Assembly: GCA_017654735.1 (NCBI GenBank)
Contig: JADPYG010000088.1
Location: 1,984,001-2,048,000, forward strand
Length of the DNA: 64,000 nucleotides
From: Vishniacozyma victoriae
Taxonomy: Eukaryota; Basidiomycota; Tremellomycetes; Tremellales; Bulleribasidiaceae
Direction of reading: 5' to 3'
This document shows, in pieces, positions 1 through 64,000 of this stretch. Position 1 is the first letter of the stretch; every line of letters begins with the position of its first letter. The position numbers were made by a program, and so were the translations under genes. The notes beneath the pieces were generated by a model. It was given only the letters and a program-made list of their open reading frames with translations. It had not been told where the DNA came from and made no database searches.

Positions 1-174
1 TAATCGTTCTTCCGCTATACGAGCTTCTTTGTAAGATGAATTGTTCCACCATGACGAGAAGGATGATTTGAAATCGGTGGGAATAGCTTTCGATGGCGGG
101 GGTATGGGTGGTGTAGATATTCGAGATGGCGGTGTGTTTACGCCGGATGGCTGTTGTTGTTGGAGGGTGGACAT
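1..174 (-). CDS. Possible alpha/beta hydrolase, 5' end only
   Basis: An open reading frame on the minus strand starts with ATG at 174-172 and runs off the left edge after 58 codons without a stop. The first 30 or so residues are low-complexity (a run of four Gln, then Pro/Thr/Ser). They are followed by a Trp-Trp-containing stretch, SSWWNNSSYKEARIAEERL, where the window ends. A Trp-rich segment followed by Y-x-x-A-R-x-A-E-x-R-L is what I recall near the N-terminus of fungal ABHD4/5- or CLD1-like hydrolases, which act on phospholipids such as cardiolipin. That family assignment is an inference from a short segment. The catalytic region would lie outside the window. The gene is divergent from RIB3 and would share its upstream region. 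Confidence 0.4.
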   Translation of the reverse strand, partial: MSTLQQQQPSGVNTPPSRISTPPIPPPSKAIPTDFKSSFSSWWNNSSYKEARIAEERL

Positions 175-530
175 GATAGATCGAGTAATCCGATGTCGAG
201 TGAGATTAGCGGATGCTATGCTGGGCTGTGAATGTGGATGGCGATGATAAGGTAAACAAGACAGTAAAATATATATATCAGATGTGACTTGAGAGTTTGA
301 TTGTGACGTGGTTGGGTGTGATGACAGACCGATGACCGAGGCCGGGGATATGAGTAGAATAGACCGCGGACCGTCTCATTCAACAGTTGCCGATGGAAAT
401 ACTAAGTGTTCAGGCACATCCATACATACTATACGGAAAGATCCGATTGCTGAAAAAGCAGTCACACTCGGTTACTACTCGTACAATCCTTATAAAGGTT
501 CGAGTTGATCAATTATACAAGCCACGTACA
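175..530. promoter_or_regulatory. Divergent intergenic region upstream of RIB3 and the left-edge gene
   Basis: This 356-base gap lies between two divergent starts and must hold both promoters. It contains AT-rich stretches around 265-285 and a TATAAA at 491-496, about 35-40 bases before the RIB3 ATG. Given the short distance, that may be 5' UTR rather than a TATA box. The reading frame upstream of the chosen RIB3 ATG is open back to 387, but the extra residues do not look like the family. Confidence 0.4.
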
Positions 531-1351
531 ATGTCATTACCTACTCGAACATCGAACGCTGAGCGTACACCACCAACACCGTTCAAATTTGATACGATCG
601 AAGATGCTACTCGTGCAATCGCCAATGGAGAATTCGTAGTAGTCATGGACGATGAAAGTCGGGAAAATGAAGGTGATCTCATTTGTGCAGCCGAGAAAGT
701 AACAACGGAAGGAATGGCATGGATGATCAAATGGACTAGGTACATCGCTCTATCTTGGTACTCTCCAAAGCTAACAAAGAAGTGGATTCATTTGCGCCTC
801 AATACCCCCTAAACGACTGGAACAACTCTGCCTACCTCCCCTTTTACCGCCATCTGGGACATCGCAAGATCCAAAAGGAACAGCATACCATCTTACCGTC
901 GATGCTTCTTCGGTCAAATCACATCCTGTGACAACGGGTATATCGGCACATGATCGAGCCTACACTGCGAGATTATTAGCAAGCAAGGATACTGTCGAGG
1001 ACGATCTGACGAGACCGGGACATATGGTCACGTTGAGGTATACCCCCGGGGGTGTCAGGCGTCGTAGAGGTCATACGGAGTGTGCCGTCGGTAAGTCACC
1101 AAGCTGTTTGAGAGAGGCGAGAACAGCGGTTCTGAGCTACTTAACTGATAATAGATCTATGCTACTTGGCAGGCTTAGAACCCGCTGGATTACTATGTGA
1201 ACTAGTCAACCCAGATGACGAATCAGGAAGTATGGCGCGCAGAGACGATTGTTGGAGGTTCGCAAAAGAGTGGGGACTTACTATAATTAGTGTCGAGGAC
1301 TTGGCGCAGTGGGTAGAGGAGAAGGGAGTGGATCTAGTGCCAAACGCCTAG
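531..1351 (+). CDS. RIB3: 3,4-dihydroxy-2-butanone 4-phosphate synthase
   Basis: Three exons (531-739, 783-1090, 1155-1351) give 237 residues, the normal size for fungal RIB3. The enzyme converts ribulose 5-phosphate to 3,4-dihydroxy-2-butanone 4-phosphate plus formate, supplying the four-carbon unit of riboflavin. Family motifs are clear: the acidic metal/substrate loop [12 protein letters not shown], the SGFICAS segment rebuilt across intron 1, the THDRA-equivalent ISAHDRA, the RPGH loop, RRRGHTE, and a C-terminal block ending in [11 protein letters not shown]. The ATG at 531 was chosen because it gives a normal-length N-terminus; the frame is open upstream but without family similarity. 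Both introns are GT-AG, with a CTAAC or CTGAT branch site before the acceptor. It is convergent with the MAP kinase gene downstream. Confidence 0.93.
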
Positions 1352-1501
1352 TGCATTGTACCTTAGTCATATAACACATCAGTGCTTCTAGATGCATACA
1401 ATTCAATCAAGGCACATTCCGGGTCCAGTGGTGTAGAGAGCAGAGACCAACAATGCATATGATACGGTATACACGAATGAGAAAGGACCAGCCTAGAAAA
1501 T

Positions 1502-3205
<1,704 letters not shown>

Positions 3206-3776
3206 TGTCGTAGATCGTATTGTAGTATGGTATGGTAGCGTAGATCGGTAAGGGGAAAGATGAAGTAAAGGAGACTAAGAATCAGTGATTCTTCTCTAAA
3301 GGGACTCTGATCGGAACTCACGGTGTATTGATTGATGCAGGTGATTTGCTAAAGTATAGATTGGCGTCAAAGAACAAAAGAGCAATAGATAGTACAAGTA
3401 TAGTGATGGTAATAGATGTGAAAGAGTGTATGTAACCAAGCAAGCTCTGACGCGCTCGAGCCTCGAAGGGGTGTGTGGGCGTTTCAGAACAATAAGCTCC
3501 TTGTCCTGGTCCTGGATGATCGATGAAAGAAGTGAAGAGTACCGTAATTGATGTCCGAGTTGATGTGCCCTTGCCTTCCAGAGGCTAGATGCTTTGAGAG
3601 TGTTACAAGGGTATCGAGAGAGGGTATATGGTATGTAAAGTCGAGAACAATAAACGATTGACAACACTCAGGGTATCAAGGGGCGTTGTTACGTTATGAT
3701 AATGGCTGGGGCTCAATTTGCACGTGGCGTATCATGGTATCGTATCGTATCTACAAAAAATATATCGTATCCTATG
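3206..3776. other. Intergenic region upstream of the MAP kinase
   Basis: This 571-base gap separates the 3' end of RAD16 from the MAPK start, both on the minus strand, so it should hold the MAPK promoter and 5' UTR. A short run of TATCG-type units lies around 3737-3771. Open frames here (for example 3296-3667 minus) show no family resemblance and are probably chance. Confidence 0.5.
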
Positions 3777-6700
3777 CTACATCTTGAAGAGGAAACCCAA
3801 CTGTATCGTCAGTCAGAGCCCTGTGATCTAAAGGGGGGAACTCACATCCTCAACTGTCAATTTTCCAAGTGCCGCGTCTGGATCAGTCGAAAGCGCAGCT
3901 TCCGTCATTGCCAACTTCTTGTGCTGTAGCTGGACAATCTGGCCATTAGCGTCACCTTAACAATAGAGGGAAAGGGAAGAGAAAGTGCGCGAGTATAGGA
4001 GATGACAGGTAGATCAGGATAGGAGGGTTGTCCGGGGAGACAGTGTAATGTAATGGCATGAGGCAAGACGGGGAACATTGACTAACCTGATCCTCGATAG
4101 AATCCTCCACAACCAACTTGATAACCTTAACAGGCCTCTTCTGACCCAATCTATGAATCCTATCCATAGCCTGATATTCAACAGATGGATTCCACCATGA
4201 ATCCATCATGAATACCATAGAAGCTTCAGTCAAGTTCTAACGTCAGCTCATGTTGCATGTACATATACGATTAGCTTACAAGGGCAACACCACCTGCTTT
4301 GAGGGAAATGAGGAAGACGGTAACTCCGGGGTTATTCATGAAATGCTGAATTGTCGCATCTCGTTGTTGAGGCGTCATACCTCCCTCAAGTCGGCAGATC
4401 TGGTCATCAGCTTCAGATATCAGGCGAGGCGGTTAGGACATACATTAAACCCAGCTCGTCCAAGTCGGAAAGCGATCAAATCGAGGAACGAAACGAATTG
4501 AGAGCTTTCCGTCAGCTGAACTCAGACAGAATTGAGGGACATACAAAACAAGCGACTTTGTAGTCGAATCATTCCTCCTCAATTTCTCCAATTCCTCAAC
4601 AAGAGCTTCCAATTTAGTACTACTCCTCCATTTACTTAGATCCAATCTCGACAGGATCCCCTGTCTAGCCTTATTTTTCCCAGGAGCAATATCAATCGCT
4701 TCCGCCTCTAGATCGATGGATATTTCAATATGACATACGGGACATTCAGGTCGTTTACCTCTCTGCAATGCTAGTTCGAGGTATTGTCGAATACATTCTC
4801 GGTCGAATACGTGTTTGCATTGAGACATGATTGCGTCTTCGGCTTGATCGTTACACAGTCGACAGACGTGGCCTTCTTCGCCTTCTGGAAGGATTTTGGC
4901 TGTTCCACCTCGTAGCACCAAGTCAGGGTGGCATGCCATTTGTCGCACTGTCTATCAGTAGAGCCCTGTCTCAAAAGCTACTTTGCTCTACTCACTTCGG
5001 GTGATGAGGGAGAAGATATTGGAGTAATCTATCAGTCAGCATTGACAAACCACAAGATGACTCGACCTACTGTTCAAGACAGTTCCAGCACCGACATAAG
5101 TCGAGAATTGCCTCCTAGCACCAGTGAAGAGGGACATGTAAAGTTCCTTCTCCTCTGGCGAAAAGTAGTCTCGCCTAACGACAATCGTTCGAGGTGGTAG
5201 ACCAAGATCATCGGCTCGTTCAAGCTTCGTTCGCCTATGTACTCAGTACAAGCCACTTGCCTAATGGGAAAGACTTACCTCAACATCATTCTGTCAAGTA
5301 AAATCTTGAGTTTTCGGAAAGACGTGTGACCGGGATTTCCAGCTTCAATACCGTACCTCGCGATTGGGTTCAAGATCTGCTCGTCAGCGTCTGCCCTTCG
5401 CCTTTATAGTTTACTCACCTCCGAATTCCAGAAACAGACATGCTGCATAGGCGTGTGCCCACATTGGTCACACTCTCGGTTGTTCTTGAACTACTAGCTC
5501 AGCTTTGATCGTCCCACAGGGGCCGATTGACTCACCTGCCAGTGGAGACTTTTACAATCACATTGCTTGCAGAAATAATGACTGAATGGATCGGCACCCA
5601 AGAACCTAACAAGCGAGTAGAGTTCTCCAACTCGATTCTGGAGAGGTGTTCCAGAGAGACACCACTTGTATTGAGCATCAAGAGCGAATGCGGCTTTAGC
5701 TGCATTTGTTGATCGTTCTTTGATATTGTGGGCCTCGTCGAGGATAACCCTTCTTATCAGCCTGTGTAAGAGAAGAACGAAGAAGCTTACCTATGCCACT
5801 GGAAAGAATGTACGGGCGATTTCTCCTGGATAAAGACATTGCCTTTCTTGAACCCTCTTTGCTGTCGTCGGAATGCGGCTTCAAGGGTACCATACGAGCT
5901 GAGTACCTATCACCTTAGCATGATTCTCAGACCTGTTGAAATAGACTCACCACGTCGTACTTCTTGAGCTCATCCGCCTTCATTCGACCTTGTCCGTGCC
6001 ATAGACAGACGGTAAAGCCCTCGGCATGGGTCTCAATCTCATGCTTCCATTGCATAAGCGCCACGACGGGTGCGACCACCATACTCGGTTTCCTTCGAGG
6101 TTCAGATAGCAAAAGAGCGATAGTCTGAATACTACCGATCAGCACTATCCCTTATGAGTGACCAGGGAGGGCTCACGTCTTTCCCATTCCCATCTCATCA
6201 GCGAGCATACCGCCCTTCCAAGGCCCCTCTTCTTGCTTCTTCATCCAATGGAGAGATTCCTTTTGAAATGGCAGTAAAGTGAGCTTGAGCGATGGATGAG
6301 CTTCCATAGGTACAGGTTTGACGGGCGTGATCTTATCGGCAACATCTCCCCAGACATTCTTCAATTCCGGGTGGAACTGTAATCAGCACATTCCCGCCAT
6401 GACAAAGGGACACTCACCTTGACAAGCCTAATCTCATTCTTCTCACCATTGGTCAACTTTCGCCCTAGCTGCTTCTTCAATTTCCTCTCTTTCTTCTTGA
6501 ATTCTTCCCTGTCGTCTGCGCCTTTATCATATGTCCATTTCTTGAAGCATCGCCTTTCGTACTGTTCATCATCCTCGTCGGGATATCGTTTACAATAATC
6601 GATATGGTCGACCGCATCCCTCATTCGTGACTTTTGGGGTTCAACGTCTTCGCCGTCCGCGAGTCGTCTGCCCTTCCCGGCAAAGCCTTTTCCTTTTCCT

Positions 6701-7973
6701 TTTCCTTTCCCTTTGCCTTTAGTTGAGCTTTGAGGAGTGTCCGAGTCTGATAAATCTGATGCGTCCGAAAGATCGGACAAGGCGCTATCGTCCGATGCGT
6801 CGCCAGGGTATGCTGGTGTCGACTGTCCTTCCGGTTCATACACAGATTCGGAGCCAGACGATCCAGATTCAGCTTTGACGCGTTCTAAAGTTTAGCAGAG
6901 TCGCCCTATAGAACGGAATGAACATACGAGAAGCAGCCTTCCTAGCGGCAGTTCGAAGTAGATTCCCCCCTTTGACTGCCTGCTTGCCTCGAGCTTTACC
7001 AGTCGAAGAAGCAGCACTGGACGTCCCAGCGCTCGAAGTCGCGGCACGGGCAACCTTCCTAGAAGCCTTGATAGCCTGTTGGACTTGCTTTTCCTCATCA
7101 TCACTGTCCATTGCGAAATCTCCATCCTCCTCTTCTGATTCACTCTTGAGCGTAAGCTCATCATCACTACTATCAAGAGCTTTGACTGCTGCTTTTGCTT
7201 TTGCTTTAGATAAACGTGGGGCTCTTGCTGCGTTGGCTTTCGTTTTGGTTTTGGGGATGGTCTTGAGATCCTCGAGTTCGTCGGCGGAGAGTGCGAGATC
7301 GGAAGCAGTCTGTTTCTTGACTGTACTATGGGTTCCGATGTTGAATGGTTGATTCTCTTTACTAGCTTCGTGCTTGGCGAAGGCACTTCGCTTCTTGGAG
7401 GCTGCGGTCGTTGGCTCCGGCTCTGGCTTGTCCTCTTCCTTCACCTGATTATCAGTCAACGTATGTCGACAAGAGAATTGACATGCCTCATCAATGACCT
7501 CAACGTCCATCAGGCTACTGTTTCTCTTGATCTTCCTATCAACAGGTGACCCAAGAGTCAAATTGTCCGCACTAGCGGTCTTTTCCGTTGCCAACCTAGA
7601 CCTCTTTCTACTACTTGGCAACTCGACCGATAATTCGTATTTGGGTCTACTAGAGCCTTGATTCGTGGTGTCTGAGAAAACCTCTTCCTCAGCGGGAGAA
7701 GAGATACCTATCATGTCAGTTCGTTGGAAGCTATAAGATGGCAGACTTACGAGATCGCTTCTTATCAACCTCGGGTTTCATGTCGATTTCGTCATCAACC
7801 GTCCGAGGTGAATCCTCATCACTGACGCTCTGTGGAGTTCGGAGTCCTGTGTTATTGATCTTGATCTTCAACTCAGACTCTCCCGGGGTTGAAGAGACGG
7901 AAGGTGCGTCTCCCGATTTCGTCGAGTTGGCTGGAGTGGGCAGCGATTGCCTGGTCGATCGACGGGGTGGCAT
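3777..7973 (-). CDS. RAD16: RAD16-like SNF2 ATPase with RING finger (nucleotide excision repair)
   Basis: This is a long multi-exon gene starting at [10 protein letters not shown] (ATG 7973-7971). In yeast, Rad16 works with Rad7 to repair non-transcribed DNA by translocating on chromatin, and it contributes to a ubiquitin ligase. The N-terminal third is charged and disordered, with Ser/Asp/Glu clusters and a (KG)n tract. Then follow the SNF2 motifs: I in [10 protein letters not shown], Ia in [11 protein letters not shown], and II in [14 protein letters not shown]. Next come motif III in [10 protein letters not shown] and a Cys/His insertion ([22 protein letters not shown]). A C3HC4 RING follows ([25 protein letters not shown]), then helicase C with [21 protein letters not shown]. 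The last exon reads LGFLFKM then stop, matching the family's short C-terminal end. One intron (7486-7445) has a GC donor. It is divergent from the EMP70 gene. Confidence 0.93.
6686..6720. repeat. Pyrimidine-rich hexamer repeat encoding a Lys-Gly tract
   Basis: Tandem CCTTTT/CCTTTC units within a RAD16 exon encode alternating Lys-Gly in the disordered N-terminal region. This is a coding microsatellite likely to vary in length between strains. Confidence 0.85.
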
Positions 7974-8305
7974 AGTGGCGGTTTGGCGAGGTCGAGTCGT
8001 ATAATATGGTCTATGTCAAGATGTGTTGCCAAGCTGAGTGCCTGTAGTGGGTATCAATGGAAGCTAGTGGGGGTTGATGGTTGATTAAATGCTCCAATAT
8101 TCCCCCTTGGTATATCGTAAAATCCCGTCACCTTTTGATTCACTACAAAGTGGAGGTATTCCCATACCCCACACTCATGTCTGGGGTAATATTCGGACTT
8201 TTACTACAAGTAGTAGGTTGTGGCGTTCACTACCTGGGTCAATCAACCATAGACTACAAAGGTGTATTATCGTCAGGTCACTACTTTAGCACATCCACCG
8301 GCAAG
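7974..8305. promoter_or_regulatory. Divergent promoter region between RAD16 and the EMP70 gene
   Basis: A 332-base gap between divergent starts. The forward frame is open from 8081 into the EMP70 gene, but the extra 75 residues lack family similarity and would bury the signal peptide, so I treat it as 5' UTR. No distinct motif seen. Confidence 0.45.
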
Positions 8306-10224
8306 ATGAGAACACGCACACTCATCTCGAGCCTTGCCCTCATCTCTCCCGCCATCGCATTCTACCTTCCCGGAACCGCACCACGCGACTATGCTCAGGA
8401 TGAACGTATCGATGTATTCGTCAATACCCTCACGCCAATGCTCAATTCCCAACTCCATTCCCTAATTTCACTCGACTACTACGATGAACGATTTAAATTC
8501 TGTCAACCAGCAGATGGACCTGTCAAACAACCTGAATCCCTCGGATCTATTCTATTTGGTGATCGAATCTTGTCTTCACCCTATGATATACGGATGATGG
8601 ATAATTCAAGTTGTCAAACGCTTTGTAAATCGACTGTACCCAAGGACGATGCGAAATTCATCAATGATAGAATCAAGGAGGATTATGGATTGAACTTGAT
8701 CATTGATGGATTACCGAGTTCAGAGATGAGGAAGGATATCAAGACTGGCGAGATCTTTTTGGATGCTCAGGGATTCGCGCTAGGTGGACATGAGGTCGAG
8801 ACCTCGCCGACATTGAACAATCACTACGACATTTACATCCAATATCACGCACGAGATACTACACATTTCAGAGTGGTAGGCGTACTGGTCTACCCTCGTT
8901 CTATCGATTCCATGCCTGCTGGAGCAACGACACCGACCTGCGATATCAATGCGCCCACATATCATCTATCCGAATCAACAGATAACACAGTCTACTACAC
9001 CTACTCTGTTGCTTTTGTCGAGTCCGATATCCGATGGGGAACACGATGGGATGCTTATCTACACGTCTTTGACCCTAAAATCCATTGGTTCTCACTCATC
9101 AATTCGCTCGTCATTGCTGGTTTCCTGGTATTCATGGTCGGCATGATCCTCTACCGAACCATATCAAAAGATATCTCGCGATATAACGCTATCGACCTAT
9201 CAGAAGATGTACAGGAAGACTACGGATGGAAGCTAGTCCACGGAGAGGTCTTCCGAATGCCATCAAGGCCCATGGTACTTTCCGTCATGGTCGGAAACGG
9301 AGCCCACTTGGTTTGCATGTGTGCCGTCACACTTGTCTTTGCTGTATTCGGCTTCTTATCCCCTTCCAATCGAGGCTCCCTAGCGACAGTCCTAATCATC
9401 TGCTGGACCTTGTTTGGCTGCGTATCAGGGTACGTCTCCGCTCGAACATACACTTCACTAGGTGGAGATCAATGGAAACCGAATCTCGTCCTCACCGCCA
9501 TTTTATTCCCAATCATCGTATTCAGCATAATCGGTCTACTCAACCTCTTCTTGATCGGCGCCTCCGCCTCGGGGGCAGTCCCATTCGGTACAATCCTCGC
9601 CATTCTTCTTCTCTGGTTCCTCATTTCCGTCCCACTCTGTATCGCAGGTTATTTCTACGGTATGCGACACGGTCAATTCTCTCATCCCGTCAAAGCAAAT
9701 TCTATCCCAAGGCAAATCCCTCCTATCCCATGGTACCTACGTCCTATCCAATCAGCCATCCTAGCGGGCATCTTACCATTCGGACCAGCATTCGTCGAAC
9801 TCTACTTTGTCTTATCGTCATTATTCGGAAATAGAGCATATTACGCTTTTGGATTCTTATTCCTTACTTTCACAGTGATCGTCCTTACTACCGCTACGGT
9901 TAGTATATTGTTTACATACTTCATCCTATGCGCAGAGGAATATAGGTGGCATTGGAGGAGTTTCCTAGTTGGAGGAGGAAGTGCATTTTGGGTATTTGTA
10001 TATGGGACTTGGTATTGGGCCTCGAGGCTCAACTTTGACAGTTTCACCTCGGTTGTTCTCTACTTTGGGTATCTGTAGGTCTTCTCTTTTGGATTTCCGG
10101 TGCAAGTGAGCTGACGCTTAGGTTCCTATTCTGCATCCTGGATTTCCTTATCGGAGGAGCGATCGGGTTTATCGCTTCCTACTTTGCCGTCAGGCGTTTA
10201 TATTCTTCCATAAGGGTAGACTAG
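8306..10224 (+). CDS. Endomembrane protein 70 / transmembrane 9 superfamily (TM9SF) protein
   Basis: Two exons (8306-10074, 10122-10224) give 623 residues, typical of the EMP70/TMN/TM9SF family. These are nine-pass Golgi/endosomal proteins implicated in membrane-protein sorting, adhesion and copper homeostasis in yeast. The ATG at 8306 opens a clear signal peptide (RTLISSLALISPAIAFYLPG). The long lumenal N-terminal domain contains DYYDERFKFCQP, the family's LGxxxxGDR-type segment (GSILFGDR), and Cys-containing CQTLCK. The cytosolic/TM region contains EDVQEDYGWKLVHGEVFRMP, a family hallmark, and then nine hydrophobic segments. Joining exon 2 gives a final helix and the C-terminal IRVD. I cannot say which of the yeast paralogs (EMP70, TMN2, TMN3) is closest. 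There is a single intron, whereas its neighbours have many. Confidence 0.92.
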
Positions 10225-10273
10225 ATCATAGACAAAGAATAGCATATGCATTAACGTTCAAGCTGGTCAGTGC

Positions 10274-10323
10274 GAGTACAGGCGTGAATCAAGGTTTGGA
10301 GTACAGGCGTGAATCAAGACTTG
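10274..10323. repeat. Tandem duplication of a 25-bp unit
   Basis: Two adjacent 25-bp copies (10274-10298 and 10299-10323) share their first 20 bases exactly and differ only at two of the last five. The repeat lies in the convergent gap between the EMP70 gene and calnexin, which otherwise shows nothing recognisable. Confidence 0.9.
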
Positions 10324-10485
10324 GATCGTCAAGGTACTTTGCGCTGTCTTGAACTATTATTGCATGAAGGTATTATCCAGCCACATTGTATGCATCGGAA
10401 AGGGCTACTTTTTACGTCGTCATCATTCGCATCTCACTTCCATTCTCTACCTATCTACTTATCCGCCATTACATGGTGGATCTAC

Positions 10486-12556
10486 CTACTCCTTGCTCGC
10501 ACGGGTAGCACGCTTGACGACGACAGGAGTCCCGTCCTTGACGGCTGGATCGGCAATGACGACGGGCTCGAGGACTGGTGCGGCATCAACAGCAACAGGT
10601 GCGGGTTCCTTGGGAGCGACAGCCTTAGTCTTGGTCTTCTTGACCTGTTTCATCAGCTGACTTCAACAAGAGGTCTAGGTGACATACGACGGGCTTGGAA
10701 GATCCCATGAGACCAAACAAGGCAGCGAGCATTCCGATCAAAGTGAAGAATGCAGCGGCGAGACCGGCAGCGACATCTGGCATCTGCTTGCAAGCCTGGA
10801 GAACGTTGAAGCCACATAGGTCTGGCACATTAGCAATTAATGTGAATGGGTAGGGAGGACATACGGATGAATTCGTAGACCCTGAGACGGATTTTGTCGA
10901 GAAGAGCAGATGGCTCATCATCATCGTCTGTCTCGGCGGATCCCTCGGCTTCCTGCTCGATAGGCTTCTTGACGTGGAAAGTCTCGGCAGCGAACTTCTT
11001 GGCCTGAGCAGCGTCGTGTCCTACAAAGATATTGTCGACTGCACGTTAAGTTCTGCCTAGTCTGCAAGGTTCAAGGGACCTACACAAAATATCCTCAGTC
11101 ATGGTCCAAAGCTCAATTCCGATACCGGCAATCTTTGTGAAGTCAGATGGGGAGCTGTCCTCAAAGAAGGCGGGGTTGGAGATCTGTCGAGGAGCCCATT
11201 CGCCCTTGTAGTCTGGGTTGGGGATCTTGGGGACGGTCCATTTACCCTTGTATTCTGGATTTCGGATCTTGGGGGCGGACCATGGTCCACATCCAGCACC
11301 ATCTTCACATTTGGGGTTGGGGACCATAGGTGGGATCCAATCTCCATCCTCCTCATCCTGTCTGTTAGCTCGTCATATGGCTTTGCATGATTGCGCTTAC
11401 ATCCCATTCCTCGGGCTTCTCGGCTTCTGGATCGGGGATGGTCTCGGGCTCGTTCTCGAGCCAATCCTCGGGCTTGGTAGCGGAAGTGTCGACAATCATC
11501 AATGGTGCGTCCTCGTCCCAGTCAGATGGCTGCTATCAGTACAATCACGCGTGGCAGATATGCTCGGACTTACCTTGGTCGCAGAAGTGTCATCAATCTC
11601 GGCAAGGTCAACCCAAGTCTCGGGCTTGAAGTCCTCTGGGTCGTCTACTCATCAGCTTTTCGGACCAAAAATGGTCAACGAAGCTTACCAATTTCAGCAG
11701 GGGGGTTGACAGCAGGGTCAAAGTCCTCCAACAAGCTTCCCTTCCTAACAGACTCATCATTGATCAAGATCTCGAAAGTCTGATCGGGGTTGACAATCAA
11801 AGTGTACAACGCAGTCGTCTTTGTGATCTTGGGGTTGGGGGGTTGCTTAAGATGCTTCTCCTCCCATTCACCAGTCTTTGGGTTTCGGTGTCGGAAGATG
11901 AAATGGACTTTGTTGGTAGCTCCGCACTTGTCGGGACCAAACATGATTGTGAATGGGGTCTGGATGTAAGCTAATGAGCGACGTATGACCAGATTCAGCT
12001 CACCTTATCAGTGTACTCCTCACCGGCTCGCAGACCGTCTCCATCCTCGGATTCGGTCAAGAGCTTGATGTAGGCTCCTCCACATTCTAATCCCTTTTGT
12101 AGCTTGACTTCGTACTGGACGACTAAGGGTTTGCCAGCAGGGTCAATAGGCTCAGGGAATAGAGTTGAAATAGCGTGATGGGCAGCTTTCGATTCTATCT
12201 CGTCAGCATTAACCTCTTGCAGTGGACAAAGGAACATGAACTTACTCAATACCAAACCGGTATCACCCTTGATCCCAGGAAAGACCTCGGGTTCCTCGAT
12301 ACCCCAAGCTCCAACGTAGGAGAAGATCTCGTCACCGACAGGAGTCTGCTTGGTAGCTCGCGAGACAGTCCAGCGGGATTGAGGGATTTGTTGCTGGAAT
12401 TGCTCGACAAAGGGAGCATTTAATGAAGTGGGCTATTGCGTCAGTCACGCCGTATAGGAGCAGCGGGCAACTTACCTTGAATGCTACTTCGGCATTGGCA
12501 CCTGCCGCGATGAGGACACCTGCACCTGCTACTCTTGCTACTGCTTGTGCTTTCAT
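10486..12556 (-). CDS. CNE1: Calnexin, ER lectin chaperone
   Basis: This multi-exon gene encodes a calnexin, the membrane-bound ER chaperone that binds monoglucosylated glycoproteins. The ATG at 12556 opens a signal peptide ([18 protein letters not shown]). The lectin domain contains [10 protein letters not shown], the [13 protein letters not shown] segment and [13 protein letters not shown]. The proline-rich P-domain follows, with repeated KPxDW motifs (KPETW, KPSDW, KPEDW, KPEEW) and then the second repeat type ([34 protein letters not shown]). Next come GIGIELWTM, a single C-terminal transmembrane helix ([21 protein letters not shown]), and a short basic/proline cytosolic tail ending in ASKE. 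I see no classical dilysine ER-retrieval signal in the tail. The P-domain and transmembrane anchor distinguish it from soluble calreticulin. Confidence 0.95.
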
Positions 12557-12859
12557 CTTATTGTATATGATAACTGAGTGAGAGTGGGGTGAAAGGGACG
12601 TGAATGGAAGTCTCTAGGCTGCCACCGTGGAACACCTCCACCTTGCATCCAAATGCCACGTCATGATCGGCTTGGACCGTCTCGAGCGCGCGGTTCAGCC
12701 ACAAACCGTAATTCAGCAATTAGAAGTAACTTCCCAATATCCCAGTCGGCCAAGTCGGCCTCATAGGCGTATAGGCAACCTGACGAGTCCCGGATCATTT
12801 CCGCAAGAGCATGCCGATCCCATAAACACCGCCAATCCACGCCATCGCCATCAGTAATC
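12557..12859. promoter_or_regulatory. Divergent promoter region, calnexin and membrane-protein gene
   Basis: A 303-base gap between divergent starts. I see CCAC/CCGTGG-like GC-rich elements but no motif that I would name. It holds both promoters by position. Confidence 0.35.
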
Positions 12860-14220
12860 ATGAATCCCATATCCCACTCTTCCTCGGCTTCGAAGCCAAT
12901 CCGTAGTCCTCTTCCCCGATCCCCTTCGGCTCCAAACCGTTTATCATCCCAATCAAGCTCGCCACCTAAACCTAAACAGCCTCAACAAATCTACGTTCTC
13001 TCAGCAGATGGATCGAGGTTGTTCCTACTAGATCCAAGTAAACCGGCAAATGAAGAACCTCCACCTTATGCACCCTTTCAGCCTTCCGAGGGTCAGAGTC
13101 ATACTGCGACAAGGTCATTGTCGAGTACGAACCTTCGCCTGGAAGCTGGACCGTCTAGTACACATATCAATGCTTTGATTAGTCCCCAGCGGAATGGGCA
13201 TTTGGATCTCCCGTCCGAAGATCCACTGACGCGACATCGAGCAAGGACTTTATCGGCACTCAACCCGGCTTCATCAAGTCGACCACGGTATAGGACCTTC
13301 GCATCGCACACACCTCCAGGAACACGGTCCGCAGCTTCTAGTCCGAATTTCCCCAATCGAGTCAGGCTGGTAGATGAGACTACACCTTTACTTGCTCGAG
13401 AAGAGGAAGAGGAAGTCTTGCCACAACGAGGATCTTGGAGATCCATCTTTTGTGGTGATTTAGACCTCGATGAGGAGGATATAACATGGAGTCGCGGATG
13501 GCGGAGGTATTGGCGACCATGGCAGAGGAGAGAGTATTGGAGGGCGACTCTTCATCTTGTCCTGCTGAATTTTCCTTTTGTAAGCCACTCTGAGACACGT
13601 CCTTGAAAGGATGAGACTGATCTCAGGCGCTTTTGATTTGGCCATGGCTGGTCATTGGGACTCTAGTTGGAACAGCGCTTCTGATCACACTACCGATAGG
13701 AGCCGCCATCTGGTGGATCACGCTATTCCTCTCCCGGTCTAGTGCTCGTCTCGAGGTGAGCAATTCACGAATGACGCTGTAGTACCCCGCTGACTGTTTT
13801 AGACTATCATGCAGCTCAAATACCACTCTCCCCTCGGCCCTTCCGCGCCCGAACCTACCTACCACCCAATCTTCTACCGCGTCAAAGAACGACTACCTGG
13901 TTCTCCGATATCGCCAATGTCAGAGTTCCCACCTGATATTGAATGGGAAACGAGATTCGTCAAGTGCTCTTACGCCATGGTAAGTCATCTTGAATATTCA
14001 ATGCGAAGTATAGAACTAATGACAGTTTGCGGACCACTATTCCTACTCGGCCCTTTCCTATTTCCTGCTCATCAAACCCATCATCACCCTTTTCTCTACG
14101 ATCCTCATCGTGGCTCTTCTGCCCGTTTGCTTTGTCCTAGTCTTTCCAATGCCTATATACCTACGCGTACTTCGTCGTTGGGGTAGATGGCAAGCTGGGA
14201 TAGCCATGGGCAATTTGTGA
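12860..14220 (+). CDS. Uncharacterised fungal multi-pass membrane protein
   Basis: Four exons, with introns removed after NFPF, SARLE and KCSYAM. The first ~190 residues are disordered and rich in Ser/Pro/Arg, with many S-P and R-x-x-S sites, a PPPYAPF proline patch and a DETTPLL acidic dileucine-type motif. A charged Trp-rich segment follows (WRRYWRPWQRREYWRATLHL). Then comes a membrane domain with four likely helices: a pair around ALLIWPWLVIGTLVGTALLI and LPIGAAIWWITLFL, and another pair around YFLLIKPIITLFSTILIVAL and LPVCFVLVFPMPIYL. The membrane part resembles in outline the bacterial putative-sensor four-helix domain, but I cannot confirm that. Function unknown. The in-frame continuity across three short GT-AG introns with CTGAC-type branch sites supports the model. 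Confidence 0.75.
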
Positions 14221-14885
14221 TTGTATTGTTTCTCACCATCTTTTTCCGGTTGTACCGTATTTCGTTGTAACATAGAGTTCATTTTTTCTGTTCGTTGTGA
14301 ATATATGCATTTTCCATCTCGGTCTTCTATCTTCTGCATAACTAGTCGAGGTCTTATGCATGACTTAAGTCGAGGATTGTGAATGATCCAATGGGATGCA
14401 TGGTGTTACCAAATCAGTTACCCATTGAAAAGTGACGTCAGCGGTATATGTAAAAACAAGCTTAAATGAATTTGGCGGTAGTTTTACATGGCACAACAAG
14501 GGAAGAGAGAAGTCTGAGCAGGGGCAAGGGCAACAGAAAGAAAGAAAGAAAGAAAGAACGATCGGATGCTATCAACAACATATCACAGCTTTTCGCTTGA
14601 TATCATCGTATCGCTATCACAGAGTATAGACCACACAGCAATCACCTAGCTCAGCTTAGTGATCTACTTGTACCTACCTTTATCCCTTGTTACTCCTCTC
14701 TACCGTTGTTGAGTCAAGTTACCACTCCCGAAACAAACACACCTAAAAGGACCTCTCAAACACTCCGATCTTCTGAAACCGGAATTTGAATAACCTTTAT
14801 CTCGATTGTACGGACGGCAAATCTTTGTTCATTACATCGTCAACTATACTTCTATTCCAGTCTTTTGTTTTATCGATAAACAAAC
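14221..14885. other. Intergenic region with pyrimidine-rich leader before the PhoD-like gene
   Basis: This 665-base gap holds the 3' end of the membrane-protein gene and the promoter/5' UTR of the PhoD-like gene. The stretch just before the start codon is rich in C and T (ACCACTCCCG, CCTCTCAAACAC), usual for fungal promoters and leaders. It contains a GAAA microsatellite (separate entry). No gene seen. Confidence 0.5.
14536..14557. repeat. (GAAA)n microsatellite
   Basis: Five to six perfect GAAA units in an intergenic region upstream of the PhoD-like gene. Confidence 0.9.
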
Positions 14886-17839
14886 ATGTAGGTGTTCCTG
14901 GAATGATCGATCTATAAACAGATTCAGACATCGATACTGATATACAGGGATACTACAGGATTCACTGCAAAGCATCGAGCAGAGCATTACTCTCGATCAG
15001 CAGCTGCTGCTGCTCATGCGTCATACTATGCCCATCCCTCACTTCACATCTCAACCTATATTCCTCGTCAACATCGAAACTCGGAGGAATATAATCTCGA
15101 TGCTCATCGAGAAGGACAAAAGGTTGAACCTATGAACGAAGCCAAGCAAGCTACTGGAACCAAGGATGACCTCAACCATGATCCCACCGCTCCTTCGGCT
15201 GTTCCACCTTCCCAACAGATAGGAGAAGAGGACAAAGTCAAGAAGGGCACCGATGGCACGATAGAAGAGCTGGGAGGAAAGAAAGATGCTGGACCCCCAA
15301 GTGGACTTGATAAGGGCGCTTTGGAGAAGGGAGGTGAGGCTCAAGGGACGATCTCGAGCCCTGGTCCCACTGCCCAAGAGGTCGCCCAGTATCACAGTCA
15401 GGTGAACGGTGATGCGCCAGCTGAGGCTGAACGACCCGGGATTGAGAAGTTCTGGAAGGTCTCCGCTAGGATGGAACCCCATCTTCAGCTCATGTACGTC
15501 TTCTCTGATCATTTTCGATGTGCCGCTAATGTCAGGTGCGGTCCATTACTCGCTTACTACACTGTGAAGGACGGCATGTACCAAGGAGCCGCCATGGTCG
15601 TATGTCCTTTGTCCCGTATTTCAAGACAAGCGCTGATGAACAGGTAGCAAACGACGCTGGATCAGTCTACTCCCCAGCCCCTTCGCTCGGCTTGACATTC
15701 CACCCCTACTCGCCTCCCAATGACTCAGACCCTTCTCTTGCCGAAAGCGAAGTCACCCTTCTCGAACCCTTGACCATCCAAAGTCAGGTCATTCACCAAT
15801 ACGTTCCGGCCGACGGCACCTCTCCTTCAACCTTCTTTAGGTTCATCTACGAGGTCCCATTGCAGAATGTTGAGATGACTGTCAAGTACCGATTAAACGG
15901 TGGACCTGCTTTGAGTTTCGTTATCCCCGCCAAGGGGCAGAACATGAGATGGGCAGCTCACAGTTGCAATGGTATGTTACCCGCTTATTGACTTGCGTGA
16001 GCGACGCTGATATCCAGGATTCTCATCTGGTGAGAACCCAGATGAATTCAAGGGCCAGTATGAATCTGGTTACGACCCTCTATGGGAGGATATGATTCTC
16101 CGACACCACACTCAGGCAATGCACTGTATGGTAGGAGGAGGTGATCAGATCTACTGTGATGCCATCACCCGAGAGCCCGAGCTTCAAGGTGAGTTCGATC
16201 TCCTCAATCTGGTAAGAGATAGCTGACGTATAGGATGGATCAACGCACCTACCAGAGAGAAGAAGATTGGATTTGTCTTGACTGACGAGATGGTATGTCT
16301 CAACTGCATATGAGGTCAAAACTGACAAGACAGAAAAACTGTATCGACAGATTCTAGTATGTCAACCACTACTTGAACCAAAGCGAAATAGAGACTAATA
16401 ACAGCTTCAACCACTACTGCAAGATCTTCCGAAGCAACGCTTTCGGTCGTGCCAACTCTTCGATCCCCATGTAAGTCATAATCAATAAGGCTCGAGTCGA
16501 TTGCTGACCATCAGGGTGAACATGCTGGATGACCATGACTTGATCGATGGTTTCGGTACTTACGACGATGAGACTCAGGCTGCCGCTGTCTTCTCCCATA
16601 TCGGAGCAAGGGGTTACTTCGTGAGTTCGAGCGACTTGTATAATGACCGAGCTAACGTCGTAGTGGTTCCTCGTCTTCCAACTCTTCGTTACTGGTACGC
16701 CCTGCCTGAGAACGCAGATTCCGAGCTAACACAACAGACAAAGTGGACGGCACAAACCCCGAAGTCAACACCCACGTCGTGAAATCCATGATTATCGGTG
16801 CTCCAGGAGCTTGGATCCCATTCCCATCTCATTCCTTAGTGGTCTATCTCGGACCTAAGGTTCTCATGCTCGCTCTCGACTGTCGAGCTGAGCGGAAATA
16901 CGATCAGGTCTGCACTAAGGAGACTTACGCGAAGACCTTTGGGGAGGTCAGGAAGATGAAGGGTATTGAGCAGTTGGTTCTTCTACTCGGTGTTCCCATT
17001 GGTATGCCCTCCAAGCTTGATGACGAGGAACCATTGCTGACAACTAGCCTACCCACGAATGTCATTCCTCGAGCACTTCCTCGAAAAGAAATGGAATCCC
17101 ATCAACATCCTAGCTCGAAAAGGAGCATTCGGTCTAGGTGGAATGGTCAATAAATTTAACAAGTCCGCTGAGCTTCTCGACGACTTGAACGACCATTGGT
17201 GCTCCAACAATCATAAGAAAGAACGAAATTGGCTAGTTCTCGAATGTCAGAAGCTTGTTCTAGAGATGAACGCCCGTCTTACATTCTTATCGGGAGATGT
17301 CCATCTCGCTGCCGTTGGATGTTTGTTCACCCACAAGAAGACAAAGAAGTTGGAACCGGCAGAAGATCATCGATATATGTTGAATATCGTTACTTCTGCT
17401 ATTGTCGTATGTCCTCTTTGCTGTCACATGAAACGTCAAGCTGATTTGTAGAATACTCCACCTCCATCTGTTCCGGCTCAGATGGTCGCCAAGCTGGGAA
17501 GTCATAAACACAGGACTCTCCGTAGGTCCCCAATTTCTTTTTGCTGATATTGAGCTGATAAAAGATGCACATCACACTGATGAAATGATGGTACCCCTCT
17601 TCACGACCGATACCGACGGTTCAAAGATGGCTAAATCCGTATGTCCCCCCTGCTCTTTAATATTTGACAAAGCTAATAATAAGTTGGTTCAAGCACGAAG
17701 GAACTACGCCATTGTCAGCTACCTTGACCAATCTGCTGAATTGGAATTCGATTTCCGAGTTGAAAAGTCCCAAGGTTCTGGCGAGACTGTTAGTTATGCC
17801 ATTTGTGCACCTGCTCCTAGGTGGAAGTCTCCTGTTTAG
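14886..17839 (+). CDS. PhoD-like phosphatase domain protein with intron-split start codon
   Basis: A multi-exon gene for a fungal PhoD-like protein (the calcineurin-like metallophosphatase clan). The start codon is divided: A-T at 14886-14887, a 60-nt intron (14888-14947) and G at 14948. The reading then continues open for about 60 codons (MDTTGFTAKHRAEHYSRS) to the next Met. Without splicing the frame reads ATG-TAG. Metal-site-like motifs include HCMVGGGDQIYCDA, VNMLDDHDLIDGFGTY and FLSGDVHLAAVGC, the last resembling the PhoD GDxH block. Other family landmarks are YFWFLVFQLFV, IPFPSHSLVVYLGP and RNYAIVSYL near the C-terminus. The N-terminus is acidic/Ala-rich and low-complexity. Substrate is not predictable; cytosolic by absence of a signal peptide. 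About a dozen introns of 35-60 nt were inferred. Confidence 0.85.
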
Positions 17840-18008
17840 TGTAGAGTCAATGTCTGCTGTTTCCATAGTCTCGCTCTAGTCTGGTTTGTGTAGATAGGTT
17901 TTATAATGCTTCGGGTCATGCATTTGGTGGTACTTTATCAATCTCGTCTATGCACTCAAAGCAGGCATTCCTCTATGTATGATAAGTCTCGTTTTTCTTA
18001 CACGACTC

Positions 18009-20519
18009 TTAACGCCTGTCCTTCAAATCATCATCCTCATCCTCGTCTCCAAGCGAGAAAACAGTTTCTCCCCTCTCCTCCTCATCCCTCTCTCGGCCTT
18101 TTCCTTTTCTCTGCCTTCTCTCTCTGTCTTCAAAATTATCCATCTCCATCCGGTCTGCTCCTAGTGGTACTCTCTCCTCGATATCATCCCTCTCGCGATC
18201 TGTGGGTAATCCCACAACTCCCCTTTTATGCATTGGTCGACGGCGGCGGAAGTAGAAGTATAGACCGACTATTGAGCATAGGATTAGGAGGATCAAGATT
18301 GCAGAACCGGCGTTGTACCATGCTACACGTTAGCTCATACCTCAAAAGCTAGTGAAAAATAATGAAGACGACGTACATTCCCAATCGGTATTACCGCCTT
18401 TCAAGAGTGGGACACCAGCCCCTGCTAGACTCGAAATCAGACCGAGATACACTCGCTCATCATCCCCGACTCTTGATTTCGACGATGCAGCCTGTCCAGC
18501 GACTAGGGAGACATCAACATCCATGAATCGTAGAATCATATCGTTGGTCACGTGGGGAACGTCAAAGCCGACCATGTGCGAGGACGCTGATACCTTCCAT
18601 CAGTCCCGACCTGAAGAGAGGTGACTTACTCTTGCGAATGTCATATTTCGATCTTCCTGCCATGTTCCAACCTGCGTATCATTCAAGAACCAAGCTTGAG
18701 GCATCGAGGTCTACCATCAGCTCAGTCCAATAGAGAGAGACACGATACGTACATTAGTGAAACCCATAGCTCCACCCCAATTGAGATTCGCAATACTCCT
18801 CTCGATCCCTTTGTAATTACATATCAAGTCCTCCTCTCCTGCAAACATCATAATCTTGACCCCACTATCCAGAATATGCGGTAAGAGCGCAACAGCTGCT
18901 GGTGAATTCTTCATATGTAATTCCGCCGAGACTTTGCCATCGCATTCGACCCAGGCTGTTTCCTTTTTATTGGCGTGGAGGGCAGTGACGACATCTGGAC
19001 GTCGAAGGAATTCGTATACGTCAGGCAAGTCGGGTGGCCAGTTCATCCCGCATGCTGGCCAGTCGTCTACTAGTCGAACATCATAGACGTTCATACATGT
19101 TTTGACACCGTTCAACCTTCCGTCAGCTTGTGTCTTGAAAAGATTGAGCTTACTCTTGGGTAAAAGGCGCAGAGACTGAATCCATTACTCCACCACAATT
19201 ATTGATATTGACGGGTGTGTTGAATGGATCGGTATATTTCTCCATCTCTGTCGTACAACGTGCCAAAGAAGCTTCCATGGTCACTGCTTCCTGATGATCA
19301 GCTAACCATACAAAATCGAGCTGGTGCACACTCACGGGAGTATCCTTCTTAATCAAACCTTTCTCGTAGGCGAAATCGACATAACCGGGGTATTGCTGTT
19401 TTGGGTCTATCCATCCATTTCCTATCGCGATACCTTTCAGGTTGATCTCGTTTGTCGATGTCGAGTTTATGATGGCGCTGGCTATCCCATCAGTCCAGCA
19501 CGTGAACACCCAAGGATCACTCACCAAAATAGGGGATGTACTGGCCAGCAAAGGATTCACCAGCGAGATAAGTCTGTATCGTCAGTTATGAACCACGCAT
19601 ATTCTAGTCTGACGCACGTCCTGAGACTTGAGCTCTGGGAAGACATGATAGAAATTATCCAAGAATTTGATGAGATGTTGAGATCCCTATACATCAGTCT
19701 AGACCCCTAGCTGCGTTCGAATACCTACCTGATCTAGCTCGTGGAGGTATCCATTGGTCGGGATGAATGAGTATCCAGTCCCAGGAGGCTGATCAACTGT
19801 CTGTCAGCTCGATCCTGCCTGTCTTCCTAAGGCGACTCACTGAAGACGATCGTGGCGAACTCCTCCCATCCTCCTTCTACCAATCTTGCTTCCACTTTAC
19901 CAGACTCCGTTTGCGAAGCAGCGACCATACGGAACGGTCCGACCTCCATCAATGATCCGTCGAATGATGAACATCCTGGTCCTCCCTACCATCAGACCAG
20001 GCCCCCTGCGAGAGTACTTACATTGAACCAGAATATGACTCTCTGCTTGCCTGCTGCACGGCGTGCTTTGGCCATCATGAAGCTGGCCTGTCAGCTGCCG
20101 ATTGATTACACGAGGCGAGGGACATACAAGATAGCAGCATCTTTTCCTGTATCTCCATCCCCCCCACCCTGGTTCTCGCCGGGGTACGAGTCGAGGTGTC
20201 CAGCGTACAGATTCAATGGGTGCCTACTGGTTAGCTTAGACCTCCCCTCCCAGGAGCGACTTACGTGGGGTGGGCAGATAGATTAGGTATACCAGGTAGC
20301 GAGGGGACGTAGAAGTCCGCTGCTGTTGGCTGACCTATTCTGTCAGCGCCCATGCTAGCTGAGCAGCCCGGATCACTGACCTATCTGTCGCTCATCCGAT
20401 GATCTCCTCGTACTAGGTCCAGGCGATGACGAGGTCAAATTGGCTCCGGCCCATGTATAGGGGTCTATCCTTTGGTCTAGATGTACCCTAGCCCGAGCTT
20501 CGTGCGGTCTTGTGTCCAT
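18009..20519 (-). CDS. KEX1: Pheromone-processing carboxypeptidase KEX1 (family S10)
   Basis: A multi-exon serine carboxypeptidase. Kex1 trims C-terminal Lys/Arg from pheromone and other precursors after Kex2 cleavage in the late Golgi. The exons read [34 protein letters not shown], and the catalytic Ser in [14 protein letters not shown]. Then follow the catalytic Asp in [13 protein letters not shown] and the catalytic His in [11 protein letters not shown], so the full triad is present. A transmembrane segment ([18 protein letters not shown]) precedes an RRRR-containing cytosolic tail ending in acidic [13 protein letters not shown]. That membrane anchor and tail separate KEX1 from vacuolar carboxypeptidase Y. 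The start at 20519 is the first Met of the open first exon, but the predicted N-terminus ([15 protein letters not shown]) is hydrophilic with no signal peptide. The true 5' end may therefore include an exon I could not find. Confidence 0.88.
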
Positions 20520-21176
20520 CTTTGCACCTATGGTACTCTGATGGGTGGTATGGGAAACGCTATTGCATGTTCGTTACGTCCAGCGCCGAGCCATTGTGTC
20601 TTGACGTGTATTAAAGTTACCCCTTTCGGCAATTTGTCGGTTATAGCCGTTAATCTTCTGTCCTTCCCATCCATGTGCCCCTTGCCCACCTCCCGTTACT
20701 TTGGTTCACACTTGCTGCACAATACAACAGTACAACTCAACACCTAGCACACAGTTCATCCCGTCATGGATACTTTAATTCATTCACAAGAGCTCCACAC
20801 AGGTATAATACACTGCTTTACTCTAGATGAATCATTCACAACGTGACACGCAGATCTAATCTTGTTCAAAGTGCACAACCAACGCACCCGCTGAAATTGC
20901 GTCTCCACAAGCTTCCCTTTCCAAAATGTAACTCAACCCGCTATTTGGGGTAAACGCCCCCAACACACACACGATAATCGGCCAGAGCCTATCCGAGACG
21001 GATGGAACGCGAGTTAGATTCAACCCTTCAACGCCGTTATGCAAACAGCCCACTTGATGGTATAAGAACCATGCATCTCCGTTCTTCATCCCCCTTCATC
21101 CTCTTTCCCCCCTAATTCATCCACATTCATCTCTTCTCATAGTCCCTTATATCGAGAAGCACCTGTTTGCCCTACA
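20520..21176. promoter_or_regulatory. Divergent region between KEX1 and the HoxX-like gene
   Basis: A 657-base gap between divergent genes. The 100 bases before the HoxX-like ATG are strongly pyrimidine-rich (TTCATCCCCCTTCATCC, CTCTTTCCCCCC), typical of a fungal core promoter and leader. Minus-strand open frames here (for example 20856-21089) show no family similarity, and I found no convincing KEX1 signal-peptide exon. Confidence 0.45.
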
Positions 21177-24100
21177 ATGGCCAAGCATCTCGGCCTTCGA
21201 CGTATCAATAGGCGATCATCCTCCCTTCTGCCTCAGTATGGTAAGCACCCCCTCCATCATCACTCAACAGTCGCTGATACGTCATATAGGGTCCCCTCCA
21301 TCCTCTTTACCCATCACGAGGCCCAACTCCGCTGCTGGCTTTTCTTCCCGTCCTTCCAACAAAGCACGAAAAGCCAGGTCCAGGTCGAGAGACCGCGTCT
21401 ACGGACACGCAGACCAGCAACAATCACAAGGGTCCATATCCAACCTCACCGATATCCTTAATTCCTCGACTCGACCGCCAAGTCCCACCTGCGCCATGTA
21501 TCTGCCCGCACAGGAAGTACACATCTGTCCCGTCAACGATTGCGATTGTCGCAAATCCCTCGGTCCCATGAGGCGTTCCATCCAGATTCCTCAACGCATT
21601 GCGGATCTTCGAATCATTCTATTGTGTACCAGCGTCAACTCGTTCACGCAGCTCTGCTATGCTCGATTGAAGGAAAGGGCTTCACCGCTAGGGGATGTCG
21701 CCATCAAGATCTTCTACCCTGGGACCAAGTGTACCAACGGTACCTCGGACTTGATTGACGAGCTTGTCGAGTTTGACACCGATATTATTCTCTGCCCGTT
21801 CTTGACTGCGAAGATCCCTGCGGAGCTTTACAAAAGAGTGAGTCATCATACCTCACACCACCACAGACCTTTTATCATACACCCTAGCACCAGACACTTG
21901 ACCCACATATCCTTACCCCTCGCACCCCACGCCCACAGTGCTGACTCTAGTTCCTGACCCTGGTCGTGCATCCAGGCCCTCCAGGAGACGTCGGACCCTC
22001 AGCTCTCGACTGGACACTTGCCGGCGATGACGGTCTCGAGCCCGATGCAGCCATAGCCATGGGGGCTTTGCGAAAGAACAGTCTACCAGCCGAAATCCGA
22101 TCGCACTGGGGCTGTGTCGTTTTCCAAGCAGGCGAAGAGATGGACAAGGGGCCAGTCTGGGCATGGGAACAGTACGCCCTCCCCAACAATTCCATCACCA
22201 AGGGATACTTGTACCATTTCGGTCATTCGCCAGCCGCTTGGAAAGCATTGGATACCGCCCTCGGTCGAGTTGTCAAGACCGCTGTCGAAGCCAACTTTTA
22301 CGTGAAAAAGGTTATGCTCCACGACGACGTTCCTACCAGGCAGCAACTGGATGAACTCTGTGATGAAGATCTCGAGATCATTCAAGCGCGTGTCTCGACT
22401 CAAGCTCGCTTGCAAGTCGAAGAGGCACCCCAGCCCAGTCAATTCTGGGCTGAACAAATCGCACCTCAACCTGATTGGGGTATTTATCCAGTCAGTCACG
22501 ATCCTGACTCGGAAGTCATCCACTCGTGTGGTACCCTCGCCAATCGACCTTTGATCAAGCCTGCCGACCGAAAAGTCGATTGGGATAATTGGACCGCTGA
22601 AAAGATTGTTCAATTCGTGTCGGCATTTGACTCTCAACCCGGAGCCGCTTTCCACCCCAAGACCGCCTCGACGAAGAAGTTGTTCATCTACGGCGCTCAT
22701 ATCCAATATAATGCAGCTCCTGAAACCACATGGCAACACCTTAACGACGAATGGCAAGATATCCCAAACGGTACCGCCATTGCTGTTCGAGCTGGAGCGG
22801 TATTTTTCAAGACGGAACCTGAAGGCAGTAACGCTGTGGGTGTCTGGATCACTCATGGTCGAGTCCTTAGACCAGTTGGAGCTCCCATTGAACCCAAAAT
22901 TCCCCTTGAATCCGCGTTGATGGATGGTGGTCATGGAGAGATGCTGGCTAGCGCCGTCGAATGGCCTCTGGACTGGACACGTTACAGCAGAGGTGATTGG
23001 CAAGAAATATACGTCAACACTCGGCCTCATCCATTGGGAGTCATCCAATTTGTTTACTGGTCTTTCTAGTACGTGCCTAATGGCAGAATCATCACTGACA
23101 TTAGCAACGGGGCCTTTACTACTGAGAAATGCGAACTCCTTCTCAGAGTGCTCCGATGGGCTGGACATACATTCGAGGACCACAAAGTCGTAGCTCTCGT
23201 CTTGATGGGTGGACACTACTTTTCGAACGGTATCGCTCTAAACGCTATCGAGCACAGGGGCAATGCCGCTCCAAGCCCTGAAGATGCCGATCAATGGGCT
23301 GGTGAAGAGACATGGGCCAATATCAACGCTATCGATAATGTGGTCGAGTACCTCGCCGGGGATACCGAGACGACCCGATCAGCATTCCTCGAGGGCCAAA
23401 GGTCACTGTGCGAAAGGGGAGTGACTACTATCGCGGTATTACGGGGAAATGCGGCTGCAGGTGGAGTTGCCCTCGCAGCCGCTTGCGACGTTGTCATTGC
23501 ATCCGAGAACACTGTCCTCAATCCTGCCTACCGAGCAATGGGTCTACACGGCTCCGAATTTCACTCGTGAGTCCATTTTGTGGGGCCATCACTGACAGTA
23601 GATGGTCATACCGAACGCGATGCGGTGACGAGATGGCAGCTAGCCTTCTCCGAGACATGATCCCAATGACAGCAACGGCCGCCTCCAAGATTGGACTCGT
23701 CGACCTCGTCTACTCTAAGGATAAAGACCACACTATCCCTCCGTTTCATGGACCCGACCTGCATGCCGAGAACGCGGTCGCCTTGTCCATCTGGCCCGAG
23801 GTCTCTTTGAGATGTGCGCCCTGGTGCTTTAGGCGTCCCCATGATCCCACCGAGCTCCCACCTACGATCCTCACCATGCCCCGAAACAAGGTCGCCTACT
23901 TCTCCAGGGGTCGAGCCGATTTTTCTCTCCCTGCCTTGGTCAATTTCCGATACGAGGAACTATCACAGATGCTCCTTGATTGTCACCATCCGGAACGATC
24001 ACAGCGATATCATAGTCGACGAAGGGCTTTTATCCGCAAGACCAAGTGCGGCAAGACACCTTCGCGATATGCCCCTGCCATCAAAGGTCTGGTCCAGGAT

Positions 24101-24889
24101 GAAGAGCACTTTATCGACTTTGATGCGGTCGGAGACTGGGAACGAGGATCCGAATGGGTCAAATTCCTTGACGAGTGCAAACCGCCCATGTTGAAGTTTA
24201 GCGCTTGGACACGAATCATCCTGTTCCCCGAACAAGAAGAGATACTAGGTCGAGCAGATGGATACAGATACGAAGGTCCACTCACCAATTTCGAGAGAAT
24301 GTTACAGAGGGTCGCCATTTGCTGTAGTGCCGATCTATCCCTCAATTTCCAAAGATTGGTCGATCGTTTGGTTGCGGTCACTGCTCCCGATCCTCGATCG
24401 CACATGATCGTTCCCGACAAACCCGTGATTCACAATGCGCCTACCCTTAAAAACTGGATCACTCCACAGCTCGATAATCTCCGACGAAGGCGGGCTAGAA
24501 TCGAACGAGAAGCGAGAGAAGCAGCTCGAGCCGAGTCGCAAGATGAAGATGAAGGTACGCCTTGCATCCCTCATCCTGCCTTTAGGAGACTCGAAATCCC
24601 TCCCGTACCTTCTTTTGGATCCCTTGTCGAAATGTCGACGGCACCTTCATCCGATACCCAGATTGATACGCCTCCACGTCCACGACTACCCTTTTCACGA
24701 TCGGCTTCGCCTGTACCTGGTGAATTGACCCATCTCGGCTCGACTATGCTACAGGATTTAGTCAATTCATGCCGGGTTGAGCCTCCTCCACCTCAATCCC
24801 GACGGTACTCGAGATTGAACACTGGTGACCCCGACTTGCTTTTTCGAGCAGCAGGACCAAGTGAGCGTGTTCGTCAGCCCACAGATTAA
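21177..24889 (+). CDS. HoxX-like formyltransferase/enoyl-CoA-hydratase fusion with C-terminal extension
   Basis: Five exons (21177-21240, 21290-21837, 21951-23068, 23105-23566, 23602-24889) give 1159 residues. Residues ~126-575 resemble the HoxX formyltransferase half: RIILLCTS (~128), DTDIILCPFLTAKIP, VVHPGPPGDVGPSALDW (His211) and GEEMDKGPVWAW (Asp269). At ~575 intron 3 splices to rebuild WSFYNGA, then an enoyl-CoA-hydratase-fold half follows: VLMGGHYFSNGIALN, WANINAIDNVV, VLRGNAAAGGVALAAACD (~689) and NPAYRAMGLHGSEF (~716). The family's C-terminal block is recognisable as YEELSQMLLD...YHSRRRAFIRK. Bacterial HoxX (about 560 residues) makes CO from a one-carbon formyl donor, with CoA bound between the two halves, for the [NiFe]-hydrogenase cofactor. 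Here there is also a Ser/Arg-rich N-terminal extension (~120 residues) and an extra ~275-residue C-terminus that I do not recognise. No signal peptide or SKL. Role in a fungus unknown. Confidence 0.85.
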
Positions 24890-25051
24890 AGTGAATATTC
24901 GCTATTGTAGATCTCATGTCTTTCGTTTCCTCTTTGCTTAGTTGGTTGTCTATTGCCGTAATGATTTCTACATGATGCATTCTCATGATTATACCCACTG
25001 AGCTCATACATTCTTTGCTTTTACAACCTTCTCTTTCCGTATTTATCAATA

Positions 25052-27185
25052 CTAGTCATCAAAGAACGATTGGAACTATTTGGTTAGCTATTTTGCCGAT
25101 ACTTCAAAAGTAACTCACTCTGCTATCAGCGTCCCTTGGATGCTGCGTTGGAGGCAAAACTTCGTCTTCCTCTCCCATTTCTTCCACGGGACCAGTGGTA
25201 TCGACTCCTCCTTCCTCGCCAGCAGTAATATCCACCGGATCGGTAGTGGTATCTCCCATGTCCTCCTCTGGCAGATCCAGTCGAGGTTCTACATGGACCT
25301 CAAAGTCCGCTTGTCGCGTTACGTCGCCTTCATCTTCACCTTCCATTCCCTCGACGGTCGTATCGGCATCTTTCACTTGCTTGGCAGCCTCCGTCAAAGT
25401 AGTATCAACGCCAAGCAGATCCAGATCGTCCAATTGTCTTTCGGCCAATGGTTGTCGTCTAGAAGGAGGTGGAGGAGGAGGAGGAGCTTGACTCGCAGCT
25501 TGTTGACTCGCCCTCATTTCTTCGACCTCTTCTTCATGTTGCAAATCGTCCATCCCATCTAGGATATCTTCCATATCAGCTTGACTCATACGAGGTGCGG
25601 AGTGATCATCATCATGATCGTTCTGGTATTGGGTATCTGTAGGGATGAACAGTGGATCATCGTCATGCCCATGTCGATTTTGATGTTGTGAAGTACTCGG
25701 ACCGCCTGAGGTCTTCCTGCTAGTAGTCGTCGGGACTGAATTGGGAACTCTAGAAGGTTGTGTTGAGAGTGACAATCTCCCTCTTCGACTTGGTTGTTCG
25801 GAACTCAATCGTGGTCTGACATTCCTTTCGTCTTCGCCATTACCGTTTGATCCATTCGCTCCGAGTGAGAACTGTCGTTGTCTGGAATTATTTCGATTCA
25901 GGAAAGAAGTGGTGGTGTTTGATCCAGAGGGTGTTCGACCATTGGACTGGGGTTGATCCGACTGTGTTCGAACAGTGAGGAATTGATCGCATGTAGTAGT
26001 TGCTATCGCACAGAATATATCTGGGGTTTCATCTTGGTCGGCGTCGTTTGGGTCGGAAGTGAGTGTGAGAGGTTGTCCCGCTTCGGAGAAAGCTACGACT
26101 AGCTTGATGGATAATTGATCTGCTAATGCCAATGTCGCCTGTACATCAGCGCTGGGATGAGGAGCTAGGATCAGCTGAGAAACATACCCTAAACTCTCTC
26201 ATCGGAAGAGTTAAATCAACTCGACCATTGAACACATCGTAATCCTCAAAATCCTCTTTCTTGACTTTAATTTCTGTACTCAATTCCTTAGTCCCTCCTT
26301 CCCAGCTCTTCACCCTAACCTCATCCCTGGCGAACATCCAACTTAATTGGTTCTCTTGGCGAATAGTCGTACTTCCCCCTGATGTATTTATCGAAGACGA
26401 CGTTAGGCCGATATGGAAGTGGTCAAGCCATGTTCGGAGGGTTCGAGCTGGAACTAAGAATCCAGAGGGGGTAGTATCGGGATCAACGTCTGCTCTCAGG
26501 AATTCGGTAGTGCCCAGATGTAGTGAATGGCGCTTGGTAACACCTCATCATCAGCTTCGTCCGGAAGGTATGAAGAGGATAGCCTTACCATGTTTACAAA
26601 CGAGCTTCATTACCAAATACGCCTCAATCCCCCTAGAGAGCTCATCGTCACTCCCTTCATCTCCAGTTGTATCCCCGTCGTGTATAGCTCTGTTCCTCTT
26701 CCTCTTGCTTCTGAGCGAGTTGTCAGGGTCGTGGATCTTCAAATCTACCCTCTCGACATTACTTGATGGCGATGCCTTGCCTAGTACGGAGAGTGCTGAC
26801 TGTACCTTCAGCTCTCCCTCCCGAGAGGAACAAGGGATGATCAGCTTACCTTGACCAGCAACTGACATTTCACTCCCCTCCTCTGCTCTACTGTGGTTCC
26901 TAAAGCTTTATATCGACAGAAGAACGATTTCTGTAATTTGAAAAGACAGAATGCACTCTTTGATGAATTCGTCACTGATAGCTCCCACTAGTCATCAGCA
27001 TACTCCTGAAATCTGTCACTCACTAGATCCTTGTTGGCGCTGATATTGAGGTCATCGCCGAATTTGGAAGCACATTGAAGTAATTTTACGAAAGCTACCA
27101 ATGTCAGAAATGACTTTCTCTTCTTCGATCATTGCACGGGCTAAGACTCACTTTTGATATTCCTATCTTTGATAGACGCTTCCAT
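25052..27185 (-). CDS. RAD9: DNA damage checkpoint clamp subunit Rad9
   Basis: A multi-exon gene for the Rad9 subunit of the 9-1-1 (Rad9-Rad1-Hus1) checkpoint clamp, a PCNA-like ring loaded at damaged DNA to activate ATR/Mec1-type signalling. Exon 1 encodes MEASIKDRNIK and splices to FVKLLQCASKFGDDLNI. The next exon reads WELSVTNSSKSAFCLFKL, then FFCRYKAL, the family's conserved N-terminal region. VQSALSVLG (interdomain part), YLVMKLVCKHG, VRVKSWEGGTKELSTEIKV and LTLPMREFRA followed by LADQLSIKLVVAFSEAGQPL complete the two PCNA-like domains. A long disordered phospho-acceptor tail follows, rich in Ser/Thr/Asp/Glu, with PPPPPPP and repeated VDTT/VDIT motifs. The final exon is inferred: removing a 43-nt intron (GTGAGT to AATAG) gives the end FQSFFDD. 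It is convergent with the HoxX-like gene. Confidence 0.88.
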
Positions 27186-27383
27186 TGCGTCATGTACTAT
27201 CCACCAGCGATACTGGCATCACTCGTTATACAAAGTACTGTCGATATGATGGGAGGAAGAGAAGTGAGTTTTGGGAGGAAGTGGATTGACTTTTGGATTC
27301 GCGAAAGTGGAGGCAGATTTCATGTACTGTAGGTGGGTGGAATGCATCTAGGTTCTACAACAAGATCAGGCTAAGCTGAGGGC

Positions 27384-30300
27384 TTAGGCTTCCGTACGTT
27401 TCTTAGACCCATCCTTCTTCTTCTTCCGCTTGACTTTGACCACCTCGATCTCACCACCTACATTCACGGGCTCATCAGCTATATGCGTCCGTCTGGGCTC
27501 GTCATCACCGACTTTATACTCCTCGAACTTCGATGTGCTCGTAGGTCGGGTGTCGACACTGTCAGAGTGTAGATCAATTCCTGCGAGACCTTTTGTGATT
27601 TCTGCTTCTGGCTGCGTTGACTGATTGGGATCCGCATCTTCTGGCATCTCACCCGAGCGGTCGAATTGGGGTGGGGGAGGTTTGGGTTTCTTTTTGCTTT
27701 TTGGTTTCTCTGGCTCAGCAGGCTGGTCGATGGTCTGATCTGCTTTCATCAGTTTCAGAGATCCACATGCCTCCTATAGCTGACTGACCTTCTGGTAAAT
27801 CATCCAAGCGGACTATCGGTATATCATCCACGTCGTCGGCATCGACGTCCTTCTCGTCGTACAGGTAGTAGGGGTCTTCCTTTGCTTTTGCCTTTTTAGC
27901 TGCTTTACGCTTGACCATCAGCGAATGTCACATGCAACGGAGACATCAAACATACCCGTGCCTTCTCTGCTTTCTCTTCGGGAGACATGACCTCTCCGTC
28001 GACCTTCTTCTCTTTACCCTTCTTCCTCCCCTTTTTCTTCTCCTTCCCATCCTGCTCCCTCAATACACGCCTCAACTCCTCCATCCCCGCTCCACCGCCT
28101 TCACCAAGATCCAATCCTTTCTCCTCTTCTTCACTTTCCAGTTCCTCTGATGGCAAGTCCGCGAATCCACCTCCTGGTACGATATCTTGATCGAGATTCA
28201 AGCCTTCTGGTATACGAACTGCATCCTGTGCTTTGTATGCGACAGCATTCAGTTCGTGAGTGGTGAAAAGAGGTTGGAAGAGGAATAGACTTTTCGGATA
28301 AGATGGATGAGAATCGTTGTTGGCCTCGAAACAACCTTCCATACCCGGTATATCCTCGGTCGCTTTGGGGGTACGTGTGGGCGGAACGTGCGACTTCAAA
28401 TCGGCATCGACGAATCCTAAGAGCTGAAGAGCCTCGACTGCTCGTTCTTGGATCTCGATATCGGATGAAGCGGTGAATATTGCGAGTCCACTCTTGATTG
28501 ACGAGACTAAATTCTTGGCCTCGACATGCGACTCGGCCGACCAAGAGTGTGATACGTTTGCAGCGTATTGACCAAAGATCTTTGATACCGCTTGTATAGA
28601 AATACTGATGAGCGTTGTAGACGGAGAATGAGAGAGGCTTGGCGAGAGGATGGACGAGATCGCACTTAAGGGCGAGGATAGCTCGCTGTGAAGTCAGTAC
28701 AAGAGTCGACTTTTCTGGAAGCTGCACTGACCTAGCATACTCTCCACAGATCCATACTGCAGCTTCGAGGAGTCCATCCTCGCCTGTACCCTGCGCCACC
28801 CTCTCACGGAGATCATCATCACCTATGACCTTCTCCAACATCCTCACAGCATACTCCCTAACACTCTTGACCCGTCCAACGATATCTAGCAACATCGTCT
28901 TGACTTCCGCGCCCACATCCACATTACTCACGTACGCGACGTCGATAAGAACCGAAATAACCCATTCGAAATCGGTTACATTGACGTATGTATCGTTTGA
29001 GATGATGGCGAGGAGTCGTAAGGTGAGTGCGAGGCGGTATGCGGGGGTTAGGGACAGTTGTGTAGCGGCATTGCTTTCCTGAGTGGGGGAGGCTCCAGAT
29101 GCAGCTGCTAGTGAAGCCGCTGCGGAGGGCATTTCCGAGGTCTTGGACTCAGAAGGAGCTAAATGGGCCAGTAACTGATCGACAATGGTTTGGAGGCTGT
29201 CTCGGTCGACCTGCTCGTCAGCTCGTTGTTCCACTTTGAACCGATGACCGGCGTACCATTGAGGTGACAAGCTCGAGAGCGCGCATCCTGATCGACACGT
29301 CCGAGTCGTCCAGACTCTGCATGATCTCCTCTTGATACTCTGCGACCATCTGGGGATGTGTAGGAGTGATCTTTGCCATAGCTAATAGAGCGATAAAGCG
29401 CACTGACTGTCAGCTGGTTTCTCCGGGGAACTTACAATTCTGATCTCCTCCTTCGTCCCGTAAGTATCCACCGAGCTTCTCCACGCAGACACGAGCCAAA
29501 GCCTCTCCCTCCGCCCGGTCTGGATCAAGCATTCCTCCAACGATACATGTCCTGACACATTCGTACAAGAGCGAGATTGCTGATGTCGACGAAATCAGGT
29601 TCGTGATTGGCGGCAAGAGCTTCCGGACCAGTCTGGGCTCGAGTGGCGTGAGGATCGCAAACTGCCATCAGCTTTCGAAGTCTGTTTCAGCTCCATCACG
29701 TACCAGCTTGACAACCTTGATCAACATCCAATTGTTGCTGCTCCCTGTCAGAATGGCGAACAACTCAGGTGCCAATGGTAGATAATTTCTCCCTCCTTGA
29801 CGCCTAGCGAGCTCCATTACAATACCAACTGTAGCCCCCACGACACCCTGATCTTCATCTTGCAATTTCTCCCTTAACCTTGGGAATCCTTCGCGCAGTC
29901 CATCCGGGAACGCTTCCCAGCATGGTAATAGACATAAGACGGCTCGTTTTCGTATACGTGGCGAAGAGTGGGTTAGCAGATGTAGTAGATCGCTGTGGAG
30001 AGTATGTGATAGTGAGGGGGAGGAGGCGAGGAGGTGGGGTAAGGCTGTTAATGGGAGTGGGGGTAGGGGGTTATGGGGGGAAAGGAGATCCTGGTTGTTA
30101 ATATCGCTCGTGAATCGGTAGCGTACCTTCTTGATTCCATTCACTGTCAGTACTACCTCTTCTGTATCTCCCGAAAAAGCCATTGGGGCTGCTAGGTATC
30201 CGAGCTCTATCAATTAGCCCTGGCCATCCGCGTAACTCACGTTTCAAGTGAAATCTCGGAGAGCTCATGACTTCAACGACATGGAAGGCGAAACCAGCAG

Positions 30301-30546
30301 GAGCTGGTATTGGATACAGCATCAACAACTTAATATTGTCAGCTACTGATCAATGACTATGGGAAGCCCTAGACTTACATAGCAGACCTTAAGTATACCC
30401 TCGGCTTTCAAAGCCATATCCTTGCCCTTGAGCTCTTCACGAATCTCCAGCATTGCTTCTTGTAAGAAAGCATCTTCCTGAGCCTTAGACGAAGCTTTAT
30501 GAGCCCTCAGACCTCTAATGAGGTCTTGAAGAGTACGCTCAAACAT
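27384..30546 (-). CDS. APL5: AP-3 adaptor complex, delta subunit
   Basis: A multi-exon gene for the large delta-adaptin subunit of AP-3, which sorts cargo from Golgi/endosomes to the vacuole. The N-terminus MFERTLQDLIRGLRAHK is diagnostic for delta adaptin. The trunk is an alpha-solenoid of HEAT-like helices: SPRIRKRAVLCLLPCWEAFP, SSNNWMLIKVVKLFAILTPLEPRL, LLYECVRTCIVGG, LRFIALLAMAKITPTHP and DVSIRMRALELVTSMV. Later segments, FEWVISVLIDVAYVSN, VKSVREYAVRML and AAVWICGEYA, continue it. The C-terminal part is a highly charged hinge (KEKKKGRKKGKEKK, EEKGLDLGEGGG) ending in KKDGSKKRTEA. It is divergent from MMS19 with only 169 bases between the starts. Confidence 0.92.
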
Positions 30547-30715
30547 TGTATGCTTGTCTTTGTGGGTTAAAGTGAGTTGCTACACCTCCGCTGTGCGTCA
30601 AGCGTCATTACATAGAGAGGGAAGTACCGTGGGAAAGTAAATGCAGTGACCATTGATCGGAGTATCCAAAAGTTAGTGACTGAACTATCTATCTGCCGTG
30701 ACCGAGATAAGAGAC

Positions 30716-33700
30716 ATGGACGTCAATAGGATCATCAGGACACAGGTGACCACCGGGGACCTGGCTCCTCCTGCTGAGCTGGTGAATGGTACGTTCACCG
30801 CGTCTGGGAACCAACCACAGCGAATGTCACAGCTGCTGACTCCCCAGGCGTAAACGATGGCTCCGTTCCTCTGATCAACGTCGTCAAAGGCTTGGGAGAG
30901 TACTTGACCTCAACCGAAGATGATACTCGCCTGAAGGGTGAGCTTGATCATGCAGCCGAGCTGATAAACAGGTCTGACCTTTCTTTCGAATCTGATAAAA
31001 GCAATTCAGCCTTCCAAGATCAACAGGCAGACCAGTGAGTCATCCTTCTCTTGCGTGGGACATAACTAATGCGGACAGCTCAGACCTTGACACGCTTCTA
31101 CCTGTCCAAGATTGACGACTTTGACTCCCTATCACCAACCTTGAACGCTCTAATTGTGCTCTCAAAGCAGTCGACCTTTGACGATGAAGCAGCCACGGAA
31201 GTCTACAAGGGGTACGTGCTCGTCGGCCCCAGGAGCTGATTTCCAGAATATGCGATAACGTCAACATGAAAGCCCATGTTCAAGCTATCAGACACCTGGT
31301 CTATCAAGTCTTTGACTCCCTCTTGGCACTCCATCGACCAGTGTTCAAGGCTATGGGTTCCGACTTCTTGAATAGCTTCACCAAGATGGTAGATGGCGAG
31401 AAAGATCCTCGAAATCTCATGTTACTGTTCTCGCTTGAGAAAGTGATCCTACTGGAGTTTGATGTCAAGGAGCATATTGAAGTGAGTGTTGCTCACTGGC
31501 AGCGGCTGATATGACAGGACTTGTTCGACGTGACGTTTTGCTACTTCCCCATTTCATTCCGCCCACCACCTAATGATCCCTATGGAATCACTGCCGAGGA
31601 TCTCAAGACGTCACTGCGGGGATGTATGTCGGCATCTCCATACTTTGCTAAACTCGCCTTACCCCTTTTCTTGGAGAAGTTCACAACGGCAGCTGGACCT
31701 AGCATGGTAAGTTTTCAAATTCATCAGAGAACAAGAGAACAAAGCTGATAGATAGGTGGACCTGATGCTGTCCATGGCCGCATGTTTCCCCACATATGGC
31801 GCAGCAGCGGTCCGAGAACGAGGCAAGGAATTATGGGAGGGTATCAAAACAGAGGTAGGTGAATGTGCGGTACATTCTGGTCGATGCTGATTCCAGATTC
31901 TGTATAGCTCCGATGGTGCTGTCGAGTCAGCTGCATTGAAAGCATGCGAATCTTTGTCCAGAACACTTTACCCTACTCTCGAGGATCCAGCTGCTGGCCT
32001 CGCTCAGGATATGATCAAGGAGAGTTTGGAGGCTCTGGCCGAACCTGAAAAGGCTCAATCGCTCGGTGCTACCAAGGTCCTTGTGGCTCTTATCCGGTCT
32101 TCACGTATGTTCAATATATTCAAGAACAGTAGATGGGCTGACAGACTAGCTTCGGTCGGTACCTTCGCTATTGCTCAAGCTCTACCTCAACTATTCCGCC
32201 AATTCAATCGACCCACTCTGCCCTCCCACCGCGCCCCGATTCTTGCCGCTCTATCGGCAATCTTGATAGCATGTCAGAGTGTCTATGCCCCACCTACTGC
32301 CACGCGCCACCAGGCCCACGAGAGGAGTATGGAGCCATACAAGGAGAGTATCCTCGACACCCTTAGGGAAGGGCTACGGACAGATGGTCTGAAGATCTCG
32401 TCTATACGGGGAAGTGTTGCCGTTATTGATATTCCCGAGTTCTTGCTTCGTCAGGAAGTCGAGGATCTGTTGAGGGGTATGAACGACGTTTTGATCAACG
32501 AGGAGGACCTGGAGACCAGGTGAGTCTGACAGTACCGGCCAAGACTGATGATAGGCAAGTAGTCATCAAAGGCCTATCCGCTATCTGTGGGGCATATTCT
32601 AGCCTTATCGAGAGCGCGACCCTGCCATTGCTATTCCACAGCCTCCCCAATAGGGCTCCTCCAACCTCGGATATAGTCGGCAGAAGCAAGTACCGCTCCA
32701 TCCTCGCCTCCCTCTCGGAATTATGCGTACAGCAATCCCTCTTCGAAACGCTAGTAATCCGAATAAACAACAAGCTCGAGCACCTGGCCTCTACGCCAAT
32801 GACCGCGTCTTCAGGTGACGAGACGTACGACGAGGCAAGGGAATGTACTATCGCCTATGCCTGGGACTTGGTCAACACACTCTCGACGGTCATTGAATCG
32901 AAGTTGAAAGCGAAACATGTGGACGTCGTCAAGTACTTTGACCAGATTATCCCTCGACTTTATGGGCTTGCTATTGCTGCTGCCGCACCTCGTGTCGGAG
33001 ATGTCATTCCTATCTTCCGGGATCGTCGACTGTTGAACGTCATCGCTCGAGTCTCCGAGACTTTGACTTGGGAGCTGAACACCGAGTGCGTTTATCTGCT
33101 AAGGAGGCGGTAGATAAGCTGATTCCCAGACGACAAGGTCGGCACTTTGCAGCAACATACGAAGCTTTCGAGAAAGGCAATATGGCTGAGCTCGGTCAAG
33201 CTGGCCCATCTTCATCTCCGCTAAAAGTGAGTGAAGCGGTGGAAACACGCTAACGACTCAGGCAGCAGCATCATCACCCGAGAAGGACCTCATTACGATT
33301 TACTCGTCAGTAGTCCAGGGTGTGAAGACTGAGGTACGCTTTTTGCTCTCCAGTTCTCGACAGTCGCTGACGCACCAGACCGCATCACCTTATCCTTCCG
33401 CTGCGGACTTTTTGGCATCCAAGGTATACTGGACAATACGCGTAGCGACCGACTCTTATCAAGTCCGCTGGGCATTGGACCTGATCACGGCCTTCGTCAA
33501 TAAGCGTGTCAACGGTGAGTAGCGTTGCTGTATCCTGCTTGAAGCTAAGTTGAGCAGAGTTGGAAGGTGCGCTTGAGGGTATCCTTGAGCAGATCTGGCT
33601 ATCGGATGTCCAAGATACATCGGGCGATTACGAAGTCAGGCGAAGAGGCTTATTGGTCTACCTTCATGTACGTTCTTAACATTGACGTCGCTGATAACAG

Positions 33701-34643
33701 ATCGTCAAAGCGCTCGCACTTGTCAGGCATCCACTCGCCTACTCAGCTTCAGATCGGGTCATTGAGATCCTGGCATTATCGAACCTTGATCCACTCTTTG
33801 TGGATGAGGCAGCGAGAGGATTAGGTGTTCTCGCAGAAGGAAAAGGCAAGGGCAGGGAAAGAGGAAGTCATCTTACTGCCAAGGTATGTCATCCCAGCAG
33901 GGCCCAAGCTGATTCGTAGCTACTCTATGCTCAGAAGCTGTGGAACTTTGTCCTGCCAAAATTGATCGAAGGCGATAAGGATGCTTCAGGTGAGTGGTCG
34001 CTCGAGGGCTCGCTGATAGTAGGCAAAGGCCGTCTGGCGTACCTAGTCGCTTTCTCATCTCTGTTGCCATTGATACCAGCTGCACTATGCTTGTCGGACC
34101 TAGAGAGGGTAAGTACACCTCTACTTCAGAGAACCAGCGCTCATATCCAGCTCCTACCGCTATTACTGCGATCACTCAGTCTTCTCCATCCAGCTCAAAG
34201 GGCAAACACGATCATGGCTCTATCTTCCATCCTCGAAACCGCCAATCACTCCGCAACAATTGATACAATCCTCCACAACAACGCGTTGGCAATGGTCGAA
34301 GCTATTCTCAAATCAGCTATCCGTGATCCATCATCAGAGACTTCAGGCGTAAGTCTATTCATTCGGTTAGTGTTCAAGCTGATGATTAGGGCGTCCGGAC
34401 GGCGGCATTACGTTGTCTTGCTATTTTCCCAGATGTGATTCGCTTCGAGGCTCTGCAGAAGGAAAAGAGCAGGGTGATCAGGGAACTTGGTAATGCGCTT
34501 GATGATCCTGTTCGGGCAGTCCGGAAGGAAGCGGTAGAGTGTAGGGCAAAGTGGTACGTCCATATGTCCAGACGGCTGCAGTGGACCGTCACTGACTTGA
34601 CAGGTATCGATACGGCGGAAGTACAGCTTCCATACAGCAGTAG
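30716..34643 (+). CDS. MMS19: MMS19, cytosolic iron-sulfur targeting / nucleotide excision repair protein
   Basis: A multi-exon gene reading MDVNRIIRTQVTTGDL, then LINVVKGLGEYLTSTEDDTR and TLTRFYLSKIDDFDSLSP. The family's characteristic DDLFDVTFCYFPISFRPPPNDPYGITAEDLK follows in pieces, then SASPYFAKLALPLFLEKF. Mms19 is a HEAT-repeat member of the cytosolic iron-sulfur assembly targeting complex; it delivers clusters to DNA polymerases, XPD/Rad3 and other DNA-metabolism enzymes. The middle is a series of helical repeats without enzyme motifs. The C-terminal repeats, such as IMALSSILETANHSATIDTI and RTAALRCLAIFPDVIRFEAL, match the conserved MMS19 C-terminal domain. The gene closes with VRAVRKEAVECRAKWYRYGG, reached by a last 47-nt intron, and the stop is at 34641. 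No signal or membrane segment. Confidence 0.92.
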
Positions 34644-35008
34644 ATCCATGTTCAGAGTAGATGCATTCATCATTGGTCAGATGATGACCTTGTGTTCCTG
34701 CTTGAAATTCGGTGACAATCTCCTCCTCTTTCACACCCATCTCTATCACTACTAAGTTTCATCTTATTCAACATTGTCGTTCTTCGAGCATTTGTAGATC
34801 TGCTAACATAAACTTACGTAATATTTTCGTCCACTGAACTCTATTCCGCGGAATGACGCGCCTCATTCATTAGCCACGACCTGGTACAATAGAGTAGAAG
34901 CATTAGATCTATCTACCTTGGCACAGCATTCATTCACATACACATACCTTAGCTATCAGTAGTAAAGGGTAGTCAAGCAGTGGAAAGATTACTGTGACAA
35001 TCATCAAC
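34644..35008. promoter_or_regulatory. Intergenic region upstream of the F-BAR/RhoGAP gene
   Basis: A 365-base gap between two plus-strand genes holding the MMS19 3' end and the next promoter. There is a CTTAGC/AGTAGTAA-rich stretch near 34948-34970 but no named element, and no gene seen. Confidence 0.4.
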
Positions 35009-38000
35009 ATGCCGCCGGTCACACTCCCGCCGTCATTCTACAACTCATTCTGGTCCCCTGATTACCGCTCGGGCCTGGATGTATTGTTCAAGAACCTAGA
35101 ACAGGTGAGTCGCGCCACGGCCCAGCAGATGAAGAACTGACTGAATAGGGATGCTTGGAGAATGATGATGTCCTGTCTTTCATTGATGTGCGCCCCTCTT
35201 CAGCCAACGGTCGCTCCTGTGACAACTAACCCTTCAGTCACAAGTCAAGGCGCACACTGCGCTTTCAACAACCCTCTTGAACCCCCCACTCTCCAGTATC
35301 TCGTCCCAGTCAACTTCTTCACTCCAACATACTCTCCTCTCGCTCCGAGGTGCTTCTTCGGCAAGAGGGGATGCGCACCGAGCGCTCGCTTCTGAATTAG
35401 CAGATAGGGTTCTTGCGGGATTTAGGACTTGGAAAGAAAGGCATGAGGAGAGGGTCCATGCTGCTAAAGACGAGTTCTTGAGCAAGTCAGGAGTGGTCGG
35501 AAGTTGGGAAAAGGATGTCCAGAAGCTCAATACAGTGAGTCATCAGACGGTATTGAGGAATGGTGCTAATGGACAGTTGCGAACCGCTTACACCTCAAAG
35601 TCGAGAGCTGCAGATGACAGCGAAGACGAGTGAGTCTGTTTTACGTCCATCATATCAGTGAACTGATAAGTAGTGCCAAGTTCGCACCACCTTCCGCCAT
35701 GTCATCACCATCAGACAACTACACCGCTTCCCCTAAACCCAAATCCCCACTCCTGCAACGATCCGGAACAGTAGCCGACAGGATCAGCGAGAAACTACGA
35801 GCAGCCAGTATTTCCAGCTCTAACGGATCTCATCGCTCTCACCTATCTATCGACGGCAAGACCCTACCAGCCCCTCCGACTCCCTTACGTTCGTCTTCCC
35901 CCGTCGAGGCCAGCGGTCCAACGAGCCCGAAGGAGGAAAAGTTCATCCCACCTACAGATCCCATGGGACAGCCGAAAGTAAAGTCAGATGGCCCGCCCTT
36001 ACCCTCCAAGAATGGCATCAAGAGCCCGTCTATCGAGATCTCGGAAGCGCCCATCCTGCTCTCGGGCTTATCACTATCCGCCCAAAGCTTGAAGGATTTA
36101 CTCAGGAAACTCGATTCTTACCTCCAAACTACCCCTGCTCCAGGAGTCGACATCGATCCCGAACAGCAGACTTCGAGATCTAAAGCAGCAATGGCAAGCC
36201 GACAATGGGGTACTATCCTCGGTACCTACGAGAAAGCTTTCACCGGAGAGGAAGTAGTCGGATGGCTGCAAGCACATGTCGAGGGCTTTGGAGGTGATTG
36301 GGAGCGATGTGCGGATGCTGCTGCCGAGTTGTACCGAAGCGGCTATATCAGCAGAGCCGGAGTTGGACGTACATTCGAGCCAACCTCTGAAACGCACTAT
36401 GTCCTCAAGCTCAATGCCAATGAGCCCAGTACTGGTTCAGTACCGCCTGCCGTCACCAATCAGCTTTCGATGCTAAAGTCCTATCTTCCTGCTTCGTTGG
36501 GATCTTCCGACGAGCCAGCGCATGTTCGACATAGGCGGGATGCTATCAAGGCGGAAGAGAGCTACAAGGAGGGTGTGAGGGTCGCCGAGGAGAAGAGGCT
36601 AGAGATGGAAGAGAGGATTGAGCGAGGTCTGAGGATTTGGGAACGATGGGAGCGAGAAAGACTCGGTGCTGTTCGAAATGGTGAGTGAATCTTCTAGAAA
36701 TAAGCTCATTCCAGTTCTCAAGCAATACGAAACCGCCCTAGCACGACTTCCTACACGCCTCAATGACCTTCAACAATCTACCAGTCTATCTGTCGAGGCT
36801 TTCAACCCGGAAGCAGACCTCAAGGCCCTCATCGAGGGTAATAGGACAGGTCCATTCCGACCCAAACCAATCATTTACGAGTCGCTAGAATCAGATGTTC
36901 CCGAAGTCAATTTCGGTATCGACCTCCGAAAGTGGGCTGGAGATCAAGGATGGCGTACAATGGTCAAGACCCCTTCGAGAGAGAAGGGGGCTGTTCCAGA
37001 AGTATTGGAAGGTCTTTTGGCAGGATTGGAGCAGATGTACCAGGACCTACCTGATGAAGGTACGTCTACACTAAAAGCAGAGCTGATAATAGACCGAAGG
37101 AAAGCGTGGTTATACGAAGTCCCACTTAACGAGGTCCATGTGCTTCGAAATTCGATCAACGATGTCCGCTTAACGAGGGAGCAAATCACCGAGATCGTCA
37201 AGCGATTCAACGTCCCCGTTGCCGCTGGTGCTGTCAAGCTCTGGCTCCTCGAGCTAAACCCGCCAGTGATGGGCTGGGAAGGATGGGAAGATGCAAAGGG
37301 GATCTACCCTGCAAGTACGTTGATCTCGACACGTGACCGGAACCGAGCTGATGCTGTAGTCGGCGCCGACCTCAAACGAGACGTCAGTAGTGCTGTCACT
37401 TCTGTCCTCAACAGGCTCCCAGGTGCTTACTTGTTTGTGTTGGATGCGGTTGTCAAGCATTTCAGGCAGTGAGTGCAGATTGATCCGTCTTCATCGTCGA
37501 GCGCTGACTATCAGGATGATTGACTCTTCCACTTCCGAGGAGCCTGTGGAGCGATATATCAATAAGCTCTCGCTGTCACTCGGTCGAAGTAGGTGCCTCC
37601 TTTCGTGCTGGATCCGAGCTGACCATTAGCGATACTCCGCCCTGTATCCGATACCGACCTGACAATCGGAGATCGTACGCCCTCGCTCTTCCTCGGCGAC
37701 TTGATCACTCTATACTCTCAGATCTTCCCACCTCTCGTCGACAAAAAGAAGGAAGAGAAAGAACGAGTCATGCCAGTCCGCAAGCGTACCGCTCTTGTCG
37801 ACCAACGTATCTCTCGAAGTCGGTTGAGTGGAGAAACGAACCCACAAGATCTCCTAGAAGCACAACACGCCTTGACCAACCCTCGACGACCCATCTCGCC
37901 TATCCCCGAGAACAAGGTGCTGCCTGATCCAAGTCCATCAGTCAATGCCCTTGGATTAGGTGATCCAGCAAGGACCGAGATTGATCAACCTCAATCTTTA

Positions 38001-38403
38001 GCTCAAGAGACTGAAACGCCGATCGAGACGAGACCATCCGATACCATTCCACCCCTGGCTACTCCAGTCCCCGTTATGCCAAGTGGAGACGCCCCACCAT
38101 CTTTCGCTGAGCCAAACGATAGTGGTGATGAAGGTGATGGTGGATTTGAGGATGCCGCTTCTGCTACTATGCAGTACCTAGCTTCTGTTGGGGATGCACC
38201 TGAAGATCAACCTGTGGCTGGAGCTACTGCGGGAACGGGGATCTCTGGATTGAAGCGGGCCGGATCGGGCGAGACCAGTCGATTGAGGGGTCCTAGAGGT
38301 GAGTCATCATACGTCCGGATGAACAAAGCTAATGATGTCAGGCGTCAGAGGGCCAAGGCCTGGAGGAGCTAGGATGCCATCTCAGAGTGGAAATATGATA
38401 TAG
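35009..38403 (+). CDS. F-BAR/DEP/RhoGAP protein (Rgd2-like)
   Basis: A multi-exon gene. The N-terminus FYNSFWSPDYRSGLDVLFK and the following LENDDVLSFI, ALASELADRVL and FRTWKERHEERV make an F-BAR domain, which binds curved membranes. Inside it lies a Ser/Pro-rich insert and a DEP domain (AMASRQWGTILGTYEKAFTGEEVVGWLQ ... AAELYRSGYI). The coiled part resumes with RDAIKAEESYKEGVRVAEEK and LKQYETALARLP. The C-terminal RhoGAP-like domain reads VPEVLEGLLAGLEQMYQDLP, AWLYEVPLNEVHVLRNSIN, VPVAAGAVKLWLLELNPPV and LTIGDRTPSLFLGDLITLY. This F-BAR with inserted DEP followed by RhoGAP is the architecture of yeast Rgd2, a GAP for Cdc42/Rho5. The expected GAP arginine-finger position appears to be Leu. A disordered tail ends after a last intron with GGARMPSQSGNMI. 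Confidence 0.87.
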
Positions 38404-38744
38404 GATTAAGAAGTGCGTAGCTCGCCCTACATGCTGGATGACGCTGATACTCAGGAAAGTGTAGAAAATCAATGGTAGATCGTCTGAAAAGCTATCGCTG
38501 AGCGGTTGCAAGTACAGGCGTCATGCAGTATACATATATAAGCAAGGCCATCGAACCGAATCACTACAGTATTTGCATTAATTCATCTAACCTGACAGGG
38601 ATATATACAACTATCTGATCTCTAATTGATGATGTACAACACAACAATGGATACTACGGACTTCCGATCTATATTTACAACAGGAGTCTGGAGAACACAA
38701 TCATAGCGACAGCACGAGCAATCGATATCCCATCGCCCAGCCCA
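38404..38744. other. Convergent intergenic region
   Basis: A 341-base gap between the 3' ends of the RhoGAP gene and the first SET-domain gene. A fragment resembling a short intron (GTGCGTAGC to CTGATACTCAG) follows the RhoGAP stop and may be an intron in the 3' UTR. No gene seen. Confidence 0.4.
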
Positions 38745-40738
38745 TTACGCCCATACTCCCGCGGTCGTGGACGTTCGAATCGGATTCCTCTTGATTGGAC
38801 GGGACATGCCCACTGTTTGGGCTCTCTCGAGTCGTATTTGCTGAATCTCGCAATGTGTAGTCTCAAAGTCGTCCTCAGTATTGCATTCTGACTCATCCTA
38901 GTTAGTCAGCTGGGCGCTTATCCGGGGCAAGTTTCAACTGACACCTGATCCATCATCATCGTACATTCCCCAATCCAGGGCGGTTCGAGGTCTTTTGACC
39001 TGAGCCCGGAATTGATCTGCAACCACATCTCCCATCTTAACCATCTGCTTCAACCATGCTGATCCTTCCCTCTTTGCCTTTTCTTCATCTCCCCACCTCG
39101 CACTAAGGATGAAAAGTGACCAACGACAACTGGTGATTTCCTCATACTGCTTTCCCTGCTCCAGCAATTTGATTGCTTTCTTAATCTTGGTCGAGCAAAC
39201 GACTAACCCCTCGGATTGCCAGGTATCTGGATCATCTATGTTGATGTATGAATCTCGGATTTCTCGGAATTGGGATCGTCGATTATCGTCCTCAGTTCGG
39301 CCCGATAGTGGTAATGAGCAAACGGAACAGTCGCAGTTGAATCGCCAAGTTTCGAAGAGTGCTTGTTGGCGTTCGGAATACCCCAAAGAAGTATCTTGGA
39401 GGTAGCAGGCGGTAATTTCCTCTTCCTTTGCGATGGGGCGCAGTGCTCTCAGAACTGATCTTCAGCTTCGTCCGAAGCATGGCCGAGGAACTCACCCATT
39501 TGACCAGACTCGAACCATGTCCATTGAGAATTTGGTGCACAGCTATGATTGACTCTACAGATTGTCTCGAATAATCCGGACCTGCAGCGGTCCTCAACTT
39601 CTCCATCTGCATCGATAGCAATAACCTCATCGTCCAGGTCTTCAATCACATCCCCACCTAAGGGGATCACATTGGTAGCGACAATATCGATCAATCGATT
39701 AGGATGACAGGGGGCAAGGGTCGGCTTGAAAGAGTGGAACAGGTCTCGTGATCTCTGGGATAGGCGAGATAGCCTGGAAGTGATTTGCAGGGTGTGCGGT
39801 GGATGGTCGACAGTGAGGAATGGTGATTCGGTGATGATGGCCTGACCTTGGGTGAGGTTGGTGGTTGCGATGACTCCTAGACCTTTCCCCGGGATAGGAC
39901 GTATGGCGCATCGACTCGGCGCATCAGGAGTAGGCGTGGGAAGGATTGGCTCGACTGCGAAGTCCTGTTTGATTGACTCCGGCTTCACTGTCTTTGGCCC
40001 ATCTGCTGTTCGGACAACAGGCTCGGTCACCGTTGTAGCTGTGATCGATCTCACTATCGCGTCCGCCAATTCCGATATTGCTGGATTCGCCGCCTCCGAT
40101 CTCGCTGAGTCCTTCACAAGTTCGACAGTGCCCGGTTTCTCCGAGAGTTGCTCCACTTCTTGTTCCACCATGGCCAGCTCCGCATTCGCCGTATCCCCCA
40201 ATTCTTCTGCCCACAAGCTCAATTCTTCCTGGGTCCAAGAGGGCATCGTTTGCGCCCGGCTCGAGGATTTGACGACGGCCATGAAATCGTAGAATTTCGG
40301 TTCTTCCCTCTTCGCCTCGTGTTTCCTTTCCTTCCTCTTTTGCTTCCTCTCCTTCTCATCAATCTTATCTCTACGTTTCTGAGCTGTTGTGATCCTGTCG
40401 AGGGAGGACTGGTCTCGATCCATATATACCGAATTGTCTTCCCATAGAATACGGTTGTCGGAAAACTTCATCCTCTTGTGGATGTTTTCATCCTCGGGGT
40501 AGTGATTGTCTTGTTGAGCTGCGCAGGCAGCTACTAGCAACTCGGTTTCGAGTTCGTAGTCGTCGTCGTTAATAAAGCAAGGGTCGGGGTGCAGGCTGGA
40601 GGAAGTGGTCCATGATGAAGCATCGGTACTGGGTGAGGCACGGGTACTGGATGAGGAGGAAGTGGTATCGGAAGGGGTACATGATGCGGGAGATCGATAC
40701 ATGGTTGACATTTTACGACAGTTCGAATTGGTGAGCAT
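38745..40738 (-). CDS. SET-domain protein (SMYD/SET5-like), copy 1
   Basis: Three exons. A long N-terminal region is Ser/Thr-rich, then a charged KRRDKIDEKERKQKRKERKH coil, then an acidic/Ala-rich stretch. The SET domain runs from IRPIPGKGLGVIATTNLTQG through ITESPFLTVDHP and IVATNVIPLGG to the substrate/cofactor core CRVNHSCAPNSQWTW. A 40-nt intron then joins VLRALRPIAKEEEITACYL, with the catalytic Tyr. A Cys-rich post-SET follows (FNCDCSVCSLPLSG), then helical repeats (IKKAIKLLEQGKQYEEITSC). Using the donor at GSG, the last exon adds an acidic tail (DESECNTEDDFETTHC) ending at 38745. The GxG, NHSC and Y motifs predict an active AdoMet-dependent lysine methyltransferase; substrate unknown. 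A close paralog lies head-to-head at 41162. Confidence 0.82.
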
Positions 40739-41161
40739 GATGAATTGAATGTATTAGTGGGAACGGTGGAAACTAGGTATTGACAGTATTACATGCTCTT
40801 GGCATGAGCAGGGTGATAGATGGTAGTCTGGATGATTATTAAAGAGAGAGAGAAATGAGAGAAGAGAAGAGAAGGAAGAGAAAGTCGAATAACACTGTAC
40901 TGTACGTTACGCACGGACCATGGTTTGTTACGATAAGATAATGGAAAATAAGATTTGATGGTACCTGTAGAGGAGTAGAGGGAATTCTTGGACCTTATAC
41001 GCGTCAGTCCTTTGAATCTGGAAAAGAAGCAAGCCATGTGTGTCGTCAATCCTGGTCACGCCACAGGTCGCGTCCAGCCACTTCACCTATGCATCACATG
41101 CATGAATGGGATATGTTCTTTTCTTGTCATTCCTCCTTTTCCTCCTATCGCTTAGTCAACC
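40739..41161. promoter_or_regulatory. Shared divergent promoter of the two SET-domain paralogs
   Basis: A 423-base gap between the two starts. It includes a purine-rich tract on the plus strand (AGAGAGAGAGAAATGAGAG and GAGAAGAGAAGGAAGAG units, about 40840-40885). Read on the minus strand this is a CT-rich leader for copy 1. No other motif seen. Confidence 0.5.
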
Positions 41162-42548
41162 ATGATGTGGTCAGCTATTGGTGATGGGGCATATATAGCC
41201 GTTCAAGCTGAATCGTCAATCAATCTATTACATCGAAACAAGCGAAAAGCCGACTCATTTGACGCGACCGGAAGCCCGAGCAAAGCTACCAGCTCCAATC
41301 GATCCAGTAGACCGGAATTATCGACCAAAGACGACATCGCCTTTCTTGGATCCACAATTCCCGACCCGGTCAAGCCAGTTGCCAAATGTCGCGTCAGCCA
41401 GTCGAGAATCGATAAACAAGGTATGGGTCTTCGAGCGACTACCATCATCGAGCCTGGCGAGACCATCATCACGGAACAACCTTTTCTCGTGGTCGATCAC
41501 CCACCATCTGAAAGACAGATTCACCAGGCTTATCGCGGCCTTTCCGAAGTCGAGCATCTGATCTTTCACTCGTTCAATGGCAAACCGAACATGAGGAAGT
41601 CCCATCCAAAGATTCCAGATATTATCGCCAATAATGTAATTCCCCTTGGCGGGTCGGATGGTGGGGAACCGACTCGAAGTGGGATGTTTCAGCATATCTG
41701 TAGGATCAATCACAGTTGTGTGCCGAATGCTCGCTGGACCTGGTTCAGTGAGACCAGCTCGATGGGTATGTAACCTATTCAGACAGTAAGCTGACGATCC
41801 AGAATTGAAAGCCATCCTTTCAATTCGAGCCAACGAGGAAATCACCGCTTGTTACCTTGATGACCATGCCGAGTTGTATGACGAACGACATGATTTCCTT
41901 CTCGCAAATTGGGGGTTCAACTGTAGCTGCGCTCAGTGCTGCACGTCGAAGTCGAAGCGAGACGACAGCGATAAGCGATTGGCGCGTTATCAGGTCATCA
42001 GGAAACGTTATATCGGCCACGACAACGCCGAGAATTGGGAGATCCTCGGTTTTCAAGAGTGCTGGACCGGGATCAAAGAGGGGATCCGCATCTTGAAAAG
42101 TGAAGAAAGGTACCACGAGATTGCAGACTGCTGGGAGTCGCTGTTCCACTTGTCGGTAGGTTGGGGAGAGCATGCCAAAGCGCTGGACGCCGGGAAAGGT
42201 TGGATTGCGGATCTCGCAAGGACGGGAGAGTTCCTGGAAGGGACCGAGTTGAATTGCTTGAAGGACCCAGAGACTTTGGAAGAATGGGGTCGATTCATTA
42301 AACTTGCCGAGGTCGAGGTGAATATCCCTTCATAGCCGACGCCGATGGCTGATGACCAGTTCGCGGCCGAACCCGACAGCGACGGTGAAGACGATTTCGA
42401 GTCGCACTGGACCTCGTCCAAAAGGCGTCGCGTATCAAGAAAGCATGCGATCCGCAAGCCTAGAGCGAGGTCTCATTCTTCTGTGTCTTCTAGTGGATCC
42501 AGTTCTAGTTCTGCTTCTGGCTCCTCCTCTTGTTCTTCATCTTGTTAG
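41162..42548 (+). CDS. SET-domain protein (SMYD/SET5-like), copy 2
   Basis: Three exons. It starts MMWSAIGDGAYIAVQ, followed by a basic KRKADSFDATGS region. The SET domain contains VSQSRIDKQGMGLRATTIIEPG, IITEQPFLVVDHPP, IIANNVIPLGG and CRINHSCVPNARWTW. A 37-nt intron joins ELKAILSIRANEEITACYLDD with the catalytic Tyr. The post-SET Cys cluster is FNCSCAQCCTS. Read through, the frame stops at 42333. However, a 42-nt intron (42318-42359, GTGAAT to GACCAG with a CTGAT branch) skips that stop and adds DSDGEDDFESHW, a basic KRRR stretch and a Ser-rich end. That tail parallels the acidic tail of copy 1, so I extended the gene to 42548. Predicted lysine methyltransferase; substrate unknown. Shorter N-terminus than copy 1. 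Confidence 0.8.
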
Positions 42549-42696
42549 CTTTGCCCATGTCAGTTTAACCCGTCGGATCTCTCCGATGCATCCCCTTGGC
42601 ATGGAAATCCGGCCCATTTGACAACCGGTCACCCCACCCTATATATGCCCATGTGCTCTATGTAGTGCATGCTAATAAGTATACAAGACAGTCAGT

Positions 42697-45113
42697 ATGA
42701 GTAACAAGAAGCTCAGTATCTCAGAATGTGAGTCTGCTCAGAGCAGGCTTTTATCAAAGGCTGATGCGGAATCAGGTGATCGAATCATTACTGCCCCAGG
42801 GCAAATTTTGGAGATGGAACAGATGACCATTAACGGTCAAGTCCAGCGGACCTGGAAGACGGTAAGCTTCATTATACTGTTTGAAGGATATCAAGCTGAT
42901 TCTCAGCTCCCCAAGACTTTCCGAGAGTTCATCCTTACAAGTTTCGAGGTCTACCCGGACCGGATCTTCATGTCTAGCCCTTTACCGCTCTCTCAAGGGG
43001 TAGACGCAAGGGAACACGTGACTTTCCGGGATACTCTCGAGAAGGCCATCAGAGCGGCTGCATGGATGAGGAGTAAAGGTCTGGGTATTGGGAGTAAGGT
43101 CGCGATTGGAGGAGGGAATTCTACGGGGTACGTCAATCCCACAAGGCCTCGCACTGATTTTAGATGGGTAGTTTCGTGGCTTGCTATTCACCTTCTTGGT
43201 GGTATTGGGATTGCTTTGAATGCTTGGCTGTAAGCTTTTAAGTTCCCAGCCTTATCAAGACAGCTGAGATACTAGACCACAGGATGCTCTGCTACATTGC
43301 TTGAAACTTACGAAACCCGACATGATCCTCGTTGACGAGGAGCGAGTCGAACTTTTTTCAGCGATGAAAGGTGATCTGCCCGGGTCGAAGATATATTGCT
43401 GGTCTCAAGTCAAGCTGGATGGTGGAGATATCAAGGTGAGTAAGACCTAGAAGTACCGCTTACCTTCAGTCGAATGTGGACGATATCTCGAGGGTGACTT
43501 CTTCCCAGGTCCAAGACATCCGGGAGGGCCCGTTCCTAAAAGGCCAGAATCTTGGTCCAGAGAGTGACGCTGTCATTTTCTTCACTTCTGGGTATGTCTG
43601 TGGAATAGATCGAACCCTGACGATAGTACCGGAGGTAGACCGAAAGCAGTCCTAAGTACCCAGCGGATGGCCCTCTCAAACCTCTGGTCCGGCTTCGTCG
43701 GTGAGTATGAGAATCGGCTATTTCAAGGACGAACTGATGGTAGCCCCCTTCCGAGCAGCTCTTCGGGCAGGCCAACCATTGCCCCCACTTCCCAAACCGA
43801 GTGATCCACAACGTACTGTCCTCCTCTCCATACCCCTTTTCCACGTTACTGGAAACCTCTCATGGTTGATGCGAGCAATACATGGCGGATCCAAGATGGT
43901 TTACATGCGTCATTGGAACGTCAAGGAAGCTGTCAAATTGATCTTGAATGAGAACGTCTCGGTCATTGGCGGGTAAGTAGAACCCCTCTTCCCATAGCCT
44001 TAGCCTATCTGACATGAAGGGTACCAGCGGTAGCTGCTTCGCTGCTTCATAGTACCGAGCTACCGAAAGATAGGGACTTTGCGACCGTCTTCTATGGTGG
44101 TGCGCCGCCTAGTAAACAGCTAGCTGCGGAGGTTAAGCAAAGATGGCCAAAAGCAGCCATGTATGTTCCGCTCAAATATACCGTCACTGATGATAGTGTA
44201 CAGGGATACGGAATGACGGAAACGAACGCATATGTCTGTTCTGTAGCTGGGACCGACTATCTGGAGAGGGTTAGCTATTCCATCAGGATTATATGCACTA
44301 GCTGATGGACAGCCGGAAAGTACTGGTCCACCAGTGCCTATTAGTGATCTCCGAATAGTCGATCCGACAACCAAGAAGCCTCTTCCAAGTGGTCAATCGG
44401 GCTTGCTCCTGGTGAGAGGGCCTCAGGTGATGAAATGCTATTACGGAGATGAGGGTACGTGAGACTGATATGCTCGATCTTACATATGTAGCGGCTACAA
44501 GGGAGACTATCGATCCTGAAGGATGGCTAGATACTGGTGATGCAGGATTGATCGATGAAGAGGGCTTCCTGTATATCAAAGATAGACGTAAGCCAGTCCC
44601 ACCTAAGACTAAGGTCCAGCTGATTAGCAGTGAAGGATATCATCATCCGTGGAGGCGAAAATGTCAGTCCGCCAGGTCTCCGCAGTGATCGTTACTGACG
44701 ACAAGATCGCTTCGCAGGATGTCGAAAATGCTTTCTACGCTGATAAGCGGGTAGCGGAAGCTGCAGCTATAGGTGTCCCAGATGATAGACTGGGTGAGCT
44801 GGTCGGGGTTATAGTTTCCCTTCATCCCTTCTCTTCGGGCGTGAAGGAGAGTGATCTGCTGGAATCTGTGAAACCTCGGTATGTTCAGCTGCCCGGCACC
44901 GGAGACGTCGTAGCTGATACGTTAGACTTGCGAGACACGCTTTACCCGCTATCATCGTGATACATGATGGACCACTACGTGAGTTGTCTGTTAGCGGGGG
45001 CTGATAAAGTAGCGAGAAATGTGAACGGAAAGCTCGTGAAGAAAGACTTGAAGCCCAGTCTACTGAAGATATGGAACGAGAGGAACGCAAAGAAGACAAG
45101 AAGCAAGTTGTAA
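42697..45113 (+). CDS. Acyl-CoA ligase (AMP-binding), probably peroxisomal
   Basis: A gene with about ten introns for an ANL-superfamily enzyme that activates a carboxylic acid as acyl-AMP and then acyl-CoA. Visible motifs: [20 protein letters not shown] near the N-terminus, the P-loop [14 protein letters not shown] (rebuilt across an intron), [31 protein letters not shown], and [20 protein letters not shown]. The hinge [10 protein letters not shown] and the C-terminal catalytic lysine region [13 protein letters not shown] follow. The P-loop deviates from the usual SGTTGxPKG at two places. The protein ends in RSKL after the last splice, a canonical type-1 peroxisomal targeting signal, which suggests a fatty-acid or related acyl-CoA synthetase in peroxisomes. 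Exact substrate is not predictable. It is convergent with a phytanoyl-CoA dioxygenase-family gene. Confidence 0.9.
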
Positions 45114-45264
45114 GCCCTGGGAACATGTACCCGAAATGTACAAGATACCCACTGCTACGATTCCATGTTTATACATTACGTGTCATTCCGACTACTGCTT
45201 ACAACCTCTCATGTACAGTACGTGAGTCTCCGCACTTTTGCATTAATGACAACGACCTCACATC

Positions 45265-46507
45265 TCAAAGCCCATCATCCGCTCTCCAAGGACTTCTTGT
45301 CAGCGCTGATCTCTACACACAGACGGACTCACTTTGACCACCTTTCCTCATGTGGAGCATCCTTATCCGCGAATCTGAGATCCCCACTCAACCTGATCCT
45401 ATTCTCCGGATCCCTATTTACGCCGCCAGCGTGGATCATGTCTTGAATCAGTCTCTGTCCAGATAATGACACAGTCCTTACAGCTATGATGAAAGACGGC
45501 ATCTCCCGCTTGATAATCCCCAATTAACCACTTCCTGCCCGCTCCCCGTTCTTTGGTAAACTGAGCAAGATCCTTTGCTACCATCCCAGTAGATATCATC
45601 TGGTACTTCAGCATCTCCTTTTCGATGCGGGCTCACGTTCTGATTGAAAGCGCTCCTAGTTTCATCCTCTGTCAATCCACCTTCCCCGGCTCTCTTTGTG
45701 AAATCCCGTTCCAGCTCTTCTCCCAGACTTTTGGAGTCTTCGAGATACATCAATCCACCTTGAGCTGGGGTACAATCTCCAATAGGTAGCCAAGCTGTTA
45801 ATGAAGTGGCTGGACCACCCCTGAGAAAGATCTGGTCGTAATGTACACCCGTCGTAGTCTTGGTTGCATTAGGGACATTTGCGCGATACAGTTGTCGTCG
45901 GAAGATCATAGGCGTAGTCCAAAGAGGGTGAAGGCGGTGAACCATTTCTGCAAGATCTTTTCGTCAGTCAACACAAGAGGGATACGTGGGGCAGGAGGAG
46001 CTCACACTCGTTATCTGCAAAGCTCTGGGCCCAAGGACTGACTGTTCCCTGTGCACTGAGCTTGTAGTAAAGGCCTTCATCCTTCTTTCCATCCAGATAT
46101 CCAGCATTATCAGGCCCAACAAACTGATCCGGATCAAGACCCGAGTAGATCCCATCAATGGCTTCAGTACCGGGAGCTAAGATCCCAGATGGAGCAGTAT
46201 GTTCAAACCACCTCTTATCAGCCATTTCAATGACGAGAACTCACTTTCGACGCATTTCAAGCACAAAGTCGCGAGGCATGACTCCTCGGACATGCACCAC
46301 TCCCTTAGTCTCTAGCTCCTCTCGGAGTCTATCATCTCCAATATCAGCTGGAAAAGGCTTCAGCCATCCAAGTCCATCTGTCGGGATTCCATTAACTTTG
46401 ATATCTTCCAGTCGATAGCCCGAGGCTGTGACCGTCAGCTTCTTTGAGGGTCGAGATCTCTACACACCTGACTCGGCCTCCTTGTCCATAGTGGTAATGT
46501 CAGGCAT
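45265..46507 (-). CDS. Phytanoyl-CoA dioxygenase family protein (PhyH)
   Basis: A multi-exon gene starting MPDITTMDKEAES; intron 1 joins it to GYRLEDIKVNGIPTDGL. PhyH proteins are Fe(II)/2-oxoglutarate dioxygenases that hydroxylate acyl-CoAs or small metabolites. The iron-binding HxD is in TGVHYDQIFLRGG, and the second His is in the reconstructed HSYMIHAGGVNRDPENRIRLS, which also holds the 2-oxoglutarate-binding Arg. FWLPIGDCTPAQGGLMYLE-type sequence (TAWLPIGDCTPAQGGLMY) and LIGDYQAGDAVFHHS fit the double-stranded beta-helix core. The end is KSPWRADDGL after the last intron, without SKL. A true phytanoyl-CoA hydroxylase cannot be told from other family members by sequence alone. Location beside the SKL-tagged acyl-CoA ligase is suggestive. 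Confidence 0.87.
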
Positions 46508-47225
46508 AGTGAGTAGTCATAGGAGCCAAATAGCTCTGCGGTTGGATACTTGTATACGAATATCTCCGTCCACGGAAGTGTACGACTTCTTCGGCAGGTT
46601 ATCTGATTCTTGGACACGTCGGCAGAGCCTATACCCCGGATCTGCTTGGTTGGAGCTCAAGAGGTAAGCTCGGGCGCTCGGGGACTGGGCACCGGCATCG
46701 GCGCTTGGTGGGTACTAGTATTGGAGTTGAAGGGAAGCTGTACAGTGAGACTGTACCGAATGCGCTTTGAAGCTAATACCCTCGGTCACTTTTCATCTCT
46801 TACTCTTAGCGATTTGCAATGCCCACAGAAGAAATAGTTGATGGAGCGAGGGCCGAAGCAGTGCTCAGGAGATTACGCGTTACCTGCATAACAACCCAGC
46901 GAAGCACCGCACTATCAAAGTATGTACGGAAGTATGGAAGACTATGAAGTACACCAGAAGCCAAAATGCTGCCGAGTGTCGATTTTGCGTGGCTTTTGAT
47001 GGTCGAATGATCTGAGGTGGGCTAACACTGTCTTTGTAGTGTGGGCGTATGCATGGAAAAAAGAAGGTGGTTTATGGTACGAAACAACGGGAAGGAGTCG
47101 AGGTCGAATGAGCGGGGTTGATTTACTTTCCCACGATATATTCACACCAAACCTAATCTACCCGTAACTCACTTTTCCCCTTACCATATACCATCCAGTG
47201 ACCACTATACCAACTACACACCACA
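46508..47225. promoter_or_regulatory. Divergent region upstream of the PhyH and complex I subunit genes
   Basis: A 718-base gap between divergent starts. The 80 bases before 47226 are AC/CT-rich (CTCACTTTTCCCCTTACC, ACCACTATACCAACTACAC), like other leaders in the window. The open frame 46610-46837 (plus) has no recognisable content. No further gene seen. Confidence 0.4.
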
Positions 47226-47581
47226 ATGTCATCCACAGCAATCCCAGGACAACCAACAATCGAAGATTACAGACGTAAGTACACAATTCCGTTGAAATTA
47301 ATGCCTAGCTGACACTCCCAAGGCACACTAAAAGCCCGCGAAGAACACGTTAGGGAATCATGGATTAAAGCTATGGAAGCTAGGATAGTCCGTGGGGAAT
47401 TGCAGAAATGTTACAGGGGAGAGGGAGTCAACCAGCTGCAAAACTGTAAAGAGTTGGCAGAGAGGTATGCTAGTATGATTAGGGAAAACAAGGTATGTCG
47501 CTTTTCGGTGTTGGCTAATTTGGAAGAGACAGTCGCTGATGAGTACAGATCAAGGGGTTCACGGTCATTGATACTGAGTAG
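47226..47581 (+). CDS. NADH:ubiquinone oxidoreductase PDSW-type small subunit (NDUFB10-like)
   Basis: Three exons (47226-47274, 47323-47492, 47549-47581) give 83 residues. The core EEHVRESWIKAMEARIVRGE, KCYRGEGVNQLQNCKELAERY and the end ENKIKGFTVIDTE match the fungal '12 kDa' accessory subunit of mitochondrial complex I (human NDUFB10/PDSW). That family has the pattern IREQWV-M-RLVRxE-KCYRxEGVNH-C, with paired Cys that form disulfides in the intermembrane space. The region without family similarity is only the first ~17 residues. Both introns are short GT-AG with CTGAC/CTGAT branch sites. It was small enough to be easily missed, but the conserved block is strong. Confidence 0.85.
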
Positions 47582-48052
47582 ATGGAATTTGCGGGTAGCA
47601 GAAGGGAGAGGCATGGTAGAGTGGGATGATGGGATGATGTATTATATGGCATACACACCTTCGCTGGTATCCCAAATACTTACCTGTAACCACCACCCCT
47701 TCATCGCATTCCATCATTTACGACAACATATCGCACTTGTTCCATCGCACCTGACTGGGCTAGGTCCACAAGGTCAATTGGAATATGGTCTAGACGAGCC
47801 CGCATGACCCCTGCAGCCCTTCAATCTGAAGTGGTGCATCTCACATCACTCTGCATTCCATATTCAACGCAATATCAATATCCTCGCGCTAACAGCTACA
47901 TCCAAGCTATCTCTTAAACATCGACACACTCGTGAATTGCCTTGTAAGCTATTGGTACAATCTGCACATCATATACATCGTTCAGAGTCACTAGCTCGTA
48001 CATCCTTGCTCCTGTTTACAACGTTCAACCCGGACTCAACTCCTCACTTCGC
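47582..48052. other. Convergent intergenic region
   Basis: A 471-base gap between the 3' ends of the complex I subunit gene and MEMO1. The plus frame stays open to 47807 past the preceding exon, but that is read-through without family resemblance. Nothing else seen. Confidence 0.4.
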
Positions 48053-49601
48053 CTACGCCTTGGGCCTCAGCACACCACTAACGTAACTAACACTACTATC
48101 CCCCGCACTCTCACATTTCGAACTCTGCTCATACCTCACGAACACGAATTCGTAATCATCCTTCCCATCTTTCTTGGCGATATGAGCGAGCATTTGCAGT
48201 AAGACGGTGATAGGATTTCGTCCACAGATCGTATTCTTCCATCAGCCCTCATGTCCCTTGGAAACACGTGACTCACCTTGGTAGTAGCTAGATACGCTTC
48301 CCATTTCTCCACCGCCCCCTCGGATCCAGGGGTACGAAGGAGATCCATACCTTCATGATCCATATACTCTATACTTCTCCAGATCGGCGTTTCCGCCTTA
48401 CTAACAGAAGTAGAGAACCTCTTTACCATCTCTGGAGGCTCAAATGCTGCGGATTGAGTATGTGGGTTCACGGGAGGAACGGGGTTTGGAGTAGGTGGTG
48501 GATTGGGGTAATAAGGTGTACAGTTGAATCTTGTCCCCCTATACCGTCAATTACGTTGATGTGAGAGAGAAGGGATGGCTTGCCAATGACAAAAGTCTGA
48601 CGAGATTATGAAATACGTTCCTGGATCGTTGAAATATGGTTCGAGAACTGTAACAAGCTGAGCCCCTTGTTGAGCAGAAGCCTGCCCAACAAGAATAGGG
48701 ACAAGTCGGAGATCTTCTTGCCTTCCATCAGCCAATACAAACAGGGGAACTCACTTTCTGAATATATGTCGGATATAAGGAAGATGCATCTCCAGAGAAT
48801 GTTCATCCTCATCCACATCGGAAGTCATTCGAGTGAATAAGCCAGTCTTATCTAGATCCTTGATTGCTGCTTGTTAGCTTTGGCTGTGCACGATGAAAGG
48901 CAGAGACATACTGTCGAGGCAGAGGGAGATGTCACCTAGGGGCGTAGCGTATTTTGCGAACGACGAAAGAGCGACTCCTGGGAGATATGCATGATGCGAT
49001 GGACCAAGGAGGAAGACCCTCTTGCTACCAGCATCAGCATGATCCTTCCTTCCCAAGCAATCGAGAACGACACACAGACGTCTGGACAGACGCCTGGTCT
49101 TGATGGAGAAGAAAATGACAAAGACTCACATCTTCTCGACGGGGATAGAGGCATAAGCCCAGGCAGCAGTAGGTCCAGAATAACTATATCCAGCGTGTCT
49201 ATCAATTATCAGTGCTTCTCATGTACGTCCTTATCTTCTCCTCTTATGGCCGTATAGCCATGAGGACCGGGAAGGAATTAAACTCACGGTGCGATGATAG
49301 CCTTCGAGTTGGGGATTGGGGGTTCGTATCCTAAATCAGGTAATGGAGTGACTTTAGCTAAGTTCTTGGAGAGCTCATTGGCCAGCTTTGAGGCTATGAG
49401 TCAGCTTCACGTTCACTCTCATCATGACATGTACGGAGGGTTGTCGAAGACGGAATGATCATGCATAGGGAAGGGGATATGGTGATCAGGTGCAGAAGAG
49501 ACGGACCTGATGAAGTGTACCAGCTCCCTGCATGAGTCGCTTCTCTTATCCTATCCATCAGCCACACTCAACGAAGGGCAGGAATGAGCCTACCCAGACA
49601 T
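48053..49601 (-). CDS. MHO1: MEMO1 family protein
   Basis: Exon 1 is only ATGTCTGG (49601-49594), spliced to [14 protein letters not shown], the diagnostic MEMO start. It continues [60 protein letters not shown] and [11 protein letters not shown], closing with [14 protein letters not shown] and LRPKA. MEMO1 (mediator of ErbB2-driven motility; yeast YJR008W) has a fold related to nonheme iron dioxygenases. The conserved metal-site residues I can see are the His in PHAGYSY, the His pair in GPSHHAYL and the Cys/His in DFCHW. Published proposals link MEMO1 to iron/copper handling and redox control. The short-exon start is supported because reading intron-free gives an immediate stop. Cytosolic. 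Confidence 0.9.
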
Positions 49602-49903
49602 GTTAATTTCGTTGCTTGCGATGTCGGTAAGTTAGTTGACAACGTCTGAATTCGGTCACATAAGCTCAAGGAGGTGCGTTATCGGGCTGGCCCCGCGTTG
49701 TATGACGTTATCTATCTCTGTAGCCGAAATGCAATTCTGGCTGTGACTTGAGACTTAATGAGATGACATATAGCACAGATACATTGCGCTAACATTGACT
49801 ACGTGATCATACCCTAGTCGACAATTACTCGTACTTTCACCTCACTCTGTACCAATTCTGCTTTGCACTTGTCCTAGCCATCATCCCTCTCAACCTGTCA
49901 GGC
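49602..49903. promoter_or_regulatory. Gap between CWC22 3' end and MEMO1 start
   Basis: 302 bases between two minus-strand genes, holding the MEMO1 promoter and CWC22 3' UTR. No motif seen. Confidence 0.35.
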
Positions 49904-52636
49904 CTAACGCCTCCTTGGGGGGGTACCACTCTCCTTCCTGCGCCTAGGCGGTGACCGTGATGGAGAGTCGGAATACCTCCTCCGCCTGGGTGGTGGAGAT
50001 CTATCATCCCTCGGCAAAGGTGCTCGGCGGGGAGGTGATCGATCATCTCGACCAGGAGGGGGCGCACGACGAGGAGGAGATCGGTCGTCCCTTGGTAAAG
50101 GAGCTCGTCGAGGTGGTGATCGATCATCCCTAGGTAAAGGTGCACGATGGGGAGGTGATCGGTCATCCCTGGCGGGGGGAGGGGCACGTCGAGGAGGTGA
50201 ATCATCAGAATACCTCCTTACTCGGCGAGGTGGGGATGCGCGTCGTGGAGGCGAATCTTTACGTGCTGGTGGTGAGACGGACCTCTTTCTTGGAGGTGGC
50301 GATCGACGTCGTGGTGGTGAAGGTGATCGAGATTCACTAGTATACCTTCTTCTCCTCCTTGGTGGAGATCTGGAATCACTAGGGCTCCTCCTTGGTTTCC
50401 TCCTCCTGCCATCATCTGAATCCGAATCTGAATCACTTGAGGAGCTGAGATCGGAGCTGGAAATATCACTTGATGAATCGCTATCCGAGCTGGACTCTGC
50501 TTCTTTAAGAGCAGCATGTTGAGCAGCCAACATTTTAGGTGCGTTTTGTAACCAAGTTCTCATGTCTTCTGTGACTTTACCCATTCCAATGGACGTAAAG
50601 TAATTGATTGCGAATCGAGTATTCTTGGGGTTATCGGTAGGGAACATTCCTGCGAAAGCGGGTCTCATATCGGGAGTCCTGAATCGTTCAACCATTTTCG
50701 CAACACCCATTTCCTCAATCATTTCCTGCATGAGGATCTTGACAAAGATTCGGGATGATGAAGTCGTTTCTTCTTCATTCATGTGAACGACATGAAGGAC
50801 TGCCCAAGAAATACCATCAGATGCGAGAAGGTGACCAAAGAATCGACCAATGTTTCGAAGCTTGTTAGTCTCGTATCGATGGATCGTGTCGTAGTATTTC
50901 TGGAATGCTTCTTGAAAGTTCTCCGTCCAGACTCGGTTGAGTTTACAAAATCGTTCTCCGATGAGACCGTAGAATTGAGAGTATGATCGTTCCTGCGAGC
51001 AACACTCGATGATCATATTGCACATTTCAATCTATGATCAGCTCGGGCGTCGCGAGACTGCCAGCTGCTTACCTCTTTGCCTTCGGGGATGTTGATCTTC
51101 ATGAGCTTATGAACCGCTTCTTCAAAGTTGAGCTAGAAGTCAGTGAGTTTTCTCTCATAGATTGAAGGGATACTCACCGAGTTCATGATAGTCAAATAGA
51201 TTGTCCTCCTGAGATTGATCAAATTCGTTTCGGTCATATCCACAATTCCCTCCTTCTCGGGCGCAATAGCCTCGTCATCCGAATCATCCGAGTCCTCTTC
51301 ACTTCCAGACTCTCCACTTTCATCGTCCGAATCACCCAGAATCTCCTTCTTGATCTCATTATATCGTTCCTCATTCTCCAAGAATTTGGGGTCCACCTTG
51401 AAAAGATCTAGGTGTTAGCTTGTTTCAATCGGTAATGAAAGCAATAGCTCACTCAATCCCTCCTGTACTTGAAGCTGATCATCAAGTGTAACTCGATGTG
51501 TAATCTGCTCCTCTTCCTCCACCAAATCCAATCCTTCAGGAACAGAAGGATTGTCCTTGTACCTATCTTTCCTAACCTGGAAAAGTACTTCAATCATGTA
51601 CTGACACCTCTTACTAATCGCTCCTTCATGCAGTACGGCCCTAAATCGCTCAAAGACGGTATTGTTGGCTTTTGGGCTGTTTTCAGCTAAGAAAAGGCCG
51701 ACTTCCTTCATGAACCCAACGGCTACTTCGATGGAATCGTCGGTAGGTCTGTCGAGGCAGAGGAGGAGGATTTGGAGTGCGACAATCTCGTGTGCGACGT
51801 ATTGATTGCACAAGTGCGCGATGAAGGTTGATGTGGCGTGGCAGACGATCTAGACGTCAGCTCTGCTTTCATATGCCAAGCCTCGATAGCTTACCTTGTC
51901 ATTACGCTTGTAGGCACGTCGGAATTGACTGATGAGCCTGATCAAGACTAACTCTCCAACTTGAGGCAGCTTGGTGTTGACAATAGCGACAAGGGCGGCG
52001 AATACCGGTGTGAAAGGTAACGAAGAAGCCTGGGCACGCATGACGGATCGACTAAACAGTCCTTTTCCACGAATCAAGTTCTCGCCAAATAGCTCGGGTA
52101 CGACGTGTTTGATATTCGACACATTGACCTACTCGTCAGTTTCTACCTCGAATTATTATGGAAGAACAACGTACCTTATTGATCATACCATTTATACTCT
52201 TTCTCAAGGCGTCCCAGCTCAACCTCTGATATTCCGCACTAGTCTTATCCTTCGCCGCCTCCGCCTGCATAGCCCTCAATCTCGCAGGGGGGATATAAGC
52301 ACCTCCAGTTCTCGTCCCCAACATCTTGGTGAATTCCGCTTTGGCAGCTGCATCCTTATCCTGCTCTGAGACCTTTGAGACTGTTCCATTTCCGCTCGAG
52401 GGGATAGCTTCGCCATTCGGTCTTGAGGGGGAGATGGAACGACGTCTTCGGGATGGAGGGGATGGAGAGCGATCACGGGGGACGGGTGTTAGGGATCTAT
52501 TGATTAGCACAGTTGTATATTGAACAAGAATATATATAACTTGCCGTTTCCTTTTAGATGGACCATCTGGACTTGGACTTCTCGACGCGGCTCCATGAGG
52601 AGACGGCGAGCGGGATATCGAAGGAGACCTAGGCAT
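49904..52636 (-). CDS. CWC22: Pre-mRNA-splicing factor CWC22
   Basis: A multi-exon gene for the spliceosomal protein Cwc22, which is needed for the first catalytic step and, in other organisms, recruits eIF4A3 for exon-junction complex deposition. The N-terminus is a short RS-type segment ([15 protein letters not shown]). The MIF4G domain follows, with [51 protein letters not shown] and [19 protein letters not shown]. After an acidic linker ([20 protein letters not shown]), the MA3 domain contains [37 protein letters not shown] and [20 protein letters not shown] very long C-terminal RS/RD tail holds 13-14-residue repeats and ends GTPPRRR. The C-terminal tail is longer than in yeast and typical of metazoan/basidiomycete forms. 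Confidence 0.94.
49995..50190. repeat. Tandem 39-42-bp repeats coding [15 protein letters not shown] units
   Basis: At least four tandem copies of a 13-14-codon unit, [13 protein letters not shown] and variants, in the CWC22 C-terminal tail. Units differ by single substitutions and one GR insertion, consistent with recent unit duplication. Confidence 0.85.
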
Positions 52637-52891
52637 GTTGACTTGCTGGTCGCTGTACCAGTGGCCAATGCTCGGAGTAGGTTGATAGAAATGTATGTAT
52701 AGTGTCTTTAGTCCTCTCTGTAGTTCAAGTAGAAACAAGGATAAGAGGTAGGAATGTTTAAGCTACTCCTCTTCCCAGGCATGCCTAATCCTCTCACAGG
52801 ATAGGCACCAGACGTTATGACCTCCACCCCCCACCTCACCTTTCAATGACCGGCAAATACAAAGTATCAACCACCATATACACATAAGCAA

Positions 52892-54775
52892 TGCCAGGAC
52901 AAACTCAACAAGAAACACAGGATGCCTGGACAGCTTTAGCTCCCAAGATTCAAAAGGCAGCCGACGACTACCCGAAGTCAGAGGGGCTCACTTATGCTTA
53001 TGGTACCGCTGGATTTAGGATGAAGTGAGTGTTCTGTTCCACGTTGACAAAGGGGGTCAGCTGATGGAAAGTGCTTCCAAGTTACCTTGTGTGATGTTTC
53101 GAACTGCCCTACTCGCTGTATTGAGGTCTAAGAAATTCCATGGAGAGACTATTGGAATTATGATTACTGCTTCGCACAACCCTGCTATTGTACGTCCGCG
53201 TCCGTGGTGAATAGTCAAGGCACTAATGACAGGACAACGGGGTCAAGATAGTCGACCCAAGTGGAGATATGCTCGAGCAATCATGGGAAGCCCACGCAAC
53301 CGCACTAGCCAACAGCCCTACATCCGAAAGCCTCGCTGCCGACTTTCAATCAATAGCAGAACAAACTAGGGTCTCGATGCATCACCCAGCTTCTATCGTT
53401 TTCGCCCGTGATACTCGTCCTTCTGGGGTGGAATTGACGGATGCTTTGAAAGCTGGATTGGCTGCTTTTGGGGATATCAAGATCGTTGATTTGGGAATTA
53501 CGACCACTCCTGTTTTACATTATGTTGTCAGTGCGACCAATGATAGGACTGGGTTAGTGGGTGAGCCAACCATTGAGGGATATTTGGGGAAGCTGGTTAA
53601 GGCGTTCAACAATGCCGTCGTACGTCCTCGAATCAGTCATGTGAATACGTGCTGATAAGCAGAAAAAGCAAGAACCCCTGCCCAAACTTTATGTCGACTG
53701 CGCGAACGGAGTAGGTATCAACGCTCTCTCTACATTCACCAAACTTCTAGGCGACAGACTCCCAATCGAAGCACTCAACACCAACACAGACGATCCGGCA
53801 GTCCTCAACTCCCAGTGCGGTGCAGACTACGTCAAGACGAAACAAGCACTACCACCTTCAGTCGAAGCCGCTGGATACCTACAACAACCAGGAACGAGGG
53901 GATGTAGTTTCGACGGAGATGCCGACAGGATCGTCTACTACTACTTGAAGAACGGCAAGCAATTTAGGCTACTGGATGGAGACAAGATTGCGGTTTTGGT
54001 GACGATGTTTTTGGGGGATTTGGTAGAGAGGTTGCAGATGAAGGAGGATGACAAGATCAAGGTTGGGGTTGTTCAGACTGCCTATGCCAATGGCAGTTCC
54101 AGCAAGTACCTCCGAAACGTATGTACCCCCTTCACTCCGGATCTGTGTATGCTGACAGCCAGCGAGGCATCAAGGTCAGCTGCGTCCCCACCGGTGTCAA
54201 GCACCTTCATCACGCAGCACGACACTTCGACATTGGAGTCTACTTTGAAGCCAACGGACACGGAACTGTCCTCTTCTCTCAAGACTGCTTGGCACGAGTC
54301 CGAAACCTCGACCCGGCCACTCCAGATGCTGCCAATGCCGCCAAACAACTCCTAGCCTTCTCCGAATTAATCAATCAATCCGTCGGCGATGCTCTTTCCG
54401 ATATGCTCATGGTGGAAGCTATCTTGGCTCTACGTAATTGGGGTCCAGCAGAGTGGGATGGAGCATACGAAGATCTACCCAACCGACTTGTCAAAGTTGA
54501 AGTTGCGGACCGAAATATCTTCCTCACTACCGATGCCGAGAGGAAATTGACCAGTCCTGAGGGATTGCAAAAGAGGATTGATGATGAAGTCAACAAGATT
54601 GATTTGGGCAGGGCGTTCGTCAGGCCGAGTGGAACGGAGGATTGTGTCAGGGTATATGCCGAGGCTGGAACTGTGCCCAACGCCGATGGTAAGTCTAAGT
54701 GTATGTGAAGTACGAAGCTGACAATTAGCTCTCGCCAGCAAAATCACTGCCCTAGTCAAATCTGCCAGTGGGTAG
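52892..54775 (+). CDS. PCM1: Phosphoacetylglucosamine mutase
   Basis: A multi-exon gene for N-acetylglucosamine-phosphate mutase (AGM1/PCM1). It interconverts GlcNAc-6-P and GlcNAc-1-P on the way to UDP-GlcNAc for chitin, N-glycans and GPI anchors. Motifs: TYAYGTAGFRMNASKLP near the N-terminus, the phosphoserine loop MITASHNPAIDNGVKIVDPSG, ARDTRPSG, the metal loop FDGDADRIVYYY, sugar-binding VPTGVKHLHH and YFEANGHGTVLFS, and the phosphate-binding VRPSGTEDCVRVYAEA. All catalytic elements are intact. It ends KSASG at 54775. It is divergent from CWC22 by 255 bases and convergent with SND2. Cytosolic, about 530-540 residues, normal for the family. Confidence 0.94.
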
Positions 54776-54879
54776 GTGTGACCATTCCCATCTATCGGCG
54801 ATCTTTACGCCTAGATTTCGTTTTCATTTTCAAAACATTACGAGACACGAAATGCATTGTATCTATTCTATTCTATCAT

Positions 54880-55614
54880 CTACTTTCTCTGAACCTGTTG
54901 TATCCGTTTATCACCCTTCTCCATCCTAGCCCTCAATTTAGCTTGTTTGCGCGATTCGGCTTTTTCTTCCGGTTGATCTGGTGCTTGTCCGGGAGCACCC
55001 TGCTGCTGTTTGGGCCCAAAGAGGGAAGGTAGGAACATTCCGAGGAAAGGTCGGACTACATTGAATAGTTTGTACATGCCGAATCCGGGGATCTGGGATC
55101 TTAGTATATTCACTCTATTTAAGACGGGGACTGACGAGGAGTAGTAACCACCAGACTTTGTTTCCTAGCAATGCACTTCCAAGAGCACAGATCCAAGTCA
55201 TATAAATTCTACTTATCAGTACTTTACTCATGACCAATGAGAATGGACTGACAGATCCCAAGCAAGTTCAATAACACCCTTGCCATTCAAATCATCTCCA
55301 ACCTTGATATCCCCTCCCTGTCGAGTTGGCGTTCCGATAGTAACGAACCATCTCCAAACAAAGATTGACGCAGAGGTTGATAGGAGGTAGAGGATAAATG
55401 GGAATATCCGCGGGAAGAATGGTCGGTTGGAGATTAAGGAGATTAGGAATCTTAATATCCATGTTCCAGACTGTTCGTTAGCACCCTGTCTTAAACCTCA
55501 ATCAAGAAAGAAATGGGGAAGGGCACTGACATTGACTACCAGTAGACCTAGCTGAAGATTCCTCAAAGCCTGCTCATTGGATGCTGCTATACGTTTAGTT
55601 GATGCATTAGCCAT
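54880..55614 (-). CDS. SND2: SRP-independent ER targeting protein SND2 / TMEM208 family
   Basis: Four exons: MANASTKRIAASNEQALRNL with an N-terminal helix, SGTWILRFLISLISNRPFFP, ILYLLSTSASIFVWRWFVTIGTP, IVWLTWICALGSALLGNKVWWLLLV, and IPGFGMYKLFNVVRPFLGMFLP. The last leads into a charged Lys/Gln tail (QAKLRARMEKGDKR). This is the TMEM208/SND2 pattern of several ER membrane helices and a basic C-terminus. SND2 cooperates with SND1 and SND3 to target proteins with downstream signals to the ER without SRP. The introns fall at family-typical points between helices. Length about 180 residues fits. Confidence 0.85.
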
Positions 55615-56083
55615 AGTGATATGTGCTAGATACTAGGTGTGATGTAGGAAAGAGGTGGAGGTAACTACCTTAGTTTGAGCCCATTAGACAGTTCTCGGCC
55701 TTGACCGACCGAATTTGATTCCGGCGGAGCGGTGTTGCACCTCTGCTCTAAGTTACTCATTACTACAACTCTATTTCACCTTTGTTTTTCTTCAACAATC
55801 TCTACTTACCCTATTGTCTCGGGAGATCTATACATCTCACAATAGTAGTGATGGGCAAGGTACCGGCGTTATACAATGCAGGTCACGTGAATGAATTGAA
55901 CGAGTCGGAATTGGTGACGAGGATGAAACATCCTATGAGCACAACAGCGGGAAGGGGTTGGGGTGGGATATTTAATCATCGCAGTTTGATCTCTAATCCG
56001 TCTTCATTCACAACTCATCATATCTCTCATACACTCTTACCTTTCAAATTTTATTAAATCTCTACCCATACTTCATATACACA
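55615..56083. promoter_or_regulatory. Divergent region, SND2 and Ala-rich protein gene
   Basis: A 469-base gap between divergent starts. A small plus-strand open frame (55852-56057, MGKVPALYNAGHVNEL) ends 26 bases before the next ATG. It could be an upstream open reading frame but has no recognisable content. ATATTTAA around 55968-55975 might be TATA-like. Confidence 0.4.
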
Positions 56084-56619
56084 ATGTCTGCTTTCAACCC
56101 TACTATCTCTACCTCCTCGAACACTACCGCGCCTCTCACCCTTTCGGAGTCCTTCAGGATCTTTGACGAGGATATGAAGCGAAAAGTGAGTTCCTTCTCT
56201 ATCCCACTCCTCTGTCCTTGAATATCGCTAATGTCCAGCGTGGTCCTCTGCAGATCATCAACCCCAAGACCGGGGCACCTATCGAGGCGTATACCGCATA
56301 CGTCGCTCAGCTCGCAGCAGCCAAGGAAGCTGAAAAAGCCGCTCTTGAGGCTTATATCAACCGCAAGCCTGTGGTCGTTACAATTACCGCTCCCCCCTCC
56401 CCATTTTTTACTCGATGGGCTACCCCCGCCGAGTCGTTCCCCGCAGCCAAAGCCGCCCGTGCTAAAGCCGTTGAGCTGTCTGCCCAAGCTCAAAGGAGGA
56501 GGGCTGCTTTCGCGGCCATTGAGCGAGCACAGGATGAGAGGAGGGCGAGGGAGGCGGCCGAGGCAGAGAAGGAGGACGAACAGAATGCTGCTTTGATGAA
56601 GCTACTAGGATGTGAGTAG
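56084..56619 (+). CDS. Small Ala/Lys-rich hypothetical protein
   Basis: Two exons: MSAFNPTISTSSNTTAPLTL then ESFRIFDEDMKRK, joined after a GTGAGT-to-GTCCAG intron to RGPLQIINPKTGAPIEAYTA. The rest is an Ala/Lys/Glu-rich helical segment (AAKEAEKAALEAYI, ARAKAVELSAQAQRRRAAFA, EREERRAREAAEAE-like), ending MKLLGCE at 56619. I do not recognise it. The N-terminal region through INPKTGAPI could be a short conserved motif, and the remainder would form a coiled or single long helix. The pyrimidine-rich leader before the ATG and in-frame splicing argue that it is real. Confidence 0.6.
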
Positions 56620-56952
56620 TCGCAGAGGTGGACATCGAGATGGATGGAGGATCGTATATAGTAAATCAAAACAACCCAAAAACATGCTTAAAATTCAAAA
56701 CCCTTTAAAAAATAGAAAACACAAAACCCTACGTAGTTGATCTTTCTCGTAGTATCTTCATTAGTTCATAGTACTACTGTGGTAATTACATAGTTGCTAT
56801 GCTCTTATGCAATACTTAGTCTCTTCACCTCCTCTATGCCCAGATATGATGTCCGCCCTAGCTGATAACGCGTCAGGTCCAAGTAGAGTACAGTACATCT
56901 CATCATACATATATTACATAGTATACTAAATCGCAATTCCCCCTTGCACCCA
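56620..56952. other. A-rich convergent intergenic region
   Basis: 333 bases between the 3' ends of the Ala-rich protein gene and IMP4, with A-rich stretches (AACCCAAAAACATGC, CCTTTAAAAAATAGAAAAC) consistent with 3' UTR/polyadenylation context. No gene seen. Confidence 0.4.
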
Positions 56953-57997
56953 CTACAGCTGGTTCTTCTTCTTTGCCGTACGCATGAATGGTCTATATAG
57001 CCATTCGATATCTGCCTCTTTCTGATCCAGAGTTCCTTGTCGAATCTCATATGGTTTGGCCTCGAACCTGGGCCCGACCTCAGCCAGCTGAACATCCTTG
57101 TGTGATGTCTTTGCAAACACATGGTGACTGTCTTGTCAGTCTCAAGATCACCAACACCACTGTAAGGGGACGTACCGGAAAGAAATAAAGTCATCCGCGT
57201 TGGCAAACGTCATGACACGCTTAGCATCATCTTTAGGAACAGGAAACAAAGCTCCTAAAATCCCCTTGACCCTATCTCCAAGTTTACTTCCAAATCCTTC
57301 AAAAATCAAATGTGGGTATTGCTCCGATACCGTACTATCCGCATTTGAACTGACATCGTGTCGGAGTGTGACGTTTGATAATGTCATTGATAATGTTGGG
57401 CCGTGTGGGAGATGAGAGACAATGAGAGCATCGGGGACACCTCTTGTTTCGTGGATTAGGATTAAGTCGGTCATGTTTTGAGCGAGGCATGTTTGGAGGA
57501 GATCTTTCAAGACTGTATTTCCTCGATTCAGACGGATAGAGTTGGGAAATACTAGACGTAGTTCCTTCTATTCAGCTTCACCGCAAAAGAAAGGGTCCTA
57601 GAAAGCATACCTTTGAGAACTGTAGTAAACGGGATGAAGGTGAACGTGATGTCGTAATAACAATCTTTGGATCATAAGTCCCAACTTTAGCATACTCATC
57701 ATCAATATGTCCAGGATCTATCATCAGTCCCCTACCCCACTACATCCAATAGACTTACCTCGTTGAGCTTCATCCAAAACTAGATCCTTGCCTCCTAGCT
57801 CTTTTGCCTCTTTTCTCAGTTCAGTCGGTAATTGTTTTCCCTGTGCTACTAGATCTTTGATAGTTAGTTTACGCTGGTAGATTGCTTGTTCTTGAGATGC
57901 TATAGATTTGCGGTGGATATACTCGCGACGTTCACGGGTTTGGCGGCGGAGCTGTATGTTAGTTGAGCTCTATGTCTCGTGGGGCCTCTCGTACCAT
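56953..57997 (-). CDS. IMP4: U3 snoRNP protein IMP4
   Basis: A multi-exon gene for the Brix-domain protein Imp4, part of the U3 snoRNP that processes 18S rRNA precursor in the nucleolus. Coding exon 1 is just the ATG (57997-57995); a 43-nt intron follows and exon 2 begins LRRQTRERREYIHRKS, the family's N-terminus. Later blocks: LPTELRKEAKELGG, DDEYAKVGTYDPKIVITTSR, SSRLLQFSKELRLVFPNS, NMTDLILIHETRGVPDALIVSHLPHGPT, LFPVPKDDAKRVMTFANADDFISFR, and near the end HKDVQLAEVGPRFEAKPYEI and ADIEWLYRPFMRTAKKKNQL. The SHLPHGPT Brix core and VGPRFE motif are clear. All conserved segments are in order. Confidence 0.93.
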
Positions 57998-58236
57998 TTT
58001 GGCAGATAGTACAGAGTTCTGAGCGGTTGTATGATGTATCTCCTGTCTAGGAGTGAGGACTGGGTAGATGTATGTATGCTTATAGTATAGGTTACAGGTC
58101 AACGATAGACATTAGAACATACATCAACCGGAAATTTTGATTCCGCTGATCTACTATGAGTGTTACGTAACTCAACCTGGACTATTGGGCACGAGCCTCA
58201 TGAACAACCTGTTGAAGATCTATAAACCACCTCAAG

Positions 58237-60542
58237 ATGAGAGGGGCATTACTACTAGCAGCCCTAGGTATAATCCTAGAAGTGAGGGGAGATAAACAAG
58301 CTCCATTCAGAGGAGATAGACCACAGCAACTCAAGAAAAGAGGTAAGCTAAGTGGCACAATGGATCCCGAAGTTAGCTAACAGTCAGAGCTGAAAGGACG
58401 TTTCTTGCACGTCACGGATTTTCACCCAGATCCACATTATGTAGCTGGAGCTACTTTTGAGACTGGATGTCATCGGAAGCCGAATAAGAAGGGGAAGGGC
58501 AAGGATATAGAGGAGCTTGATGATGATGAGGGGTTGAAAGGAAAGAAAAAAGAGGATCTGTCTGGTAAATGGGGTAGTGCTGTCTCGTAAGTCCTCTATC
58601 TATCAGCTGATGGTCTAGGACTCCAGCTGACTGACAGGGATTGCGATTCTCCAATGTCACTTGTCAACATGACTTTCGATTGGATCAAGAAAGAATGGGC
58701 GGAGGAAGTAGATTTCGTAATCTGGACAGGTGACAATGCGAGGTAAGTCCAGCTTTCGGCTCTTCACTAGCTCAAACTGATAAGTAGACACGATATCGAC
58801 CGTTCCTTACCTCGTACACCTCAAGAAATCTTTGAACTCAACACAATGATGGTCGACAAGATGATGGAAGTGATACCGAAAGATGTCCCAATCGTACCCA
58901 GTTTGGGTAATAACGATATCTACCCTCATAATGTCCTCGCAGCTGGACCCAATCGGATCACTGAGCATTTCTTAGGGTGGGTAGCTCCGTTCCACAGGTG
59001 ACTATGAGCTGATGAGTAGGATCTGGAAGAAGTTCATTCCTGATGAAGAACGACATGTTTTCGAACGTGGAGCATACTTTGCAGTGGACGTCATTCCGGA
59101 TAGGTTGGCTGTGTTGTCGCTAAACACCCTATTCTGGTACGACTCTAATACGTGTAAGCCAGCTGTCTCGAATTCGACCTACTAGCTGATAAACAGTGGT
59201 CGATGGGTGTCAGGATCACTCGAATGACCCCGGAGCTCTACAGATGGATTGGTTGGAGGTGCAATTGATGGAGTACAGGGAAAGGGGGATGCAAGTCTGG
59301 TTGACGGGTCATGTACCTCCTCATATGGGTCATTACTTTGATAATTGCTGTAAGCTGTCGCTATTTCAACGTCCCCGAAGCTGATTGTCAGATCTGCGAT
59401 ACGGCGATCTCGCCTTGCGATACCAGGATACGATCGTCGGACATCTCTACGGTCACATGTAAGTACTCAACCCCCTACAGAGCATGACTGATGAGCAGGA
59501 ACGTAGACCACTTCTTCTTTATCGACGTCCAAGAGCTTGAATCGACCTCGAAGCTCATGTCGACCGCAAACACACGTAACAATCTATCATCCACATCTTC
59601 CTTCCTCGGTCCCGAACTACTGCATGGTCCCCATCTCCCCTCTTCGAGCAGGTACAACGCTTTCGGTCGAGGAGCAAATACAGATCTTGGGAATGAACTC
59701 AAGAAGGATTTCGGAGAAATGCCTGGACCTAATAATTTGAAATTGAAGGATTATACAGTTATCAATGTTCATACTAGTGTTATTCCGACTTACTTCCCCG
59801 GGATCAGGATCTATTCGTAAGCTTATTCGAGTGCTCCACGAGGCAAAGCTGATATCTAGGTACAACATCACCGGACTTGAGGACAATACGATGACCATTG
59901 AGGATAAAGAGACGACTGACGAGGAGGCCGACGATGAGATTGATATAGAGAAGAAGCGTCCAGGCGGACATCGACACGGAAGGAAGAAGGATGACTGCTC
60001 TCGACCTGAAAATGAGGATAAACCCCATTGCTCATTCAAGCATAAACCGCGATACTACTCCAAACATTCCCCCTCACGATCAAATAAACCCCTCACTCCA
60101 CTTGGGTATGCTCAGTTCTACCTCCCCGATATCGATAAACAGACGAATACGGCCCCTGGATGGATATTGGAATATACGACATTCAAGTTGAGGAACCTAT
60201 TACCAGGGTGGATGTTTAATACGACAGATCAACATACTCAACCTCTACCCGTTCCTATCCATTTACTTCCAAACTACGATCCCTTCCTCTCCGCCACTGT
60301 GAAGGGGAAAGGTAAAGAGAAGGATAAATTGGAAGAATTTGTTAAATCTCTCAAACCGTATACCCCTTGGAAGATGAGGGATTTGACAATACCCTCCTAT
60401 GTCCACCTGGCTAGGAAGTTGGTAGCTGAAAAGAAAATGTGGAAGAAGTTTACGGATTATATGTGAGTTCTTGTCCACCTATTCTCAGTGTTGCAGTGTT
60501 GAGATACTGATGGTTAGGTATGTCAGTTCGGGTGGTGGATGA
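58237..60542 (+). CDS. PPN1: Endopolyphosphatase PPN1
   Basis: A multi-exon gene for the vacuolar endopolyphosphatase that cuts long polyphosphate chains. The N-terminus MRGALLLAALGIILEVRG is a signal-anchor. The metallophosphatase core: FLHVTDFHPDPHYVAG (first metal Asp/His), VIWTGDNARHD, SLGNNDIYPHN, WLTGHVPPHMGHYFDN and IVGHLYGHMNVDHFFF. Family-specific C-terminal pieces are INVHTSVIPTYFPGIRIYSYN, LGYAQFYLPDI and WILEYTTFKL. A charged insert (KKRPGGHRHGRKKDDCSRPE) sits between the catalytic core and the C-terminal domain. Two acceptors before LKGRFL were considered; the second (GTCAG) keeps the frame. The last exon adds YVSSGGG. In yeast PPN1 is processed in the vacuole by proteases. Confidence 0.92.
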
Positions 60543-60754
60543 TGAATTTTTGGGAAACGTTGTATAGTACATGTATTGCATGGTCATGGCCTCCGGGAAG
60601 CACCAGTGCTGTATTTCGTGGTTCAGGAGTCCCCTGCAGGCACGTCTGACCCGTCGTGAAAGATCCATCGCCAGGAAGAACAACAAGTACATTTGCCTAC
60701 AACATACAGGACAAGATTGTATGTATATCTACAAGTCTCAATCCGCCCACGTAG

Positions 60755-61684
60755 CTACACCTTGGTCGGCAATTGAGCCTCCATATCATTGATAGCTTTC
60801 CCAATAGCCGCCGACAACCTCTCAGAACACCTCGAACATCCCATACAGGCCTCCTCTATAATCCCATCAGCAATCTTACATCTCTCCCCAGCCAGACCCC
60901 TTTCCTCCCTGAGAGCCTCCCAAACAAAACTAGCAACTCGTGACCTCAATTGTGTCCACGATTTCTTCTGAACAGATTGAATAGCGGGACAAGGTAGATT
61001 GATACATTTCTTTGAGAAATCATCGAGACCGTCAGGTGTGGGTTCGTTGCGCATAGCCGATTGTAGTGAGGGCGGAATTCCTCTTCGTGCTCTCAATAGT
61101 CTTCGTAGTCGAACATGATAATGCGGATTCAGTTCAATCATGAGTAATTCGGCGAATCTCGACAATGAATGGAAATTCAAGTTGAATGTCCCAACTACCG
61201 TTTCCTGGATTAAATCTCGATCTTCTGCCGAACCATAGGCTGGACTTATTGCAGTTGATAATGCGAATTTAATGAATGGATCGGGGAAACAAGGGATCAA
61301 GAGTCGAGAGAAAGTTGGGTAAGGAATATCGAGTACTTCAGCAGTGTAGTAGCCTTCCAGAATCATTTCTACGGTTTTGGTCGCCATGATTGTGGTTTTG
61401 GTTGATATAGTATGGTAGGATGTGATTGGATGTATGGCAACGAGGAGGATATGGAACCCTTGGAAAGGTACGTTGGAGAGTATGATCCTCTCCTCTGATG
61501 TTGACCCCTTATCATCGTTGGCTTGTGATAGGGCAGAGAGATGGGCGGCATCGGCAAACGGTGTAGAAATCGATAATAATTCAGGAGGGAATCGAAATGA
61601 TACGCCGGATCCACATTCGATAATCGCCCCGCCGAGCGGATGAGAGGATGGAAAGTCGGGGTGGAACACGGTGACTCCTACCAT
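60755..61684 (-). CDS. BTB-like domain protein, tandem copy 1 (start uncertain)
   Basis: A large, apparently single-exon frame. The ATG at 61684 gives MVGVTVFHPDFPSSHP; the frame is open further upstream to 61804 without an ATG. An upstream ATG exon (61999-61955, MEQVSKSKPAPPTPA) could splice in at 61804, 42 bases after copy 2 ends. The region IIECGSGVSFRFPPELLSISTPFADA has the BTB/POZ entry pattern. The following helices include VEMILEGYYTAEVLDIP and FIKFALSTAISPAYGSAEDRDL. A Cys-containing end (CMGCSRCSERLSAAIGKAINDM) follows. This type of short HPDF-led BTB protein is common in Tremellomycetes and unassigned. Copy 2 is at 62042; the two differ a lot outside HPDF and the C-x-x-C/helix end. 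Function unknown. Confidence 0.65.
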   Translation of the reverse strand: MVGVTVFHPDFPSSHPLGGAIIECGSGVSFRFPPELLSISTPFADAAHLSALSQANDDKGSTSEERIILSNVPFQGFHILLVAIHPITSYHTISTKTTIMATKTVEMILEGYYTAEVLDIPYPTFSRLLIPCFPDPFIKFALSTAISPAYGSAEDRDLIQETVVGTFNLNFHSLSRFAELLMIELNPHYHVRLRRLLRARRGIPPSLQSAMRNEPTPDGLDDFSKKCINLPCPAIQSVQKKSWTQLRSRVASFVWEALREERGLAGERCKIADGIIEEACMGCSRCSERLSAAIGKAINDMEAQLPTKV

Positions 61685-62041
61685 GATTGACGGTAAGGAG
61701 TTTACAAGATCGAGTACATGATTAAGTGGACTGAGAACCTCGAGAAGGTGGTGAGGGTTGATTGAGGGTGGGGTGATGTTGAGTGATGTCGACAGGATCC
61801 TCACTGGACTATGGCGTCTTTTACGCTCGCTAAGGGTGGTGTATCCTCATGACGGCTTATGTCACGAGAAGCAAGACTGCCCGTTGATGTCGGCGTGTAT
61901 GGCGGTGCGTGACTGTGTGTGTGGGAAGCATGAGAACTCTCCGAACGACTTACCGGCCGGCGTCGGCGGAGCCGGTTTAGACTTGCTGACTTGTTCCATT
62001 CCCTATCAGATAATGGCCAGTATGGATAATCTAGCTATTGT

Positions 62042-63246
62042 CTACGGCTTATACCTATCTTCAAAACCCATTACCAAAGACCTCAACAGGATCGAAAGAG
62101 CCGCGTTGCAAATGACACAAGTGTTCAACCTAGCTACAATCGTATAAATTCCAGTCCTGACTTCATCATCCGAAAACAAACCCTCCATTACTCTCTCCAT
62201 CGCCAGCCTCCTCGTGGTTGATACTTCATTTCGGTCGAGGCTGTAGCCTGTGGTGATTGCACATGCGAATCGTCTACAATCTGGTAGATTGAATCCTCTT
62301 CCTTCTGGTAAACCTGGGACGGGGGTGAATTCAAGTTGGTATCGTAGGATGGGGATTGCTGGTTGGATTCGGTAATGTAAGTCTCGAAGTTTCTCGAGAG
62401 AGTCAGGGTGTCGTTGTTCGAGTACCCTAAGAACTTCTACTGGAATGGTGTCGAGAGGATACGTGAGAGTAAGCCAACAGATCGCATTGACGAGTCTGGT
62501 ATCATTCGCCATGAGTGCCAGAGCATACGCCTCGAACGGTTTTGATAGCCTCAAGGATCGTGCGCAGGGGATAATAAATGGTTGAACGATACTGGCGAAA
62601 GAGGGGATATCGAATCGACCGGCGCATTCGTGTGCATTGACCAGCGCAGCTAGGAAGTTGTTCCCCAGCACCCGAGTCGGGAGGACGGGGTAAGGACTGA
62701 ATTCGAAAAGTAAGACGTGGAAGAGTAAAGCCAGTCCGGGGGAGGTAGTGAAATGTAGCGGAATCGCCAAAGAGGTCGAGGTCTTCTCATCCCTAATCCT
62801 GGACCCAGAAAGGGAAAGACCCAACATATCCCTAAAGAAAGGCGATACCCTCGCGAGATGTTTCCCACTGAAATAGAATAATATCTCGTCGTCGGTTTCG
62901 AATAATACATCATGAGGAGAGGTGGGTTGATCGAAATCTGGATGAAGTCTCGAGATGAGTTGAGGAGCTAGTCGTTTTTGGAATATTGATTCTGGTTCTT
63001 GTTATCTGATGAGGTGCTGGGGTGGCAGGGCAGCTGCTTTTCGTTTCTTATTGGCTTTCTTGTGCCTCTTGCGGTCTGCCCGGTTTAGTTTCGAGGGGGG
63101 CAGGGGGTCTATAACGTCAGCCACTTTTGGTGTTACTTGGGCTTACCGAGCACTGCTTCTTCTTCTGGCTCCTCCTCGACCGCCTTCACCTTGACCGACT
63201 CGTCCATCTTGGTGGGCTTGTTCTTCCTATTTGTCTTGCTACCCAT
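62042..63246 (-). CDS. BTB-like domain protein, tandem copy 2, alternative splicing around an in-frame stop
   Basis: The BTB frame (RLHPDFDQPTSPHDVLFETD, then EILFYFSGKHLARVSPFFRD) has no ATG between it and an in-frame TAA at 63004-63002. Upstream, ATG at 63246 begins MGSKTNRKNKPTKMDESVK, with a GT donor at 63146. Two acceptors share the frame. The one at 63109 gives a 67-residue basic protein (NRADRKRHKKANKKRKAAAL) that ends at that TAA. One at 62998 (or 62992) skips the TAA and joins to EPESIFQKRLAPQL and the BTB domain. So the full protein needs the second acceptor. The later part includes ILRYQLEFTPVPGLPEG, FNLPDCRRFACAITTGY and RLNTCVICNAALSILLRSL. Function unknown. Confidence 0.6.
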
Positions 63247-63697
63247 GCTCGCTGTAGTGGGACCAAATCAGCAGGTCCATTATTCTGGCCCTTGATCATT
63301 CAGTATTATTGATCAGGTTGATTTTGAACAAACACGCCTCGACGAAAGGAGTGTACAACGCCACACGGACAAGAATGTGGGTCAGAAGCACACTAAAGCC
63401 ACATAAATACGGTGGGAGGATGAGGATCCCCAGGAGCTTATCTTTGAAACCCCTTTGACCCGTGAATGGGCGTAGTTGTATGGATTTGATGGTTATCCAA
63501 GCGTTTGCATGATTGATGCTGACTAATGATGCTTACGTTAATCTCTAGGTATGAGTAATTGCTTGCATCATCGCTCTTAGCTCCTCCACTGTATTGCTCC
63601 AGTCACCGTCATATGCTGAGTAAGGTAATCAATCACTGCCGAGGTATATAAAGATGCATGCATACTTATCTCTTGCATTCTCACAGACACATTCAAA
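63247..63697. promoter_or_regulatory. Divergent region, BTB copy 2 and the dehydrogenase gene
   Basis: 451 bases between divergent starts. A TATATAAA-type AT-rich stretch lies near 63645-63652, about 45-50 bases before the ATG at 63698, a plausible core promoter element. No gene seen. Confidence 0.45.
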
Positions 63698-64000
63698 ATG
63701 AAAGAAGCAGTAGTAGATCAAAACACCACCGTCACCATCAAAGACTCGCCGATCCCCAAACCAGCAGCGGGACAGATTCTGATCCAAATAGTCGTTTCTG
63801 GAACAAACCCAAAAGATTGGAAACTTCCAAAATGGTTCCCAACACCCGAACCATCGAACCCAGGAGATGATATCGCTGGATATGTCGCTGCCGTTGGAGA
63901 GGGAGTTGTTGGATTCAAAAAGGGAGATAGGGTAGCTGCTTTCCACGAGATGATGTCTCCTCATGGTAGTTTTGCAGAGTATGGAATTGCCTGGGATTAC
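63698..64000 (+). CDS. Zinc-type medium-chain dehydrogenase/quinone-reductase-like protein, 5' end only
   Basis: The gene begins MKEAVVDQNTTVTIKDSPIP and runs off the right edge after 101 codons. It reads PKPAAGQILIQIVVSGTNPKDWKLP, then PGDDIAGYVAAVGEGVVGFKKGDRVAAFHEM, then GSFAEYGI. The GHDxxG-like PGDDIAGYV, GxxVxGFKxGDRV and ending SFAEY are the N-terminal GroES-like part of MDR dehydrogenases. The pattern 'NPKDWK' and GDDIAG are typical of fungal toxin-/enoyl-reductase-type members without catalytic zinc. NAD(P)-binding part is outside the window. Confidence 0.85.
   Translation, partial: MKEAVVDQNTTVTIKDSPIPKPAAGQILIQIVVSGTNPKDWKLPKWFPTPEPSNPGDDIAGYVAAVGEGVVGFKKGDRVAAFHEMMSPHGSFAEYGIAWDY

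Follow-up and report, generated by a model that had tools for sequence, protein, structure and literature searches.

A HypX-type formyltransferase–crotonase fusion gene in the genome of the fungus Vishniacozyma victoriae

Gene structure and genomic setting

The window, i.e., the whole stretch of 64,000 nucleotides that was analysed (positions 1,984,001 to 2,048,000 of contig C11, assembly of 11.58 Mb), carries a five-exon gene on its forward strand between 21177 and 24889 (Table 1). Once the four GT..AG introns are removed, the reading frame stays open from the ATG at 21177 through the stop ending at 24889, and the preferred model comprises 1159 codons and one stop. The first-pass annotation of this DNA had described an in-frame five-exon gene of this kind, and the landmarks that it quoted are all found in the spliced translation. 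Each of the four introns contains a CTGAC or CTGAT branch-like site, as judged by eye. Enumeration of splice combinations with a minimum intron length of 30 nt yielded eight in-frame variants, with weaker alternative sites at introns 1 and 3, and a full frame was absent when the minimum was set to 40 nt. For intron 4, the acceptor at 23598 gives 1160 amino acids and the reading HSRWSY, while the acceptor at 23601 gives 1159 amino acids and HSWSY; the latter is preferred because homologues read HSYSY and the alignment with HypX gaps the extra Arg. The exon joints before HPGPPGD and within FYNGA are free of gaps in the alignment with Aquifex HypX.

The start codon and the N-terminal 110 or so residues are tentative. 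In the predicted protein, 137 residues precede the NSxxQ motif. This motif was located in 107 fungal-type homologues, of which 106 have 5 to 70 residues ahead of it and 71 exactly 10. The true start may be M91, and the first 90 residues from the tentative start are Arg-rich and devoid of Glu. A start 10 residues before NSxxQ leaves no room for a presequence, from which we infer a cytosolic location of the fungal enzyme.

Pfam scans covered 16 of the 19 long open reading frames of the window, the other three lying on or opposite the gene described here, and eight of the 16 gave matches. EMP70, Adaptin_N, MMS19, MA3, phosphoacetylglucosamine mutase and a SET domain reached the cut-off, and Rad9 and DEP stayed below it. 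Together with the introns, the EMP70, adaptin, MMS19, MA3 and AGM1-type exons identify a resident fungal gene, as had been proposed. Hydrogenase parts gave no Pfam match among the 16 reading frames scanned.

Table 1. Features of the HypX-type gene (positions in the window)
Feature	Position	Strand	Remarks
Exon 1	21177-21240	+	Residues 1-21, tentative; GT..AG splicing leaves the frame open
Intron 1	21241-21289	+	49 nt, GTAAGC..ATATAG
Exon 2	21290-21837	+	N-terminal extension, then start of formyltransferase domain (NSFTQ, residues 138-142)
Intron 2	21838-21950	+	113 nt, GTGAGT..CTCTAG
Exon 3	21951-23068	+	His/Asp/Asp triad region, Formyl_trans_C-like domain, start of crotonase domain; Pfam and Aquifex HypX alignment
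His211 codon	21969-21971	+	HypX His74 (alignment)
Asp217 codon	21987-21989	+	HypX Asp80 (alignment)
Asp269 codon	22143-22145	+	HypX Asp109 (alignment)
Intron 3	23069-23104	+	36 nt, interrupts the FYNGA motif
Exon 4	23105-23566	+	Crotonase core: FYNGA, YFSNG, RGNAAAGG, NPAYRAMGLHGSEF; Pfam and Aquifex HypX alignment
Tyr719 codon	23529-23531	+	Aquifex Tyr416 / C. necator Tyr439 (alignment)
Glu728 codon	23556-23558	+	Aquifex Glu426 / C. necator Glu449 (alignment)
Intron 4	23567-23601	+	35 nt; alternative acceptor ends at 23598
Exon 5	23602-24889	+	End of crotonase domain, HypX C-terminal YHxxR element, fungal C-terminal extension (from ~24083), stop

Domain architecture and active-site residues

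The encoded protein combines an N-terminal formyltransferase domain and a C-terminal crotonase domain in one chain, as seen in Pfam matches, in the alignment with HypX and in the fold of a relative (P0001). Pfam assigns residues 406-496 to PF02911 (Formyl_trans_C-like, E 2.3e-7) and residues 664-772 to PF00378 (crotonase, E 3.9e-12). Formyl_trans_N stayed without a match up to E 1, and the call of the N-terminal domain is for this reason drawn from the HypX alignment and the fold of the relative. Sequence alignment with Aquifex HypX gave an E value of 1e-49, a similarity that chance does not explain. In a Foldseek search with P0001, HypX was found at E 1.6e-45, compared with 4.4e-11 for the best methionyl-tRNA formyltransferase and 1.7e-10 for the hydrolase domain of 10-formyl-tetrahydrofolate (THF) dehydrogenase. 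Structure alignment with VIA-align returned crotonases throughout and no formyltransferases among the 50 rows shown, and the NCBIfam crotonase models reached at best 45 bits against a cut-off of 280. Sequence and the fold of the relative thus both match HypX better than separate formyltransferase or crotonase families. The HypX/HoxX-type fusion that had been read from the DNA is confirmed, and the protein is a HypX homologue, which we do not assign as a hydrogenase maturation factor.

Aquifex aeolicus HypX (PDB 6j0p and variants) and its counterpart in Cupriavidus necator H16 have the same domain order and, as seen through P0001, the same fold; the five catalytic residues and the C-terminal YHxxR element are also common to them and the fungal protein, as are the ligands of the CoA 3'-phosphate in the Aquifex enzyme. 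Unlike bacterial HypX, the fungal side has an insert of about 20-30 residues ahead of the HWG strand and a long, variable C-terminal tail, and the gene in the window is intron-bearing with a tentative N-terminal extension. The hydrolase domain of 10-formyl-THF dehydrogenase, methionyl-tRNA formyltransferase and ArnA have the N-terminal formyltransferase fold in common with HypX but lack a fused crotonase domain of the HypX kind. Their catalytic triad is His-Ser-Asp, whereas HypX and the fungal protein have His-Asp-Asp (accessible text of PMC6802093; alignment).

In the accessible text of Muraki et al. (2019, PMC6802093), formyl transfer to CoA is ascribed to His74, Asp80 and Asp109 of HypX and decarbonylation to Tyr416 and Glu426 of the Aquifex enzyme; work cited there found the Tyr and the Glu to be required for the HypX phenotype in Ralstonia. 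Mapping via C. necator HypX (H74, D80, D109, Y439, E449) located all five residues in the fungal protein (Table 1). The loss of catalytic residues, which the first-pass annotation had named as grounds for refuting its reading, has thus not occurred, and neither has the better match to separate families that it also named. No fungal row of the alignment departs from HypX at these five positions (27 of 27, the window protein included), and among 19 bacterial rows only Streptomyces muensis does, with Arg in place of His74. Ser194, Gln195 and Asn306, the ligands of the CoA 3'-phosphate, correspond to S432, Q433 and N578 and are likewise present in 27 of 27 fungal rows, bacterial rows being less strict. 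Some observations speak against retained HypX chemistry: Arg131 of HypX, which contacts the 5'-diphosphate, is replaced by His in the window protein and by Gln in the 10 other rows from Tremellomycetes, the stretch around Asp269 is weak on its own in the direct Aquifex match (5.8 bits), and the Formyl_trans_N match is missing. Overall, the fungal protein has the residues that the HypX mechanism requires.

Several homologues are labelled methionyl-tRNA formyltransferase in UniRef, and a mitochondrial enzyme of this type would agree with the common formyltransferase fold and with the composition of the N-terminal extension. This identity is, however, extremely improbable considering the Foldseek values of P0001, the fused crotonase domain with its preserved CoA and catalytic residues, and the position of the formyltransferase domain, which begins at most 70 residues from the start in 106 of the 107 homologues and at once in 71.

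Fungal relatives and their C-terminal tail

A protein search retrieved 210 homologues at E<=1e-3, the best at 8e-176. Among the best 120 of these, the named ones are fungal, which we take to belong to Tremellales, Trichosporonales and Pezizomycotina, and the remainder are unnamed metagenome entries. Entries from Venturia nashicola (P0033), Fulvia fulva (P0063) and Cordyceps javanica (P0039) bear the name 'hydrogenase maturation factor HoxX' or similar. These and the homologues from Tremellales (P0001-P0018) belong to the same family as the window protein, with 32-44% identity among the matches listed. The earlier statement that the enzyme is unknown from fungi was therefore too strong, since public databases hold many fungal homologues, a few of them named HoxX. 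No published study of fungal HypX was found in the literature searched, in which subscription journals are thinly covered. Two candidate papers were set aside: in the accessible text of PMC5491491, HoxX occurs only in the reference list, and in PMC4374905 'hypX' appears once, where a tyrosine gene cluster is discussed, and neither hydrogenase nor formyl is mentioned. The family and its fungal database members are thus known, and what is new is a fungal HypX that bears a tail in most relatives and next to which hydrogenase was not detected.

A tree of 46 sequences, consisting of the window protein, 26 of the 120 listed fungal-type homologues and 19 bacterial proteins (a thin bacterial sampling), separates the 27 fungal rows from the bacteria by one branch (support 100/99). 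This single split names no donor for a bacterial-to-fungal transfer. The window protein groups with seven rows from Tremellales (98/97), and its end branch is 1.25 long, compared with 0.09-0.58 in the other fungal rows. Such a long branch could reflect relaxed constraint, which counts against retained HypX chemistry, and together with the absence of the C-terminal motif described below it would fit a former fungal HypX that is now decaying in V. victoriae. We regard decay as quite improbable, because the frame of 1159 codons is open and has sensible introns, and because the protein retains 102 of the 106 positions that are invariant among the other 26 fungal rows. It also matches all 44 positions that stay invariant when 16 of the 19 bacterial rows are added to these 26, a count that leaves out the divergent rows of Nocardia, S. 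muensis and S. cattleyicolor.

Near the C-terminus, most of the listed fungal-type homologues carry a motif of the type [F/W/S/P/Y]-x-C-aromatic-aromatic (e.g., residues 702-706 of P0078), which appears as FSCYY-like in Pezizomycotina and as WPCLV, FPCLY or SPCLF in Tremellomycetes; four further Kwoniella entries have the variant WPCLT. Motifs were counted in the best 120 of 210 fungal-type matches and in the best 120 of 7999 matches to a bacterial profile, many of them from Streptomyces. Within the last 90 residues, a loose pattern was present in 109 of the 120 fungal-type homologues (mean of 1.7 in shuffled tails) and in 0 of the 120 bacterial ones, and a stricter pattern in 93 (0.38 when shuffled) versus 3, the fungal entries being related and their counts not independent events. 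Alignment A4 was drawn mostly from motif carriers, and its invariant Cys is no independent evidence. In the model of P0078, a homologue from Aureobasidium, the last 20 residues including the motif have a pLDDT below 50. As the model leaves the motif undocked on the core, binding of a partner appears the likeliest role.

The predicted window protein lacks the Cys motif in a pattern search, which again speaks against the HypX-chemistry reading, although by eye its tail begins, as in its relatives, with a DEE..FD..W..G.EW stretch. The frame beside the last coding residues (24819-24941, + strand) reads TPTCFFEQ and resembles the tail motif of the relatives. On inspection, a 3' intron that restores the Cys motif was rejected, because no canonical acceptor reaches TPTCFFEQ and a TGA precedes it directly in that frame.

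Link to hydrogenase and possible role of the fungal enzyme

To our knowledge, fungi have no [NiFe]-hydrogenase. Profile searches of the host genome, whose assembly may be incomplete, gave no match to HypD (PF01924) or to the [NiFe] large subunit (PF00374), and the earlier observation that the window holds no hydrogenase agrees with this. The same searches gave no match to the C1-THF synthase domains PF01268 and PF02882, the usual source of 10-formyl-THF, which reflects either loss or an incomplete assembly; because these domains are also missing, the absence of hydrogenase in the host genome is weak evidence. Serine hydroxymethyltransferase (SHMT) is present, and contig C2 contains another formyltransferase gene.

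In bacteria, plasmid records of C. necator, Rhizobium, Bradyrhizobium and Sulfurimonas show hypX 3' of hypD-hypE, but in those of Mycetohabitans, Acaryochloris and Nocardia no other hyp gene is annotated within 5-8 kb of it, in a gene table that is incomplete and holds no annotation for the S. cattleyicolor record. The first six bacterial genomes sampled included five with HypD. Strong HypX matches (E<1e-190) occur in 64 of 150 Streptomyces genomes, and HypD accompanies them in 62. Among the remaining 86 genomes, 22 have HypD, two of them by weak or partial matches (Fisher p 1e-20; G029, with a partial HypX match, was counted as lacking HypX). The idea that bacterial HypX is often free of hydrogenase, which would render the fungal case unremarkable, is thus rejected in Streptomyces, and an enzyme that works without hydrogenase would break with the pattern of this genus. 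The two Streptomyces genomes with HypX but without HypD are G049 and that of S. muensis, whose HypX with Arg at the catalytic His74 position lies at 6001-7740 of locus L011. Mycetohabitans endofungorum, which lives inside a fungus and was obtained from Rhizopus hyphae, has a plasmid HypX (L012, 8001-9755) with no annotated hyp gene within 8 kb. In Methylocystis sp. Sn-Cys (L007), no hyp genes were recognised by eye near HypX, although the genome has a HypD match; within about 6 kb of HypX are reading frames that, by eye, resemble formaldehyde-activating enzyme and methenyl-H4MPT cyclohydrolase.

In the accessible text of Muraki et al. (PMC6802093), a mechanism of formyl transfer and CO release was proposed from structures, and a review (PMC12134894, as far as its text is accessible) states that later work demonstrated the formyl-CoA/CO mechanism for bacterial HypX. 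CO or formyl-CoA chemistry would be a sensible reading of fungal HypX, and the enzyme probably has a job in fungi other than building hydrogenase. We favour, as somewhat more likely than not, that the two-domain enzyme keeps HypX chemistry and is uncoupled in fungi from [NiFe]-hydrogenase assembly. The N-terminal domain would transfer the formyl group of N10-formyl-THF to bound CoA, formyl-CoA would swing over to the crotonase-like domain, and this domain would convert it to CO and CoA. The reaction would then serve another acceptor or signal, and the F-x-C-Y-Y-like tail of the relatives might be the docking site for a partner that replaces HypC/HypD.

Two alternatives concern the fate of the formyl group. 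In the first, the product of the N-terminal half is again formyl-CoA, but the crotonase half would release formate and CoA from it by hydrolysis or hand it on, resulting in net formyl removal and the return of free THF. Crotonase-fold domains can hydrolyse thioesters, we know of no CO consumer in these fungi, and 10-formyl-THF dehydrogenase has a hydrolase domain that is similar in fold to the N-terminal part. Nevertheless, formyl-CoA hydrolysis is rather unlikely, because the Tyr and Glu behind the Ralstonia phenotype are invariant in the fungal rows and the fungal crotonase pocket is indistinguishable from that of HypX at the positions tested. In the second, the N-terminal domain would work in reverse and salvage formyl-CoA into 10-formyl-THF. 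Fungi have suitable sources of formyl-CoA in oxalyl-CoA decarboxylation and 2-hydroxyacyl-CoA cleavage, formyl transfer is reversible in principle, and the lack of a C1-THF synthase match leaves room for another 10-formyl-THF source. However, this gap may merely reflect an incomplete genome, and the decarbonylase residues, which salvage does not need, are kept as strictly as the transferase residues, so that we consider salvage improbable.

A more far-reaching form of the favoured reading, retention of HypX chemistry, is put forward only tentatively. The fungal enzyme might be a dedicated, haem-oxygenase-independent CO synthase, derived from a HypX that was acquired once and freed from hydrogenase, whose disordered F-x-C-Y-Y-like tail docks to a fungal partner or hands CO or formyl to it.

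In the accessible parts of the literature found, HypX is described only as a CO supplier for [NiFe]-hydrogenase. The preservation of its catalytic residues across two large fungal lineages, with hydrogenase undetected in the host, suggests an overlooked eukaryotic use of CO or formyl-CoA derived from folate. The C-terminal motif of the relatives offers a handle for finding the partner. If the proposal of a fungal CO synthase is true, Pezizomycotina and Tremellomycetes would use CO or formyl-CoA that derives from folate one-carbon units as a signal or regulated metabolite.
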